A program made the translations under genes and the position numbers. From contig NC_014640.1 in assembly GCF_000165835.1 (NCBI RefSeq), forward strand, positions 4,712,001-4,776,000: a stretch of 64,000 nt of DNA. Reading direction: 5' to 3'. How positions within the stretch are numbered: the stretch's first letter is position 1; the number at the start of each line of letters is the position of its first letter. Below the pieces are notes generated by a model, which saw only the letters and a list, made by a program, of their open reading frames with translations, had not been told where the DNA came from and did not search any database. Shown here in pieces: positions 1-64,000 of the stretch. This DNA is from Achromobacter xylosoxidans A8 (GTDB lineage: Bacteria; Pseudomonadota; Gammaproteobacteria; Burkholderiales; Burkholderiaceae_B).

Positions 1-631
1 GCGCTTCCAGCTGCCGCATCAGATGGTTGTGCGCGAGCGCTTGCGCGGCCTCGCAGTCGTGCGCCTTGAGCGCCTCGAATATGGCCAGGTGCTCGGCGCA
101 GGACTGCTGGATGCGGCCCGGCTGCGACAGACTGCGGTGGCGCGACAGGCTCAGCACCTTGCGCAGATTGCCCACCATGTCCGACAGCCATTGGTTGCCG
201 GCCAGCGCCTGCACCGCCTCGTGGATCAGGTAATTGGTCTTGTAGTAGGCATCGATGCGGCCGGCCTGGGCGTGGCCCGCCAGCGCCGCGTGCAGCGGCT
301 CAAGTTCGGCCAGTTGCGCATCGCTGGCCTTGCGCGCGGCCTCGAAGGCGCAGCGCCCTTCCAGCATGGCCATCAGTGGGAAGATGTCTTCCAGGTCTTG
401 CGCCGACAGCTCGTTGACGAAGCAGCCCCGGCGCGGCTCCAGCCGCACCAGCCCTTCGGTGGCCAGCACCTTGAGCGCCTCGCGCAAGGGAGTGCGCGAA
501 ATGCCCAGCTCGCCCGCCAGGCGCAATTCGTCGATCCATTCGCCGTTACGCAGGGAGCGCGCATGGATCATGCCGCGCAGGCGGTCCGCGACTTCCAGGT
601 AGAGGGCTTGCCGGACGATGGGTAGGGTCAT
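1..631 (-). CDS. GntR-family (FadR/FCD) transcriptional regulator, C-terminus cut by window edge
   Basis: The frame runs from an ATG at 629-631 to the window edge without a stop, giving about 210 visible residues. The N-terminal 70 residues form a winged helix-turn-helix with the GntR signature LGISRTPLREALKVL followed by EGLVRLEPRRGCFV. The rest is alpha-helical and matches the FCD ligand-binding domain, with Asp/His positions (for example NYLIHEAVQAL) of the type that bind a metal or carboxylate effector in this family. FadR/FCD regulators usually repress a nearby catabolic or transport gene in response to an organic acid. The regulated gene is not identifiable here and may lie left of the window. 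A perfect palindrome just upstream (658-673) is a likely autoregulatory operator. Confidence 0.88.
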   Translation of the reverse strand, partial: MTLPIVRQALYLEVADRLRGMIHARSLRNGEWIDELRLAGELGISRTPLREALKVLATEGLVRLEPRRGCFVNELSAQDLEDIFPLMAMLEGRCAFEAARKASDAQLAELEPLHAALAGHAQAGRIDAYYKTNYLIHEAVQALAGNQWLSDMVGNLRKVLSLSRHRSLSQPGRIQQSCAEHLAIFEALKAHDCEAAQALAHNHLMRQLEA

Positions 632-657
632 GGGTCAGCGGCCTGGACTATGCCGTA

Positions 658-673
658 ATTCATAATTATGAAT
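658..673. promoter_or_regulatory. 16-bp perfect palindrome upstream of the GntR/FCD gene, probable operator
   Basis: The sequence ATTCATAATTATGAAT is a perfect dyad 26 bp upstream of the regulator's start codon, in otherwise GC-rich DNA. Short AT-rich dyads at their own promoters are typical operators of GntR-family proteins. Assignment to this regulator is inference from position. Confidence 0.5.
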
Positions 674-736
674 AAGACCATGATAGAGCCGGATGCGGGA
701 AAAAGAAAACCCCTTACGTCTCGGTAGCTACCCTAA

Positions 737-767
737 GAAAAAAAGGGCCCCCCGCCTTGCGGAGGCC
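737..767 (-). terminator. Rho-independent terminator of the spermidine-synthase-like gene
   Basis: Read on the minus strand, a GC-rich stem (GGGCC and CCGC arms paired across a short loop) is followed by seven T residues. It lies 34 bp beyond the stop codon at 801. Confidence 0.75.
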
Positions 768-800
768 CGGTGGCCCGTCCTTGGAAAATTGGACTGGACG

Positions 801-1571
801 TCAGAAGTGCAATACCCCGTCCACCGCGTGGCGGGTCAGCGAGCGGGCCCAACGGCGCGCCGGCAGGCCGTACTTGGCCTCCACCACCTCGGCCCGGGCC
901 AGCAATTCGGCGGGCGTGACTTCCAGTCGCGGACCGGAGAATGCCAGCACGATCTGGTTGCCCGCTTCGACTTCGGGCAGCAGCACGATGCGGTCGTCGA
1001 AGGCCTTGGAGAGGTTGTCGATGTTCTTGCCGAAGCTCTCGTGGCGGCCGAACAGGTTCACGGCCAGCACGCCGACCTCGCCCAGCACGCGGCGGCAGTC
1101 GCGGTAGAACTTCACGCTATCGCGCACCGGTCCCTCGGCGGAAGCGTCGTACAGGTCCACCATCAGCACCGGGCAGCGCCCCGCGTTCAGGGGATCGGCC
1201 ACCCAGGCGCCAGCATCGGCGTGCTCGACTTCGAGACGATTCGCGCCAGGCAGACGGAAGAACATATGGCAGGCCGCCGTCACGCGCGGATTCCACTCCA
1301 CGGCCAGCAGCGGGCTGCGCGTGTGCTTGACGCAGTAGCGCGCCAGCGAGCCGGCGCCCAGGCCCAGCATGCCGATGGCTTCGTCCTTGGGCGGCTCCAG
1401 GAACAGCAGCCAGGCCATCATCTGGGCGGTGTATTCGAGCACCAGCTCCGACGGATTCTTGATGCGCATGGCGCCCTGGACCCAGACGGTGTTGAAGTGC
1501 AGATAGCGGACGCCGTCCACCTCGGACAGGGTCGGCTGGTCCAGCTCGGAAGGAAAGTTCGATTTGTGCAT
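801..1571 (-). CDS. Spermidine-synthase-like (SpeE-fold) protein
   Basis: A 256-residue protein with a Rossmann-type methyltransferase/aminopropyltransferase fold. The nucleotide-binding loop reads GMLGLGAGSLARYC, followed by a strand ending in an acidic residue (LLAVEWNPRV) and a later DAGAWV segment, the usual order in spermidine synthases and their paralogues. It is shorter than classical SpeE (about 280-290 residues) and has no fused MFS domain. No speD or other polyamine gene is adjacent, so polyamine synthesis is not supported by context. Many such orphan SpeE-like proteins in Burkholderiales have no assigned substrate. It appears monocistronic, with its own terminator. Confidence 0.75.
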   Translation of the reverse strand: MHKSNFPSELDQPTLSEVDGVRYLHFNTVWVQGAMRIKNPSELVLEYTAQMMAWLLFLEPPKDEAIGMLGLGAGSLARYCVKHTRSPLLAVEWNPRVTAACHMFFRLPGANRLEVEHADAGAWVADPLNAGRCPVLMVDLYDASAEGPVRDSVKFYRDCRRVLGEVGVLAVNLFGRHESFGKNIDNLSKAFDDRIVLLPEVEAGNQIVLAFSGPRLEVTPAELLARAEVVEAKYGLPARRWARSLTRHAVDGVLHF

Positions 1572-1624
1572 GGCGGCGATTGTAGGTCGGACGCCGCCCT
1601 TGCGTCAGGCGCCCGACCATGGCG

Positions 1625-2665
1625 CTAGGCCGCCTGCCTGACGCCCCCGCCCTCCCAGATGCGTTCCAGCAGTTCCGCGCGCGACGCTTCCGCCTGCAGG
1701 CTGGCTGCCAGGCGCAGCACCCGCTTCAGATACAGATGCGCATCGCACTCCCAGGTGACGCCCAGGGCGCCATGGACCTGGATGGCGTTCTGCGCGGCGC
1801 GCCGGCCGGCTTCGACCACCAGCAGCGGCGCGAAGAGGCTGTCGCGTTCCGTCGTGGCGGCGCCCGCATCATGCGCCGCGACGGCCGCGATGCCCGCCAG
1901 TCTGGCGTCGTCCAAGGCCATCCAATCCTCGGCCAAGCGATGCTTGATCGCCTGGTTGGCGCCAATGGCGCGGTCGAACTGGCGGCGCTCGCGCGCATGG
2001 GCTGCGGCCATTTCCAGCGCGGCCGAGGCCGCCCCCAGCAGCTCGGCCGAACGCAGCAGGCGCAGCCGCGTGCGCAACCGCTCCCAGGTTCCAGCCTCGA
2101 CCTCCAGTTCGACGCTCTCCAGCACCCGCGGACGGACCACGCGCGCCACGGGCATGGTCGGATCGAGTCCGGCGGAACCGGACACTGGCGCCAACACCTC
2201 CAAGCGCAGGTGGGTGGCGTCCAGGCGCCGCGCCGCCAGGACGCGCACGCCCTCGCCCGCGCCTTCGATAAAGGCGGAGCCGTCGGGACGCATGGCGGCG
2301 TCGGCGAAATACGTATCGCCCGCCATCACGGCACCCGCCCATTGCGCGGCCAACCCTGCCGCTCCCGCCGCGCACAAGGTTGGCAGCACCACCATATTGG
2401 CCGCCAGCGGCAGGCTCAGCAGGTGCCGCCCGGCGGCTTCGGCCACGATCCAGGCTTCACGCATGCCCAGTCCCAGCCCGTCCTGTTCGGCCGGCGCCAG
2501 CAAGGCCGGCCAGCCCTGGGCGGCGATCTCGCGCCACTGCGCCAGGCGCGCTTCATAGGGCTTGCAGGCCGCGGCGCGGGCCACGGATGGCGGATGGCGG
2601 TCGGCCAGAAATCGCCGGGCCGCGTCGTCCAGCATGCGCTGGTCTTCGGTCGGATGCAGATCCAT
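1625..2665 (-). CDS. Acyl-CoA dehydrogenase, small-subunit type
   Basis: A 346-residue acyl-CoA dehydrogenase family protein. The ATG at 2663-2665 (MDLHPTEDQRMLDDAARRF) lies 5 bp after the stop of the larger dehydrogenase, so the two are surely co-transcribed. The ACAD C-terminal helical domain is clear (ERRQFDRAIGANQAIKHRLAE, then NAIQVHGALGVTWE), but the middle beta domain is degenerate and the usual FAD-contact motifs are weak. Pairs of one full-length and one shorter, diverged ACAD are known to form alpha2beta2 heterotetramers with shared active sites, for example the mycobacterial ChsE1-ChsE2 class. I infer the same arrangement here. Last gene of the 7752-to-1625 operon. Confidence 0.85.
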   Translation of the reverse strand: MDLHPTEDQRMLDDAARRFLADRHPPSVARAAACKPYEARLAQWREIAAQGWPALLAPAEQDGLGLGMREAWIVAEAAGRHLLSLPLAANMVVLPTLCAAGAAGLAAQWAGAVMAGDTYFADAAMRPDGSAFIEGAGEGVRVLAARRLDATHLRLEVLAPVSGSAGLDPTMPVARVVRPRVLESVELEVEAGTWERLRTRLRLLRSAELLGAASAALEMAAAHARERRQFDRAIGANQAIKHRLAEDWMALDDARLAGIAAVAAHDAGAATTERDSLFAPLLVVEAGRRAAQNAIQVHGALGVTWECDAHLYLKRVLRLAASLQAEASRAELLERIWEGGGVRQAA

Positions 2666-2670
2666 GAGGT

Positions 2671-3858
2671 TCAAGCCTTGGGCAGGCCGAGCATCTGCTC
2701 GGCGATGATATTGCGCTGGATTTCGGAGGTGCCCGCCAGTATGGTTTCGGCGCGCGACCACAGGTAGGCGTGCGTCAGTTCGGCGGCATGCGCGTCGGGC
2801 GCGCCGTCCGCCAGGCATGCGTCCTCGCCCAGCAATTGCAGCGACAGTTCCAGCAAGCGCTGATGTGCTTCGCTCCAATGGATCTTGGTGGACGAGCCCT
2901 CCGGCCCCGGCGGATCCCCGCGCATCGCGCCGGCCAGCGCGCGCTGCGATTTCAGCGCCAGCACGTGACTGTCGGCCGCCAGCCACGCCCACTGCTGGCG
3001 CACCGCCGCCGAAGACGCCGGCACATGGCCATGGGCATCGGCGCGCAAGGCCAGTTCGCGCACCTCGCTCAGTTCCTGCGCGAAGCGCACCAACCGCGGG
3101 ATGAAGTAAGTGCCGCGCTCGAAACTGGCGGCGGCCATGGCTATCTTCCAGCCCTGGTTCGGCTCGCCCAGCAGGCAGTCCCCGGGCACGAACACGTCTT
3201 CGAAGAACACCTCGCAGAATTCGGCCTCGCCCGTGATCTGCCGGATGGGTTCGACCCGTACGCCGGGGCTGCGCATGTCGACCAGCAGGAAGCTCAGGCC
3301 CCTGTGCTTGGCCGCCTGCGGATCGGTACGCGCCAGCACGAAGCACCACTGCGCGCGGTCGGCGAACGAGGTCCAGATCTTGTGGCCGTTCAGCCGATAG
3401 CCGCCGGGCGCGGCCTCCGCCCGTGTGCGCACCGACGCCAGGTCGGAGCCGGCGCCCGGCTCCGAATAGCCCTGGCACCAGACTTCGCGGTTCGACAGAA
3501 TGCCGGGCAGGAAACGGCGCTTCTGCGCCTCGCTGCCGAAATGCAGCAGGGTCGGCGCCAGGATGCCGTGTCCGATCAGGTTCACGCCTAGCGGCGCGCC
3601 GCAGCGCGCGTGCTCTTCGTGGAACACCGCCTGCCGCGACAGCGGCAGGGCGCGGCCCCCGTGTTCCTTGGGCCAGCCCAGCCCGGACCAGCCGTTGGCG
3701 CACAGGGTGTCCTCCCACGCGCGCCTGAAATCCAGGCTGCGCGGATCCGCCCCACCCGGCCAATCCTTGACGAAACGGGCGTAGGCCGATGCCAGCCAGC
3801 CGCGCAGGTCCAGGCGGAACGCCTCATCTTCCCGCGCGGCGCTTTCCAACTGCGTCAT
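2671..3858 (-). CDS. Acyl-CoA dehydrogenase, large-subunit type
   Basis: A 395-residue FAD-dependent acyl-CoA dehydrogenase that desaturates an acyl-CoA thioester at C2-C3. The N-terminal helical domain is followed by the beta-domain signature WCQGYSEPGAGSDLAS, and the C-terminus carries the FAD-contact motif GTSEIQRNIIAEQMLGLP. At the position where medium- and short-chain enzymes have the catalytic Glu (the residue before GTS), this protein has Ala (ILAGTSEIQ), so the base must come from elsewhere or from the partner subunit. It follows the Bug receptor gene by 4 bp and precedes the smaller dehydrogenase by 5 bp. Confidence 0.92.
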   Translation of the reverse strand: MTQLESAAREDEAFRLDLRGWLASAYARFVKDWPGGADPRSLDFRRAWEDTLCANGWSGLGWPKEHGGRALPLSRQAVFHEEHARCGAPLGVNLIGHGILAPTLLHFGSEAQKRRFLPGILSNREVWCQGYSEPGAGSDLASVRTRAEAAPGGYRLNGHKIWTSFADRAQWCFVLARTDPQAAKHRGLSFLLVDMRSPGVRVEPIRQITGEAEFCEVFFEDVFVPGDCLLGEPNQGWKIAMAAASFERGTYFIPRLVRFAQELSEVRELALRADAHGHVPASSAAVRQQWAWLAADSHVLALKSQRALAGAMRGDPPGPEGSSTKIHWSEAHQRLLELSLQLLGEDACLADGAPDAHAAELTHAYLWSRAETILAGTSEIQRNIIAEQMLGLPKA

Positions 3859-3862
3859 GCCA

Positions 3863-4831
3863 TTACTCCAGGCGGATGTTCGAGTCGCGCGCGACCTTGG
3901 CCCAGGTGGTCACGTCCTGGCGGATGAAGGCGGCGAAAGTCTTGGGATCGCTGCCGATGATGTCCAGCCCCAGGCCGGTGAACTGCGCCTTGACGTCGGG
4001 CTGCTGCAGGATCTGCGCCAGGTTGCTGTAGATCTTGTCCACCACCGGCTGCGGCGTGCGCGCCGGCGCCACCAGGCCCAGCCAGGGCATGGCCGAATAG
4101 CCCGGCAGGCCCGAGGCCGCCACCGTCGGCAGGTCCGGCACCGAGGCCGAAGGCTGGGCGGTGGTCACCGCCAGCACGCGCAGCTTGCCGTCCTTGACGA
4201 AGGGGCCGGACGAGGCCCAGGCATCGAACATGACCTGCAGGCGGCCCGCCACCAGATCGTTGAGCGCCGGCGCACTGCCCTTGTACGGGATGTGCGTCAT
4301 CTGCACGCCCGCCATGCTGTTGAAGAGTTCGGCCTCCAGATGGGTCGAACTGCCCGTGCCGACCGAGCCGTAGCTCACTTTGCCCGGATTGGCCTTCAGG
4401 TAGGCGATCAGTTCGCCCACATTCTTGGCCGGCACCGAGGGATGTACCTCCAGCACGTGCACCACCGAGGCCACTTGGCTGATGGGCGCGAAGTCCTTGA
4501 TCGGGTCGTAGTTCACCTTGGCGTAAATGCTGGGCGCGATGCCCAGCGACGAGGCCGCCATCAGCAAGGTATAGCCATCGGGTTCGGCGCGCGACACGTA
4601 GTCGGACGCGATCATGGTGCCGCCGCCCGGCTTGTTCTCGACGATCACCGGCTGACCCAGCTTGCCGCTGAGCTTTTCCGCCAGCAAGCGGCTCATGATG
4701 TCGGTCGCGCCGCCTGGTGAGAACGGCACCACGATGCGTATCGGGCGGTTGGGATAGCTGTCCTGGGCCATGGTCTGGCCCGTGACGCCGATGCAAGCCA
4801 GCGCGACGCCGGCCAATAGTTTCTTCATCAT
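3863..4831 (-). CDS. Tripartite tricarboxylate transporter (Bug-type) periplasmic receptor
   Basis: A 322-residue Bug-family solute receptor. It has an N-terminal signal peptide (Met-Met-Lys-Lys start, hydrophobic core, cleavage expected after TMAQ) and the family motifs YPNRPIRIVVPFSPGGATD and GQPVIVENKPGGGT. Bug proteins bind small carboxylates in the periplasm. Alcaligenaceae carry very many, most without a linked TctAB membrane pair, as here. Its place inside an operon of acyl-CoA enzymes suggests capture or sensing of the carboxylic acid that the operon degrades. The ligand cannot be told from sequence. Confidence 0.93.
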   Translation of the reverse strand: MMKKLLAGVALACIGVTGQTMAQDSYPNRPIRIVVPFSPGGATDIMSRLLAEKLSGKLGQPVIVENKPGGGTMIASDYVSRAEPDGYTLLMAASSLGIAPSIYAKVNYDPIKDFAPISQVASVVHVLEVHPSVPAKNVGELIAYLKANPGKVSYGSVGTGSSTHLEAELFNSMAGVQMTHIPYKGSAPALNDLVAGRLQVMFDAWASSGPFVKDGKLRVLAVTTAQPSASVPDLPTVAASGLPGYSAMPWLGLVAPARTPQPVVDKIYSNLAQILQQPDVKAQFTGLGLDIIGSDPKTFAAFIRQDVTTWAKVARDSNIRLE

Positions 4832-4867
4832 GCTTGTCTCCTCCTGGGGGGCATTGCGCGCTTGGCG

Positions 4868-6952
4868 CTACGGGGTTGCGGGCAGGATCAGCGCGTCCAG
4901 TACCGCGACGCCTTGTCCCGCCTCTTTGATCAGCAATGGATTGACTTCGATTTCCGCCACATGCGCGGGCGCGGCAAGCAGGGCATTGCCCACCGCCACG
5001 ATGCTTCTGCACGCAGCCGCCACGTCGGCTTGGGGCTTGCCGCGGTAGCCGTCCAGCAGCGCGTAGGCCTTGAGCTCCTGCAGCATTTGCAGCGCGATGT
5101 CCTCGTCCACCGGCAGCAGGCGATGACTGGTGTCCTGGTACAGCTCGGTCAGCACGCCGCCCAAGCCCACGGTCAGCACCGGGCCGAAGACGGGATCGCG
5201 CGTGGCGCCGACGATGATCTCGGCCACGCCGCGTTCCATCTTCTGCACCATCGTGCCGTCGATGCGCGCGTCCGGCTGCGCCGCGGCCGCGGCACGCGTT
5301 ACTTCGGCAAAGGCGCGGCGCACGGCCTCGTCGTCGGCCAGGTTCAGCGCCACGCCGCCCGCCTCGGTCTTGTGCGCGATGTCGGCGCTCAGGATCTTCA
5401 GTGCCACCGGATAACCGGCTGCACGCGCTTGCGCGACGGCTTCGTCCGCATTGACGGCCGCGCCCACCCGCGCTTGCGGCAAGCCAAAAGCGGCCACGTA
5501 TTCGCGCGCGTCGGCTTCGTTGCAGGGCAAGGCTGGAACGGCGGCCGCGGCCAAGTCCGGCGCCGCCGCGATGCGTTTGGCGCCGCGCGCCTCGCACCAC
5601 AGCAGGTAAGGCGCCAGCGTTGCGACCGCCAGGCCCAGGTCCTCGAACACGGCCACTTCCGCATCGCGCAGAGCGGCGCGGCTCTGGGCCAGGCCGGTAT
5701 CGATGGCGACGAACAGCCGTTGATGCCGGCGCGACACATCCGTCAGCGCGTCGGCCATGCGGTCCAGCATATAGCCGGGCGCGTACACGACCACCGCGTC
5801 GATCGCGTCGGTCGTGGCCAGCGCCTCCAGCACGGTGTGCACGAAAGCCGGATCGTTGACCACGTTGCCGGTAACGTCCACCGGATTGCCGACCATGCCG
5901 TAATCTGGAATACCGCCGCGCAGCACCGCCTGCAGGTCAGGCGGCAGATCGGGCAGGTCCAGTCCCGCGCCGATGAACTTGTCCGCCAGGATCGCGCCCA
6001 GCGCGCCCGACATGGTCAGCACCGCGACGCGCTTGCCCGCCGTGCGGTGCCGCAGCGTGGCCAGGCTGGCCAGGTGCGCCATCTGCGCGAAATCGTTGGC
6101 CTCGATCACATTCAACTGGCGAAACGCCGCGCCGTACACGCGCCGGTCTCCGGCCAGCGCCGAGGTATGCGACTGCGCCGCCTGCGCGCCCTTGTCCGTG
6201 GTGCCGGCCTTCAGTGCGATCAGCAACTTGCCCTGGCGCTCCAGTTCGCGGCAGGCGCGTATGAAGCGTTCGCCGTCGCGCAGCTGCTCGATGTAGCCCA
6301 GCACGATTTCCGTCTGCGGATCCGCCGCCAGGTACTCCAGGTATTGCGAGAAATCCAGGCAGGCCTCATTGCCGGTATTGATGAAGTGCGAGAACGGCAG
6401 GTCCAGCCGGCGCGCGATCGCGTAGACCGCCGCGCATACGTTGCCGCTCTGCGTCAGCAGGCTGACCTTGCCCGGCCCCGTCTGCGCCGGCGCGGTCTTG
6501 AAAACCGAGGCGAACGCCGTGTGGGCCTGCGTGTTCAGGTTGGCGAAGCCCATGCAATTCGGACCCGCCACGGCCATGCCGCTTTCGGCCACGAAGGCCT
6601 CCAGCTCATCCTGCAGGCGCGCGCCCTCGCCGCCCGCTTCGGCAAAGCCCGCGGCGTAGACGATGGCGGCGCGCACGCCCTTGGCGTGGCAACGGCGCAG
6701 CATGGGCGTGACGTCCGCGGCCGCGATGGCCAGCACCGCCAGGTCCACCGGCTCGGGCACGGCCTCGATGTCAGGCCAGCAGCGGCGGCCGAACACTTCC
6801 TGGTACTTGGGATTGACGGGATAGATGCCGCCCGCGTAGCCGAAGCGCGTCAGCAGCTCCAGCGGCATGCCACCGATGCGCCCGGCGTTGGCGCTGGCGC
6901 CGATCATCGCGATGGAGCGCGGATTGAGCAAAGGGTCCAGAGACGGGGTCAT
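4868..6952 (-). CDS. Acetate--CoA ligase family protein (ADP-forming acyl-CoA synthetase)
   Basis: A 694-residue fusion of the alpha and beta parts of NDP-forming acyl-CoA synthetases. The N-terminal CoA-binding domain (IAMIGASANAGRIGG, about residues 14-28) is followed by succinyl-CoA-ligase-like domains with AVAGPNCMGFAN and the segment SHTSALAGD, whose His262 corresponds to the phospho-histidine loop of this family. The C-terminal third is an ATP-grasp domain (for example YPVALKILSADIAHKTEAGGV). It makes the CoA thioester of a carboxylic acid. The start ATG overlaps the stop of the upstream enoyl-CoA hydratase gene (ATGA), so translation is coupled. Substrate unknown; a short, branched or cyclic acid is likely. 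Confidence 0.9.
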   Translation of the reverse strand: MTPSLDPLLNPRSIAMIGASANAGRIGGMPLELLTRFGYAGGIYPVNPKYQEVFGRRCWPDIEAVPEPVDLAVLAIAAADVTPMLRRCHAKGVRAAIVYAAGFAEAGGEGARLQDELEAFVAESGMAVAGPNCMGFANLNTQAHTAFASVFKTAPAQTGPGKVSLLTQSGNVCAAVYAIARRLDLPFSHFINTGNEACLDFSQYLEYLAADPQTEIVLGYIEQLRDGERFIRACRELERQGKLLIALKAGTTDKGAQAAQSHTSALAGDRRVYGAAFRQLNVIEANDFAQMAHLASLATLRHRTAGKRVAVLTMSGALGAILADKFIGAGLDLPDLPPDLQAVLRGGIPDYGMVGNPVDVTGNVVNDPAFVHTVLEALATTDAIDAVVVYAPGYMLDRMADALTDVSRRHQRLFVAIDTGLAQSRAALRDAEVAVFEDLGLAVATLAPYLLWCEARGAKRIAAAPDLAAAAVPALPCNEADAREYVAAFGLPQARVGAAVNADEAVAQARAAGYPVALKILSADIAHKTEAGGVALNLADDEAVRRAFAEVTRAAAAAQPDARIDGTMVQKMERGVAEIIVGATRDPVFGPVLTVGLGGVLTELYQDTSHRLLPVDEDIALQMLQELKAYALLDGYRGKPQADVAAACRSIVAVGNALLAAPAHVAEIEVNPLLIKEAGQGVAVLDALILPATP

Positions 6953-7752
6953 GCTGCCTCGCCCTTCTTATTGCGCTGGATGGCCTGCGCCAATCCGCGT
7001 TCGCGCACGGCCTGGAATTCCTCGCTCAGATGCGACAGCTGGTGTGTGTCGAAATGCGCCGACAAGGCGGTGCGGAAGCCCTGCGCGTCGGCCGTGCGGT
7101 TCAGCGAACGCTTGATCAGGCGCAGGCCAAAGGGCGGCGCCTGCGCGATGCGCTGCGCCAGCGCCAGGGTCGCGGCGTCCAGTTCGGCTTCGGGCACAAC
7201 GCGGTTCACCATGCCGATGCGCAGCGCTTCCTGGGCGTCGACCTTTTCGCCGGTGTAGAGCATTTCCTTGGCCTTGCGCAGACCCATGACCCAGGGATGG
7301 ATCAACACCTCGGTCGCGGCCGCCGCCAGCGTGTGGCCCACCGGATCGGAAAAGTATGCGGTGTCGGAACACACCACCAGGTCGCACATATTGGCAATCA
7401 TGAAGCCGCCCGCCACGCAGGCGCCCTGGACCTGGGCCACCGTCGGCTTGGGAAAGTCCCAGATGCGCATGCAGTAGCCGTAGTAGCGGCGCGACTCGTA
7501 CTCCCAGCGCTCTTCCACCGTGAAATCGGCGCGCTTGGCCTGCGCTTCCTTCAGGTCGTGGCCGGCGGAAAAGTGTGCGCCGCGGCCGGCCAGCACCACG
7601 ACCCGCACCGAGTCGTCCTGTTCGGCGCGCGTCAGCGCGTCGTCCAGTTCATCCAGCATCTGCTGGCTTTGGGCGTTGCGCGCGGATTCGCGCGCCAGGC
7701 TGATGCGGCATACCGAGTCGTGCCGCTCGACGGCCAGGGTGGCGTATTCCAT
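6949..7752 (-). CDS. Enoyl-CoA hydratase/isomerase family protein
   Basis: A 267-residue crotonase-fold protein, first gene of the operon running down to 1625. The oxyanion-hole segments are visible: LAGRGAHFSAGHDLKEA near residues 54-70 and QVQGACVAGGFMIANMCDLVV near residues 108-130. The second catalytic Glu of classical hydratases is replaced: VGHTLAAAATEVLI has no Glu at the expected site, so the reaction may be isomerisation, hydrolysis or another crotonase reaction rather than plain hydration. It is divergent from the IclR regulator at 7865, with a perfect inverted repeat between them. Confidence 0.88.
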   Translation of the reverse strand: MEYATLAVERHDSVCRISLARESARNAQSQQMLDELDDALTRAEQDDSVRVVVLAGRGAHFSAGHDLKEAQAKRADFTVEERWEYESRRYYGYCMRIWDFPKPTVAQVQGACVAGGFMIANMCDLVVCSDTAYFSDPVGHTLAAAATEVLIHPWVMGLRKAKEMLYTGEKVDAQEALRIGMVNRVVPEAELDAATLALAQRIAQAPPFGLRLIKRSLNRTADAQGFRTALSAHFDTHQLSHLSEEFQAVRERGLAQAIQRNKKGEAA

Positions 7753-7837
7753 GGTCTCCTCGTCCTTGTTCTGCCGCGCCTTGAAAGGCGGCGCGGTCGA
7801 CTGGATTGAATTAACGCACTCGGAATCCTAAAATACA

Positions 7838-7856
7838 AAATATTCAATCAATATTT
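7838..7856. promoter_or_regulatory. 7-5-7 perfect inverted repeat between iclR-type regulator and its divergent operon
   Basis: AAATATT-N5-AATATTT ends 8 bp before the regulator start at 7865 and lies 86 bp upstream of the enoyl-CoA hydratase start. IclR-family proteins bind AT-rich dyads at divergent promoters. The position fits control of both genes. Confidence 0.5.
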
Positions 7857-7864
7857 CCCACATT

Positions 7865-8635
7865 ATGAACAACAGTGGTTCCACAGGCGGTACCCAGAGC
7901 ATGCGACGCGCCCTGGGCCTGCTGCGCGTGCTGGCGCAGCATCAGGAAGAAGGCATAGACCTGCAAGGCGTGATGGCCGAGGCCGGGCTGGAGCGCTCCA
8001 CCGCGCACCGGCTGCTCAGCTGCCTGCTGGAGGAACAGTTCGCCGAACGCGACGCCCAGACCCGGCGCTACCGCCTGGGGGTCGATTCCATGCAATTGGG
8101 ATTCGCGGCGCTGCGGCGCACGCCCTTGCTGGACGCGCTGCGTCCGTTCGCACAGAAGCTGGCGCGCCTGTCGGGCGACACGGTGTTCCTGGTGATACGC
8201 CAGGGCGACTACGCCCTCTGCCTGCTGCGCGAGGCCGGCTCATTCCCCGTGAAGGTCTTCACCATCGACCAGGGCGAGCGGCGCCTGCTGGGCGTGGGCG
8301 CGGGCGGACTGGCATTGCTGGCTACCTTGCCCGACGAGGAAATCGCCGCGCTGTATGCGCGGCATTCCGCCGCCTATGCGCAAATCGGCGCGTCCAGCGC
8401 CGCCTTGATGAAATCGGTCAGGCAGGCGCGCACCGCGGGCTATTCGGAAATCGTGGACACCATCACGCCCGGCGTTTCGGGCGTGGGCGTGGCGTTCCGG
8501 GTGTCGGAACTGACCTGGGTGGCTTTCAGCTTCGGCGCGATCAGCAGCCGGCTGGACGCGCCCCGGCGGGCGCAGATGGGCGCGCTGCTGCGCGCCGAAT
8601 GCGAGGCGTGGGCCCAGGATTACCTGGAAAAATAG
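7865..8635 (+). CDS. IclR-family transcriptional regulator
   Basis: A 256-residue IclR regulator. The N-terminal winged helix spans about residues 12-75 (RRALGLLRVLAQH, then LERSTAHRLLSCLLEEQFAER), followed by the IclR effector domain (RRLLGVGAGGLALLATLPDEE, then GYSEIVDTITPGVSGVGVAF). Divergent to the enoyl-CoA hydratase/acyl-CoA operon, which it very probably controls in response to an acid or acyl-CoA intermediate. Confidence 0.93.
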   Translation: MNNSGSTGGTQSMRRALGLLRVLAQHQEEGIDLQGVMAEAGLERSTAHRLLSCLLEEQFAERDAQTRRYRLGVDSMQLGFAALRRTPLLDALRPFAQKLARLSGDTVFLVIRQGDYALCLLREAGSFPVKVFTIDQGERRLLGVGAGGLALLATLPDEEIAALYARHSAAYAQIGASSAALMKSVRQARTAGYSEIVDTITPGVSGVGVAFRVSELTWVAFSFGAISSRLDAPRRAQMGALLRAECEAWAQDYLEK

Positions 8636-8657
8636 AGCCCCACGCTGCGCGAACTTG

Positions 8658-8676
8658 CTGCCCCAAAAGGGGGCAG
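8658..8676. other. Hairpin in the convergent gap between iclR and thiolase genes
   Basis: CTGCCCC, a four-A loop and GGGGCAG form a stem between the ends of two convergent genes. There is no T tract on either side, so a terminator role is possible but unproven. Similar C-run/G-run hairpins occur as intergenic elements in Burkholderiales (recollection, not checked). Confidence 0.3.
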
Positions 8677-8731
8677 CCCAGCGGTAGAGCGGCCGCCGCG
8701 CTAGCGTGCCGCCGCCGCCCCCCCTGGTGCG

Positions 8732-9913
8732 TCAGATCCGCTCGAAAATGGCGGCAATGCCCTGGCCGCCGCCGATGCACATGGTCACCAGCGCGTAGCG
8801 TCCGCCCACGCGCTGCAGTTCATGCAGCGCCTTGACGGTGATGATCGCGCCGGTGGCGCCGATGGGGTGGCCCAGGCCGATGCCGCTGCCGTTGGGGTTC
8901 ACCTTGGCCGGATCCAGCTTCAATTCGCGCGACACCGCGCAGGCCTGCGCCGCGAACGCTTCGTTGGCTTCGATCACGTCCATCTGGTCCACCGTCAGGC
9001 CGGCGCGCTTGAGCGCGGCCTGCGTGGCCGGCACCGGACCGATGCCCATGATGTTGGGGTCCACGCCGGCGTGGGCGTAGGCCACCAGGCGAGCCAGCGG
9101 CTTGATGCCGCGCTTGGCCGCGACCGAGGCGTTCATCAGCACCACGGCGCCCGCGCCGTCGTTCAGGCCCGAAGCGTTGCCCGCGGTGACCGTACCATTT
9201 TCCTTCTGGAACACCGGTTTCAGCGTCGACAGGTTTTCCGCCGTGACATCGCGGCGCACATGCTCGTCGGTGTCGAACACCACTTCGCCCTTGCGCGACT
9301 TCATCACCACCGGCACGATCTGGTCGCGGAAGTAACCCGCGTCGATGGCGGCTGCGGCGCGGCGATGCGATTCCGCGGCCACGGCGTCCTGGTCCTGGCG
9401 GCTGATGCCGAACTTGGCCGCCACGTTCTCGGCGGTCACGCCCATGTGCATGCGGCCGAACGGATCCGACAAGGCGCCGGTCATCATGTCCAGCATGACG
9501 CTGTCACCCATGCGCGCGCCCCAGCGCTGCGCCGGCGCGATGTACGGCGCGCGGCTCATGCTCTCGGCGCCCGCGCCGATGGCGATTTCAGCATCGCCCA
9601 GCATGATGGTCTGCGCGGCGGACACGATGGCCTGCAGGCCCGAACCGCACAGGCGGTTGACGTTGAAGGCGGGCGTTTCCTTGGCGATGCCGGCGTTCAT
9701 GGCCGCCACGCGCGACAGGTACATATCGCGGGGCTCGGTGTTGATGACGTGGCCCACGGCGACGTGGCCGACCTCATCGCCCTTGACGGCGGCGCGTTCC
9801 AGCGCGGCCTTGATGACGGTTGCGCCCAGGTCGCACGGCGGCACGTCTTTCAGCGCGCCCCCGAAATCGCCGATGGCAGTGCGGACGGCAGAAGCGACGA
9901 TGACTTCATTCAT
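8732..9913 (-). CDS. Acetyl-CoA C-acyltransferase (thiolase)
   Basis: A 393-residue thiolase, the usual length for biosynthetic-type acetoacetyl-CoA thiolases. All catalytic residues are present: nucleophilic Cys89 in NRLCGSGLQAI, the His in GLGHPIGATGA, and the second Cys in TMCIGGGQGIA near the C-terminus. It condenses two acetyl-CoA or cleaves 3-ketoacyl-CoA. It stands alone on the minus strand, divergent from the LysR gene at 10091 with a 177-bp gap. It could supply the last step for the nearby acyl-CoA pathway or polyhydroxybutyrate precursor formation, but no phaB or phaC is in view. Confidence 0.94.
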   Translation of the reverse strand: MNEVIVASAVRTAIGDFGGALKDVPPCDLGATVIKAALERAAVKGDEVGHVAVGHVINTEPRDMYLSRVAAMNAGIAKETPAFNVNRLCGSGLQAIVSAAQTIMLGDAEIAIGAGAESMSRAPYIAPAQRWGARMGDSVMLDMMTGALSDPFGRMHMGVTAENVAAKFGISRQDQDAVAAESHRRAAAAIDAGYFRDQIVPVVMKSRKGEVVFDTDEHVRRDVTAENLSTLKPVFQKENGTVTAGNASGLNDGAGAVVLMNASVAAKRGIKPLARLVAYAHAGVDPNIMGIGPVPATQAALKRAGLTVDQMDVIEANEAFAAQACAVSRELKLDPAKVNPNGSGIGLGHPIGATGAIITVKALHELQRVGGRYALVTMCIGGGQGIAAIFERI

Positions 9914-10090
9914 GGTGTTTCCTCCTTGTAATGCGTTCCATCATACCGCCGCCGCCCGGCCGCCGCCTCCTCCCCAAGGCTTGCGCGCGACGCGCAAGGC
10001 GCCATCACCCGATAGCGAAGGGATAGCACCAATGCCCGGATCGATACGGAAGTCATATCATCCACGCCAACCGCCTTTCGGAGCGCCCTC

Positions 10091-10996
10091 ATGGATTTCC
10101 GTCATCTGCAGCAGTTCCTGGTCCTGGCCGAAACGCTGAACTTCCACCGCGCAGCCGAAAAGCTGCACATGTCGCAGCCGCCGCTTTCGGTGTCGATACG
10201 CAAGCTCGAGGAGATGGTGGGCGTGCCGCTGTTCCAGCGCGGCCGCCAGGGCGTGAAGCTCACCGAAGCCGGCCTGGCGGCGCTGGACGAAGCCCGCCGC
10301 GCCCTGTTCCACGCCGAGCAATTCCGGCAGGCGGCGCGCGCGGGCGCCGCGGGCGAAGGCGGCACCGTGCGCATCGGCTTCGTCGGCTCCGCCACGCACG
10401 GCGTGCTGCCGCGCATCCTGCCGCCGTTCCGGCAACGCTATCCTGGCGTCACCGTGGTGCTGCGCGAAGCCACCTCGATACGCATCATGCAGGAACTCGA
10501 GGAAGACACGCTGGAGGTCGGCATCGTGCGCGTGCCGGTGGCGATGGGATCGAACGTGCGCCTGGCTCCGCTCACGACCGAGAACTTCGCGCTGGCCGTG
10601 CCCAAGACGCATCCGCTGGCGCGGCGCGGCCGCATCCGCCTGGCAGACCTGGCCGACGAACCCTTCATCATGTACACCGCCAGCGAAGCCGCCGGCCTGC
10701 GCATGGCCGCCATCAACGCCTGCCAGCTGCGCGGCTTCACGCCCCGCATCACGCAGGAAGCGGTGCAGGTGCAGACGCTGCTCAGCCTGGTGGAAAGCGG
10801 CCTGGGCGTGGCGCTGGTGCCGGCCGGCGGCCGGCGCTTGCCCGGCACCAACGTGATCTACAAGACGCTGGCCGATTTTCCAGCCGATGCGTCGATCGGC
10901 ATTTCCCTGGCATGGAACCCCGCCACCGAGCGCAGCGCCACGCGCAACCTGCGCGAAATGGCCAGCCAGGCGTTCCGGGACAAGACCGCGAAATAG
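10091..10996 (+). CDS. LysR-family transcriptional regulator
   Basis: A 301-residue LysR regulator. The N-terminal helix-turn-helix (MDFRHLQQFLVLAETLNFHR, then AAEKLHMSQPPLSVSIRKLE) is followed by a periplasmic-binding-protein-like effector domain starting GGTVRIGFVGSATHGVLPRI. It has the features of CbnR/BenM-like members that sense aromatic or small acids. Divergent from the thiolase gene, its most likely target by position. Confidence 0.92.
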   Translation: MDFRHLQQFLVLAETLNFHRAAEKLHMSQPPLSVSIRKLEEMVGVPLFQRGRQGVKLTEAGLAALDEARRALFHAEQFRQAARAGAAGEGGTVRIGFVGSATHGVLPRILPPFRQRYPGVTVVLREATSIRIMQELEEDTLEVGIVRVPVAMGSNVRLAPLTTENFALAVPKTHPLARRGRIRLADLADEPFIMYTASEAAGLRMAAINACQLRGFTPRITQEAVQVQTLLSLVESGLGVALVPAGGRRLPGTNVIYKTLADFPADASIGISLAWNPATERSATRNLREMASQAFRDKTAK

Positions 10997-11077
10997 GCGG
11001 GCCGCTTGCGGCAACACGGCCGCCAGGCTTAGGATGGAGCATGGGTTTTATCCTCACCAGCGATCCGGGAGCGCATC

Positions 11078-11518
11078 GTGAAGACAGTTGCTGAGATACT
11101 CAGGGAAAAAGCCAATCATTCCGTCGTGACGGTTTCGCCCGACGCGTCGGTGTTCGAAGCCGTCAAAATCATGGCGGAACGCAGCATCGGGGCCGTGGTG
11201 GTGGTCCAGGGCGATGCCGTGCTGGGCATGCTGACCGAGCGCGACTACGCCCGCAAGATCGTGCTGCAGGATCGCTCCTCGCGCACCACGAAGGTGCGCG
11301 ACATCATGACCGATTCGGTGTACTACGTCGGCCGCGCGGACACCCGCGAGCACTGTATGGCGATGATGACGGAACGCCACTTCCGTCATCTCCCTGTCAT
11401 CGAGGACGGCAAACTGATCGGCCTGCTTTCCATCGGCGACCTGGTCAAGGACGTCATGAGCGAACAGAAGTTCATCATCCACGAACTCGAACGCTACATC
11501 ACCGGCGAACGCGGCTGA
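11078..11518 (+). CDS. CBS-domain pair protein
   Basis: A 146-residue soluble protein made of two CBS motifs forming one Bateman module: VTVSPDASVFEAVKIMAERS in the first half and YYVGRADTREHCMAMMTERH in the second, each followed by the typical GAVVV/HLPVI strand and a GLLSIGDL or GMLTERDY loop. Such stand-alone modules bind adenine nucleotides and regulate partner proteins. No partner is evident from the neighbours. It ends convergently with the TauE/SafE gene at a strong hairpin. Confidence 0.92.
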   Translation: MKTVAEILREKANHSVVTVSPDASVFEAVKIMAERSIGAVVVVQGDAVLGMLTERDYARKIVLQDRSSRTTKVRDIMTDSVYYVGRADTREHCMAMMTERHFRHLPVIEDGKLIGLLSIGDLVKDVMSEQKFIIHELERYITGERG

Positions 11519-11519
11519 C

Positions 11520-11550
11520 GCCGCGTCCCGCGCGCAACGGGACTCGCGGC
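11520..11550. terminator. Hairpin between convergent CBS and TauE/SafE genes
   Basis: A GC-rich stem (GCCGCGTCCCG paired with CGGGACTCGCGGC across a short loop) fills the gap between two convergent genes. There is no T run, so it may act as a weak bidirectional terminator or protect 3' ends. Confidence 0.4.
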
Positions 11551-12314
11551 TAGCCGGCAGCGAGCGCCCTGAACGCCGGCACGATCAGTCCCATGCCGGC
11601 CGCCAGCAGCAGCACGAACACCATGCGCTTGACGGTCTGCATCGAGCCCGCCGTGCTGTAGCGGCGCGCCACCCAGGTCACGCCGATCACGACCGGCAGC
11701 GCCAGCAGGCTCAACCAGAACGACGAGGCCATGAAGGCGCCCTGCCCGGTCACCAGCGCCAGCCGCACCACGGCGTTCAGCGAAAACAGGATCAGCAGGC
11801 TGTTGCGGATGGCCGCCAGCGGCAAAGGCTGGCGGTACAGGTGATAGACCATGGGCGGCCCGGCGCTGGAAAACAATCCGCCCAGCACGCCCGACACGGC
11901 CCCGAAGAAGACGAACGATCCGCGCGAGGACACGCTCGCCAGCGGCTGCGCGCGCGCCACCAGCAGCACCGCGCAGCCGAGGATCGTGCAGCCCAGCAGC
12001 AACTGCAGCAATACGCTCATGGATCCGCTGATCCAGGCCAGCGCGGCAACGCCCGCCCCGACGCCGACCAGACTGCTGGCCATGGCGGGCCGCATCAGCG
12101 ACCAGTTCACCTGGGGCTTGGCCCGCGCCAGCGTCACCGCCGCGTTCACCAGCGACAGCACGCTGACCACGTTGGCCACTTCGGATACGGACGCCAGCTG
12201 GAACACGCCCGACAGACCCAGCAGCACCAGCCCGAAGGCGAAGCCCGTCATGGTCTGCGCATAGGTGGCGAGCGCCACGCAAGCGAGGAACAGCAAATAT
12301 TGGGAAATGCTCAT
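11550..12314 (-). CDS. TauE/SafE-family sulfite exporter-like permease
   Basis: A 254-residue integral membrane protein with about eight hydrophobic segments starting MSISQYLLFLACVALATYAQ. The TauE/SafE pattern is seen in the first half (TMTGFAFGLVLLGLSG) and in the glycine/proline-rich repeat FFGAVSGVLGGLFSSAGPPM after the middle. Members export sulfite, sulfoacetate or other organosulfur or small anions, or have no known substrate. The start ATG at 12312-12314 is preferred because the upstream extension is not membrane-like and overlaps the divergent gene. The 289-bp gap to the divergent zinc-ribbon gene must hold both promoters. Confidence 0.88.
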   Translation of the reverse strand: MSISQYLLFLACVALATYAQTMTGFAFGLVLLGLSGVFQLASVSEVANVVSVLSLVNAAVTLARAKPQVNWSLMRPAMASSLVGVGAGVAALAWISGSMSVLLQLLLGCTILGCAVLLVARAQPLASVSSRGSFVFFGAVSGVLGGLFSSAGPPMVYHLYRQPLPLAAIRNSLLILFSLNAVVRLALVTGQGAFMASSFWLSLLALPVVIGVTWVARRYSTAGSMQTVKRMVFVLLLAAGMGLIVPAFRALAAG

Positions 12315-12603
12315 GCTAATGGGTAGAGCCTGACCTGCCTCGGCTCTGCCCGGAGCGGCGCGTTGCGCGGCGCGGGAGCGGATCGACGGGGTACAGCGTA
12401 AGAGGTCTGCTTGGGATCTGTTTTTTCGCCGGCGATGATAGCACCGGGAGGCCCGTCCACATACTTTGTCACAAATGGATGCGCTCGTGCACCATGCCCC
12501 GGGTGACGTGCCGCTATCCTTGCCGCCCTGTGTATCCCTTGCGCCTTTGCTCCCGCCGCGGCATCCGCCGCGCCGCCTGAGTGCGGCGCGCGTGCCCGCA
12601 AGA

Positions 12604-14232
12604 ATGACGCCCAAACAGACCACGATCAACACGGTAACGCTGACCTGCTCGACCTGCGGCAGCGCCCAATTCACCAAGCTGGACACCAACGAATACCGCT
12701 GCAGCCATTGCCACGCGGTCACGCTGGTCGAAGACAACGTCGCCCAACGGCTGGAGAAGATCCTGCGCGGGATGCAGCAGCCGGCTGCCAAGCCGCAGCT
12801 AGGTCCGCGCGCCATCGCGGCGATCGCGGTCGCCGTGGCCGCCGTGTTCGTGGTGCCGCTGGTCGCATCCATGCTCGGGTCCAAGCCGACCGTCACGCGG
12901 CAGCCGCCGGCGCCCCCTCCCATCGACGCCGCGCTGGTCAAGCTGACCGACGTGCAGGAAATCCGCGTCCGCGACCGCACCCAGCTGGTCATGATCATGC
13001 GCAACGAGACCGGCAAGAAGATCGACGTGCCGCGCGTCACGGCGTCGTTCTTCCAGGGCGAACTGTCGCTACCGTCGAACTCCGGTTCGGCGCCGGCGCG
13101 CTCGCTGCAGCCGGGCGAATACACGCCTGTCACGATCTCCACGCCCAGCCAGGCCTACAGCCGCTACACGCTGCAGGTCTCGCAGCCGAGGCTGGCGCGG
13201 GACCGGAACAACGAGGTGGCCGCCAGCAAGGTGCAGCTGGTGCGCAACGATGGCGCCTACCGCCTGGTCGGCCTCCTGAAGAACAACGGCGCCAACGAGG
13301 CCAACAGCAGCCAGATCACGGTGATGCTGTACGGCGAGGACGGCAAGCTGATCGGCACCGGCAACGGCTACGGCGCCGCCAGCCCGCTGGCGCCGAACGC
13401 GCTGACCTCCTTCGACGTGCGTTGCGAAATGCTGGCCGAAGGCCCGGTCGCGTCCTATGACTACATGGTGCAGAGCGAAAACCCGGCCGTCTCGCCGGCC
13501 GCTCCCAAGGAAGAAACGCCGCCCAGCCGCATCGTGCGCGTCAGCCCTGCCGACCCGCGGGTCATCGAACACGTGCGCCTGAGCACCGAGGAACTGCTGG
13601 ATCCGGGCTTCGCCCTGTTCGACGCCAGCGCGCTCAAGCTGTCGGCTCCGCGTCGCCTGCTTGACGAGATCGAGCGCCCGGTCATGTATGCCGAGCTGGT
13701 CAACACCAGCGACCAGTACGTGGTCCTGTCGCCCAAGGCGGACATCTCGCTGTTCGACGGTTCCCGCCGGCTGGAGGTGCGCCAGAGCTGGAGCCTGCCG
13801 GCGCGCCTGTACCCTGGAGAACGGGTGCCCGTGGCGCTGACCGGCCGCATCGACCGCTACACCGAGGTCAAGACCGACTGGCTGCCCGCCAAGCGCGCCG
13901 CCCTGCCCGGCCCCCGCCCCAAGCTGGCCGTCACGGTCGAGAACACCGAGGCCCAGGTCGGCACCGGCACCCTGAACTTCACCCACCGGTTCCGCTACAA
14001 GTACGTGACCGTGCATGGGCGCGTGCGTAACGACAGCCAGGCCGAAGTGGAAAACGTCAGAGTCTGGGTCAGCCTGTACGACGCCCAGGACAAGCTCACC
14101 GGCGCGATATACCAGGAACTGCGGCTGCCCAAGCTCAAGCCAGAGGAAAGCGCGCCGTTCCAGGTGGACGTAAAGCAGTACGGCGGCAATTTCACGCGGG
14201 TGGGCGTGGTGTACGAAGCCGGGCCGCGCTAA
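12604..14232 (+). CDS. Zinc-ribbon, single-TM protein with repeated beta-rich domains (unknown function)
   Basis: A 542-residue protein I do not recognise by name. It begins with a zinc ribbon (LTCSTCGSAQF, then YRCSHCHAVTL, two CxxC pairs at about residues 13-40). One transmembrane helix follows near residues 66-88 (AIAAIAVAVAAVFVVPLVAS), then a proline linker and a large, probably extracytoplasmic, beta-rich region. That region contains several FxLYD-like strands, for example ITVMLYGEDGKLIGTGNGY and VRVWVSLYDAQDKLTGAIY. Zinc-ribbon plus TM plus FxLYD arrangements occur in uncharacterised envelope proteins. The ATG at 12604 is chosen because it directly precedes the zinc ribbon; residues upstream look non-coding. 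A terminator follows at 14254. Confidence 0.8.
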   Translation: MTPKQTTINTVTLTCSTCGSAQFTKLDTNEYRCSHCHAVTLVEDNVAQRLEKILRGMQQPAAKPQLGPRAIAAIAVAVAAVFVVPLVASMLGSKPTVTRQPPAPPPIDAALVKLTDVQEIRVRDRTQLVMIMRNETGKKIDVPRVTASFFQGELSLPSNSGSAPARSLQPGEYTPVTISTPSQAYSRYTLQVSQPRLARDRNNEVAASKVQLVRNDGAYRLVGLLKNNGANEANSSQITVMLYGEDGKLIGTGNGYGAASPLAPNALTSFDVRCEMLAEGPVASYDYMVQSENPAVSPAAPKEETPPSRIVRVSPADPRVIEHVRLSTEELLDPGFALFDASALKLSAPRRLLDEIERPVMYAELVNTSDQYVVLSPKADISLFDGSRRLEVRQSWSLPARLYPGERVPVALTGRIDRYTEVKTDWLPAKRAALPGPRPKLAVTVENTEAQVGTGTLNFTHRFRYKYVTVHGRVRNDSQAEVENVRVWVSLYDAQDKLTGAIYQELRLPKLKPEESAPFQVDVKQYGGNFTRVGVVYEAGPR

Positions 14233-14253
14233 GCCGCTGCCCCGGACATACCC

Positions 14254-14282
14254 GCCCGGCGCCCCTGCCGGGCTTTCCCTTC
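14254..14282 (+). terminator. Rho-independent terminator after the zinc-ribbon gene
   Basis: GCCCGGC and GCCGGGC arms around a six-base loop are followed by a TTTCCCTTCC tract, 21 bp after the stop codon. Confidence 0.6.
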
Positions 14283-14344
14283 CTGCCTCGCCCCCCCAGG
14301 GCGCGCCGCCCCGCGTCGCCCTTAAGCAACAGCTATGGGCTCAA

Positions 14345-14365
14345 GTCTTATATAAGATATAAGAC
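14345..14365. promoter_or_regulatory. Perfect 9-3-9 inverted repeat in front of acnB, identical to that before acnA
   Basis: GTCTTATAT-AAG-ATATAAGAC is a perfect 21-bp dyad. The same 21 bp plus two flanking bases on each side recur at 33665-33685 upstream of acnA. It ends 2 bp before a -35-like TTGCTT. It is very likely the operator of a shared regulator of the two aconitases, probably dimeric and possibly GntR-type. The regulator is not identifiable from this window. Confidence 0.8.
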
Positions 14366-14367
14366 AT

Positions 14368-14397
14368 TTGCTTGCGTCCCCCTGTTCCCTCTACAAT
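14368..14397 (+). promoter_or_regulatory. Putative sigma-70 promoter of acnB
   Basis: TTGCTT (14368-14373), an 18-bp spacer and TACAAT (14392-14397) form a plausible sigma-70 promoter 46 bp upstream of the acnB ATG, directly downstream of the shared inverted repeat. Confidence 0.5.
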
Positions 14398-14442
14398 TCG
14401 GCGAACAACCCTTCTTCCAACCCGACTTTGAGCAGGCCTCAC

Positions 14443-17034
14443 ATGCTGGATAATTACCGCCAACACGTTGCCGAACGCGCGGCTCTGGGGATTCCCCCGC
14501 TGCCCCTTACGGCCAAACAAACCGCTGAACTGATCGAACTGCTCAAGAACCCGCCCGCAGGCGAAGAGCAGAACCTGGTCGAGCTGCTGACGCACCGCGT
14601 GCCGGCCGGCGTGGACGACGCCGCCAAGGTCAAGGCTTCGTACCTGGCCGCCGTGGCGCTGGGCAAGGAAGCTTGTGCGCTGATCAGCCGTGCCAAGGCG
14701 ACTGAACTGCTCGGCACGATGCTGGGCGGCTACAACATTGGCCCGCTGGTCGACCTGCTGGACGACGCTGAAATCGGCACCATCGCCGCCGACGCGCTGA
14801 AAAAGACCCTGTTGATGTTCGACGCCTTCCACGACGTGAAGGAAAAGGCGGACAAGGGCAACGCCAATGCCAAATCCGTGATGCAGAGCTGGGCCGACGC
14901 CGAATGGTTCACCAGCCGTCCGGAACTGCCGCAAAGCCTGACCATCACCGTCTTCAAGGTGCCTGGCGAAACCAACACCGACGACCTGTCGCCGGCTCCC
15001 GACGCCACCACCCGCCCCGACATCCCGATGCACGCCCTGGCGATGCTGAAGAACAAGCGCGACGGCGCCGCGTTCGAACCGGAAGAAGACGGCAAGCGCG
15101 GCCCGGTCAAGTTCATCGAAGCCCTGAAGGAAAAGGGCCACCTGGTCGCCTACGTCGGCGACGTGGTCGGCACGGGTTCGTCGCGCAAGTCGGCCACCAA
15201 CTCGGTGCTGTGGTTCACCGGCGAAGACATCCCCTTCGTGCCGAACAAGCGCTTCGGCGGCGTGTGCCTGGGCAACAAGATTGCCCCGATCTTCTACAAC
15301 ACCATGGAAGACGCCGGCGCCCTGCCGATCGAACTCGACGTTTCCAAGATGGAAATGGGCGACGTGGTCGAACTGCGCCCCTATGAAGGCAAGGCCTTGA
15401 AGAACGGCGAAGTCATCGCCGAATTCGAAGTGAAGTCCGACGTGCTGTTCGACGAAGTGCGCGCCGGCGGCCGCATTCCGCTGATCATCGGCCGCGGCCT
15501 GACCGCCAAGGCGCGCGAAGCGCTAGGCCTGCCGGCCTCGACGCTGTTCCGCCTGCCCAAGGATCCGGCCGATACCGGCAAGGGTTACACCCTGGCCCAG
15601 AAGATGGTCGGCCGCGCCTGCGGCATGCCGGAAGGCAAGGGCATCCGCCCGGGCACCTACTGCGAACCGAAGATGACCTCGGTCGGCAGCCAGGACACCA
15701 CCGGCCCCATGACCCGCGACGAGCTGAAGGACCTGGCCTGCCTGGGCTTCTCGGCCGACCTGGTGATGCAGTCGTTCTGCCACACCGCCGCCTACCCCAA
15801 GCCCGTGGACGTCAAGACGCACCACACCCTGCCGGAGTTCATCAGCACCCGCGGCGGCGTCTCGCTGCGCCCGGGCGACGGCGTGATCCACTCGTGGCTC
15901 AACCGCATGCTGTTGCCCGACACCGTCGGCACCGGCGGCGACTCGCACACCCGCTTCCCCATCGGCATCTCGTTCCCGGCCGGCTCGGGTCTGGTCGCCT
16001 TTGCCGCCGCCACCGGCGTGATGCCGCTGGACATGCCGGAATCGGTGCTGGTCCGCTTCAAGGGCAAGCTGCAACCCGGCGTGACCCTGCGCGACCTGGT
16101 CAACGCGATCCCGCTGTACGCCATCAAGCAAGGCCTGCTGACGGTCGCCAAGCAAGGCAAGAAGAACATCTTCTCCGGCCGCATCCTGGAAATCGAAGGC
16201 CTGCCCGACCTGAAGGTCGAACAAGCCTTTGAACTGTCGGACGCTTCCGCCGAACGTTCGGCCGCCGGCTGCTCGGTGTTCCTGAACAAGGAACCGATCA
16301 TCGAGTACATCAACAGCAACATCGTGATGCTGAAGTGGATGATCGCCAACGGCTACGAAGACGAGCGCACGCTGGGCCGCCGCATCAAGGCCATGGAAGC
16401 CTGGCTGGCCGATCCCAAGCTGCTGGAGCCGGACGCCGACGCCGAATACGCCGCCGTGATCGAAATCGACCTGGCCGACGTGCACGAACCCATCGTGGCC
16501 TGCCCGAACGACCCGGACGACGTGAAGACGCTGTCGGAAGTCGCCGGCGCCAAGATCGACGAAGTGTTCATCGGCAGCTGCATGACCAACATCGGCCACT
16601 TCCGCGCAGCCTCCAAGCTGCTGGAAGGCAAGCGCGATATCCCGGTCAAGCTGTGGGTCGCCCCGCCGACCAAGATGGACGCCACGCAACTGACCGAGGA
16701 AGGCCACTACGGCGTGTTCGGCACCGCCGGCGCACGCACGGAAATGCCGGGCTGCTCGCTGTGCATGGGCAACCAGGCGCAGGTGCGCGAAGGCGCGACG
16801 GTCATGTCGACCAGCACCCGCAACTTCCCGAACCGCCTGGGCAAGAACACCAACGTGTACCTGGGTTCGGCCGAACTGGCCGCGATCTGCTCGAAGCTGG
16901 GCCGCATCCCGACCAAGGACGAGTACATGGCCGACATGGGCGTCATCAACAAGAGCGGCGACCAGATCTACCAGTACCTGAACTTCGACAAGATCGCGGA
17001 CTACAAGGACGTGGCTGACGTCATCGAAGTCTAA
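14443..17034 (+). CDS. acnB: Aconitate hydratase B (also 2-methylisocitrate dehydratase activity in the family)
   Basis: An 863-residue AcnB, matching the roughly 865 residues of the E. coli enzyme. It interconverts citrate and isocitrate in the TCA cycle. The AcnB-specific order is seen: an N-terminal HEAT-like domain ([20 protein letters not shown]), then the swivel domain ([20 protein letters not shown]), then the catalytic domains. The 4Fe-4S cysteines are in [15 protein letters not shown] and [10 protein letters not shown]. The ATG at 14443 is chosen because it starts the conserved AcnB N-terminus. Gene flanked by the shared inverted repeat upstream and a strong terminator at 17072. Confidence 0.97.
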
Positions 17035-17071
17035 GCGTCGGGCAGCGCAGCCTGGCTGCATCGCCTGCAAG

Positions 17072-17106
17072 ACGGCCCCGGAGAAATCCGGGGCCGTTTT
17101 TCTTTT
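17072..17106 (+). terminator. Rho-independent terminator of acnB
   Basis: ACGGCCCCGGA and TCCGGGGCCGT arms with a short AGAAA-type loop are followed by TTTTCTTTTC, 37 bp after the acnB stop. Confidence 0.9.
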
Positions 17107-17237
17107 CCTGGTGCATGCGGCATAGGTCGGAGAATTTCAGGGACGGAACTTTTTGCGCGATACGTTTTCATACAATCGCGGTAACTTGTGACATCCACTC
17201 CCCCAACCCTGCCCCGATCTCCGGAGGAAGACCGCCA

Positions 17238-17837
17238 ATGACCCGGCTTTTGCTGCCGCCCCTGCTATTGCTGGCGCTCGCCGGCTGCGCCACCGCGCCG
17301 CCCTCGAATCCCGAGAACATCTGCGCCATCTTTCGCGAAAAGCCGGACTGGCACGATGCCGCCCTGAAGGTGCAAAAAAAGTGGGGCGCACCGGTGCCGG
17401 TGCCCATGGCCATGATGTACCAGGAGTCGTCCTTCAGGCAGGACGCGGTGCCGCCGCGCTATTACTTCCTGGGCTTCATCCCCTGGGGCCGCGTCAGTTC
17501 CGCCTACGGCTACGCCCAGGCCAAGGACGAGACCTGGGACGATTACAAGAAGGATGCAGGAGGCTGGGGCTCCAGCCGCGACGACTTCGCCGACGCGCTG
17601 GATTTCATGGGCTGGTACATGAACAAGACCCAGCGCATCAATGGCGTGTCCAAGTCGGACGCCTACGGCCAGTACCTGAACTACCACGAGGGCTGGACCG
17701 GCTACCGCAACCGCAGCTTCGATCGCAAGGCCTGGCTCAAGACCGTGTCCAAGAAAGTCCAGGCCCGTGCCGACAAGTTCGCCTCGCAGTACAAGGGCTG
17801 CGAGGCGGACCTGACACGCGGCGGCTGGTTCTGGTGA
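17238..17837 (+). CDS. Lipoprotein with transglycosylase SLT-like domain
   Basis: A 199-residue lipoprotein. The ATG at 17238 is preceded by GGAGGA and opens a signal peptide ending in the lipobox LALAGC, with the lipidated Cys at position 17. The mature part has a lysozyme-like SLT fold: MAMMYQESSFRQDAVPPR contains the probable catalytic Glu63 in the ESSF motif, and AYGYAQAKDETWDDYKK and YLNYHEGWTGYR resemble later SLT motifs. It would act on peptidoglycan from the outer-membrane inner leaflet. Length is that of small EMTA/Slt-like lipoproteins. It ends 13 bp from the convergent receptor gene. Confidence 0.88.
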   Translation: MTRLLLPPLLLLALAGCATAPPSNPENICAIFREKPDWHDAALKVQKKWGAPVPVPMAMMYQESSFRQDAVPPRYYFLGFIPWGRVSSAYGYAQAKDETWDDYKKDAGGWGSSRDDFADALDFMGWYMNKTQRINGVSKSDAYGQYLNYHEGWTGYRNRSFDRKAWLKTVSKKVQARADKFASQYKGCEADLTRGGWFW

Positions 17838-17850
17838 ACGCCGCCCAGCC

Positions 17851-20055
17851 TTAGAAGTCCATGCTCGCGCTGAGCAAGAAGGTGCGCGGTCCGCCCAGCA
17901 CCAGGTAGCCGTTGCCCGGATAGCCGCCCACCGAGGACCAGTAGTTGCGATTGGCGATATTGTCCACGCGGGCGCGCAGGGTCACGACGTGGCCGTCCAC
18001 ATCCATCATGTAGCGCAGGCCCGCATCGAAGCGGGTCCAGCCCGGCACCTTGAGCGTGTTGGCGTCATCCGCATAGGACGAGCCGGTGTAGACCACCCGG
18101 CCATCCACGGCCAGGCCCGGCACGCCGGGAATATCCCACTCCACGCCCATATTGGCCTGGAAGCGCGGCACGCCGATCACGCGGTTGCCGTCGATGGACG
18201 GGTTGCCGGTGGAGATCTGCTTGGCGTCCAGCCAGGTCAGGCCGCCCAAGAGGCGCACGCTCTTGATGGGTTCGCCGTACATCGTGAGTTCCACGCCCTG
18301 ATGACGGTCCTTGCCCGAGGTCGTCAGCTCGTTGCTGGCGTTGTACATGGCGCGCGGCTTATCGGTGGAGAACAAGGCCAGTCCCGCCCCCAGGCCATCT
18401 CCCTCGTACTTCGCGCCGATTTCCTTCTGCTTGGAGACAAACGGCGGCAGGCTCTGGCCGGCATTGGGCACCGGCTTGCCGCCGGCATTGGCCGGGGCGG
18501 TCGGCCCCGCGACCAGCGCCTCGATGTAGTTCGCGTACAGCGAAACGCTGGGCGCGACCTTGACCACGAGGCCCGCGGCGGGCGAATTGTGGCTGGCGTC
18601 GTAGGCGCCGTTTTCCTTGCCGGTGTTGTATGCGTAGTCGCGTTGCGACAAGCGCTGATGGCGGATGCCGGCCGTGAGCAGCACCTTGTCGTCCAGGAAC
18701 GACAGCGTGTCGCCGATGGCGTAGCTGCTCAGGCGGGTGCGGCCCTGCAGCGCCGGATCGTCCAGGTCGTTGCCGCGCAGCGCGGTGGCGCTGAACGGCG
18801 GCTTGTCATACGAAATCGGGTTGTAGATGTTGGTGGGATAGGTGTTCTGCCAGTCCATCACATAGGCGTTCTTCTTCTTCAGGTCGAAGAAGGATGCCGA
18901 CACGACGAACTCGTGGCCCACCGGGCCGGTGCGCACTTTGCCTCGCAGGCCCAGTTCGCCCGTATTCACGCTGTCCTCGCGGGTGTTGTCGAAGCGGTAG
19001 AAGGTGCCCGCGCCCGTGCTGCCGTTGGTCAGCGTGACGTTGCCCAGCGAATTCGCTTCGTCGCTGCGGCGCATGCCAAAGGCCGCATAGGCGGTCAGCT
19101 TGTCGCTGAAATCATGTTCGCCGCGCACGGTGCCGAAGACATCGCGCTCGTTCGAATACGACCACGGCTGAGCATAATTGGAGCTGGCGTCGGGCGCGTC
19201 CGGCACTTTGGTGACGCCGGCGCCCAGCGTCACGTTGGGACGCGCGCGCTTGAGCTTGTTTTCCTGCCAGCCGATGTCCGCAGACAGGCGGGTGTCGGCC
19301 GAACGCCAGTCCAGGCCTAGCGAGACCAGGCTGGTGCGCGAGTGTTCATCGTCGATGCCGGTGTCGCCGCTGCGCTGCGCGGCGTTCAAGCGGATGCCGG
19401 TGCTGTCGCCGGGACCGAAGCGGCGGGCGATGTCGGTGGACAACTGGAACTGCCCGCCGCTGGACACGCCGGTGGTAACGCGGGTCAGAGGTTCGTTCGG
19501 CGCGCGCTTGGGCACCAGGTTGATCACCCCGCCGATGCCGCCGCCGCCGGGCGAGGCGCCCGTCAGGAAGGTCGAAGCGCCGCGCAGGACTTCCACGCGC
19601 TCGAACAGCTCGGTGGCGATGTACTGGCGCGGCAGCAGGCTGTAGAGGCCGTTGTAGGCCACGTCGTCCGACCCCAGGATGAAGCCGCGGATGAAGTACG
19701 ACTCCTGGAAGTTGCCGAAGCCGCGCGCCACGCGCACGCCCGAATCGTTCTGCAGCACGTCGCCCACGCTGCGGGCCTGGCGGTCCTGGATCAGTTCATT
19801 GGTGTAGCTGGTGATGCTGAACGGCGTGTCCATCACGTCTTGGGTGCCGAACAGGCCGATGCGGCCGCCGCGGGCGACCTGCCCGCCGGCAAAGGGTTCG
19901 GCCAGGCCGCCGGCCGAGGCGTCGGCGCTGGCCTCGACCTTGATGGCGTCCATGGAAACCACGGAGCCGGTCTGGTCAGACGCGGATTGGGCGTGGGCAA
20001 CGGGGAGATAGCACGGCAGCGCGGCGGCCATGCAGGCAAGAGTTCGGATTTTCAT
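17851..20055 (-). CDS. TonB-dependent siderophore receptor
   Basis: A 734-residue outer-membrane receptor. A signal peptide (MKIRTLACMAAALPCYLPVA, cleaved after HAQ) is followed by the plug domain: DTPFSITSYTNELIQDRQAR, VRVARGFGNFQESYFIRGF, and the glycine loop GASPGGGGIGGVINLVPKRA. The 22-strand barrel ends with a terminal Phe (LLSASMDF), as needed for BAM insertion. It lacks an N-terminal signalling (secretin/STN) domain, so FecI/FecR-type self-signalling is unlikely. The family imports ferric siderophores, often hydroxamates. A Fur-box-like sequence lies upstream at 20213-20229. The ATG at 20053-20055 is chosen because it starts the signal peptide. Confidence 0.95.
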   Translation of the reverse strand: MKIRTLACMAAALPCYLPVAHAQSASDQTGSVVSMDAIKVEASADASAGGLAEPFAGGQVARGGRIGLFGTQDVMDTPFSITSYTNELIQDRQARSVGDVLQNDSGVRVARGFGNFQESYFIRGFILGSDDVAYNGLYSLLPRQYIATELFERVEVLRGASTFLTGASPGGGGIGGVINLVPKRAPNEPLTRVTTGVSSGGQFQLSTDIARRFGPGDSTGIRLNAAQRSGDTGIDDEHSRTSLVSLGLDWRSADTRLSADIGWQENKLKRARPNVTLGAGVTKVPDAPDASSNYAQPWSYSNERDVFGTVRGEHDFSDKLTAYAAFGMRRSDEANSLGNVTLTNGSTGAGTFYRFDNTREDSVNTGELGLRGKVRTGPVGHEFVVSASFFDLKKKNAYVMDWQNTYPTNIYNPISYDKPPFSATALRGNDLDDPALQGRTRLSSYAIGDTLSFLDDKVLLTAGIRHQRLSQRDYAYNTGKENGAYDASHNSPAAGLVVKVAPSVSLYANYIEALVAGPTAPANAGGKPVPNAGQSLPPFVSKQKEIGAKYEGDGLGAGLALFSTDKPRAMYNASNELTTSGKDRHQGVELTMYGEPIKSVRLLGGLTWLDAKQISTGNPSIDGNRVIGVPRFQANMGVEWDIPGVPGLAVDGRVVYTGSSYADDANTLKVPGWTRFDAGLRYMMDVDGHVVTLRARVDNIANRNYWSSVGGYPGNGYLVLGGPRTFLLSASMDF

Positions 20056-20212
20056 GTCGGGGAGTTCGCAGGCAGATATCAAAATCCCGATGGGGTCACG
20101 CGCGCACTGGAGAACTACGGATGCGTCTGGAATGTGCCGGAAGGCCGGGGCCTTGCCGGGCCGGCTGCGCCAAAGGGGACTGGGATTGCTGAGCGCTCAT
20201 TCTACGGCAAAC

Positions 20213-20229
20213 GGAATCATTCTCATTTA
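20213..20229 (-). promoter_or_regulatory. Fur-box-like site upstream of the siderophore receptor
   Basis: On the minus strand AAATGAGAATGATTCCG matches the NATNATGAGAATNATT core of proteobacterial Fur boxes. It lies about 160 bp upstream of the receptor start. This predicts iron repression. Confidence 0.65.
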
Positions 20230-20260
20230 TGTTACTTTTTGTTTGAGAATGTCCGTTGCC

Positions 20261-20291
20261 GGGGCGCCACAGCTGTCGAGCGCGGCGCCCC
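20261..20291 (-). other. Strong stem-loop after the M81 metallopeptidase gene
   Basis: GGGGCGCC and GGCGCCCC pair perfectly across a 15-base loop 13 bp beyond the stop of the minus-strand M81 gene. No T run follows, so it is a possible operon-end structure rather than a certain terminator. Confidence 0.35.
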
Positions 20292-20304
20292 GCTTCCCGC
20301 CAGG

Positions 20305-21822
20305 CTATCGACCGTCCGCTACGCCTGCGCGGGGGTCATAGCCGGACGCCGCCATGGTTTCCAACGGGTACAGCGGGCGCGCGCGCCGGCGGAACTCGAA
20401 CAGCGACCAGTCGGAACTGGTGACGCCAGGGCTGTCGCATTCGACCAGCGCCTGGGAGATCGGCACGAACACCGGCCGGCAATACATGCGCGACTTCACC
20501 AGCACGAAACGGGCGCGGGATGGGTCCAACCCCAGGCTTTGGAACACGCCCAGATCCCAGGGCTCGTGGGTCTGCTCGGTCAGCACCAGCTGCGCGGCGC
20601 CTATGTCCAGCACCGCGCTGCGGCCCATGCAGGCCAGTTGCCCGGTGTAGGTCGGGCCGGTGATCACATATTCGCCGTTGCTCAGCGCGCGCACGGTGCC
20701 GCGCAGCGTGACGGGCTGGGCGCCGCGGCCGATCTCGTCGATGGCGCGCTTGTTGCCCACCGGCAGCTCCACCGTGGCGCCGACGCCCGCGCGGGTCAGT
20801 TCCGCGACGGCCTCCGGGTCGCAGTACAGCCCGGCCTGGATGCCTTCCAGTCCGGCCTCCAGCGCGGCCATCAACACGTCCAGGGTGTCGCAGGTGCCGC
20901 CGCTCATACAGTTGTCGCCATGGTCCAGCAGCAGCACGGGTTTGCTGGCGCCCTCGGCCAGCGCCTTGGCCCGCGCCAGCGACGCGGCCAGTGGCTCGCT
21001 GTCGTAGTAGAAGCCGTCGCGCTGTTCCCAGATCAGCGCGGCGACCTCTCCCGCCACGCGCTCCGCCTCGGCGCGGTCGCCGTCGGCGACGGCCACCACG
21101 CTGACGCAGGGATACGGGATGTCGGCCAGGCCGAAGCCCGCCAGCACCGATACGCCCAGCGCGCCCGCGGCCTCGGCCTGCCGCGCCGCTTCGACGGCGG
21201 CGCGCATGGCCCCTTCGGCCGTGTTGCTGCGCAGGGAATGCGACACCAAGGGCAGCCGGCGCCACGCCATGACCGGCTTGCACTTGCCGTCCATGCCCGC
21301 GAACAGCAACCTGCCGGCGTGCTCGCCGGTTTCGTACATGTCGATGTGGGGATAGGTCTTGAAGCTGACGATGACGTCGGCGTTGTCCATCATCTTCTGC
21401 GTGACGTTGCCATGCAGGTCCAGCGCCACCGCGACCGGCACGCCGGGCGCGGCGGCGCGCAGCCGTTCGAGCAGATCGCCCTCGCCGTCGTCGGTGGTCT
21501 CCACCGCCATGGCGCCATGCAGGTCCAGCAGGATGACGTCGCAGCCCGGCGCAGCGGCCACGATGCGGTCGCACAATGTGGCGTAGGCCTGGCCGTCGAC
21601 GCGGCCGCTGGGATAGGCGGTGGCCGAAACCGGCGTGACCAGCTCGGCGCCGCGCGCTTCGGCCAAGTCTATGAACGCCGACATCGCCGTGCGCTTGCCC
21701 TTGTTCTCTTCATAGGCCGTCGCATCATAGGCCGGGCCGCCGTTGCCGAAGGCGGACAAGGGCGTGGGCACGGGCGAGAAGGTATTGGTCTCGTGATTCA
21801 GACGCGCGATCAGCACCTTCAT
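20305..21822 (-). CDS. M81-family metallopeptidase (microcystinase C/MlrC-like)
   Basis: A 505-residue MlrC-type protein. The N-terminus MKVLIARLNHETNTFSPVPT is the family hallmark. Metal-binding segments typical of M81 are present: VILLDLHGAMAVETTDDGEG, VAVALDLHGNVTQKM and SFKTYPHIDMYETG, with DLLLDHGDNCMSGGT-like glycine-rich residues later. MlrC proteins cleave a linear microcystin-derived tetrapeptide, but most homologues have unknown peptide or amide substrates. The start overlaps the stop of the upstream N-carbamoyl-hydrolase gene (ATGA). Last gene of a seven-gene transport-and-hydrolysis operon from 27756. Confidence 0.93.
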   Translation of the reverse strand: MKVLIARLNHETNTFSPVPTPLSAFGNGGPAYDATAYEENKGKRTAMSAFIDLAEARGAELVTPVSATAYPSGRVDGQAYATLCDRIVAAAPGCDVILLDLHGAMAVETTDDGEGDLLERLRAAAPGVPVAVALDLHGNVTQKMMDNADVIVSFKTYPHIDMYETGEHAGRLLFAGMDGKCKPVMAWRRLPLVSHSLRSNTAEGAMRAAVEAARQAEAAGALGVSVLAGFGLADIPYPCVSVVAVADGDRAEAERVAGEVAALIWEQRDGFYYDSEPLAASLARAKALAEGASKPVLLLDHGDNCMSGGTCDTLDVLMAALEAGLEGIQAGLYCDPEAVAELTRAGVGATVELPVGNKRAIDEIGRGAQPVTLRGTVRALSNGEYVITGPTYTGQLACMGRSAVLDIGAAQLVLTEQTHEPWDLGVFQSLGLDPSRARFVLVKSRMYCRPVFVPISQALVECDSPGVTSSDWSLFEFRRRARPLYPLETMAASGYDPRAGVADGR

Positions 21823-23102
21823 TGCACGCCCCCTTGCGCGAACTGGATACGGCCGCAGCAGCGCAGCATGGCGTGCAGCAGCACATTGCAGCCCGCCTCC
21901 AGGTGCTCGGGCTGTGCGTCCTCGATTTCGTTGTGGCTGATGCCGTCCTTGCAGGGCACGAAGATCATGGCGGTCGGCGCCACCCGCGCCATGTAGACGG
22001 CGTCATGGCCCGCGCCGCTGATCACGTCCAGCGAATCCAGGCCCAGCGTGCCGGCGCCGTCGCGGATCGCCTGCACCAGCCGGGGCTCGAAGGGCTGCGG
22101 CGGGAAGTACACGACCTCCTTGCTTTCGACCTGGAAGCGGCCGGGCTCGGCCAGTTCTTGGCAGGCGCGCGCGAACGCCGCGGCCATGCTGTCCAGCGTG
22201 GCGTCGTCGGCCGCGCGCAGGTCCACGGTGAGCGCCACGCGGCCCGGGATCACATTGCGCGAATTCGGGTAACCGTCGATGCAGCCTACCGTGCCGCGCC
22301 CGTGCGGCGCGTGCTCCAGCGCAATGCGGTTGACCTCCAGCACCAACCTGGACGCCGTCAGCAAGGCGTCGCGGCGCAGTTCCATCGGGGTGGGTCCGGC
22401 GTGCGCCTCCTGGCCGGTAATGGTGACGTCGTACCAACGCTGGCCCAGGGCGCCTTGCACCGCACCGATGGTGATGCCCCGATCCTCCAGGATGGGGCCT
22501 TGCTCTATGTGTGCCTCGAAGTAGGCGCCGACCGCCCCCGGCCGCGCCGCTTCCGGGCCGGCGTAGCCGATGGCGCGCAGCGCTTGATCCACGCTGACGC
22601 CGTCGCGGTCCTGCGCCGCCAGGGCGTGCTCCAGCGTGAAGGCGCCGGCATACACGCCCGAGCCCATCATCACAGGCACGAAGCGCGAGCCCTCCTCGTT
22701 GGTCCACACCACCACTTCCAGCGGCGCCTCGGTGGCGATGCCGCGTTCGTGCAGGGTGCGCAGGACCTCGATGCCGGCGAGCACGCCGTAGTTGCCGTCG
22801 AATTTGCCGCCAGTGGGTTGGGTGTCGATATGGCTACCCGTCATGACGGCGGGCAGGTCGTCACGCAAGCCCGCGCGGCGCATGAAGATATTGCCGATGG
22901 CATCCACGCGCACGCTGCAGCCCAGCTCGCGGGCCCAGGCGCAGACCAGGTCGCGGCCCTGCCGGTCCAGGTCGCTCAACGCCAGCCGGCACACGCCGCC
23001 CTTGTCGGTGGCGCCGATGCGGGCCAGCTCCATCAGCGAGTTCCAGAGCCGGCTGCCGTCGATGCGGATGCCGCTGACGGCCTCCAGTGTGTTCATTTCC
23101 AT
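21819..23102 (-). CDS. Zn-dependent hydrolase, N-carbamoyl-L-amino-acid hydrolase/allantoate amidohydrolase family
   Basis: A 427-residue M20-type amidohydrolase of the AmaB/HyuC/AllC group. The di-zinc motifs are visible: TGSHIDTQPTGGKFDGNYGV (His and Asp ligands), WTNEEGSRFVPVMMGS (Glu pair), FEAHIEQGPILE, and ISGAGHDAVYMARV near the C-terminus. The family hydrolyses ureido or amide bonds of N-carbamoyl amino acids, allantoate or ureidoglycolate. Its neighbours (branched-chain-type ABC transporter and M81 hydrolase) suggest uptake and breakdown of a small amide or peptide. Start could be the first ATG (23102) or the Met two codons later. Confidence 0.92.
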   Translation of the reverse strand: MEMNTLEAVSGIRIDGSRLWNSLMELARIGATDKGGVCRLALSDLDRQGRDLVCAWARELGCSVRVDAIGNIFMRRAGLRDDLPAVMTGSHIDTQPTGGKFDGNYGVLAGIEVLRTLHERGIATEAPLEVVVWTNEEGSRFVPVMMGSGVYAGAFTLEHALAAQDRDGVSVDQALRAIGYAGPEAARPGAVGAYFEAHIEQGPILEDRGITIGAVQGALGQRWYDVTITGQEAHAGPTPMELRRDALLTASRLVLEVNRIALEHAPHGRGTVGCIDGYPNSRNVIPGRVALTVDLRAADDATLDSMAAAFARACQELAEPGRFQVESKEVVYFPPQPFEPRLVQAIRDGAGTLGLDSLDVISGAGHDAVYMARVAPTAMIFVPCKDGISHNEIEDAQPEHLEAGCNVLLHAMLRCCGRIQFAQGGVQ

Positions 23103-23149
23103 GGTGTTTCCTTGAATCCTTGCTTCCTGTTTCGCCTCGCGGACGGTCC

Positions 23150-23848
23150 CTATACGCCCACGCCCAGATATCGGTCCTTCACGTTCTCGTCCGCCATGAA
23201 GGCCTCGTTGCTGCCCTGGTAGACGATGGATCCCTGCTCGATGATGAAATGGCGGTCGGCCAGTTGGGTGCAGACCTCCAGGTTCTGCTCCACCAGCAGG
23301 ATGGTGACGCCGGCCTGCTTGATGGATTTGATCTGCGCCACGATTTCCTCGACGATCACCGGTGCCAGACCCTCGACCGGCTCGTCCAGCATCAGCACGC
23401 GCGGATGGTTCATCAGCGCGCGGCCGATGGCGAGCATCTGCTGTTCGCCGCCGGACAGCTGGCCGCCGCCGTTCCTGCGCCGCTCCTTCAGGCGCGGAAA
23501 GATGCGGTAGATGTCTTCCAGCTGCCAGGGCGAATCGCGGCGCATGCCCAGCTTCAGGTTCTCCTCCACCGTCAGCAGCTTGAAGATGCCGCGGTGCTCG
23601 GGCACCAGGCAGATCCCCATGGACGCGATCTTGTGCGCCGGCAGCCCGGCGATGTCGCGCCCGCCATAACGCACCGCGCCGCCCTTGGGCGCAATCACGC
23701 CGGCGATGGTCTTGAGCGTGGTCGATTTGCCCGCGCCGTTGCGCCCGAGCAGGGTGATCACCTCGCCCTGCGGCAGCTCGAGCGACACGCCTTGCAGGAT
23801 GTGGCTCTTGCCGTAATAGCTGTGTATGGCGTCGACATGCAGCATCAT
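23150..23848 (-). CDS. livF: Branched-chain amino acid-type ABC transporter ATP-binding protein (LivF)
   Basis: A 232-residue ATPase. Walker A is LLGRNGAGKSTTLKT (about residues 35-45), the signature is QLSGGEQQMLAIGRAL, and Walker B is RVLMLDEPVEGLAP. LivF-type proteins have the short SGGEQQM signature and an HGL/PVIVEEI helix as here. The ATG at 23846-23848 overlaps the livG stop (ATGA). It partners with LivG, LivH and LivM in high-affinity uptake energised by ATP. Confidence 0.95.
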   Translation of the reverse strand: MMLHVDAIHSYYGKSHILQGVSLELPQGEVITLLGRNGAGKSTTLKTIAGVIAPKGGAVRYGGRDIAGLPAHKIASMGICLVPEHRGIFKLLTVEENLKLGMRRDSPWQLEDIYRIFPRLKERRRNGGGQLSGGEQQMLAIGRALMNHPRVLMLDEPVEGLAPVIVEEIVAQIKSIKQAGVTILLVEQNLEVCTQLADRHFIIEQGSIVYQGSNEAFMADENVKDRYLGVGV

Positions 23849-24624
23849 GCCCGGCCTCCCGTGATCATGTTGCCCAGGTACGCGGCGCGCACCCGCTCGT
23901 CGCTGCGGATCGCGTCGGGCGCGCCTTCGACCAGCACGCGGCCCTGCTGCATCACCGTGATCGTGTCGGAGATGTCCATCACGATGTTCATGTTGTGCTC
24001 GATCAGTACCACCGTGTGGTCGTCGCGCAGGCTGCGGATCAGCCGCTTCATTTCCTCCAGGTCGTCCACCCCCATGCCGGAAGTCGGTTCGTCCAGGAAG
24101 ATGGCGCGCGGCCTGGCCGCCAACGCCATGCCCACCTCCAGGCGCCGCTGCTGGCCATGCGACAACGCGCCCGCCGCAATCCCGGCCAGCCGCGACAGGC
24201 CCAGCCGTTCCAGCGCCGCGTCGACGACCTCGCGTTGCGCCCGGGGGCCCGTGGGCGGATGCCAGCAATCGAAGGCGCCGGCGCGATGCGCGCCCTGCGC
24301 CGCCAGGCGCAGGTTCTCCCGCACCGACAGGTTGGCGAACAGGCTGGTGACCTGGAACGAGCGCGCGATGCCGCGCTGCACGCGCTGGAAGTCGGCCTCC
24401 TGCGTGACGTCCTGGCCGTCGAACACAATGCTGCCTTCGCTGGTGCGCAACGTCCCCGTCAGGATGTGGAACAACGTGGTCTTGCCGGCGCCGTTGGGCC
24501 CGATCACGGAATGCACCGTGCGCGGCCGCACCTGCAAGTCCACCCCATGCAGCGCCACGAACTTGCCGAAGCGCTTGACGATGCCGCTGGCTTTCAGCAG
24601 CGGCGCGGAATTTTCCTGGTTCAT
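23845..24624 (-). CDS. livG: Branched-chain amino acid-type ABC transporter ATP-binding protein (LivG)
   Basis: A 259-residue ATPase. Walker A is VIGPNGAGKTTLFHIL, the signature ALSHGQQRRLEVGMALA and Walker B RAIFLDEPTSGMG. The LSHGQQ signature and the GIARSFQVTSLFANLSVRE Q-loop region are characteristic of LivG. The start MNQEN at 24622-24624 overlaps the livM stop. A longer reading frame upstream is the shadow of livM. Confidence 0.95.
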   Translation of the reverse strand: MNQENSAPLLKASGIVKRFGKFVALHGVDLQVRPRTVHSVIGPNGAGKTTLFHILTGTLRTSEGSIVFDGQDVTQEADFQRVQRGIARSFQVTSLFANLSVRENLRLAAQGAHRAGAFDCWHPPTGPRAQREVVDAALERLGLSRLAGIAAGALSHGQQRRLEVGMALAARPRAIFLDEPTSGMGVDDLEEMKRLIRSLRDDHTVVLIEHNMNIVMDISDTITVMQQGRVLVEGAPDAIRSDERVRAAYLGNMITGGRA

Positions 24625-25613
24625 GCGCTGCCCTCCTTGGCGGCCGGCTCCCCGCCGGCAGGCTTGCGCCGCAGCGCCAGCCAGATGCGTACTCCCAGCC
24701 CCCACAAGCCCTTCTGCATGAACAGGCTGACAGCTATCAGCAGGAAGCCCAGCAGCATCAGCCAGCGCGGCCACAAGGTGGAGAGCCAGTCCGCGAACAA
24801 CACGTAGAACGCGGCGCCCAGCACCGAGGCGAACAGGTTGCCGGTGCCGCCGATCACCGTCATGACCAGGATCATCTCGCTGCTGTGGTATTCGATGCTG
24901 GACAGCGGCGCGATGCCGGTCATCATCGCCAGGAAGGCGCCGGCCAGCGCCGTGACCGCGCCGGAAATGGCGAAGGCCGACAACTTGAAGAGGCGCACGT
25001 TATAGCCAACCGCCATGGCGCGCGCCTCGTTGTCGCGGATCGCCAGCAGGGTGCGGCCGAACACCGAATTGGTCACCCGCAGCAACAGCCAGAACACCAC
25101 CAGGAAGCACACCGCCACGAAGGCATAGAACTGCCAGGGCGTAGCCAGCGGCATGAGTTCCATGCCGGCGACGGAAAATGCCGGACGCGGCACGTCCAGC
25201 AGGCCGTTGTCGCCCCCGGTCAGGTCGGGCAGGCTATATGCCAGGAAGTAGAACATCTGCGCGAAGGCCAGCGTCAGCATCACGAAGTAGGTGCCGCGCT
25301 GGCGGATTGCGAACCAGCCCACCAGCGTGGCCCCCAATGCGCCCACTACCATCGCGGCCAGCAGCGCCAGCGGCATGGGCAGGCCGGTGCGCGTCAGCAG
25401 GATACCGACGGCATAGCTGCCCAGGCCGAAGAAGATGCCCTGGCCGAACGACAGCAGGCCGGTGAATCCAAGCAGCAGGTTGCAGCCGAGCACCGCCAGG
25501 GAATAGATCAGCACTTCCGTGGCCAGCGAACCCGACTGCATGCACAGCGGCAGCAGCAGGACCACGGCCAGCGCCAGCAGCAACTGGGCGTGAGATTTCA
25601 AGCGCGTCATCAT
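24621..25613 (-). CDS. livM: Branched-chain amino acid-type ABC transporter permease (LivM)
   Basis: A 330-residue inner-membrane permease with about ten hydrophobic segments. It shows LivM marks: LLGFTGLLSFGQGIFFGLGS in the first third and the EAA-like loop NSVFGRTLLAIRDNEARAMA. The start at 25611-25613 overlaps the livH stop (ATGA). Confidence 0.95.
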   Translation of the reverse strand: MMTRLKSHAQLLLALAVVLLLPLCMQSGSLATEVLIYSLAVLGCNLLLGFTGLLSFGQGIFFGLGSYAVGILLTRTGLPMPLALLAAMVVGALGATLVGWFAIRQRGTYFVMLTLAFAQMFYFLAYSLPDLTGGDNGLLDVPRPAFSVAGMELMPLATPWQFYAFVAVCFLVVFWLLLRVTNSVFGRTLLAIRDNEARAMAVGYNVRLFKLSAFAISGAVTALAGAFLAMMTGIAPLSSIEYHSSEMILVMTVIGGTGNLFASVLGAAFYVLFADWLSTLWPRWLMLLGFLLIAVSLFMQKGLWGLGVRIWLALRRKPAGGEPAAKEGSA

Positions 25614-26467
25614 CCTCTCCCCATCAGGCCGTGCGGACGCAGCAGCAGCACTGCCGCCATCGCCACATAAATCATCAGCCGCGCGCCTTCCGGCCACAAT
25701 GTGCTCATTACGCTCTGCACCACGCCGATAAGCAGGCCGCCGACCAGCGCGCCGAAGAAGCTGCCCATGCCGCCCACCACCACGATGACGAAGGCGATGC
25801 CCAGCGCCTCGATGCCCATGAAGGGCTCCACGCCGCGGATCGGCGCGGCCAGCACGCCTGCCAGGGCCGCGGTCGCCGCGCCCAGCGCGAACACCAGGCT
25901 GAACATGCGGAACACGTTGATGCCCAGCATGGACACCATTTCGGTGGATTCGCTGCCGGCGCGCACCGCGCTGCCCAGCCGCGTGCCTTCCAGCACGTAC
26001 CAGAGCAGCAGCGAGAAGACCGCGGTGAAACCGATCACGAACAGGCGGTACTTGGGATAGATGAAGCTGCCCCACATGACCACGCCCTGCAACGCGGACG
26101 GCGCGGCGACGTTGTCGCCTATCGGGCCCCAGATGACGATGACCAATTCCTGCAATACCAGCGCCAGGCCCACGGTGATCAGGATGTGGAACTCGTGCGC
26201 CTGTGCGTAGACGTGGCGCAGCAGCACTTTTTCAGTCACCCAGGCGAATGCCCCCACCAGCAGCGGCACGATGGCCAGCGCCAGCCAGAAGTTCAGGCCC
26301 CACTGGATGGCCTGGAAGCAGAAGTAGGCGCCCAGCAGATAGAACGCCCCGTGGGCGAAGTTCACGAAGCGCAACAGACCGAAGACGATGGACAGGCCGA
26401 CTGCCAAAAGGAAGTACAGCATGCCTACCCCGATCCCATTGATGATCTGGAGGAGATAGACGTTCAT
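25610..26467 (-). CDS. livH: Branched-chain amino acid-type ABC transporter permease (LivH)
   Basis: A 285-residue inner-membrane permease with the LivH pattern: INGIGVGMLYFLLAVGLSIV at the N-terminus, FVNFAHGAFYLLGAYF, and the EAA-like loop TRLGSAVRAGSESTEMVSML. It forms the membrane channel with LivM. Its start is 89 bp after the binding-protein gene. Confidence 0.95.
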   Translation of the reverse strand: MNVYLLQIINGIGVGMLYFLLAVGLSIVFGLLRFVNFAHGAFYLLGAYFCFQAIQWGLNFWLALAIVPLLVGAFAWVTEKVLLRHVYAQAHEFHILITVGLALVLQELVIVIWGPIGDNVAAPSALQGVVMWGSFIYPKYRLFVIGFTAVFSLLLWYVLEGTRLGSAVRAGSESTEMVSMLGINVFRMFSLVFALGAATAALAGVLAAPIRGVEPFMGIEALGIAFVIVVVGGMGSFFGALVGGLLIGVVQSVMSTLWPEGARLMIYVAMAAVLLLRPHGLMGRG

Positions 26468-26556
26468 TGAAATGCCCGATGGAGGAAACGAAAGGCCGCG
26501 GGGCTTGCGGCGACCACGGACGCGGCGCGTCCGCGGTCGCCCGCCTCAGGGGCGCG

Positions 26557-27756
26557 CTACAGCTTGCAGCCGGTCTCCGCGGGCGGCAGGAAAGAGCGGC
26601 CGCTATGCACGATCTCGGCATAGTCGTCCTTGTCCTTCATGTCCTTCTTGGCGCGGCCCTTGAGCAGGTAGTAGTTCTTCAGGACCTGGTGGTCTTCCTT
26701 GCGGATTTCCTCCTTGCCCGTCAGGCCTTCGTAGGCCATGCCCTCCATCACGGCGATGACCTTGGCCGGGTCGGCGCTGCCGGCCCGGGCGATGGCGTCC
26801 AGCATGATGCGGGTGCAGATGTAGGAGCCCGCCAGGCTGTAGTTGGGATTGGCGCGCGTCTTGTCCCGGGACAGCTGCACCAGTTCCTTGTTCAGCGGCG
26901 AGTCGATGCCGTGCCAGTACTGCGCGCCGAAATACACGCCTTCGCACAGGTCGGCGCCCAGGCCTTCGAACTGTTCCAGGCCCGACGCCCAGGCCACCAG
27001 GATGGTGCAGTTCTGCTTCATGCCGAAGCTGACGGCCTGGCGCAACGTGTCCGAGGACTGCGAGCCGAAATTCAGGATCAGCAGCACGTCCGGCTTGGCC
27101 GCCATGGCGTTGGTGAGGTAGCCGCTGAACTCCTTCTCGGTCAGCGAGTGGTAGCTGTTGCCCACATGCTCGATGCCTTTTTCCTTGAAGATCGCCTTGG
27201 CCGCGCCGAGCAGGCCGTCGCCGAACACGTATTGCGGCGTGATGGTGTACCAGCGCTTGGCGTTGGGCAGCTTTTCGAGCAAGGGGCGCACGGTCTGTTC
27301 GATGGCGCCGAAGGTGGGTACGGACCAGCGGAAGGTCGCGCGGTTGCAATCCTTGCCGGTGATTTCGTCCGCGCCCGCGGTGGTGATGAAGACGCCGCCG
27401 GCGCGCTCGACTTCCTTGCCCATGGCCAGCGCCTCTGATGACAGGATGCCTCCGGCGAAGAACTTGACGCCCTTCTGTTGCGAGATTTCCTGCACCTTGC
27501 GCACCGCCGTTGCCGGCTTGCCCTCGGTGTCCAGCACGGTGTAGGCCAGCGGCCGGTCCAGCGCGCGGCCGTACTGTTCCAGCGCCAGTTTCATACCCAG
27601 GTCGGCGTACTTGCCGTTGGCGGCAAAAGCACCCGACATGGGCACCGGACACCCGAACTGGATGGCATCGGCTTGCGCCAACGCGGACCGGGCGGCCCAC
27701 AATGATCCGGGCACCGCGCCAAGCGCGGCCATTTTCAGCAGGTTGCGGCGATTCAA
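26557..27756 (-). CDS. ABC transporter substrate-binding protein (LivK/amide-binding type)
   Basis: A 399-residue periplasmic binding protein of the Leu/Ile/Val type I fold. I choose a TTG start at 27754-27756 (reading Met-Asn-Arg-Arg-Asn-Leu-Leu-Lys) because a GGGAG ribosome-binding site sits 7 bp upstream; an ATG at 27795 would give a long atypical leader. The leader NRRNLLKMAALGAVPG resembles a Tat signal with an RR pair but lacks the full consensus; cleavage is expected after ALA. The mature protein starts QADAIQFGCPVPMSGAFAAN. First gene of the operon that includes two amide or peptide hydrolases, so the ligand may be an amide or small peptide rather than a branched-chain amino acid. Confidence 0.9.
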   Translation of the reverse strand: MNRRNLLKMAALGAVPGSLWAARSALAQADAIQFGCPVPMSGAFAANGKYADLGMKLALEQYGRALDRPLAYTVLDTEGKPATAVRKVQEISQQKGVKFFAGGILSSEALAMGKEVERAGGVFITTAGADEITGKDCNRATFRWSVPTFGAIEQTVRPLLEKLPNAKRWYTITPQYVFGDGLLGAAKAIFKEKGIEHVGNSYHSLTEKEFSGYLTNAMAAKPDVLLILNFGSQSSDTLRQAVSFGMKQNCTILVAWASGLEQFEGLGADLCEGVYFGAQYWHGIDSPLNKELVQLSRDKTRANPNYSLAGSYICTRIMLDAIARAGSADPAKVIAVMEGMAYEGLTGKEEIRKEDHQVLKNYYLLKGRAKKDMKDKDDYAEIVHSGRSFLPPAETGCKL

Positions 27757-27928
27757 GATGGTTCTCCCTGGCTGCCGCTGGCGCTGCCGCGGCATATTGA
27801 CGATGTCGGGCGCGCACCATGCGCGTCCCCATTCCGACTCTGTCTGCTCCGAGCTCCCGTGCCAGGGCCGCCGCCACGCGGGCGTACTCGCAAGTCCTGG
27901 CGCTTCGTGCCTATACTGCGACTACCAT

Positions 27929-27964
27929 CCTATTTATCATGATAAATAGGATTATTATCATGAT
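27929..27964. promoter_or_regulatory. 22-bp perfect palindrome plus a second half-match 21 bp away, probable FadR-type operators
   Basis: Half-site CCTATTTATCA is followed immediately by its exact reverse complement (27929-27950). A second copy of the core, TTATCATGAT (27955-27964), is centred 21 bp further on, two helical turns. The pair lies between the divergent binding-protein gene and the FadR-type regulator in an otherwise featureless 320-bp gap. It is the probable target of the regulator at 28077. Confidence 0.7.
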
Positions 27965-28076
27965 CAGTTTGGCGAGCCGGCTCTGTCAATAGCGGGCGCA
28001 TCAGGTATAACCCGGGGTCCGCGCAGTACCGCCACGGGGCCACCCCGCGCACACCACGCAGCAACGGAGGAACGCA

Positions 28077-28913
28077 ATGGCGTTCAACAGTCATGACCTA
28101 CAAGCCGCGGGCGCGTCGAGTCCGCCCAAGCGCAGCGACCTGGTCGCCGAGGAGATCAAGCGGCTGATCACGGCCAAGAACCTGTTGCCAGGCGACAAGC
28201 TGCCGCGCGAGAGCGAGTTGCAAAGCATGTTCTCGGTCAGCAAGAGCACCATGCGCGAAGCGCTCAAATCGCTGGAGGTGCAGGGACTGGTGAAGGTCAG
28301 CACCGGACCGGGCGGCGGCGGCACCGTGGTCGAGGTGCCGCTGGACCGCACTTTCCAGCTGATGCAGAACTACCTTTTCTTCAAGGAAGTGCGGATCGAG
28401 GACATCTACCAGGTGCGCAAGCTGCTGGAGCCCGAACTGGCAGCCAGCGCCGTGCCCTTCCTGACAGAGGCGCATTTCGCCGCGCTGGAGGAAAACATCG
28501 CCTGCTGCGATCCGTCCGCAGAACATGTGGACGATCCGCTGGCACAGCGCCAGGAAGAGATCAATTTCCACGACATCTTCGCCGCGGCCTGCCCCAATCC
28601 GTTCCTGCGGTTCAGCTGCGAGATGACCAACGAAATGATCCGGCAACTGACCGTGTTCGACAACGAGATGCCGTTGTCCGAACAGCAGCGCTTCGGCAGC
28701 GCCAACGCGGGTTTCCACCGCAAGATCCTGGCGGCGGCGCGCGAGCGCGACGTCGAACAGGTGCGCGACCTGATGAGCGGGCACATGCAGGACGCGATGC
28801 GCTCGGTCAAGCGCATGCACGGCAAGCTCGAGGGCCGGTTGATCCTGGACTCCGAGATGTCGCGGCGCAACGTCACGCGCAAGGCTCGGCGCGGCGGCAG
28901 CAAGAAGGCCTGA
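28077..28913 (+). CDS. FadR/GntR-family transcriptional regulator
   Basis: A 278-residue regulator with a good Shine-Dalgarno (GGAGG) before the ATG. The winged helix-turn-helix spans about residues 18-90 (PGDKLPRESELQSMFSVSKS, then TMREALKSLEVQGLVKV). The FCD domain follows, with EPELAASAVPFL and a metal-ligand-like segment NFHDIFAAACPNPF. The basic C-terminal tail (NVTRKARRGGSKKA) is unusual for the family. Divergent from the transporter/hydrolase operon, which it very likely controls. Confidence 0.93.
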   Translation: MAFNSHDLQAAGASSPPKRSDLVAEEIKRLITAKNLLPGDKLPRESELQSMFSVSKSTMREALKSLEVQGLVKVSTGPGGGGTVVEVPLDRTFQLMQNYLFFKEVRIEDIYQVRKLLEPELAASAVPFLTEAHFAALEENIACCDPSAEHVDDPLAQRQEEINFHDIFAAACPNPFLRFSCEMTNEMIRQLTVFDNEMPLSEQQRFGSANAGFHRKILAAARERDVEQVRDLMSGHMQDAMRSVKRMHGKLEGRLILDSEMSRRNVTRKARRGGSKKA

Positions 28914-28985
28914 GGGCGGCGGCCGCTTGCGCCAACCCTCAAGCGGTGCGAACCAGCCGGGCTCACTCCCCCGGCCGTCGCCGAC

Positions 28986-29972
28986 TCAGTCCAGCTTGAT
29001 GTGATTGGACTCGATCACCGCGCCCCAGCGCTGGCGGTCTTCCTGCACATAGGCGTCGACGTCGGCCTGGCTGCGCGGCGCCTGGATCACCAGGCCCAGC
29101 GGTTCGAAGCGGCCGCGGAACGCCGGATCCTTCAGTACCTTGTCCAGCGCCGCCTGCAGGCGCTGCGCCTCGGCCTGCGGCACGGCGCGCGGCACGGCCA
29201 GGCCAAACCAGGTGGCGGCGCGGAATCCCGGAAAGCCGCTTTCCGCCACGGTCGGCACCTCCGGCAGCACGGCCAGCCTTTCCGCGGTGGTGACGGCCAG
29301 TGCCTTGATCTTGCGTTCCCGCACCAGCGGCAGCGACGTGCTGACCACGTCCACCATGAGTTGCGTGTCGTTGCCCATCAGTGAGGTCAGCGCGGGCGCG
29401 CTGCCGTTGTACGGGATATGCGCCACGTCCATGCCGGTGCGTGATTTCAGCAGTTCGGTCGCCAACTGCAGCGGATTGCCGATGCCCACGGAGGCGTAGT
29501 TCAGCTTGCCAGGCTGCGCCTTGGCATAGGTGACGAATTCAGCCAACGAGCCGGCCGGCACCTCGTTGTTGGCCACCACCACCAGCGGCAATTCGGCCGC
29601 GATGCCGAGCACGCGGAAGTCGCGGGCGGCGTCATAGGCGATGCGCTGGTAGAGCATGGGATTGAGCACCATGCTGGCGTTGCTGGCGAGAAAAACCGTA
29701 TAGCCGTCAGGTGCGGATCGCGCTACCTGGGTGGCGGCGATCATGGTGTTGGCGCCGGGCTTGTTCTCCACGACCACGGGTTGCCCGAGGTCGCGCGACA
29801 TGCCCTCGGCCAACACCCGCGACAATTGGTCGGCGGATCCTCCTGGCGTGTACGGCACGACCAGTTTGACCGGCTTGTCCGGAAACGCCGCCAACACGGC
29901 GGAAGGGCCCGCGAGCGCGAAGATCGTTGCGGCCGCGATGCGACGCAGCCTGTGGTTCAGTCTGTATGCCAT
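28986..29972 (-). CDS. Tripartite tricarboxylate transporter (Bug-type) periplasmic receptor
   Basis: A 328-residue Bug receptor with a signal peptide (cleavage near VLAAFP) and the motifs FPDKPVKLVVPYTPGGSADQ and GQPVVVENKPGANTM. Downstream of the acyl-CoA ligase gene by 54 bp and on the same strand, so probably part of the 32452-to-28986 operon. As with most Bug proteins no TctA/TctB membrane genes are adjacent. The bound carboxylate is presumably the substrate of the neighbouring ligase. Confidence 0.93.
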   Translation of the reverse strand: MAYRLNHRLRRIAAATIFALAGPSAVLAAFPDKPVKLVVPYTPGGSADQLSRVLAEGMSRDLGQPVVVENKPGANTMIAATQVARSAPDGYTVFLASNASMVLNPMLYQRIAYDAARDFRVLGIAAELPLVVVANNEVPAGSLAEFVTYAKAQPGKLNYASVGIGNPLQLATELLKSRTGMDVAHIPYNGSAPALTSLMGNDTQLMVDVVSTSLPLVRERKIKALAVTTAERLAVLPEVPTVAESGFPGFRAATWFGLAVPRAVPQAEAQRLQAALDKVLKDPAFRGRFEPLGLVIQAPRSQADVDAYVQEDRQRWGAVIESNHIKLD

Positions 29973-30026
29973 GCTTGTCTCCCGAGCTATCGTGCTCTTG
30001 TTGTCGCGGCCGTGCGCCGCGCTCCG

Positions 30027-31529
30027 CTATACCTTGCGCTGCCTGCCCGCCCAGAATTCGGCGCGCAGCCTGCGCTTGGCGATCTTGCCGTTGTCGTCGC
30101 GCGGCAGTTCCGCGCGCAGTTGCAGTTCGCGCGGCACCTTGTAGCGCGCGAGCCGTTGCGTCAGCCATTGCGTCAGCGCCTCGGCCTCGGGCAAGGCCCC
30201 CGCCGCGGGCTGCACCAGCGCCATCAGCCGCTCTCCGTATTCGTCATCGGGCACGCCGAACACGGCGCAATCCGCCACGCCCGGATACTGCATCAACTGA
30301 TGCTCGATCTCGGCGGGATAGATGTTCACGCCGCCCGAGATCACCAGATCCGATTCGCGGTCGCATACGTACAGATAGCCGTCCGCATCCAGATAGCCCA
30401 GGTCGCCCAGGCCGATGAGCCCGTCCTTCTCGACCTCGGCGCGGGCCTGGGGATTGTTGCGATAGGTAAAGTCCGCATAGGCCGGCTGGCGCACGTGGAT
30501 CCGCCCGATTTCGCCCGCCGCGCAAGGCGACCCGTCCTCGGCATAGATCCTGATCTGCGCCCCGCCGACGGGCCGGCCGGCGCTGCCGGGGCGGGCGAGC
30601 GCTTCGTGCGAATCGATGACCGTGACCATCCCGGCCTCGCTGGAGGCATAGGTTTCATGGATGACGGGGCCCAACCATTCGATCATGGCGCGCTTGATTT
30701 CCGGCGCGCAGGGTGCGCCCGTCGAGGCCACGAAGCGCAGCGACGACAAGTCGTATGCGGCGCGCGTGGCGGCATCCAGCTTCAACAGGCGCACGTACAT
30801 GATGGGGACCAGGTAGACCGTATCGATGCGATGCGTCTCGATCAGGCGTAGCACCTCGATGGGGTCGAACCTGTCGGTCAGCACGAAGGTCTCGCAGACC
30901 CGCAAGGCCACCTGTGCGTACACGCTGGGCGCGCTGTGATAAATCGGCGCGGGCAGCAAGGCGCGCGAGCCCGGGCGCAGGCCGTAGGCCGCTTCCACCA
31001 CCGCTTCGACCTGTTGCTGGTGGCGCGCCAGGTGTTCCAGCGGAAATGGCGCGCGCACCACCCCCTTGGGCCGGCCGGTAGTGCCGGAGGTATAGGCCAT
31101 GTGGCCGCGCGGCGCCACGCGCGGACCATCGTAGGGCGGCTGGCTGTCGCGCCAGGCGTCGTAGTCCGCCTGCCCGGGCTGCGCCGCGCCAGGGCCGGCC
31201 AGCAGCACAGGCAGACCGGCCGGCAGCGCATCGCGCAGCGGCTGCCACAGGTCGGCGTGGGCAATCAGCAGCCGGGCGCCGCTGTCTTCAATCAGGAACG
31301 CCACTTCGGCGGCAGTGAAATGCCAGTTGATCGGGCAGTAGTAGCAACCCAGCCGCTTGCAGGCCTGGATGATCTCCAGGTAAGGCAGGCCGTTGCGCAG
31401 CAGCACAGCGATCACGTCGCCTTCCCCCACGCCCATCGCAGCCAGGCCGGCGGCGACCTGCTCGCCGCGCGCCGCCAGCGCGGCGCCTGACAGACGCTCG
31501 CCGCCCGCATGGATGGTGCTGTCCGTCAT
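30027..31529 (-). CDS. AMP-forming acyl-CoA synthetase/ligase
   Basis: A 500-residue ANL-superfamily ligase. The P-loop-like AMP motif HMAYTSGTTGRPKGV is near residue 150. YASSEAGMVT, GDLGYLDADGYLYVCDRESD and SGGVNIYPAEIE follow in the usual order, and the C-terminal catalytic Lys is in RDDNGKIAKRRLR. It makes an acyl-CoA from a carboxylic acid, ATP and CoA through an acyl-AMP. The start at 31527-31529 overlaps the stop of the SDR gene (ATGA). Resembles crotonobetaine/long-chain or aryl ligases; substrate not predictable. Confidence 0.92.
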   Translation of the reverse strand: MTDSTIHAGGERLSGAALAARGEQVAAGLAAMGVGEGDVIAVLLRNGLPYLEIIQACKRLGCYYCPINWHFTAAEVAFLIEDSGARLLIAHADLWQPLRDALPAGLPVLLAGPGAAQPGQADYDAWRDSQPPYDGPRVAPRGHMAYTSGTTGRPKGVVRAPFPLEHLARHQQQVEAVVEAAYGLRPGSRALLPAPIYHSAPSVYAQVALRVCETFVLTDRFDPIEVLRLIETHRIDTVYLVPIMYVRLLKLDAATRAAYDLSSLRFVASTGAPCAPEIKRAMIEWLGPVIHETYASSEAGMVTVIDSHEALARPGSAGRPVGGAQIRIYAEDGSPCAAGEIGRIHVRQPAYADFTYRNNPQARAEVEKDGLIGLGDLGYLDADGYLYVCDRESDLVISGGVNIYPAEIEHQLMQYPGVADCAVFGVPDDEYGERLMALVQPAAGALPEAEALTQWLTQRLARYKVPRELQLRAELPRDDNGKIAKRRLRAEFWAGRQRKV

Positions 31530-32452
31530 GAGGCCTCCGTGCTGCGCTGCGCCTTGTCCTGCGCGGTGCGCGCTTCGATCGCCTGACGCGCGGCAGCCCA
31601 GTCGGCGTCGCTCCATTCGGCGTACTGCTTGAAATAGGCGCCGTTGGCCAGATAGTCGCCGCCATCCAGCGCGATGGTCTGGCCGTTGATCCAGTCGTAG
31701 CCCGGACTCAGCAGGAAAGCGGCGAGTTCGCCTATGTCGTGTCCGGTGCCGAGACGCCGCATCGGGTTCTGCTGCGTCTGGGTGTCAGCGCCCTGGTCCT
31801 TGGGCCGCAGGCGCGCGCTGGCGCCTTCGGTCGGAATCACGCCCGGCGCGATGGCGTTGAGGCGAATGCCGTGGCGGCCCCATTCGATGGCCAGCGACTT
31901 GGTCATGGCGTCTATGCCGGCCTTGGACATGGCCGAGGGAACCACGAAGGGCGAACCGGTCCAGACCCAGGTCACCACGATAGACAGCACGGCCCCGCCC
32001 GTGCCTTGCGCAATCCAGCGCTTGCCCACGGCCTGGGTGGTGTAGAAAGTGCCGCGGAACACCGTGTCGGCGATGGCGTTGAAGCCGCGCGGCGAGAGCT
32101 TCTCGGTGGGGCTGATGAAGTTCCCCGCGGCGTTGTTGACCAGGCCGGTCAGCGCGCCATGCCCGGTCCAGATGGCTTCGACGGCGGCGTCCACCGCCTC
32201 GGCATCGCGGATATCCACCGCCTGGACGTGGACCTCCGCGCCGTACCGTTCGCGCAGGCCCGCGGCGGCTTCTTCCAGCACGGCGGCGCGGCGCCCCCAA
32301 AGGTGCAGCGACGCGCCCAGCGCCGCCAGCCGCTCGGCCATGGCGTAGCCCAGGCCGGTGCCGCCGCCGGTGACGAGGATGCGCTGGCCACGGAACAGGT
32401 CGGCGCGGAACATGGTTTGCGGGGCGGTCCCGCCGGGCTGGTTTTGAGGCAT
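31526..32452 (-). CDS. SDR-family oxidoreductase, 2,4-dienoyl-CoA reductase-like
   Basis: A 308-residue short-chain dehydrogenase. The cofactor loop is ILVTGGGTGLGYAMAERLAA near residues 20-40, and NNAAGNF follows. The usual Tyr of the YxxxK site is absent: the segment reads VPSAMSKAGIDAMTKSLAIE, very close to mitochondrial-type 2,4-dienoyl-CoA reductases, where the Ser-Ala-x-x-Lys pattern is normal. NADPH-dependent reduction of an unsaturated acyl-CoA is therefore the best guess. First gene of the SDR-ligase-Bug operon, divergent from a LysR regulator. Confidence 0.88.
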   Translation of the reverse strand: MPQNQPGGTAPQTMFRADLFRGQRILVTGGGTGLGYAMAERLAALGASLHLWGRRAAVLEEAAAGLRERYGAEVHVQAVDIRDAEAVDAAVEAIWTGHGALTGLVNNAAGNFISPTEKLSPRGFNAIADTVFRGTFYTTQAVGKRWIAQGTGGAVLSIVVTWVWTGSPFVVPSAMSKAGIDAMTKSLAIEWGRHGIRLNAIAPGVIPTEGASARLRPKDQGADTQTQQNPMRRLGTGHDIGELAAFLLSPGYDWINGQTIALDGGDYLANGAYFKQYAEWSDADWAAARQAIEARTAQDKAQRSTEAS

Positions 32453-32515
32453 GGCCTGGTCTCCTGTTTGGTGGAGGCCAGAATATCAACCAGCGCCACG
32501 CCGCGACAATCCCGC

Positions 32516-32529
32516 AGTTTGCGTAAACT
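32516..32529. promoter_or_regulatory. 5-4-5 dyad in the SDR/LysR divergent gap, possible LysR-type binding site
   Basis: AGTTT-GCGT-AAACT is a perfect interrupted dyad 64 bp upstream of the SDR start and 32 bp upstream of the LysR start. LysR regulators usually bind such interrupted dyads at divergent promoters. Confidence 0.4.
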
Positions 32530-32561
32530 ATGTTTCCTCACAGTCAACAATAAGACCGCGC

Positions 32562-33491
32562 ATGCCCGCCCTGCCCGCGTTGGATCTCAATCTGATACAG
32601 CTGTTCGTCACCATCGTCGACGCGGGCACGCTGAGCGAAGCGGCGGTGCGCCACGGCGTGACCCGTTCGCACGTCAGCCGCAACCTGCAGAAGCTGGAAC
32701 GGGCTTTCGGCGCCCAGCTCATCCGGCGCAGCACCCGCAGGCTGGAACTGACGCAGCAAGGCTCGGTGCTGTATGAACACGGCGCGCGCATGGCGCGCGA
32801 GGTCGAATCCGCCCGCCACGCCCTGCAGAAGCTGGGCTCGGAACCGGCGGGCCATGTCCGGCTCAGCATTCCCACCGGGCTGGGCGAGCTGGACCAATTG
32901 CGCCCGCTGCTGGTGAGTTTCGCCCTGCGCCATCCCTCGCTGACCCTGCGCGTGCTGTTTTCCAACCGGGTGAGCGACCTGATTTCCTCGGAAATCGATG
33001 TGGCGTTGCGGGTGATGACCACCCCGCCCCAGGATTACGTGGCGCGCGCGCTCGGCGACGTCAAATGGGTGCTGTGCGCGGCGCCCTCTTATCTGGAACA
33101 ATTCGGCGCGCCGGCCCATCCGCGCGACCTTGCGCGCCTGCACTTCCTCGGTCCGCCCGATCCCAGGCCCCTGGTCACGCTGCGCCTGCGCCGCAAGGAC
33201 CAGCTGCACGAGGCCAAGCTCGCGCCGCGGCTGCAATCGGAGTATTTCCCGTTCCTGGCCCAGGCCGCGCGCGCCGGCGCGGGCGTGGCGCTGCTGCCCG
33301 CCTATGTGGTGTACGCGGACATCGCGGCGGGCCGCCTGACGCCCGTGCTCCCCGCCTACCAAGCCATGGGGCCGGGCGACAAGCTGTTCATCCTGACCAC
33401 GCCCAATCCCTACCCCTCGACCGCGCAGCGCGCGGTGGTCGATTTCCTGCGCACGGAGCTGACCGCGCTGCTGCGCCATTTCCTGGCATAG
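32562..33491 (+). CDS. LysR-family transcriptional regulator
   Basis: A 309-residue LysR protein. The HTH is at residues 7-66 (LDLNLIQLFVTIVDAGTLSE, then AAVRHGVTRSHVSRNLQKLE), followed by an effector domain beginning GHVRLSIPTGLGELDQLRPL. The ATG at 32562 is chosen because the HTH starts just after it. The gene is divergent from and probably regulates the SDR-acyl-CoA ligase-Bug operon. Confidence 0.92.
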   Translation: MPALPALDLNLIQLFVTIVDAGTLSEAAVRHGVTRSHVSRNLQKLERAFGAQLIRRSTRRLELTQQGSVLYEHGARMAREVESARHALQKLGSEPAGHVRLSIPTGLGELDQLRPLLVSFALRHPSLTLRVLFSNRVSDLISSEIDVALRVMTTPPQDYVARALGDVKWVLCAAPSYLEQFGAPAHPRDLARLHFLGPPDPRPLVTLRLRRKDQLHEAKLAPRLQSEYFPFLAQAARAGAGVALLPAYVVYADIAAGRLTPVLPAYQAMGPGDKLFILTTPNPYPSTAQRAVVDFLRTELTALLRHFLA

Positions 33492-33648
33492 CGGCCGGGC
33501 GGCCGCCATCGTTCCCGGCTCGCCGCGGCGCGCCGCAACATCCGCGTAGGACTTTCTTGATAAAAGAGGCTTGCGGCTCGCGCGCGCCTCGGCCAGAGTA
33601 TCGGGTGAGGCCAAAAGCCGCGCCGCCCCTGATTGCAGTAGGGGAACT

Positions 33649-33685
33649 TTGACGGTCCGGCTAAGTCTTATATAAGATATAAGAC
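33649..33685. promoter_or_regulatory. acnA control region: perfect 9-3-9 inverted repeat (33665-33685) overlapping a promoter-like sequence
   Basis: The 21-bp dyad GTCTTATAT-AAG-ATATAAGAC at 33665-33685 is identical to that before acnB. A TTGACG (33649-33654), a 16-bp spacer and TATAAG (33671-33676) suggest a promoter whose -10 lies inside the dyad, which would fit repression. A second -10-like TAGAAT at 33714 sits 28 bp past the dyad, nearly the same spacing as the acnB -10 (26 bp), so promoter choice is open. The rest of the 290-bp gap shows nothing clear. Confidence 0.75.
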
Positions 33686-33781
33686 ATGCAGCCGCGCAGG
33701 CGTCAGTCTCACATAGAATGACAAATGCCCAAAAACGCCAGAAAATGCCGGCTTCAACCGGGCAAAACCACGGAGTCCATC

Positions 33782-36487
<2,706 letters not shown>

Positions 36488-36509
36488 TCCCTGCCTGATC
36501 AGCAAAGCA

Positions 36510-36547
36510 ATGCCCCGGCAACCGCGAGGTTGCCGGGGCATTTTCAT
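36510..36547. terminator. Rho-independent terminator of acnA (possibly bidirectional)
   Basis: ATGCCCCGGCAACC and GGTTGCCGGGGCAT arms form a 14-bp perfect stem followed by TTTTCATT on the plus strand. The convergent dioxygenase gene ends 30 bp further on. Confidence 0.88.
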
Positions 36548-36576
36548 TGCGAGCGCGGCTCGGCGGCTGCGCCCGA

Positions 36577-37353
36577 TCAGTCCGCGAACTCGTAGGCGTC
36601 CATCGCCAGCGCGCCGTAGGAGACTTCGTCGTTCAGGCGTCGAAAGCCCGCCCCGCCTGCACCCAGCGCCACGTACAGCGGCATCAGGTGGTCGTCGTGC
36701 GGATGGGCCTGCGCCGCGCCCGGCGCCTGCGCTTCCCAGTCCAGCAGCGCCGGCAGGTCGCGCCCGGCAAGCTTGTCGGCGTACCACTGCTGGAAGGCCG
36801 GCACATAGGGCAGCGCGGGCGCGTCCTGCGGCATGCGCACGTGGCGCAGGTTGTGCGTCAGCGAGCCCGAGCCGATGACCAGGATGTCCTCGTCCCGCAG
36901 TCGGGCCAGCGCGCGGCCGAGTTCCAATTGCCCGGCCGCGTCGCGGCCCATGTCCAGGGACAGTTGCACCACGGGCACGTCCGCTTCCGGATAGAGGTAG
37001 CGCAGCGGCACCCAGGCGCCATGGTCCAGCGGACGGCGCGGATCCAGGTCGGCGACGATGCCCGACTCGGCCAGCAAGCCCTGCACCCGCGCCGCCAGCT
37101 CAGGCGAGCCGGGAGCCGGGTACTGCAGCGTATAGAGTTCCTGCGGAAAACCGCCGAAATCGTGCCAGGCCACCTGGCGGTCGCGGGTGGACAATGCCAG
37201 GCCCTCGCCCATCCAGTGCGGCGACACCACCAGGATGCCTTTGGGCTTGCGGCCTTGCGCCGCGCTCCAGGCGGCTAGCGCCGGGCCGGTCTGGCCGGGC
37301 TCGACGGCGAGCATGGGGGATCCATGGGAAACGAAAAGCGTAGGCCAGCGCAT
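36577..37353 (-). CDS. DODA-type extradiol ring-cleavage dioxygenase (YgiD/LigB-like)
   Basis: A 258-residue protein of the LigB/DOPA 4,5-dioxygenase superfamily. The N-terminal TLFVSHGSPMLAVEPG carries a metal-ligand His, and further conserved His are in LVVSPHWMGEG, LDHGAWVPLRYLYP, IGSGSLTHNLRHV and HPHDDHLMPLYVALGA. The family opens catechol-type rings with non-haem Fe(II) or Zn. Bacterial YgiD-like members are of uncertain substrate. Monocistronic; its promoter must lie in the AT-rich gap to 37563. Confidence 0.92.
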   Translation of the reverse strand: MRWPTLFVSHGSPMLAVEPGQTGPALAAWSAAQGRKPKGILVVSPHWMGEGLALSTRDRQVAWHDFGGFPQELYTLQYPAPGSPELAARVQGLLAESGIVADLDPRRPLDHGAWVPLRYLYPEADVPVVQLSLDMGRDAAGQLELGRALARLRDEDILVIGSGSLTHNLRHVRMPQDAPALPYVPAFQQWYADKLAGRDLPALLDWEAQAPGAAQAHPHDDHLMPLYVALGAGGAGFRRLNDEVSYGALAMDAYEFAD

Positions 37354-37562
37354 GGCGGTGCCTCCTGATATTGAGTCGATGTGAGCATTTTCCGCCGTTT
37401 CATCTCAGCAATAAATAACCTTAATTGACATTAACTATTGCTACTTAAGCATCAGTAAGCTCATAGGCTCATCGCTGCGAGCTCTGGCAGGGCCGTCGCG
37501 CCGCAGTGCGCGCCGGGCGTTAAACTACGAAGTTGCACACTTACTGGACGCTCCCCGAAGTT
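37354..37562. other. AT-rich divergent promoter region
   Basis: The gap between the divergent dioxygenase and DUF2863-like genes contains a distinctly AT-rich stretch (about 37400-37465) with a TTGACA at 37425-37430, but no well-spaced -10 that I can identify. Promoters for both genes are expected here. Confidence 0.4.
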
Positions 37563-38765
37563 ATGGCCCGATCCCGCAGCCAATCCGCTCCCCGCCTCAC
37601 CCGTGACGCCGCCAAACTGGTCACGCTTGCCCAGGCGCTCAACCGCTCGGGCAGCCGCCTCGAAGACGTGTTCTGGGAGAACCTGCTTGGCGAAGCGATT
37701 CCGAAGTTGCTGAAGGCGGGGCAGGACGCCCCCCTGGAAGCGGCCCTGGACCACCTTGCCCAGAGCGATGTGGGCGCCTACGAGATCCTGATCGAACAGG
37801 CCGAAACCCTGTCCGAATCGATGAAGATCGAGAAAAATGGCGTCCGCCATGACATTTTGCTGGTCGTGGCGCCCATCGTCGCCTGGACCCGCTACGCCAT
37901 CCCTACCGGTCCGATTTCGGCCAGCGCGCAACAGGCGCTGGTCGCGCAGCTGCACGGCCATGTCCTGTCCAGCAAGGCTCGCAGCACGCTGATGCCCATG
38001 CTGGTCAGCGTGGACCAGATGCCGCGCACCTTCTCCGAAACCTGGCAATGGCTGCAGCGCCTGGGCACGCAGGCGCTGGGCGCCGAAACCACCAAGCCCG
38101 CCCTGAATACCGAGACCGAAACGGCCAACATGCTGGCCGACACGCGCTACATCGTGGCGGCCGTCGCGGTGCCCGAAGGCGAGCCGATCTTCCGCTGGCA
38201 GGAACAGCTGGGCGAGGCCGAGGCCAGCCGCGACGCCTGCCAGGAACAATGGGCGGCGCAGGCCCAGCCCACCCTGGCCAATCTGCTGCCCGGCTGCGGT
38301 TTCGAAGCCCTGCTGCCCGACGCCTACTACGTCAGCAACCGCGAAGCCGACCGGCGGGTACGCCCGCTGTCGCTGCGCGCGGCGGTCAGCTGGCTCGAAG
38401 GCGCGGTCAGCCTCGAAGCCTCCCAATTGCGGGCAGTGGTGGCCGGCTGCGGCGAAAGCCGCATCGACGAGTATCGCATCGGCTTTACCGCCCGCAGCAG
38501 CAACGACGTCTACTACGGCTGCGTCTGGCCCCTGTATGGCCGCGAAGAAGACCTGCCGGCCGATGAAGGCCAGCCCGACGTGGTCGACGAGATCGCCGCG
38601 CTGCTGAAGGAATACGGCGTGACCGAAGTGCGCCGCATCCCCGGCGTGCTGCCGCCCGAGTATTGCGAAGACTGCGGCGCGCCCTACTTCCCGAATCCCC
38701 TGGGCGAACTGGTGCACGCCGAACTGCCCGAGGACGCGGAAGCCTCCCCGGCCAAGTTCCACTAG
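37563..38765 (+). CDS. DUF2863-family protein
   Basis: A 400-residue cytoplasmic protein that I believe belongs to DUF2863, a betaproteobacterial family with no assigned function (recognised from overall sequence and position by earP; not checked). No transmembrane segment or signal peptide. It carries a C-terminal Cys pair in PPEYCEDCGAPYFPNPLGEL that looks like half a zinc site. Start at 37563 (MARSRSQSAPRLTRDAAKLV) is favoured over an ATG 30 bp upstream. It ends 6 bp before earP, so it is probably co-transcribed with the EF-P modification gene. Confidence 0.72.
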   Translation: MARSRSQSAPRLTRDAAKLVTLAQALNRSGSRLEDVFWENLLGEAIPKLLKAGQDAPLEAALDHLAQSDVGAYEILIEQAETLSESMKIEKNGVRHDILLVVAPIVAWTRYAIPTGPISASAQQALVAQLHGHVLSSKARSTLMPMLVSVDQMPRTFSETWQWLQRLGTQALGAETTKPALNTETETANMLADTRYIVAAVAVPEGEPIFRWQEQLGEAEASRDACQEQWAAQAQPTLANLLPGCGFEALLPDAYYVSNREADRRVRPLSLRAAVSWLEGAVSLEASQLRAVVAGCGESRIDEYRIGFTARSSNDVYYGCVWPLYGREEDLPADEGQPDVVDEIAALLKEYGVTEVRRIPGVLPPEYCEDCGAPYFPNPLGELVHAELPEDAEASPAKFH

Positions 38766-38771
38766 GCGGCA

Positions 38772-39884
38772 ATGCAAGCGGACATCTTCTGCCGGGTCGT
38801 CGACAACTACGGCGACATCGGCGTCTGCTGGCGGCTGGCCCGCCGGCTGGCGCACGGCCGCGGCTGGGATGTGCGCCTGTGGGTCGACGACCTTGCCAGC
38901 TTTGCGCGCATCCAGCCCGGCATCGTTGCCGGGCTGCCGCGCCAGCAACTGGTCGGCATCGACATCGTGCACTGGTCAGATACGCCGGATCCGGCGCTCA
39001 GCGCCCGCGACGTGGTGATCGAGGCCTTCGCCTGCGATCCTCCCGAGGCGTTCCTGGACAGCATGCGCCGGGTGCATCCGGCCTGGATCAACCTGGAATA
39101 CCTGAGCGCCGAGGCCTGGGTGGAAAGCTGCCACGGCCTGCCCTCGCAACGGCCGGACGGGCTGGTCAAGCACTTCTACTTCCCCGGTTTCACCGCCGCC
39201 ACCGGCGGCCTGCTGCGCGAACCCGGCCTGTCAGCCGAACGGGACCTCCTACAGGCATCGCCGCAAGATCAGGAGGCCTTCCTGCGATCGCTGGGGGTGG
39301 GGCAAGATCTGCTGTTGCGCCGCCGCGACGGCGCACGCACCGTGTCCCTGTTTTGCTACCCCACCGCGCCGGTGGCGGCGCTGGCCGCTGCGCTGTCCGC
39401 CGACCCGCGCCCCAGCGTGCTGCTGGCGCCCGAGGGCGTGGCCCCCGGCCTGGAAGCTGCCTGCGTGACGCCGGGCGCTCCGCTGATCGCCCGGCTGCCC
39501 TTCGTCGCGCAGCCGGATTTCGACCGGCTGCTGTGGTGCTGCGACCTGAACTTCGTGCGCGGCGAGGATTCCTTCGTGCGCGCCGCCTGGGCCGCGCGCC
39601 CGCTGGTCTGGCAGATCTATCCCCAGGATGAAAACGTGCACCTGGAAAAGCTGGAGGCCTGGCTGGCCCGCTATCCGGCCCCGGAAACTGCCCACGCGCT
39701 GATCCGCGCCTGGAACCAAGCGGAAACCGGCGCAACCTCCGCGGCGCTGCCGGCCGCCCTGGCGCCAGCCGCCTGGGCGGACTGGGCCGCCGCCGCGCGG
39801 GCCTGGGACGCGAGCCAGGCGGCGCTGCCGGATCTTGCCGAAAATCTGGCTGATTTTTGCGCAGACTTGGCCAAGAAACGTTAG
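38772..39884 (+). CDS. earP: EF-P arginine 32 rhamnosyltransferase
   Basis: A 370-residue EarP. It transfers rhamnose from dTDP-rhamnose to Arg32 of EF-P, which the EF-P here provides. The N-terminal acceptor-site segment FCRVVDNYGDIGVCWRLARR carries the catalytic Asp, and the C-terminal donor-site region carries LNFVRGEDSFVRAAWAARPL with the conserved Glu-Asp that contacts the sugar nucleotide. The GT-B twin-Rossmann layout is consistent. efp follows 144 bp downstream with a hairpin between. Confidence 0.95.
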   Translation: MQADIFCRVVDNYGDIGVCWRLARRLAHGRGWDVRLWVDDLASFARIQPGIVAGLPRQQLVGIDIVHWSDTPDPALSARDVVIEAFACDPPEAFLDSMRRVHPAWINLEYLSAEAWVESCHGLPSQRPDGLVKHFYFPGFTAATGGLLREPGLSAERDLLQASPQDQEAFLRSLGVGQDLLLRRRDGARTVSLFCYPTAPVAALAAALSADPRPSVLLAPEGVAPGLEAACVTPGAPLIARLPFVAQPDFDRLLWCCDLNFVRGEDSFVRAAWAARPLVWQIYPQDENVHLEKLEAWLARYPAPETAHALIRAWNQAETGATSAALPAALAPAAWADWAAAARAWDASQAALPDLAENLADFCADLAKKR

Positions 39885-39951
39885 AATAGAGAGTTTTCCG
39901 AGCGCCCTGTATTTGTCGGGCCTCTACTATGACGCCTCCCGGGGTGTGCAC

Positions 39952-39986
39952 GAAGCCGCTAGAAGCTATAGCTGCGGCGGCTTTTT
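39952..39986 (+). terminator. Terminator-like hairpin between earP and efp
   Basis: AAGCCGC and GCGGCGGCTT arms (inner AGCTATAGCT adds pairing) are followed by five T residues, 68 bp after the earP stop and 43 bp before the efp start. It may end earP transcription or act as an attenuator in an efp leader. Confidence 0.55.
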
Positions 39987-40028
39987 GCAAGCACGGCGAG
40001 TGCACCCATCACCCCCGGAGTTTTATCG

Positions 40029-40589
40029 ATGAAAACCGCTCAGGAATTGCGAGTCGGCAACGTGGTCATGGTCGGCAAGGATCCCCTCGTGGTCCAGAAG
40101 GCCGAATACAACAAGTCTGGCCGCAACGCCGCTGTTGTGAAGCTGAAGTTCAAGAACCTGCTGACCGCCTCGGCCAGCGAATCGGTCTACAAGGCCGACG
40201 AAAAGTTCGAAGTCGTCCAGCTCGACCGCAAGGAGTGCACCTACTCCTACTTCGGCGACCCGATGTACGTCTTCATGGACGAAGAGTACAACCAGTACGA
40301 AATCGAAGCCGAAAGCATGGGCGACGCCCTGAACTACCTGGAAGAAGCGATGCCCGTGGAAGTGGTCTTCTACGACGGCCGCGCCATTTCGGTTGAACTG
40401 CCCACGACCATCGTGCGCGAAATCACCTACACCGAACCCGCCGTGCGTGGCGATACCTCGGGCAAGGTGACCAAGCCCGCCAAGATCAACACCGGCTACG
40501 AACTGAACGTGCCGCTGTTCTGCGCCATCGGCGACAGGATCGAAATCGACACCCGCACGAACGAATACCGCAGCCGCGTCAACAACTGA
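40029..40589 (+). CDS. efp: Translation elongation factor P
   Basis: A 186-residue EF-P, the normal length, with three beta-barrel domains. EF-P binds between the P and E sites and relieves ribosome stalling at polyproline. The modification loop reads [20 protein letters not shown], with Arg at position 32, the EarP-rhamnosylated type rather than the EpmA/lysine type. A GGAG lies 8 bp before the ATG. Followed by a bidirectional terminator. Confidence 0.98.
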
Positions 40590-40604
40590 TCCGGCAAGCA
40601 GGCA

Positions 40605-40639
40605 GAAAAAAAGCCAGACCTTCGGGTCTGGCTTTTTTA
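40605..40639. terminator. Bidirectional Rho-independent terminator
   Basis: AAAAAAAGCCAGACC, a TTCG tetraloop and GGTCTGGCTTTTTT: the A and T tracts on both flanks allow it to end efp on the plus strand and the DUF1178 gene (ending at 40661) on the minus strand. Confidence 0.9.
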
Positions 40640-40660
40640 TTGCCGCGGTGCGCACTGGCG

Positions 40661-41119
40661 CTACTGCAAGCGCTCGTCGTCCAGGAAGTCCGGCACGGCC
40701 ATGACGTCGATGCCCTCGTCGGCCAGCGCCACGCGCTCCTCGGGCGTCGCCGTGCCGCGGATCGGGCGGTCATCGGCATCGCCTTCGTGGATGCGGCGCG
40801 CTTCTTCCGCGAATCGCGGCCCCACGTTCTCGGTATTGCGCAACAGCGTGCGCACCTGGCGCATCACGGCCGCCTGCAAGGCCGCCATCTTGTCGGCGTC
40901 GGAGGCGTTGGCAAGCACGGCCGGCTGGGCTGCCGGCGCGTGCAGGTGGGCGACGTTCAAGCGCGGCGCGGACAGCCGCTTCGTGATGCTGGCGGAACCG
41001 CAAACCGGGCACGTGACGAGGCCGCGCGCCTGTTGCGCGTCGTAGTCTTCGTGCGAACTGAACCAGCCCTCGAAAATGTGGCTGTGCTCGCACTGGAGGT
41101 CGAAAACTTTAAGTGCCAT
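40661..41119 (-). CDS. DUF1178-family protein (small zinc-ribbon-like)
   Basis: A 152-residue protein matching DUF1178. It starts MALKVFDLQCEHSHIFEGWF; the Cys-x-His and the later LVTCPVCGSASITKRLSAP look like a rubredoxin/zinc-ribbon knuckle. The C-terminus contains RHIHEGDADDRPIRGTAT-like residues typical of the family. No function is established. The start ATG at 41117-41119 is used because the earlier in-frame residues are non-homologous. Confidence 0.85.
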   Translation of the reverse strand: MALKVFDLQCEHSHIFEGWFSSHEDYDAQQARGLVTCPVCGSASITKRLSAPRLNVAHLHAPAAQPAVLANASDADKMAALQAAVMRQVRTLLRNTENVGPRFAEEARRIHEGDADDRPIRGTATPEERVALADEGIDVMAVPDFLDDERLQ

Positions 41120-41220
41120 GGCGTCTATATGGGGTGCAACTCCCAGAATACAAGAAAGCGCGCGCCTCGGGCTGCTAGTCCCTGGCGTGCGCAATGCCTT
41201 TCCCGGCTGCCCAGGACAAA

Positions 41221-41238
41221 GCGGGCCCGCAGGCCCGC
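41221..41238. other. Small GC-rich inverted repeat downstream of the DUF2968-like gene
   Basis: GCGGGCC-N4-GGCCCGC lies 20 bp past the minus-strand stop at 41259. T runs on either side are only three to four bases, so it is at most a weak terminator. Confidence 0.35.
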
Positions 41239-41258
41239 TTTTCCGGCTGCCCGAAGGC

Positions 41259-41963
41259 TTATTTGGCGCGGTTCTGCGCGGAGGGATTCCCCACCTGCGC
41301 CTGCTGCGCCTGCAAGGCGTCGATCTGGCGTTGCAGATCACGCAGTTGCTGGCGCACGTCCTTCTGCTGATCGGCCAGCGCCGTGGCTTCCTGGCGCGAT
41401 TGCTCCTGGCGCGCCGCCACCTGCTCTTCCTGCTGCATGCGTAGCGTGCGGTCGGCCTGCAAGGTGCTCAGTTCGGCGCTGCGGCTGGCCAGCAGCTTCT
41501 CGGCATGCGCGTACTCGGCCTGCATCTTGATGCGCTTGATGTCCACCTCGGCCAGGTCGGCCGATTGGGCGACGAAGGCGCGGTAAGTCGCTTCGGCCTG
41601 CTTGTCCGACTTGGTCTTCACCACGCGCCAGAAATCCTTTTGCTGGAACAGGGCGACGTAATAGGTCAGGTCGTCCGGCTTGAACAGCAGGCTGGCGCCG
41701 TAGGTGCCGTTGTAGGCGGTGCGCAACTCCGACACCTGGCGGCTCTGGATCAGGCTTTGCAGCTCCGACAGCGTGGAGGCCGGGCGCGCGGCCGGCGGCG
41801 GCGCGGGGGGAGTCACGGGCGTGGATGCCGCCTGGGTATCCTCGACCTGTTTAACCGTGGGCCGGGGCGCTTCGGATTGCGCGCTGGCGCAAGCGGCCAG
41901 GCCGGACAGGGCCGTGCCCAACAGCGCCATGCGGACGGCGCCACGGATAAATTGGACGTTCAT
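41259..41963 (-). CDS. DUF2968-like lipoprotein with coiled-coil C-terminus
   Basis: A 234-residue lipoprotein. Signal peptide with lipobox SGLAAC (lipid Cys at about 25), a Pro/Thr/Ala-rich linker, then SRQVSELRTAYNGTYGASLL and YYVALFQQKDFWRVVKTKSD, which I associate with DUF2968. From about residue 140 onward it is a long charged, Gln-rich coiled coil (SAELSTLQADRTLRMQQEEQ, then QQLRDLQRQIDALQAQQAQV). Probably a periplasmic structural or accessory protein. Monocistronic. Family assignment is from memory. Confidence 0.75.
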   Translation of the reverse strand: MNVQFIRGAVRMALLGTALSGLAACASAQSEAPRPTVKQVEDTQAASTPVTPPAPPPAARPASTLSELQSLIQSRQVSELRTAYNGTYGASLLFKPDDLTYYVALFQQKDFWRVVKTKSDKQAEATYRAFVAQSADLAEVDIKRIKMQAEYAHAEKLLASRSAELSTLQADRTLRMQQEEQVAARQEQSRQEATALADQQKDVRQQLRDLQRQIDALQAQQAQVGNPSAQNRAK

Positions 41964-42080
41964 GCCTTCCCCAAAAAAATCGTTGCGGAACTATAGCAAT
42001 TTATTGCGGCCGGGACAGACGCGCTTACATGCGGCGGACCCGGAACTGTCGCCCCCTACGGGCCATTCCCTATTGCGTGT

Positions 42081-43487
<1,407 letters not shown>

Positions 43488-43524
43488 GCGTGAAGGAAAG
43501 GGATAGGGGTCAGGAGCTTCGTCA

Positions 43525-45618
43525 TCAGTACACCAGGCGGGGCTTGCCGCAATCCACGGAGATCAGGGATACGTCGGTCTGGCCCAGGCTCAGGCCCAGC
43601 GCGTTCAGCAACTGCTGCAGCACCGCCGACAGCGAATCCAGCAGAGGGGCCAGCAAAGCCATGACGACGGACAGCACACCGCCCACCTGGTCATCGCCGC
43701 TCAAGGCCAGCGTGCCGACCGCATCGATGCGGCACAGGCGTATCTTGTCCGGCGCAAAGAACAGGGCGCAGGCTACGTCGCTGAGCGGCGCCGCCAAGAG
43801 CGATTTGAGAATATTTCCGACCAATTGCAGCGTGCCGCCCAGCACCCCTGTCAGGCCGCCCGTGGTCAGGCGTGTACCCAACTGGTCCATCGCGGTCTTG
43901 GACCACTGCATGTCGTTGACGACTTTCGAGACCGTCTTGCCCGCGTTGTTCGGGTCTTCGCCCACCAGTTTGGCTGCGAGGTCGCTGCGTTCCTTTGCGC
44001 TCAACGGCGTGCCGGTACTGTAGAGGTCGCCCAGGATGCCGCCGATCAGCGCGTCCGCCAGATTCGCGACCAGCTTGGACAGGTCCAGGTTGGTGGCGTT
44101 GACGGTCGCGGTGGAATTGGGCGACGGCGGCGCGGTCAAGGTCACCGGCACGGGCGCCGAGGAATTGAACACCGGCAGCGCAACCCTGGCAGTGAGCGGC
44201 AGTATGCCCAGCACGTTCAAGACCTGGTAGCGGCCAACGGAGCCGAATGCGCTGGGTTCGCAGCGGTTGGTGAGCGACTGGAAATTGGCGGATTTGGTGT
44301 CGGTGTTGGACTCCATGCCCGGGAAACGTCCCAGGCAGACGCTGGCCGCGGCCGAGGTCACGTCGATCATCGCCTGGTTTTCGGCCAGCGGCGCTTCGCA
44401 CAGCTTGCGCAGCGTGCCCGTGGATTGCGCCACGTCGATGATGATGGGCAGGTCCACTTTGGTGTTCAGGGTGTTGGCCAGCAAAGGCCCCACCAGCGGG
44501 ATGGTGCTGGTGTTGACGCGCAGATACACGCGAATGCCGGCGCTGACGGCCTGCACGCCTACGCCACCTACCGCCACCGCAGGCGGCTCGACAATGCGCA
44601 CCCGCGCGTCCAGTCCCAGCAGCGGCACGCTCAATCCCAGATTGATCAGGTTGCTGCCGTTGGCAATGGCCAGGCCGGTTTCCAGAATGTTGAGCGCATT
44701 GACCTTGGCCTGCAAGGCGGCGCTGGGATCGCCGCCCACCACGTCCAGATTCAGCACGCCGCCGTCGCCGAACAGTTTCACGGGCAGGTTCAGCGGCATC
44801 AGGTCCAACACCGTGTTAATGGCCCCGCTCAGCAGCCCGACATCGGCGTTTGCGGTTCTCTGCTTGTCGATGACGCTCAGCGTGGCGCGCAGGAGCTGAC
44901 CCAGGGTGAGGTTGCTTAGCGCCGTCAATTGCTCGGGCGTGCCCACGCCGGCCGCCACCGACAGCGGCAGGCCCAGCGCTTCCAGCAGGCCGGCCGGGGT
45001 GATGCCGACATTGGCCAGGCCGGCGGCGTCCAGCACATCCAGTTGCGTGGGCGACGCCCCCGCCGTGGCCAGCAATTGCGACAGCAGGCCGCCCCGCTCC
45101 AGCCGCAGCAGCCGCGATCCCACCGTGAAGGTGGCCACCGGCTGCGTGTTGGTGGCCACCGCCGCGACCGACGCCGTGACCCCGCCCACGCCGGGGATCA
45201 GATTGGCCAGCTGCTTGCGCACCGCAACCCGCACCGCGTTATAGGCCTGCCCGCCCGCCGCGTCGAAGACATGCATGCCGGACGCGTCGGACCGTGTCGG
45301 ATCCCACACCTTGCATTCCACCGTGAAATCCGCGGCCGTGAACAAGTCGAGGATGTTCGGCACATTGGCCAGGGCCGAGGCCTTGCCCGCGGCGGCGGCC
45401 CGGGCGCAATCCGCGCTGGAGCCCAGGTTCAGGACCTGCACGGCCGACAGCGCCGCCAGATCCGCCGCCTTCTGCATCTCGCGCTTCATGTAGTAGCCGT
45501 AGGCGAGCTGCAGCACGCCCAGCAACACCACTCCCACCAGCACCGCGAAGACCACGGCGACGGTCATGCTGCCGCGTTGCCGCGGCGGCGAGGAAGGATG
45601 TGGACGGCCGGCAGACAT
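43525..45618 (-). CDS. tadG: TadG-like pilus assembly protein
   Basis: A 697-residue protein with an N-terminal TadE/TadG pseudopilin-like segment ([20 protein letters not shown], then [20 protein letters not shown]), then a very long extracytoplasmic region. The N-terminal part is followed by [17 protein letters not shown], the normal TadG/vWA-associated leader pattern. No clear MIDAS motif is visible. Start at 45616-45618 ([10 protein letters not shown]) is more likely than an upstream in-frame start because a GGAG precedes it. TadG anchors the pilus in the envelope. Confidence 0.83.
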
Positions 45619-45668
45619 GCTATTGCGACTCCGTTTCCGCAGGCGGCGGAGAAACAGGTTCCCTGGAT

Positions 45669-46109
45669 TCACTGGACGTTGGGGATCTCCACATTCCGGT
45701 CGAACCACTCTGGAATCGGACGCTTGAAGCTTTCCAGATAGCGGTTCCAGGCCGCCGTGGAGACCGGCCCCAGCACGGGCAAGGCATTACCGGCGCGCCG
45801 GCCGTCGGCCTGCGCCGCCAACAGGCCGCGCGTCACATCGCCGAAACCCTCCTGCGCCGCGGGCGCGGCGGCCGGCGCTTGCGGCAGCGGAGTCTGCATC
45901 TGCTGCACCACCGGCCGGTCGGGCATGGCGGCTGCGGGGGTCGATGCGGGCGCAGGCGCAGACGCAGACGCCGGCGCGGGCGCGCCGCTCGGAGCGCCCG
46001 ACATGCTGCCCGTCAGCGGCGCATTGGATTGCGCATGGCCGGCGGAAGGCGCCAGCGCCCCCAGGGCGCAGACCAGGATGAACAATGCGTGCTGGGTCGA
46101 ATGAGACAT
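45669..46109 (-). CDS. DUF3613-family Tad-locus protein
   Basis: A 146-residue small secreted protein. Signal peptide (MSHSTQHALFILVCALGALA, cleaved after GHAQ), an Ala/Pro/Ser-rich linker and a short conserved C-terminus, GFGDVTRGLLAAQADGRRAG then NALPVLGPVSTAAWNRYLES. I associate this with DUF3613, found in Burkholderiales Tad loci. Start at 46107-46109 with an AGGAAG ribosome-binding site 6 bp upstream is chosen over a TTG at 46124. Function unknown. Confidence 0.72.
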   Translation of the reverse strand: MSHSTQHALFILVCALGALAPSAGHAQSNAPLTGSMSGAPSGAPAPASASAPAPASTPAAAMPDRPVVQQMQTPLPQAPAAAPAAQEGFGDVTRGLLAAQADGRRAGNALPVLGPVSTAAWNRYLESFKRPIPEWFDRNVEIPNVQ

Positions 46110-46131
46110 GGCAGTCTTCCTCAAGACAGGG

Positions 46132-47001
46132 TTAGCGCACGATGGGGCCGTTGCCCAGCCCTTCCATCAAAGGGCTCATCATCGGCATGACCGTCTGCCC
46201 GCCGCTGGACACCCTGGTCGCCGGCGCGTAGGACGCGCCCGGCACCGGGGCCAGTTGGCCGCGGATCTCGGCGGCCAGTCGCAGCACCTGGCCGCGCGCT
46301 TCCTCGCTCAGTTGCGCCCGCTCCATCAGACGCTGCGCCTTGAGCGGATCGCCCTCGACCAGCAGCAGCACCGCCAGGTTCGCCAGCACCTTGCCGCTTT
46401 CCGGCGTCAATTCAGCCGCCTGCCCCAGGGGCACGCGCGCGCCCGCCGGATCGCCCGCCCGCAGGCGCGCGTAGCCCAGGTCGCCCAGGATCCGAGCGTC
46501 CATGGGCGCCAACCTGGCCGCGCGCGAAAAGTAGTCGGCCGCCTGGTCGAACTGCCCGCGCGAACCGGCGATCAAGCCCAGGCCATGCCAGCCCTCGGCG
46601 GCCTGGTCGGTGGCGGTCAGCGCGCGGTAGGCCTGCTCACTCTGCGCCGCCTGTCCGGTCTGGCGCAGCGCCTCGGCGCGCAGCACCGCCACCCGCGCGT
46701 CGTTGCCGTACTTCTGCTGATAGCCATCGATGTACGCGAGCGACGCGTAATAGCGCTCCTGGCGCTGCGCCTCGACGATCATGGACAGCATCATCTCTGG
46801 TTCCTTGGGCCGGCTCTTGCTCTGGGCCTCGTCTTCCTTCTGACGCATCAAGGCCTGTTCCTGCTGCTGTTGCTGGATCAGCTGCCAGGCGGATTCCGCG
46901 TTGTTGGTCTTGCATCCACTCAAGCCCGCGCCCGCAGCCAGCACCGTGGCCGCCAGCGCGCAACGCCATGCGCGCGACCTGCTTTCCGTTCCGCCGTTCA
47001 T
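46132..47001 (-). CDS. tadD: TadD-like tetratricopeptide lipoprotein
   Basis: A 289-residue lipoprotein. Lipobox LSGC gives a lipid Cys at about 30. TPR motifs appear from about 90 to 245: ARVAVLRAEALRQTGQAAQS, EGWHGLGLIAGSRGQFDQAA and ARILGDLGYARLRAGDPAGA. TadD is needed for secretin stability or assembly in Tad systems. Starts on the last base of the tadC stop (TAATG). Confidence 0.88.
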   Translation of the reverse strand: MNGGTESRSRAWRCALAATVLAAGAGLSGCKTNNAESAWQLIQQQQQEQALMRQKEDEAQSKSRPKEPEMMLSMIVEAQRQERYYASLAYIDGYQQKYGNDARVAVLRAEALRQTGQAAQSEQAYRALTATDQAAEGWHGLGLIAGSRGQFDQAADYFSRAARLAPMDARILGDLGYARLRAGDPAGARVPLGQAAELTPESGKVLANLAVLLLVEGDPLKAQRLMERAQLSEEARGQVLRLAAEIRGQLAPVPGASYAPATRVSSGGQTVMPMMSPLMEGLGNGPIVR

Positions 47002-47996
47002 TACATGCCCCCCATGCGCGACAAGCCGCGCAATACCGCGATAAACCCCGCCCCGCCCGTCACGATCAACAGCGCGGGCAGCAGCGTCACGATCATGACC
47101 CCGGTCATCTTGACCGTGGTCTTGCCCACCTTCTCCTTCAATTCCAGGCGCCGCTTGTCCCGCAGGCGTTCGCCGAAGCGGTTCAAGGGCTCCTGCACCG
47201 CGCCGCCGTGCTGGTCGACCTGCGCGATCAGGCGGCAGATGGCGGACAGGTCGTCGTTGTCGAAGCCCGCGGCCAGCCTGGCCAGCGATTGCTCGCGCGT
47301 GCGGCCGCGCACATACAGTTCGGAGGCCAGGCGCAATTCAAACGCCAGCACCGGCAGCACCTGGCCGAACTCCTTGACCAGCACCTGCAGGCTCTGGTCG
47401 ATCGACAGGCCCACGCCCTGCAACAGGCGCAGCAGGTCTATCAGCAGGGGCAGCTCGTCGGCCGCCTGCCTGCGGCGGCGCGCCAGGCGCCGCTGCACGA
47501 TCCATTTGGGCAGCATGTAGCCGATCGCGAAGCCGAGAAAACCCGCGACCAATGCGCCCATCGGCATGTCGGGAAGGTGCTTGCTCAAGTCCAGCGTGAC
47601 CGCCGCCACCGGCAGCAGGATCGCCAGGCCGACCCGGATCAGCACGAAACGCGAACGCGCGGTGCCAGGATTGGCATAGCCCGCCATGTCCACCAGCTTG
47701 CGGTCCTCGGAAGCCAACAGCGCGTCGGCCAGCCGGCCTTCGCTCAGGCGTTTGCCGAAGGTGTCGGCCGCCCGCGTTGCCGCCGCCAGCCGCCCCTGCC
47801 CGCCTTCGCCGCGCAGGGGCGCCGAGGCCGCGCCACCCTCGCGCGCGGCCAGCGCCTGATCCACCACCTGGCGGCTGCGGCTCTGGCTGCGCAGGCGCCG
47901 CGCCATTCCCAGGCCCAACACCACCAGGCCGGCAGCCACCAGCATCAGCGCCATCGCCAGCACGGTGGTTGCGTTCCAGGATTGCAGGGTGTCCAT
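47001..47996 (-). CDS. tadC: TadC inner-membrane platform protein
   Basis: A 331-residue GspF-like protein of the Tad machine. The T2SSF domain has the typical pattern DELPLLIDLLRLLQGVGLSI and GGAVQEPLNRFGERLRDKRR. There are four to five hydrophobic segments, including a pair at the C-terminus (TGVMIVTLLPALLIVTGGAG). It forms the platform with TadB. 12 bp after tadB. Confidence 0.92.
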   Translation of the reverse strand: MDTLQSWNATTVLAMALMLVAAGLVVLGLGMARRLRSQSRSRQVVDQALAAREGGAASAPLRGEGGQGRLAAATRAADTFGKRLSEGRLADALLASEDRKLVDMAGYANPGTARSRFVLIRVGLAILLPVAAVTLDLSKHLPDMPMGALVAGFLGFAIGYMLPKWIVQRRLARRRRQAADELPLLIDLLRLLQGVGLSIDQSLQVLVKEFGQVLPVLAFELRLASELYVRGRTREQSLARLAAGFDNDDLSAICRLIAQVDQHGGAVQEPLNRFGERLRDKRRLELKEKVGKTTVKMTGVMIVTLLPALLIVTGGAGFIAVLRGLSRMGGM

Positions 47997-48008
47997 GCGG
48001 CGCTCCCT

Positions 48009-48932
48009 TCAAATGGCCTTGGCCATGCGATACAGCCAATAGCAACCGCCGACCTGCAGGCACACGGCGGTCAGCAGCATCCTGAAACCCTGCGGGTCTT
48101 GCCACAGGCCCATGAACAGGTTGTTGTTCGCAACGATGATGAAGCCCGCGATGCCCACGGGCAGCAAGGCCAGGATCCAGGCTGACAGCCGGACCTCGGC
48201 CGAACTCGCGGTCAATTCGTTGCGCGCCTGGGCCACGTCGCGCATGAAGGCCGCCATGCGTTCCAGCACCTGGTCGCTGCGGCCGCCGAAGCGCATGGCC
48301 AGCGACACCACCGCCGCGACCATGTACAGCTCCTTCAGCCCGTACAGACGCGATACTTGCGCCAGCGCCGCGTCCAGCTCCTTGGAGCGGCTCAGGCTGG
48401 ACGCCGTTTCCACCACCTCGCGCAAGGGTTCGTCGGTGGCGGCCGCGGCAGTCTGGAACGCCGCGCCCATGCTGTTGCCGATGGTGAGCAGGCGCACGAT
48501 GTTGTCCAGGAACGCGGGCAACTGCGAGATCATGCGCCGCTGGCGTTTGTCGGCCCGCAGCCACAGCAGGAAGTAGGCAAACACGGCCAGCAGCAGCAAG
48601 GTCACCGCTCCCGACAGCGGACCCAGCAAAACCCAGGCCAGCGCTGCGCCAGCAACGACAGGAAGCGCGATGCGCAAATACAGGCCGACGCTTTGCCGCA
48701 GTCCGGCCAGGCGCAGCAAGCGGTCCCAGCCGGAAAAGCCGCTGCGGAATTCGCGCGAGCTCTCGGCAAAGGGCGCATCGGCGCTGGCCTCGTCCCGGCC
48801 CCGCTGCAGTTGGCTTTCCAAAAAGGCGGAGCTGGCCGCCCGGCGCGCGCTGCGGCCGGCATGGCGCCACAGCAGCACCGCGCCGATCGCCAGCACCGCC
48901 GCCAGGATCGCAAGCACCAGGGCTTCCAGCAT
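48009..48932 (-). CDS. tadB: TadB inner-membrane platform protein
   Basis: A 307-residue GspF-like protein. T2SSF-domain motif QLPAFLDNIVRLLTIGNSMG and RFGGRSDQVLERMAAFMRD. Hydrophobic segments at about 3-23, a double segment near 95-135 and C-terminal segments after 245. The ATG at 48930-48932 shares its last base with the tadA stop (TGATG), so translation is coupled. A longer upstream in-frame extension overlaps tadA and is not coding. Confidence 0.92.
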   Translation of the reverse strand: MLEALVLAILAAVLAIGAVLLWRHAGRSARRAASSAFLESQLQRGRDEASADAPFAESSREFRSGFSGWDRLLRLAGLRQSVGLYLRIALPVVAGAALAWVLLGPLSGAVTLLLLAVFAYFLLWLRADKRQRRMISQLPAFLDNIVRLLTIGNSMGAAFQTAAAATDEPLREVVETASSLSRSKELDAALAQVSRLYGLKELYMVAAVVSLAMRFGGRSDQVLERMAAFMRDVAQARNELTASSAEVRLSAWILALLPVGIAGFIIVANNNLFMGLWQDPQGFRMLLTAVCLQVGGCYWLYRMAKAI

Positions 48933-50293
48933 CAGCGCCTCCTGCTCCAGAATCCGCCGCCCCCGCCATCGCGGTCGTCCGGCGGGTTGTCGTTGGCGCG
49001 CGCTTCGTTGCGCATTTTTGCCAGCTTGGGCGTATGGGGGTGGATGCCCAGCCAGGTCCAGCGGTCCTTCTCCTCGCCGTCCGGCGCCGCATAGGATTCG
49101 TGGCGATAGAGCTCTTGCGTGGAGATCACGTTGTCGCCCATGCCCGTGATCTCGGTCACCGACAACACCCGGCGCTTGCCGTTGGACAGGCGCCCGATCT
49201 GCACGATGAAATCCAGCGCGCTGGCGATCTGCCGGCGCAGGCTGTCCTCGCTGCCCTGGAAACCGGCGAAGCCGGCCAGCATCTCGATGCGGTACAGGCA
49301 TTCGCGCGGAGAGTTCGCGTGGATCGTCGCCATCGAACCTTCGTGCCCGGTGTTCATGGCTTGCAGCATGTCCATGACCTCGGCGCCGCGCACTTCCCCC
49401 ACCACCACCCGGTCCGGCCGCATCCGCAGGCTGTTGCGGATCAGCTCGCGGATGGTGACGGCGCCGCTGCCGTCAAAGCCCCCCTGACGCGATTCCAGCC
49501 GCACCACATGCGGATGGTTGAGCGACAGTTCGGCGGTGTCCTCCACCGTCACCACGCGTTCCGTTTCGGGGATGAAGAACGCCAGCGCGTTCAGCAGCGA
49601 AGTCTTGCCCGAGCTGGTGCCGCCGGACACCAGGATATTGCAGCGGTTCTTCACCGCCTCGTTCAGCAGCCGGTAGATCTCTTCGTCGAAGCTGCCCAGC
49701 GTCAGCAGGTCCGCCGGCTTGAGCGGGTCCTGGCGGAATTTGCGGATCGACACCATGGGGCCGTCCACCGCCAGCGGCTCGATCACCACGTTCAGGCGGC
49801 CGCCGTCGGGCAGGCGCGCATCCACCATGGGGCTGGATTCGTCCAGCCGGCGGCCGATCGGGGCCAGGATGCGGCGCACGATGCGCAGCACGTGCTGGTT
49901 GTCGGTGAAGCGCAGCGTCTCGCGGGCCAGCACGCCGCGGCGCGAGACGAAAACGTTGTCGTAGCCGTTGATCAGGATGTCTTCCACGGCCGGGTCCGCC
50001 AGCAGGTCCTCCAGGGGTCCCAGGCCGGCCAGTTCCTTCGTCAGCGCCTCGGCGATGGCGCGCATTTCGCCTTCATTGATGGGCACCCGGCGCAGGCGCA
50101 CGAAGCTCGCGACCTCGATGTCCACGAACTCCTGGATCGCCGACCTGGCCCAGCGGCCGAACTCCGCGCCCAGCTCTTCGATGCGGGACAGCAGGTGCTC
50201 GTAGGCCGCCGTCTTCACTTCCTGGTAGCGGTCCGACGCCACAAAGCCTTTATCGCCGTCGCCGCCGAACTCTATCGTCGCTGTCATGATCAT
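48932..50293 (-). CDS. tadA: TadA/CpaF pilus-assembly ATPase
   Basis: A 453-residue secretion ATPase. Walker A is [17 protein letters not shown]; Walker B-like [20 protein letters not shown] and the His box [16 protein letters not shown] follow. It powers assembly, and probably retraction, of Flp pili. Start may be at 50293 or the Met two codons downstream. It is 33 bp after tadZ. Confidence 0.95.
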
Positions 50294-50326
50294 GTCGGGT
50301 CCCGTTACCGTCCGTCTGTCTGTCCG

Positions 50327-51643
50327 TCAACCGACCACCATGCGGCGGTGCACGCCGGGCAGCCAGGTGGCCAGCCAGCCTGCCCGCCCGCCGGGCGTGT
50401 TCTCCTCCGTGCAGAGGCGTTCCGCCAGCGCCTGCACCGCGCGCACATAGACATCGCGTTCGGCCTCTTCGTGCAACAAATGCCCGCGGTTCGTGCACAC
50501 CATCAGAGGCAGCGTGCGGTCCGGCAGCGTGCCCACCAGTTCCAGCTGGAAGCGTTCGGCGATCTGCTGCGCGGTCATGCCGTAGCGCTCGTCATAGCGG
50601 TTGACGATGAGGCCCAGGCTGCGCCGCTCCACGTGCAGCTGCTCCAGCTCCTGCAGCAGGCCGGCCAGCGACACCAGCGCGCCCACGCTCTGATCGGTCA
50701 CGATCCAGTTGAGCTGCGAAGCGCGCGCCAGGCCCGACACGAACTCGGGGTTGGTGAAGCCGCCCGAATCGGCCACCACGACCGAAAAATGCTGGCGCAT
50801 GCGTTCGAATACCAGCAGCGAATCCGACTGCGACACGTCGCGCATCTGGCCCAGGTCGCGCGGCAGCGACAGCACGCTCAGGCCATTGGCCGTGTGCGCC
50901 ATGGCGGATCCCAGCAACGTGGAATCGAGACGGCGCAAATTGCGCGCAGCCTCGGCGAAGTCGAAGTCGCCGCCTATGTTCAGGTAGAGCTGGCAGTCGC
51001 CGACGGGCCAGCCCAGGTCCATCAGCGCAACCCGGCTGGACAGGGGTAGCGGTTCGCCGGCAGGCTTGGGCGCCTTGGCGCCGGAAGCGGCGCGCTGGCC
51101 GTGCGCAAGCGCCAGGCGGTCCTGCAGCATGCCCGCCAGATGCACCGCCAGAGTGCTGGTGCCCACGCCGGGACGCGCACCCAGCAGCACGACGCTGCGG
51201 CGCGTGCCGTCCATGCGGCCGCCCGACGGCCGGTCGAGCAGGCGCAGCACTACTTCCTTGATCTCCTGCGGCGCCACCGAGGGGTCGACGAAATCGCTGA
51301 CGCCCGCCCGCAAGGCGGCGATCGCCCCCTCCGGCTGGCTCAGGAAGCCGACCGCCACGCGCGGCACCGTCGGCGCAATGCGCGCCAGCAAGCGCGCCAG
51401 TTCGGCGGACTTGAACAGCTTGCCGGGTTCCTCGTCGCTCAGGGTGAAATCCAGGAACACCACCTGCGGCGCGATCTCCGTCAGGCGCCGCGCCAATTCT
51501 TCGATGCGCGGCGATTCCTGGGTCAGCATCCCCAGGTCGCCCAGAGCCTGCCCCAGCTGCGCGGCGACCGCGTTGCCTTGGGAGCAGAACAGGAACCGCG
51601 TGCCGTTTTGCAGGCCCACCCATTCGCTGGCATGTGTCTTCAT
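50327..51643 (-). CDS. tadZ: TadZ/CpaE-like ParA-type protein
   Basis: A 438-residue protein: an N-terminal receiver-like domain (to about 130) and a ParA/MinD-like domain. The P-loop reads VVLLGARPGVGTSTLAVHLA, lacking the usual Lys of Walker A (GVGTST in place of GKST or GVGKT). This degeneracy is common in TadZ, which positions Tad machines at the pole. Start is chosen at 51641-51643 (MKTHASEW), 6 bp after the rcpA stop; the upstream extension reads through rcpA. Confidence 0.88.
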   Translation of the reverse strand: MKTHASEWVGLQNGTRFLFCSQGNAVAAQLGQALGDLGMLTQESPRIEELARRLTEIAPQVVFLDFTLSDEEPGKLFKSAELARLLARIAPTVPRVAVGFLSQPEGAIAALRAGVSDFVDPSVAPQEIKEVVLRLLDRPSGGRMDGTRRSVVLLGARPGVGTSTLAVHLAGMLQDRLALAHGQRAASGAKAPKPAGEPLPLSSRVALMDLGWPVGDCQLYLNIGGDFDFAEAARNLRRLDSTLLGSAMAHTANGLSVLSLPRDLGQMRDVSQSDSLLVFERMRQHFSVVVADSGGFTNPEFVSGLARASQLNWIVTDQSVGALVSLAGLLQELEQLHVERRSLGLIVNRYDERYGMTAQQIAERFQLELVGTLPDRTLPLMVCTNRGHLLHEEAERDVYVRAVQALAERLCTEENTPGGRAGWLATWLPGVHRRMVVG

Positions 51644-51648
51644 ATTGC

Positions 51649-53010
51649 TCACCGTGAAAAGCCCGGCATCTGCTGGCCGCCCATCGGGCCGGTCAGGTAA
51701 TAGCCCCAAGCGTTGAATGCCGTATCCGTCTGCTCCTGCTTCGCTCCCGGCAGCGGCAGGGCCACGCCGCGCGCGATGGGGCGCACCAGGCGCGGCGTCA
51801 CGACGATGACCAGCTCGGTATCCTCCTGGGAGTAATCGACGCTGCGGAAGAAGGAGCCGATGATGGGCAGGTCGCCCAGCATGGGCACCTTGTTGACCAT
51901 GGCCTTGGTCTGGCGCGACACCAGGCCGCTGATCACGAAGCTTTCGCCATCGCCCAGTTCCACCGTGGTGTCGGCGCGGCGCGTGCGCAAGGCCGGGATG
52001 ATGGTGCTGGTGTCCGCGCTGGTGTTGATGGCGATGCCGTTGGTGTAATCCAGCTCGCTGGCCTCTGGCGCCACCTTCAGCGAAATACGGTCGCGCGACA
52101 GCACGGTGGGCGTCACGGTCAGGCCGATGCCGAAGGGTTTGAAGGTCACGTTGACCGTCCCCAGGCCGCCCGCCTGCGGAATCGGCAATTCGCCGCCGGC
52201 CAGGAAGCTGGCGCTCTGCCCCGTCAAGGCCACCAGGGTCGGCTCGGCCAGGACGCGCGCCATGCCGTTGGTCTGCAGCAGGCGCAGCCGCGCCGAGAAG
52301 TTGTTGGAGTCATAGAACAGCGAAAAACCGGACGCCAGCGCGCCGCCCAGGCTGGCAGGCATGGTGGAGCTGCCGCCGCTCCAGGGGCCGTTGCTGGCCG
52401 TGAAGCTGATGCCGGCCGCCTTCATCACCGAACGCGACACTTCCACGACCTTCACCTCAACCTGCACCACGCCGCCGGTGCCCGCGGTCGACATGTCCAC
52501 CACGTTCTTTTCCCCGCCCACGGCGGACGCCGCCATGGTGGCCGACGCGATCTGCCCCAACTGCGACTCGGCATGGCCCGACACGACGGCGTGGCCGTCG
52601 GCGATGTCGACGTTGGCGCCCCCGCCCAGGCCCCGGCTCGCCAGCGCGCCCTGCACGCTGCCGCCGACGCGGACGTTCCATATCTGCGGCGCGGCGTTGT
52701 TGCCGGTCCAGATCTGCAATTGCGTGGTGCCGGGCTTCTTGCCATATAGCAGCACGGAGGCCGCGCGCTTGCCGGTGGCGGGCAAGACCTTCACGTCCGC
52801 CACGTCGGGGTCGCCGATGGCGATGCGCGCGGGCGCGCCGCCATCCAGCACGAGGCTCTGCTGCCCCTTCACCGCCATCGAGATGTCGCGGACCGGCGCA
52901 TTCGCGCCAGCCGCCGGCGCCGCGGTCTGTGCCAGGCTGAGGCCCCCCAGTGTCATCGCTGCCGCGGCCGACAGGAGGCAGATCATGGTGGTGCGCTGAT
53001 GTTTCTTCAT
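51649..53010 (-). CDS. rcpA: RcpA/CpaC outer-membrane secretin
   Basis: A 453-residue secretin of the Tad system. Signal peptide (cleavage after LAQTAAPA), an N-terminal BON-like/pilus-specific domain (QSLVLDGGAPARIAIGDPDV), then the secretin domain, with VPMLGDLPIIGSFFRSVDYS and ELVIVVTPRLVRP near the C-terminus. It forms the outer-membrane channel for the pilus. The start ATG at 53008-53010 opens the signal peptide. Confidence 0.93.
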   Translation of the reverse strand: MKKHQRTTMICLLSAAAAMTLGGLSLAQTAAPAAGANAPVRDISMAVKGQQSLVLDGGAPARIAIGDPDVADVKVLPATGKRAASVLLYGKKPGTTQLQIWTGNNAAPQIWNVRVGGSVQGALASRGLGGGANVDIADGHAVVSGHAESQLGQIASATMAASAVGGEKNVVDMSTAGTGGVVQVEVKVVEVSRSVMKAAGISFTASNGPWSGGSSTMPASLGGALASGFSLFYDSNNFSARLRLLQTNGMARVLAEPTLVALTGQSASFLAGGELPIPQAGGLGTVNVTFKPFGIGLTVTPTVLSRDRISLKVAPEASELDYTNGIAINTSADTSTIIPALRTRRADTTVELGDGESFVISGLVSRQTKAMVNKVPMLGDLPIIGSFFRSVDYSQEDTELVIVVTPRLVRPIARGVALPLPGAKQEQTDTAFNAWGYYLTGPMGGQQMPGFSR

Positions 53011-53074
53011 GTGCAGGACCTGATGATGGAAAGAGTCCGGCTGCGGCCAGCGCCTGGTCCGCCCGCAGCCCCGT

Positions 53075-54034
53075 TCAATAGCGCACGCGCTCGGATTTAT
53101 CTCCTCGGATGATTTCCACCGTCCGGCCGCCGCCAGAACCCTGGGGCCGGCTCGCGGCGCGGGCGGCCGGCGCCAGCGCCGCGGACGTGGTGCCGTCCAG
53201 TTGCACCAGGCTCTCGCCGGCATAGGCGCGGTTGGGGCCCGACTGCAGCGACTCGCGCTGCGCGACCGTCAAATCGGCGCGGACCGGCAACACCGTGCCG
53301 CGTCGGGCGAACAACTGCGCGTCCGGCATGCTGTCGTCGCCCACGGGGCGCAGCGCCAGCTGCAGGCGGCCCGCGCGGCCGGCCAGCATCAGTTCGTTGA
53401 CCCGGTCGACCGGCACGGCCAGCACCGCGGTGCGCGCCGGCTGGCCCGGGCCGCCCTGCTGCAGGGCCGACTTTTCGTCCGGCCCTTCCACCGAGGCTCT
53501 GCCGTAGGCCAGCACCCGCACCTGGGACTGCAACAGGCGGGCCTGGCCTACCGCCACTTCGGCGCTTTTTTCGATCATGAAGAACACGTCCACCATGTCG
53601 CCGGGGACGATGCGATTGCCGCCGCCTATCACTTCGTCCACCGCGATGGCGACGGCGCGCTCGCCTGGCTTGAGCTGGCGTGCCAAGCCTTGCGTCAACA
53701 GACTGGGCACGATCGGATCGCCTGCGGCGATGTCGACTTTCGCCACCGCGCCTTCCAGCGGCGCGATGTCGGCAAAGCCGCCGGACAGCGCGACCTGCCA
53801 CTGGGCCACCGTCAGCATGCTTGCGCTGTCGATGCGCGAACCCGCGGGAATCGGTTGCCGGGCCACCACCACCGGATGGAGCTTGAGCGGTTCCGCCGGC
53901 GCCGCCGCGACAGGCGCGGGCGCCACGCCGGGCGGAGGACTGGCCGGCGCCGAGGCCAGGCGCCAGGCCACGAAGGCCAGCACCAGGCCCGCCACCAGCA
54001 ACATACCCGCGACGATCTTGCTCAGACTGCTCAT
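53075..54034 (-). CDS. rcpC: RcpC/CpaB Flp pilus assembly protein
   Basis: A 319-residue CpaB. An N-terminal membrane anchor (SKIVAGMLLVAGLVLAFVAW) is followed by a Pro/Ala linker and a SAF-type beta-clip domain (VVARQPIPAGSRIDSASMLT). It contains VMVDVFFMIEKSAEV-like strands and a basic C-terminus. It associates with the secretin. Start at 54032-54034 overlaps the stop of the TadE-like gene (ATGA). Confidence 0.92.
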   Translation of the reverse strand: MSSLSKIVAGMLLVAGLVLAFVAWRLASAPASPPPGVAPAPVAAAPAEPLKLHPVVVARQPIPAGSRIDSASMLTVAQWQVALSGGFADIAPLEGAVAKVDIAAGDPIVPSLLTQGLARQLKPGERAVAIAVDEVIGGGNRIVPGDMVDVFFMIEKSAEVAVGQARLLQSQVRVLAYGRASVEGPDEKSALQQGGPGQPARTAVLAVPVDRVNELMLAGRAGRLQLALRPVGDDSMPDAQLFARRGTVLPVRADLTVAQRESLQSGPNRAYAGESLVQLDGTTSAALAPAARAASRPQGSGGGRTVEIIRGDKSERVRY

Positions 54035-54519
54035 GGCGCCCCCTGCGATATCTGCACAACGGCCTGCGATTGCAACCTGCCGGGGATCCAGTTCCGGTTC
54101 GCGCCCGGCAAGGCGGTGATCAGCCCGCGCACGGTCTCCAGCAGCGGCCAGGACTGGGTGTTGTAGGTCATGGCGACGGTGGCGCAATCGGCCTGCCTGC
54201 CGCCCGCCCCGGTCCAGGCGCAGGGCGCGCGCGTGGCGCTGCACAGCACCGCCGAACCGGCGGAGAACGAGCCCATCGCAGCGAAACACGCCGCTGCCGG
54301 CACATCGGCCTGGCCGTTGAATCGGGCGTAGACCGCGGCGCGCGCGCCATCCGCGGCGGCCGCAGCCAGTTGCTGCTGCATCCAGAACAGCGCGCCGAAC
54401 CCGACCACGCCGCAAATGAAGAGCAACAGCAGGGTGAGCGTCAGCGAAAACTCCAGCGCCGCAATGCCACGCTGGCGTTTGCGTGGAACGTTCCCGGAGC
54501 ATTGCGCATAGGCTCGCAT
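54031..54519 (-). CDS. TadE-like minor pseudopilin (second)
   Basis: A 162-residue TadE/TadF-type protein. The N-terminus RKRQRGIAALEFSLTLTLLL is the class IVb prepilin-like motif (cleavage after Gly, Glu at +5). It is followed by a hydrophobic stretch and a periplasmic domain with Cys residues (ATRAPCAWTGAG; ADCATVAMTY). Start at 54517-54519 is preceded by a GGAGG 6 bp upstream and lies only 1 bp after the first TadE-like gene. Processed by the prepilin peptidase. Confidence 0.88.
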   Translation of the reverse strand: MRAYAQCSGNVPRKRQRGIAALEFSLTLTLLLLFICGVVGFGALFWMQQQLAAAAADGARAAVYARFNGQADVPAAACFAAMGSFSAGSAVLCSATRAPCAWTGAGGRQADCATVAMTYNTQSWPLLETVRGLITALPGANRNWIPGRLQSQAVVQISQGAP

Positions 54520-54520
54520 C

Positions 54521-54982
54521 TCAGCCTCCCCCGCCCAGGGCATTGCCCAGATGCACGGTCGCGCGCGCGCTCAGCACGCTGGAGGCCGGCATCAGCGCCG
54601 CCTGCAGCAATGGCACCGATGGAATGAGCGGATGCGCGCCATACGCATAGGACACGTTGACCTCGATCTGGTCCTGCGCCAGCGGCAAGCCGCTGCAGGC
54701 GCCGCCGGCCGCGCTGCTCAGCGCCCCCGCGCTGCCGCAGACCGCCACCTGCACCGGCGCCGCGGACAGGGTGCTGATCCACTCCGCCTGGTACAACGCC
54801 GAATCGCGTCCGGCATTGGCCCGCGCCGTCAGCGACGCGGTACCGGCCTGCCACTGCAAGACCTTGCGCGCGCCGTCCTGCGCGGCCAGCGTCACGGAAT
54901 GCTGCGCGGCGACCACCAGGGAGTACGTCAGGATCCCGTAAAACACCAGGAAGAACACCACGAATACCAGGGCGAATTCCAC
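54521..54982 (-). CDS. tadE: TadE-like minor pseudopilin (first), start unresolved
   Basis: A TadE-type reading frame: the mature motif RGSYSVEFALVFVVFFLVFY and a periplasmic domain ending LSARATVHLGNALGGGG are clear. But the conserved leader (RLQRG, with the cleavage site after Gly) extends upstream to about 55003, and no ATG, GTG or TTG is in frame between it and the body of the prepilin peptidase gene, which overlaps in another frame. The only nearby in-frame GTG (54980-54982) would delete the cleavage signal. An ATG at 55028 is one frame off. Either an unusual start is used, or the sequence has a one-base frameshift. The GTG is given here as the minimal bound. Confidence 0.6.
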   Translation of the reverse strand: MEFALVFVVFFLVFYGILTYSLVVAAQHSVTLAAQDGARKVLQWQAGTASLTARANAGRDSALYQAEWISTLSAAPVQVAVCGSAGALSSAAGGACSGLPLAQDQIEVNVSYAYGAHPLIPSVPLLQAALMPASSVLSARATVHLGNALGGGG

Positions 54983-55449
54983 GGAATAAGAACCGCGCTG
55001 AAGGCGGCCAGGCCCAGATAAGCGGCATACGGAATCTGGCGCGCGCGGTTGCTCAGCGCCCAGACCCGCGACACCGCCAGGTACCCCAGTCCATGCAGGC
55101 CGGCCAATACGCTGGCCAACGCCAGCGTCACCATCAGCGGCGCGAAACCGAGCAAGAGCCCGAGCACGGCGATGGCCTTGATATCGCCCGCTCCCATCAG
55201 CCGCCTGCGCCATAGCGGCAGGAAAAGCACTGCAACCAGAAATCCGGCCAGCGCCATCAACCATCCCGACCAGCGCGGCGGATAGGCCCAGCCCGGCGCC
55301 AGCAAGGCCGCCAGCAGCCATAGCAATTGACCCGCGAGTCCCGCGACGATCAGCCGGTTGGGGACGCGGCGATAGCGCAGATCGGCGTGGATCAGCGCCA
55401 CGATCCAGCATGCAAACAACAGCCACCACAGCACTTCCCCTGGATACAA
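54928..55449 (-). CDS. tadV: Tad prepilin peptidase (A24 family, TadV/CpaA)
   Basis: A 173-residue A24 aspartic prepilin peptidase. The two catalytic Asp sites are in IHADLRYRRVPNRL (about residue 22) and the GxGD motif MGAGDIKAIA (about residue 87). It cleaves Flp and the TadE-like pseudopilins. The last roughly 20 residues (after about position 155, WNSPWYSWCSSWCFTGS) look un-native and overlap the TadE-like gene in another frame, so the real C-terminus may be shorter. Confidence 0.9.
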   Translation of the reverse strand: MYPGEVLWWLLFACWIVALIHADLRYRRVPNRLIVAGLAGQLLWLLAALLAPGWAYPPRWSGWLMALAGFLVAVLFLPLWRRRLMGAGDIKAIAVLGLLLGFAPLMVTLALASVLAGLHGLGYLAVSRVWALSNRARQIPYAAYLGLAAFSAVLIPWNSPWYSWCSSWCFTGS

Positions 55450-55545
55450 GGCAAGACCTTCAAGAAAACGACTTCAACGACGGACGCGTCGGGACTGACG
55501 CGGACTCCTTCAATCAAGTGATGCCATGTTGCGGGTACGCGCCGC

Positions 55546-55569
55546 GGCGGCAAGGAATACATCGCCGCC
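55546..55569 (-). other. Stem-loop between flp and tadV
   Basis: GGCGGC and GCCGCC arms around a 12-base loop in the 141-bp gap after flp. Similar stem-loops after flp can lower downstream transcription or stabilise the flp transcript; that role here is inference. Confidence 0.35.
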
Positions 55570-55590
55570 ACGACGCGGACTGGTTGCAGC

Positions 55591-55788
55591 TCAAGCCGGA
55601 GGCGTAGTGGTACCGGTCTTGGCGTTGTCCAGCTTGGTGCCTAGTTCCTCGAACATGCCTTTCAAGGACCCGGTAAATGCCCCCACCGCGACGATGAGGG
55701 CTACCGCCACCATTCCCGCGATCAGCCCGTACTCCAGGGCCGTGATGCCGTCTTCGTCATTCCAGAACTGCGCAAGTGTTGCTTTCAT
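55591..55788 (-). CDS. flp: Flp major pilin
   Basis: A 65-residue Flp-type pilin. It starts MKATLAQFWNDEDG, with the prepilin cleavage site after that Gly and Glu at +5 of ITALEYGLIAGMV, then a hydrophobic helix and a short polar tail. It is the pilus subunit, processed by TadV. A GGAG lies 6 bp before the ATG. The first gene of the Tad locus and usually the most highly expressed. Confidence 0.94.
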   Translation of the reverse strand: MKATLAQFWNDEDGITALEYGLIAGMVAVALIVAVGAFTGSLKGMFEELGTKLDNAKTGTTTPPA

Positions 55789-55870
55789 GTCGAGCTCCAT
55801 GGGTCTCGATTGATGACCGGGGCTGTTCTTCAAGCAACAGAGCCAGCCCCCTAAAGCCTGGAACCGCCCA

Positions 55871-55896
55871 CGCGCCGCGCTCATTGCCGCGGCGCG
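55871..55896. other. 9-bp perfect stem-loop between MHYT gene and flp
   Basis: CGCGCCGCG and CGCGGCGCG pair across an 8-base loop, 15 bp past the MHYT stop and 83 bp upstream of flp. It may end the MHYT transcript but has no T tract. Confidence 0.35.
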
Positions 55897-55910
55897 CGTC
55901 CAGGGTCCAG

Positions 55911-56741
55911 CTAACCCGGCCCCGGCGTGGTTCCGGGCAATCTGTCCGCAACCACGCCAGGGGCCGATTCAATGATCGAGTCGATGCGCTGCGCCGTGCG
56001 CGCGCGAAAGCGTTCGGAAGCGCGCTGCAAATGCCAGCGCATGAGGAGCAAGGTGACTGCGGACAGCGCGAAAGCGACGTATGGCAGCATGGCGCCGCCG
56101 ATATGCAGGCCGATGGCGTCGTTCGTGGTGGTGCAGATGACCGCGCCCGCCGCCGCGCCGGTGTAATGCATGCCGCAGACCGCGACGGCCATCAAAATGG
56201 CCGCGCCGATGCGCTGGCGTTCATTCTGGGTATTGAAGGCGAGCCAGAGCGCGGCAGTGGCCGCGACGACGGCGATCAACACCGACAAAACCACCAGCGG
56301 CAGATTCCAGAGCAATACCGCCGGCATGCGCGCGGCGCTCATGCCCACATAATGCATGGAAGCGACGCCGAACCCCGCGGCGCAGCCCCCTACCAGGCAG
56401 CGCAGGAAAGTGAATCGGTCGCGGCCGACATACCAGAATGCCCAACCGGAAAACCCGGCCGCAACCATGAAACTGAGTATCGTCAGGCCGACCTGGTAAC
56501 CAACTTCAAAAGGCAGGTTCTGCGCCAGCATGCCGATGAAATGCATGCTCCAGATACCCACGCCACCCATCGCCACCGCGCCGATGACGATATAGCCGAC
56601 GCGGATTTCACCATCCTGGGTTTCCGCGCGGATACCCGCGGCGGCCAACAGGGCCACATACGAACCCAACGCCGCAATCAGGAATGAAAGCGCCACCAGA
56701 CTGCCATTGAAGGAGAGCGGAACGACATCACCCGGGCTCAT
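55911..56741 (-). CDS. Stand-alone MHYT-domain integral membrane sensor
   Basis: A 276-residue membrane protein. Three MHYT repeats are spread over paired helices: SMHFIGML, SMHYVGMS and GMHYTGAA, each preceded by a hydrophobic helix. MHYT domains are proposed to bind copper or sense diatomic gases; they usually sit in front of GGDEF/EAL domains. Here no such domain follows: the C-terminus is a short basic helix (RWHLQRASERFRARTAQRID). Start at 56739-56741 (MSPGDVV) is favoured by a GGGAGAG upstream; an earlier start would add 35 residues with no membrane segment. It is 122 bp upstream of flp on the same strand. Confidence 0.85.
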   Translation of the reverse strand: MSPGDVVPLSFNGSLVALSFLIAALGSYVALLAAAGIRAETQDGEIRVGYIVIGAVAMGGVGIWSMHFIGMLAQNLPFEVGYQVGLTILSFMVAAGFSGWAFWYVGRDRFTFLRCLVGGCAAGFGVASMHYVGMSAARMPAVLLWNLPLVVLSVLIAVVAATAALWLAFNTQNERQRIGAAILMAVAVCGMHYTGAAAGAVICTTTNDAIGLHIGGAMLPYVAFALSAVTLLLMRWHLQRASERFRARTAQRIDSIIESAPGVVADRLPGTTPGPG

Positions 56742-57221
56742 GTGCTCTCCCGGTGTGGCAAGCGGCTGCGGCAGCGCGCGGCCGGCAAGCTGTTGCAGTG
56801 CTTCTTGCGGTAATCCCCAGCCATCTTCGCCTCCGGGCGGGTCCACACATTTTGCGTATTTTTGATACGTATCTTTAGTTTATATATTGCCAAATCATAC
56901 ACATCAGGGTTTTCACTGAATTTCGCGATATTGCGACAGAAGATGTGTAACGGATGGACCTAAGTTTTCGAAAACATTAATAAAAACCGCCAAAGCTCGC
57001 TTATCTTTGCCTGAAAATATATTACGCAACAAAAGAATATTCCGAAATAATGTAAATGCAGCCACTTTACGGAGGCGGAATTTGAAATGAATTGTCATTC
57101 AACCAGAAATACTGGCACCATACGCCCACCGCTAACTGCAACTTTGTCTTAACACTGTTGCTACCCTTTTCAATCCAATACTCGATCGGGTCCGGGTATC
57201 CGTTCAGAAGCGCCAGCGGAA
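56742..57221. other. AT-rich intergenic region between the MHYT gene and the TPS transporter
   Basis: This 480-bp gap, with its core at about 56845-57210, is much richer in A and T than the surrounding coding DNA. I see no convincing gene: a minus-strand 61-codon frame (56913-57098) has no ribosome-binding site and no recognisable product. TGAAT-N4-ATTCA at 57088-57101 is a small dyad. It must contain the promoters of the divergent MHYT and TPS genes and may be a xenogeneic-silencer target. Confidence 0.45.
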
Positions 57222-58949
57222 ATGAGAGACGAAAAAGGCAAGAGCAGCAGATCCCCGGCGAGTCCGCTTTGTCTCGCCCTCTTGTGCATGGTGGCAGCCG
57301 GCACTCAGGCCCGGGCCGAAGGTCCGCTACGCGGCAATCCGGTGGACGCCATGCCGCGCATTGAGCGTCCGCCCTCGGCGACGCAGCCTCCGCCCTACGT
57401 CCAGACCGCCACGCCGGAACAGCTGGCCTTGCAGGCTCGCCTGGCGCAGCGCATCGTGCCGCGCAATTTCGACGTCAGCGGCGTGCGCGCCATCCCGTTC
57501 GAGGAAGTGTCCGGGCTGCTCACCCCGCTTGCGGGCAAGGAAATCAGCCTGGGCGAACTTGTCCAGGAAGTCGACAAGATCACCCAGCTCTACCGCGACA
57601 AAGGCTTTCCCCTGTCGTTCGCGCTGCTGCAGAACCAGACCTTCGCCAACGGCCTGGTGGTGGTGACGGTGGTCGAGGGCTACATCGCCAACGTGCGGAT
57701 CGAAGGCGATATCGGCAACGCGCAGGACAGACTGGAAGCGCTGGCCGCGCCCATGCAGGAGGAAAGGCCGCTCAAGCAGGCCACGCTGGAACGCCAACTG
57801 AACCTGATGCGTACCGTGCCGGGCGTCAAATTCACGCCGAGCCTGGATCTGCCCCGTCGCGCCGATGGCGCCACCGAACTGGTGCTGGCGGCCAGCCGCC
57901 AGCCCGTCAGCCTGACCGGCGGCATCGCGGACCTGGGTACCGGCATGCAGCCCATCGTGAATCTCGCGACCAACAGCCTCACCCCCCTGGGCGAGCAAGT
58001 GAAGCTGACCGCCTCGGTGCCCTTCAATACCGATGACGTGAAGTACGTGTCGGGCGAGATCCGCGTGCCGATCGGGGCGGACGGCCTGGCCGTCAAGATC
58101 GATGGCTATCACTACGACGCACGGCCCCAGGACGACGCCATCGAAATGTTGGGCTTCGAGCGCCGCGTGAAGAACGACCGCATCGGCATCGGCGTGAGCT
58201 ATCCGTTCCTGTTGAACAACACCCGCTCGCTGACCGGCACCGTGGGCGTCTACGCGGCCAATTCCAAGGACCGCTACGAGGCCCGCAACACCGACCGCTG
58301 GCTGCAGCAGGATGCCCAGGTGCGCGCGGCGACCGCCGAGATGCGCTACATCCAGGTATCCGAGACCAAGGCCACCGATGTCACGCTGAGCGTGGCCAAG
58401 GGGTTTGACGCCGCGGGCGCAAAAAAGGACATCGCGACCAACTATGGCTACTCTGCCACCCCGCTGCTGGACCTGGATTTCACCCGCTACAACCTGAACG
58501 CCAGGCAGACCTTTGTGCTGCCCGCCCAGATCGGCCTGGTTTTCTCTGGCGCGGCACAGTACTCCAGCAACATCCTGCCTTCTTCCGAACAGGTCTCGTA
58601 CGGCAGCTGGCGCTACGCCATGGGCTATCCGCAGGGCGAACAAAGCGGCGACAAGGGCGTGGGCGTGTCGGCGGAAATCAATCGCCGCTTCGGCGTGGGC
58701 TGGGAATACCTTTCCAGCGTGCAGCCTTACGCCCTGGTCGACTACGCGCGCACTTGGTACAACAACAAGGACCTGCAGACCCTGAATCAGCGACACCTGT
58801 CCTCCGTGGCCCTGGGCTTGCGCTTTACCGACGACAAGTACTACCTGTTCGATTTCAACGTAGCCAAACCGGTGGGATCGGCCACGGTCAACGACGACCG
58901 GAACGTGCGTTTCAACGCCAACTATTCCCTGTTCTACGACGCGTTCTAG
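57222..58949 (+). CDS. FhaC/ShlB-family two-partner secretion (TpsB) outer-membrane transporter
   Basis: A 575-residue Omp85-superfamily protein. A signal peptide (cleavage near TQARA) leads to a proline-rich region, then two POTRA domains (FDVSGVRAIPFEEVSGLL and VVTVVEGYIANVRIEGDIGN). The barrel has repeated aromatic strands and a terminal Phe (NYSLFYDAF). The loop-6 region reads SSEQVSYGSWRYAMGYPQGE, where WRYAMGY takes the place of the VRGY motif. TpsB proteins secrete large TpsA adhesins or haemolysins; no TpsA gene is in the window. Terminator at 58982. Confidence 0.9.
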   Translation: MRDEKGKSSRSPASPLCLALLCMVAAGTQARAEGPLRGNPVDAMPRIERPPSATQPPPYVQTATPEQLALQARLAQRIVPRNFDVSGVRAIPFEEVSGLLTPLAGKEISLGELVQEVDKITQLYRDKGFPLSFALLQNQTFANGLVVVTVVEGYIANVRIEGDIGNAQDRLEALAAPMQEERPLKQATLERQLNLMRTVPGVKFTPSLDLPRRADGATELVLAASRQPVSLTGGIADLGTGMQPIVNLATNSLTPLGEQVKLTASVPFNTDDVKYVSGEIRVPIGADGLAVKIDGYHYDARPQDDAIEMLGFERRVKNDRIGIGVSYPFLLNNTRSLTGTVGVYAANSKDRYEARNTDRWLQQDAQVRAATAEMRYIQVSETKATDVTLSVAKGFDAAGAKKDIATNYGYSATPLLDLDFTRYNLNARQTFVLPAQIGLVFSGAAQYSSNILPSSEQVSYGSWRYAMGYPQGEQSGDKGVGVSAEINRRFGVGWEYLSSVQPYALVDYARTWYNNKDLQTLNQRHLSSVALGLRFTDDKYYLFDFNVAKPVGSATVNDDRNVRFNANYSLFYDAF

Positions 58950-58981
58950 CCGCTCGGGACGAGGCGGCCGGCAGATCGATG

Positions 58982-59008
58982 AACGCCCGTTACGACGGGC
59001 GTTTTTTC
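58982..59008 (+). terminator. Rho-independent terminator of the TpsB gene
   Basis: AACGCCCGT, a TACG loop and ACGGGCGTT are followed by six T residues, 32 bp after the stop codon. Confidence 0.88.
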
Positions 59009-59026
59009 TTGGGCGGCGCTGCCGGC

Positions 59027-59053
59027 GTTACGTAACGTCCGCCGTAACGTTAC
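59027..59053. promoter_or_regulatory. Two palindromes of GTTAC/GTAAC spaced 17 bp, possible operator
   Basis: GTTACGTAAC (59027-59036) and GTAACGTTAC (59044-59053) are each perfect 10-bp palindromes with centres 17 bp apart, and a further GTAAC follows near 59076. They lie between the TpsB terminator and the lipoprotein promoter. The rest of the 348-bp gap includes a moderately AT-rich stretch (59095-59175) that should hold the promoter. Confidence 0.45.
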
Positions 59054-59297
59054 GTCGGATGGGCGGCTTTCCGTAACAATCGCAGGCTCCGGGCGATCGC
59101 AAAAATGAGGATTTTCCAGATTTAAGGAAAACCCTTGTTTTCATTCCTATCCCATTGATAACAAGGCGATTTAACTCACCGAAAATTGCCGCAAATACCG
59201 CTTTGCGGGCATGGCGAAAAATCTTGGCACGATTTGTGCATAAGGAAGCGTATCGGGTTGTTTCGACGCCTGACTCTTCCAACCAAAGGAGTTCGCC

Positions 59298-61010
59298 ATG
59301 CATACCCATTCCGACACGCGCCGCCTGCAACGCGTCCTGACCGCCACCATCCTGGCCACCGCATTGGTAAGCGCCCTGGCCGCCTGCGGCGGCGGTGGCG
59401 GCGGGAAGAAAACCGCGGGACTGCCCGGGACCGACATCCCGACCAACCCCGGTGGTGGCGGCCTTGATCCTGGCGGCGGCCTCAACCCTGGCGGCGGGAC
59501 CAATCCCGGCGGCGGTACCAACCCCGGCGGCGGTACCAACCCCGGTGGTGGAACCAACCCTGGTGGCGGCACCAATCCCGGTGGCGGGACCGACCCCGGC
59601 GGCGGCACTAATCCTGGCGGCGGCACCAATCCGCCGCGCGTGAGCGGCCTGTTGGAAACCACGCTGGGCAATACCGGCGCGGCGCTCGACAACACCCTGC
59701 CCTTGAACCTGGACACGACCTTGGCCGGCGTGGGCAAGGCGCTGGATCCCACGATCAAGCCGGTAGCCGACACCGTGGTCGGACTGACTCAACAGATCGG
59801 CGCGACTACCGGTTTGGGACAACCCACCGACGGCGTCGTCAGGCAGGTAGGCGGCCTGGTCAGCGACCTGGGCACCAGCGTCAAAGGATCGGGACTGCCC
59901 GGGGGCCTGGGCGCGGGCGTGGGCGGCCTGGTGGACGGCCTGGGCAAGACCGTGGCCAGCACTGGCGGCCTGCTGAATGCGAACGCCAACAATCCGAATC
60001 CCCTGACGACCGTGCTGGGCAACGCCACCGGCGCGGTGGGCGCCTTGACGGGGGCACTGTCGGGCCAGGGCGGGCTGCTGCAGCCGATCACCCAGGTAGT
60101 CGGCGGCGTGACTGGCGGCGTACTCAGCGGCCCCAACACGCCGCTGCTCGAGCCTGCGCTCGGCAACGTCGGCAAGACGGTCGACAACGTGCTGCCGCTG
60201 GGCTTGCAGCCCGTGCTGGCCGGCGTGGGCGGCGCGCTGGATCCGACCGCCAGCCCACTGGCCGGCAAGGTCGTCGGACTGACGCAGCAAGTCGGCGATA
60301 CCACCAAGCTGGGCGCGCCGGTAGCCGGCCTATTGAGCAGCCTGGGCGGCACGGTCACCAATCTGGGCGGCGCGTTGCCGGGTGGCACGCCGGGCTTGAA
60401 CGGCGTACTGCAAGGGCTGGGCGGCGCGGTCGCCAGCGCGGGCGGCCTGCTGCATGCCACGCCGGGCAACGCCAATCCCCTGGGTTCGACGCTGGCGAAC
60501 GCGACGGGCGCGGTGGCCTCTCTCACCGGCGGCCTGGGCCTGGGCGGCGTGACGGGCGGATTGACGGGCGGCGCCAACGGCACGGGCGGCCTGCTGGCCC
60601 CGGTGACCGGCCTGCTGGGCGGCGTGACGGGAGCGGTGGGCGGCACGGCCGGCGGCGGATTGCTGGGCGGACTGGTCGGTGGGTTGACGGGGGCTGGCGG
60701 CGCTGCGGCAGGCGCCGGCGCCTCGGCCGGGACGAACGGCGGCGGACTGTTGGGCGGGCTGGTGGGAGGCGTGAACGTCGCGGCCGGCGCCGGGGCCGGT
60801 GCGGGAGCCTCTACCGGGGCGCCCGCCAGCTCGGGAGGATCTGGTGGCACGACGGGCGGCGCCGCAGCCAATGGCGGCCTGCTCGGCGGACTGCTGGGTG
60901 GCGTGACGGGCAGCCTGACGGGCGGCGCGGCGGCGGGCGGATCGTCTGGCGGGACTGCCAACGGCGGCCTGCTGGGCGGACTGCTCGGCGGCCTGGCCGG
61001 GAAGAAGTGA
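59298..61010 (+). CDS. Repeat-built glycine-rich lipoprotein (collagen-like hexapeptide and LLGG repeats), function unknown
   Basis: A 570-residue surface-type lipoprotein. Signal peptide and lipobox SALAAC (lipid Cys at 30), a six-Gly run, then ten hexapeptides of the form X-Asn/Asp-Pro-Gly-Gly-Gly (residues 49-109). Then two homologous modules of about 165 residues (118-282 and 283-about 447), sharing GALDxT/LAGVGxALDPT/VVGLTQQ and ANxNPL/NATGAV segments. The C-terminal 120 residues contain four GGLLGGLxGG repeats separated by Ala/Gly/Ser linkers, ending LGGLLGGLAGKK. Almost no charged or aromatic residues, no known catalytic domain. Likely an outer-membrane-anchored fibrous, adhesive or biofilm protein; the family name 'collagen-like' occurs for such proteins but I cannot name a function. 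Good ribosome-binding site AAAGGAG. Confidence 0.85.
   Translation: MHTHSDTRRLQRVLTATILATALVSALAACGGGGGGKKTAGLPGTDIPTNPGGGGLDPGGGLNPGGGTNPGGGTNPGGGTNPGGGTNPGGGTNPGGGTDPGGGTNPGGGTNPPRVSGLLETTLGNTGAALDNTLPLNLDTTLAGVGKALDPTIKPVADTVVGLTQQIGATTGLGQPTDGVVRQVGGLVSDLGTSVKGSGLPGGLGAGVGGLVDGLGKTVASTGGLLNANANNPNPLTTVLGNATGAVGALTGALSGQGGLLQPITQVVGGVTGGVLSGPNTPLLEPALGNVGKTVDNVLPLGLQPVLAGVGGALDPTASPLAGKVVGLTQQVGDTTKLGAPVAGLLSSLGGTVTNLGGALPGGTPGLNGVLQGLGGAVASAGGLLHATPGNANPLGSTLANATGAVASLTGGLGLGGVTGGLTGGANGTGGLLAPVTGLLGGVTGAVGGTAGGGLLGGLVGGLTGAGGAAAGAGASAGTNGGGLLGGLVGGVNVAAGAGAGAGASTGAPASSGGSGGTTGGAAANGGLLGGLLGGVTGSLTGGAAAGGSSGGTANGGLLGGLLGGLAGKK
59442..59624 (+). repeat. Tandem 18-bp repeats encoding X-N/D-P-G-G-G hexapeptides
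   Basis: Ten in-frame units (the first carries one extra Gly codon), six of them Thr-Asn-Pro-Gly-Gly-Gly. Synonymous codon differences between units show that it is not a very recent expansion, but copy number could vary between strains. Confidence 0.9.
59649..60638 (+). repeat. Two tandem 495-bp modules within the lipoprotein gene
   Basis: The module starting at codon 118 (LLETTLGNTGAALDNTLPLN) matches that at codon 283 (LLEPALGNVGKTVDNVLPLG) and the similarity continues for about 160 residues. The modules have diverged at many positions, so the duplication is old. Confidence 0.8.
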
Positions 61011-61038
61011 TCCATCGCAACCGCCAGGAATCCACATC

Positions 61039-61584
61039 ATGCTGCAACAACAGACCTACTTTCACCACGAGCATGTGACCGGCATGGCTGAATCAACGGG
61101 AAGCAACCGGCGGTCCGGCATGCTGGACGAGATCGTCCTGCTGCTGGGTCGGCAGTTCGCCGCCTACAACGCGGCATGCCAGTCGGCGCTGGCGGAAAAG
61201 CTGGGCATGCCCCCGGTGGACCTGAAGGCGCTGGAGCTGGTCATGGAGTTCGATGCCCTGCCCACCGGACATCTGGCCCAGTTGCTGGGCGTCAGCTCCG
61301 GCGGCGCGACCGCCTTGATCAACCGGCTGGAAGCCGCCGGTTATGTCCAGCGCGGCCGCCACCCGCTGGATCGCCGGATGATCGTGATCCGGCCGGTCGA
61401 GGAGCAGTGCCAGGCGCTGGCCCAGGAACGGCGGTGGATCGCCGAGGCCATCGCCACGACCGCGCGCGGCTATGACACCGCGGAGCTGGAAACGGTGCAT
61501 GCCTTCCTGATGCGTTGCGGCCGCGGCGTGAAGCGCGACACTCAGGCCTGGCTGGAGGCAGGCAGCGCGCATCAGCCCGGGTAG
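61039..61584 (+). CDS. MarR-family transcriptional regulator
   Basis: A 181-residue MarR-type regulator with the winged helix LPTGHLAQLLGVSSGGATAL then INRLEAAGYVQRGRHPLDRR. It starts 29 bp after the glycine-rich lipoprotein stop on the same strand, so it may be co-transcribed with it. The ATG at 61039 has a weak AGGA upstream; a Met at 61084 is an alternative. Confidence 0.9.
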   Translation: MLQQQTYFHHEHVTGMAESTGSNRRSGMLDEIVLLLGRQFAAYNAACQSALAEKLGMPPVDLKALELVMEFDALPTGHLAQLLGVSSGGATALINRLEAAGYVQRGRHPLDRRMIVIRPVEEQCQALAQERRWIAEAIATTARGYDTAELETVHAFLMRCGRGVKRDTQAWLEAGSAHQPG

Positions 61585-61587
61585 AAA

Positions 61588-61617
61588 GGCGGCGGCAGGA
61601 GCATCGCCCCCGCCGCC
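61588..61617. terminator. Bidirectional hairpin between convergent marR and dipeptide ABC genes
   Basis: GGCGGCGG and CCGCCGCC pair across a 14-base loop in the convergent gap between the stops at 61584 and 61631. T tracts are short on both sides. Confidence 0.45.
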
Positions 61618-61630
61618 GCTTCAAACCGGA

Positions 61631-63328
61631 TCAGGCCGCCTCGGGCGGCCCGAAGTGCAGGCGCGGCACGGCGGCCAGCAGCCTGCGCGTCATGTCCTGA
61701 CGCGGCTGGTGCAGCACCGCGTCGGCCGGTCCCAATTCGATGATGCGGCCTGCGTCCATGACCGCGATGCGGTCCGCCAGATACTCGACCACGCCGAAGT
61801 TGTGCGTGATGAACAGATAGGCGATGCCGAGCTCGTGCTGCAGTTCGCGCAGCAGGTCCAGGATCTGGGCCTGCACGGAAACGTCCAGCGCCGACGTGGG
61901 TTCATCGCAGATCAGCACTTTGGGTTCGACCGCCAGCGCCCGCGCGATCGCGATCCGCTGGCGCTGGCCGCCGGAGAATTCGTGCGGATAGCGCGCCAGG
62001 GTATTGGACGGCAGGCCCACGCGCTCGATCAGCCGCGCGGCGTGGGCGCGGCGCGACTCTTTGTCCATGCCGGCGCGCAGGGAGGCCAATCCTTCGTCCA
62101 GGATGTCGCCCACGCGCATGCGCGGGTCGAGCGAGGCATATGGGTCCTGGAAGATGATCTGAATGTCCTGTCTCAGGCGCTGCAGCGTGCGCCGGTCCGC
62201 GGACAACAAATCGTGCCCCTGCAGCATCGCGCGGCCCGATACGTGCGCGCCATCGATCAGGCGCAGCAGCGCCTTGCCCGTGGTGGTCTTGCCGCAGCCG
62301 GACTCGCCCAGCAGGGCCAGCGTTTCACCTGCCTTCAGCGTAAAGGCCACGCCGTCCACGGCCTTGACCCAGGACGCGATACGGCGCAGCGGCCCCTTGC
62401 GCACGGGGTAATGGACCTTCAGGTCCTGCACGTCCAGCACCACGCTGGCGTCGCGCGTCTTGGGGCTCCCGGCCATGCGGGCGTCGTCGCGCGCCATGGC
62501 CTCGCGGCCGCTTTCGGTCAACGGCGTGCCGCGCTTTTCAAACGTGGGAATCGCTTCGAACAGCTGCCGCGCATAGGGGTGCTTGGGCGCGCGAAAGAAC
62601 TCCTCGGCGTCGGCGCTTTCAACAATCTCGCCGCCGCGCATCAGCGCCACGTGATGGGCGACGTTCTTCACCACCGCGAGGTCGTGCGTGATCAGCAGCA
62701 CCGCCATGCCCATTTCCCGCTGGATGTCGGCCAGCAGGTCCAGCACCTGCGCCTGCACCGTGACGTCCAGCGCCGTGGTGGGCTCGTCCGCGATCAGCAG
62801 GACGGGTTCGGCCGCCAGCGCAATGGCGATCATGACGCGCTGCTTCTGCCCACCCGAGAACTGGAAGGGATAGTCGTCGATGCGCCGCTCGGGCTCGGGG
62901 ATGCCTACCCGCCGCAGCCAGTCCACGGCGCGGGCGCGCGCCGCGGCGCCGCGCAGGGGCGTGTGGGCAATCAGGGTCTCGATGATCTGGTCGCCCACCC
63001 GCATGACCGGATTCAGACTGGTGGACGGCTCCTGGAAGATGATGCCGATGCGCCCGCCGCGCACGCCGCGCATGGCGCTTTCCGGCAGACGGTTCAGGTC
63101 TTCGCCGTCCAGGTCGATCTGCCCACCCACGATGCGTCCGGCGTCGGGCAGCAGGCGCAACAGCGCCAGCGCCGTCATGCTTTTGCCGCAACCCGATTCG
63201 CCGACCAGCGCGAAGGTCTCCCGCCTGGAGATCGCCAGATGCAAGCGCTTGACCGCATGCGTCATGCCGCTTTCACCGGCGATGTCCACGTACAGGCCAT
63301 GTACGTCGAGCAAAGGAGCCTGGCTCAT
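61631..63328 (-). CDS. Dipeptide/oligopeptide ABC transporter, fused DppD-DppF-type ATP-binding protein
   Basis: A 565-residue fusion of two ABC ATPase domains. First: Walker [16 protein letters not shown], signature [16 protein letters not shown], Walker [15 protein letters not shown]. Second: Walker [16 protein letters not shown], signature [16 protein letters not shown], Walker [14 protein letters not shown]. The inter-domain C-terminal OppD/DppD-type segment ([20 protein letters not shown]) is typical. The start ATG at 63326-63328 overlaps the stop of the permease gene (ATGA). Fused pairs resemble GsiA/YejF-type transporters of peptides or glutathione; substrate not predictable. Confidence 0.93.
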
Positions 63329-64000
63329 GGGGCATCTCCCGGACGGGACTGGCGCGTATCGGTGGCCAGCGCCGTGCGCGGCGCCCGGCCGAACAGGCCG
63401 AAGCGCGCCATGCGGCCCGGCTTGTAGCGCCGCGTGCGCGGATCGAAGGCGTCGCGCACCGCGTCGGCGAACAGGTTGGCCGCCAGCACCAGCGCCAGCA
63501 TAAAGACGAATGCGGTCATCAGGTTCCACCAGATCATGGGGTCGCGGGACATTTCCAGCCGCGCGCCGTCGATCATGGAACCGAAGGAATTCATGCTGGG
63601 ATCCACGCCTATGCCCAGATAGGACAGCACCGCCTCGTACAGGACCAGGCCGGAGAATTCCAGCACCACGGTGATCAGGACCAGGTGCGCCACGTTGGGC
63701 AGCAAATGGCGGGTCATGATGCGCCAGTGCGACACGCCGAAGGCCCGCGCCGCCTGCACGTATTCCAATTCGCGCAGCTTGAGGGTTTCGGCGCGCAGCA
63801 GTCGGCACAGCCCGGCCCAGCCGGTAAAGCCCAGGATCATGCAGAGCAGGAACAGCCGCAGGTCGGCGCGCGCGGCCGAAGTGTCGAACAGATCCGCGTG
63901 GTTGTCGATGTACACCTGCATCATCAGCGCGCAGGCGGCCACCAGCAGCACGCCCGGAATCGAGGTGATGGTGGTGTAGAGATACTGGATGCCGTCGTCG
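63325..64000 (-). CDS. Dipeptide/oligopeptide ABC transporter permease (DppC-type), N-terminus beyond window
   Basis: About 225 visible residues of an inner-membrane permease; the frame stays open to the window edge. The EAA loop is clear: YVQAARAFGVSHWRIMTRHL followed by LPNVAHLVLI. Four hydrophobic segments remain in view, and the cytoplasmic tail (RRYKPGRMARFGLFGRAPRT) ends the protein. It pairs with the fused ATPase; the partner DppB-type permease and binding protein are probably just outside the window. Confidence 0.9.
   Translation of the reverse strand, partial: DDGIQYLYTTITSIPGVLLVAACALMMQVYIDNHADLFDTSAARADLRLFLLCMILGFTGWAGLCRLLRAETLKLRELEYVQAARAFGVSHWRIMTRHLLPNVAHLVLITVVLEFSGLVLYEAVLSYLGIGVDPSMNSFGSMIDGARLEMSRDPMIWWNLMTAFVFMLALVLAANLFADAVRDAFDPRTRRYKPGRMARFGLFGRAPRTALATDTRQSRPGDAP

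Follow-up and report, generated by a model that had tools for sequence, protein, structure and literature searches.

The closest described system is SdhR, listed under the HutC subfamily of GntR-family regulators with an operator motif printed as a palindrome with additional symmetry, TCTTATGTCTTATATAAGACATAAGA (Suvorova, Korostelev and Gelfand 2015, PMC4494728), a motif that the paper credits to Suvorova et al. 2012 (PMC3370838, its reference 56). The 2015 paper also describes extra half-sites, 7-12 nt from the palindromes of GntR-family regulators, as weaker boxes. SdhR is named once in the main text of PMC4494728, in which the terms aconit, acnA, acnB, citrate, succinate and malate do not occur, no host of SdhR is given, and Bordetella and Burkholderia are absent. 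The main texts of PMC5343134 and PMC7064253, to the extent accessible, do not name SdhR, and no experimental work on SdhR was found in the accessible portion of the open-licence literature searched; the matches listed for the word SdhR have clinical or otherwise unrelated titles. As a text string the motif fragment CTTATATAAG occurs in 22 papers, and four of five longer pieces of the motif occur in PMC4494728, with one each in papers whose titles concern Staphylococcus aureus and Plasmodium berghei.

Two HutC-subfamily members with solved structures, DasR and YvoA, have the same GntR plus UTRA architecture as the candidate SdhR considered here, to which PDB entries 4zs8 and 2wv0 align over residues 41-270 and 43-270 of 275. 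They differ from SdhR in being amino-sugar regulators with another DNA motif.

The window analysed here is a 64-kb stretch of DNA (G000:C1:4712001-4776000 of a 7,359,146-bp assembly). A first-pass annotation had reported an identical 21-bp repeat in front of both aconitase genes, acnB and acnA, and a window search bears this out: GTCTTATATAAGATATAAGAC occurs exactly twice, at 14345-14365 and 33665-33685, on the + strand with 0 mismatches in both cases, and two further bases on each side (AA...AT) extend the identity to 25 bp (Table 1). Because 100 dinucleotide shuffles of the window contain no match at three or fewer mismatches, the pair is not expected by chance; nor does composition explain an AT-rich 25-mer, the GC content of the window being 67%. 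Outside the 25 bp the acnB and acnA flanks agree at only 17 of 58 bases on either side, and the identity is therefore confined to the site. The 9-bp arms, also claimed to be perfect, form a perfect 9-3-9 dyad at both sites; one other such dyad, GC-rich, lies in the window at 3444. The gene assignments are well above the respective cut-offs (AcnB, TIGR00117, 1523.5 bits, cut-off 1287.2; AcnA, TIGR01341, 1298.6 bits, cut-off 945).

Table 1. Features at the two aconitase promoters, in window coordinates
Feature	Position	Strand	Basis
acnB operator (predicted)	14346..14364	+	exact match; core and third half-site in relatives
acnB half-sites	TCTTAT 14346-14351, ATAAGA 14352-14357, spacer T 14358, ATAAGA 14359-14364	+	
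acnB -35 box TTGCTT (predicted)	14368..14373	+	3 bp after array; sequence
acnB -10 box TACAAT (predicted)	14392..14397	+	18-bp spacer; sequence
acnB, bifunctional aconitate hydratase 2/2-methylisocitrate dehydratase	14443..17034	+	TIGR00117
acnA operator (predicted)	33666..33684	+	exact match; relatives
acnA half-sites	33666-33671, 33672-33677, 33679-33684	+	
acnA -10 box TAGAAT (predicted), without a good -35 box	33714..33719	+	sequence; inference
acnA, aconitate hydratase AcnA	33782..36487	+	TIGR01341

The printed SdhR motif TCTTATGTCTTATATAAGACATAAGA contains a 12-bp core, TCTTATATAAGA, together with half-sites, and both window sites match its core and its right outer half-site. At acnB and acnA alike the central palindrome TCTTAT/ATAAGA and the right outer half-site are perfect, while the 26-bp palindrome lacks its left outer half-site in both (3 mismatches at acnB, 4 at acnA). 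As far as the accessible text of PMC4494728 allows comparison, the window sites share with SdhR the half-site, the 1-bp spacing of repeated half-sites, the central TCTTAT/ATAAGA and a HutC-type regulator, and differ in carrying three of the four half-sites of the published motif. Judging from acnB sites of relatives, we take outer half-sites on both sides to be part of the SdhR consensus and not to be required. The third half-site beside the acnB palindrome resembles the extra half-sites of GntR-family regulators, but, unlike the weaker boxes in the accessible text of that paper, it is often perfect (right side, 18 of 27 sites). Identity with the published SdhR, which we regard as very probable, rests on motif, subfamily and name, the main text of PMC4494728 giving no SdhR targets.

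Across the 7.36-Mb genome the perfect core occurs in three places, namely acnB, acnA and C1:1724948, the last within a divergent promoter region with mdh, prpB, prpC and prpD on one side and gntR, sdhC, sdhD, sdhA, sdhB and gltA on the other (sdhC, sdhD and sdhB identified by Pfam, sdhA by NCBIfam). Three more copies carry one mismatch. One precedes aceA, encoding isocitrate lyase; another, at G000:C1:946042-946053 (L014 2543-2554), lies approximately 40 bp ahead of a gene for enoyl-CoA hydratase, with a class I fumarase gene next in line, and is possibly a genus-specific SdhR target, its core being present in 2 of 26 loci examined (30 fetched), this one and that of a single congener, against 2 of 1300 shuffles. 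The remaining copy, at 6925102, was set aside as a regulon member, having no evident link to TCA genes. At two or fewer mismatches the genome yields 34 matches against 30 for a reversed control, so weak sites are not callable by a looser genome scan. The occurrence of the dyad at many unrelated loci, which the first-pass annotation had named as the refuting result, was not found by the scan, and its proposal that a single regulator serves the two aconitases, and perhaps further TCA genes, gains support from this genome-wide distribution, from retention of the motif at acnB, sdhR/mdh, aceA and some acnA genes in relatives, and from co-occurrence of the motif with one HutC-type GntR gene.

That gene, gntR, our candidate sdhR, lies at G000:C1:1725100-1725924, outside the window as the annotation had said. 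It is the first gene before sdhCDAB-gltA, with sdhC starting approximately 120 bp after it (L012 8050), it is divergent from mdh-prpBCD, and it has an SdhR-type site beside it (G000:C1:1724941-1724966); the name SdhR presumably refers to the sdhCDAB linkage. Its product combines a GntR winged helix (PF00392, 2.3e-19) with a UTRA domain (PF07702, 3.5e-35), domains that place it in the HutC subfamily of GntR. HutC proper, the histidine-utilization repressor, was rejected as an assignment on a TIGR02018 score of 113 bits, below the cut-off of 220. The closest solved structure, PDB 3cnv (1.7e-84, over residues 2-162 of the 162 given), shows the effector domain of a putative GntR regulator that we take to come from Bordetella bronchiseptica. 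The genome also holds a second HutC-type paralogue (G000:C1:498887-499579, 41% identity to SdhR); a TCATATATATGA palindrome at 498774-498785, approximately 100 bp upstream of it, is perhaps this paralogue's own operator.

Within the family the sites recur at the same genes. The core is found in all 30 sdhR loci examined (perfect in 28, with a single mismatch in 2; 112 genomes have the gene) and, at one mismatch or fewer within 350 bp of acnB, in 105 of 113 genomes, perfectly in 100, against 2 matches in 2260 mononucleotide shuffles of the acnB upstream regions. Two of the eight genomes whose acnB has no core within 350 bp (G022, G056) are also without the regulator, which is present in the other six (G031, G077, G084, G098, G105, G118). 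At aceA, 18 of 23 loci have the core within 400 bp, the shuffles giving 4 of 1150; in one of the five loci without it (G024) the gene match is partial. For acnA, 27 loci were fetched, of which 17 close orthologues (at least 76% identity) were counted and 10 (46-57%) left out. Seven of the 17 have a site of their own, and in each of these cases acnB is on a different contig or lies at least approximately 3.5 kb away. The other ten have none; seven of these follow acnB on the same strand at a distance of 139-420 bp and could be served by the acnB site, and three are away from it (G021, 1.5 kb; G030, 3 kb; G031, other contig). The acnA site thus seems to have been gained or lost with gene order.

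Regulator and motif also occur together. Among 121 genomes of the family, the 19-bp pattern (two or fewer mismatches) was found in 113 and a regulator homologue (E 1e-40) in 112: both in 111, regulator only in 1, motif only in 2 and neither in 7 (Fisher p 4e-9), or 111, 1, 1 and 2 without the six genomes below 1 Mb (p 0.001), p values that are indicative only, the genomes being related. G026 is the sole genome with the regulator and no motif; the motif-only genomes are G047 (0.8 Mb, where the reversed control also matches) and G093 (160 contigs, no regulator found). One genus, g22, contains three genomes with both and two with neither (G022 and G056). In a set of 250 genomes of the order, with the pattern at one mismatch and the regulator at E 1e-60, 79 have both, 27 the regulator only, 32 the motif only and 112 neither, so that 27 of the 106 genomes with the regulator have no 19-bp pattern at one mismatch. 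Fourteen of the 32 motif-only genomes were fetched, picked from listed coordinates. In all 14, mdh stands on one side of the site and a diverged gntR homologue (32-38% identity) on the other, with sdhC, sdhA, sdhB and gltA after the homologue (sdhD was outside the query); the E cut-off, not gene absence, therefore explains these 14 mismatches.

The anatomy of the dyad calls for revision. The perfect arms stand, but the 9-3-9 arrangement is one way to parse a site that three 6-bp half-sites, TCTTAT-ATAAGA-T-ATAAGA, describe better. As the only reading the dyad was rejected, since its arms are perfect in 65 of 105 acnB sites and it is broken at sdhR/mdh, where the array is centred on TCTTAT/ATAAGA and the right spacer base is C in all 26 sites that have a right half-site (30 loci). 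Allowing one mismatch or fewer per half-site, the third half-site at acnB is on the right in 66, on the left in 17, on both sides in 19 and on neither in 3 (n=105), and the three-half-site reading covers 102 of the 105. The spacer is T in 66 of the 68 acnB sites that combine a right half-site with TTG at 3 bp, a preference that would also fit the 9-3-9 dyad. Left and right forms are reverse complements, or mirror images, of each other.

The array keeps its position relative to the promoter in both mirror forms; all promoters discussed (acnB, acnA, mdh, sdhR) are predictions from sequence. In 81 of 105 acnB promoters the array ends exactly 3 bp before TTG of the predicted -35 box, which places its downstream end at -39/-40 from the predicted start in either mirror form, and in all 81 the best -10 hexamer stands at 17 or 18 bp (TACAAT 73, TAAAAT 6, TATAAT 2), the choice of the best hexamer in a range favouring a match. 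The core centre is at approximately -53 in 45 of 51 right forms (six are further upstream) and approximately -46 in 13 of 13 left forms. The mdh/sdhR array in the genome of the window has four half-sites, the outer left with one mismatch, and is flanked by TTGACG-17-TAGGAT towards mdh (4 bp away) and TTGGAC towards sdhR (2 bp). This fixed, mirror-tolerant spacing to -35 is the part for which we found no description in the accessible text of PMC4494728.

We computed motif, gene linkage, conservation, co-occurrence and promoter spacing, and infer binding, co-regulation and ligand control. The sequences before acnB and acnA are very probably SdhR operators, through which SdhR would jointly set transcription of TCA-cycle genes. 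The half-site ATAAGA would be bound in arrays, SdhR finding three copies at each aconitase gene and four, one of them imperfect, at the divergent promoter of its own gene. With the outermost half-site directly upstream of the -35 box, it would either touch RNA polymerase or govern the polymerase's access to the promoter, and so set acnA, acnB, mdh, sdhR-sdhCDAB-gltA and aceA together; prpBCD would join them if read through from mdh. The protein would respond to a small molecule in its UTRA domain, and we lean towards repression that is relieved by a metabolite.

Two other regulator genes lie in the window. An FCD-type GntR gene (28077-28913) adjoins a TctC-type tricarboxylate-transporter receptor gene (28986-29972), with an AMP-binding enzyme gene beside the pair (30027-31616); together these resemble a self-contained catabolic unit under a regulator of its own. 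A LysR-type regulator gene (32451-33491) immediately precedes acnA, in the same orientation.

That one of these, or some other transcription factor, owns the sites is very improbable. Both genes are close to acnA, and LysR regulators commonly act on adjacent genes, but the third perfect core lies beside sdhR and beside neither of them, the core precedes sdhR in all 30 loci examined, and SdhR co-occurs with the motif across the family. That the dyad works as an RNA element or terminator is scarcely credible. Inverted repeat though it is, it precedes the predicted -35 and -10 boxes and would hence lie outside the acnB transcript, its stem is AT-rich, and the mirror forms keep the position and not the 9-bp arms. 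We give equally little credence to recent duplication, in place of selection by a protein, as the source of two copies identical over 25 bp within one genome, since no similarity extends beyond the site and the conservation at acnB among relatives already contradicts it.

Within the SdhR reading the sign of control is less settled, with repression somewhat favoured over activation. We lean to a repressor because most members of the HutC subfamily described so far repress their targets, and because the array directly adjoins the -35 box. An activator, whose half-site by -35 would let a subunit touch RNA polymerase, is a serious though less probable variant: the right edge of the array at -39/-40 in either mirror form and the weak -35 at acnA speak for it, but the -10 boxes depart little from consensus (79 of 81 have a single mismatch and 2 have none, taking the best hexamer in a range), and the core centre shifts by 7 bp between forms, which an activator fixed to the core would presumably tolerate poorly. 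More doubtfully, SdhR operators may form a lattice of three half-sites and fixed length, its downstream end locked 3 bp from -35. Were this so, the 19-bp footprint would work in either mirror orientation, so the promoter would sense the end subunit, beside RNA polymerase, and not the centre of the palindrome, and SdhR would directly control TCA, glyoxylate and methylcitrate flux throughout the order, acting at -35 by contact with RNA polymerase or its exclusion.

The first-pass annotation had the sequence right and, so far as computation goes, the biology as well. The regulon is essentially of a known kind, the SdhR motif having already been predicted by comparative genomics (PMC4494728, as accessible), and what was an unnamed dyad becomes a defined, testable predicted regulon. 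The structure 3cnv, as the effector domain of a close homologue, makes the SdhR ligand an accessible question. Both aconitases, malate and succinate dehydrogenase, citrate synthase and isocitrate lyase, and perhaps also the methylcitrate genes, appear to answer to a single protein that carries a small-molecule-binding domain; TIGR00117 describes AcnB itself as a bifunctional enzyme that includes 2-methylisocitrate dehydratase. The predicted targets would span the TCA, glyoxylate and methylcitrate cycles, and the regulator-operator module recurs in many of the order's genomes.
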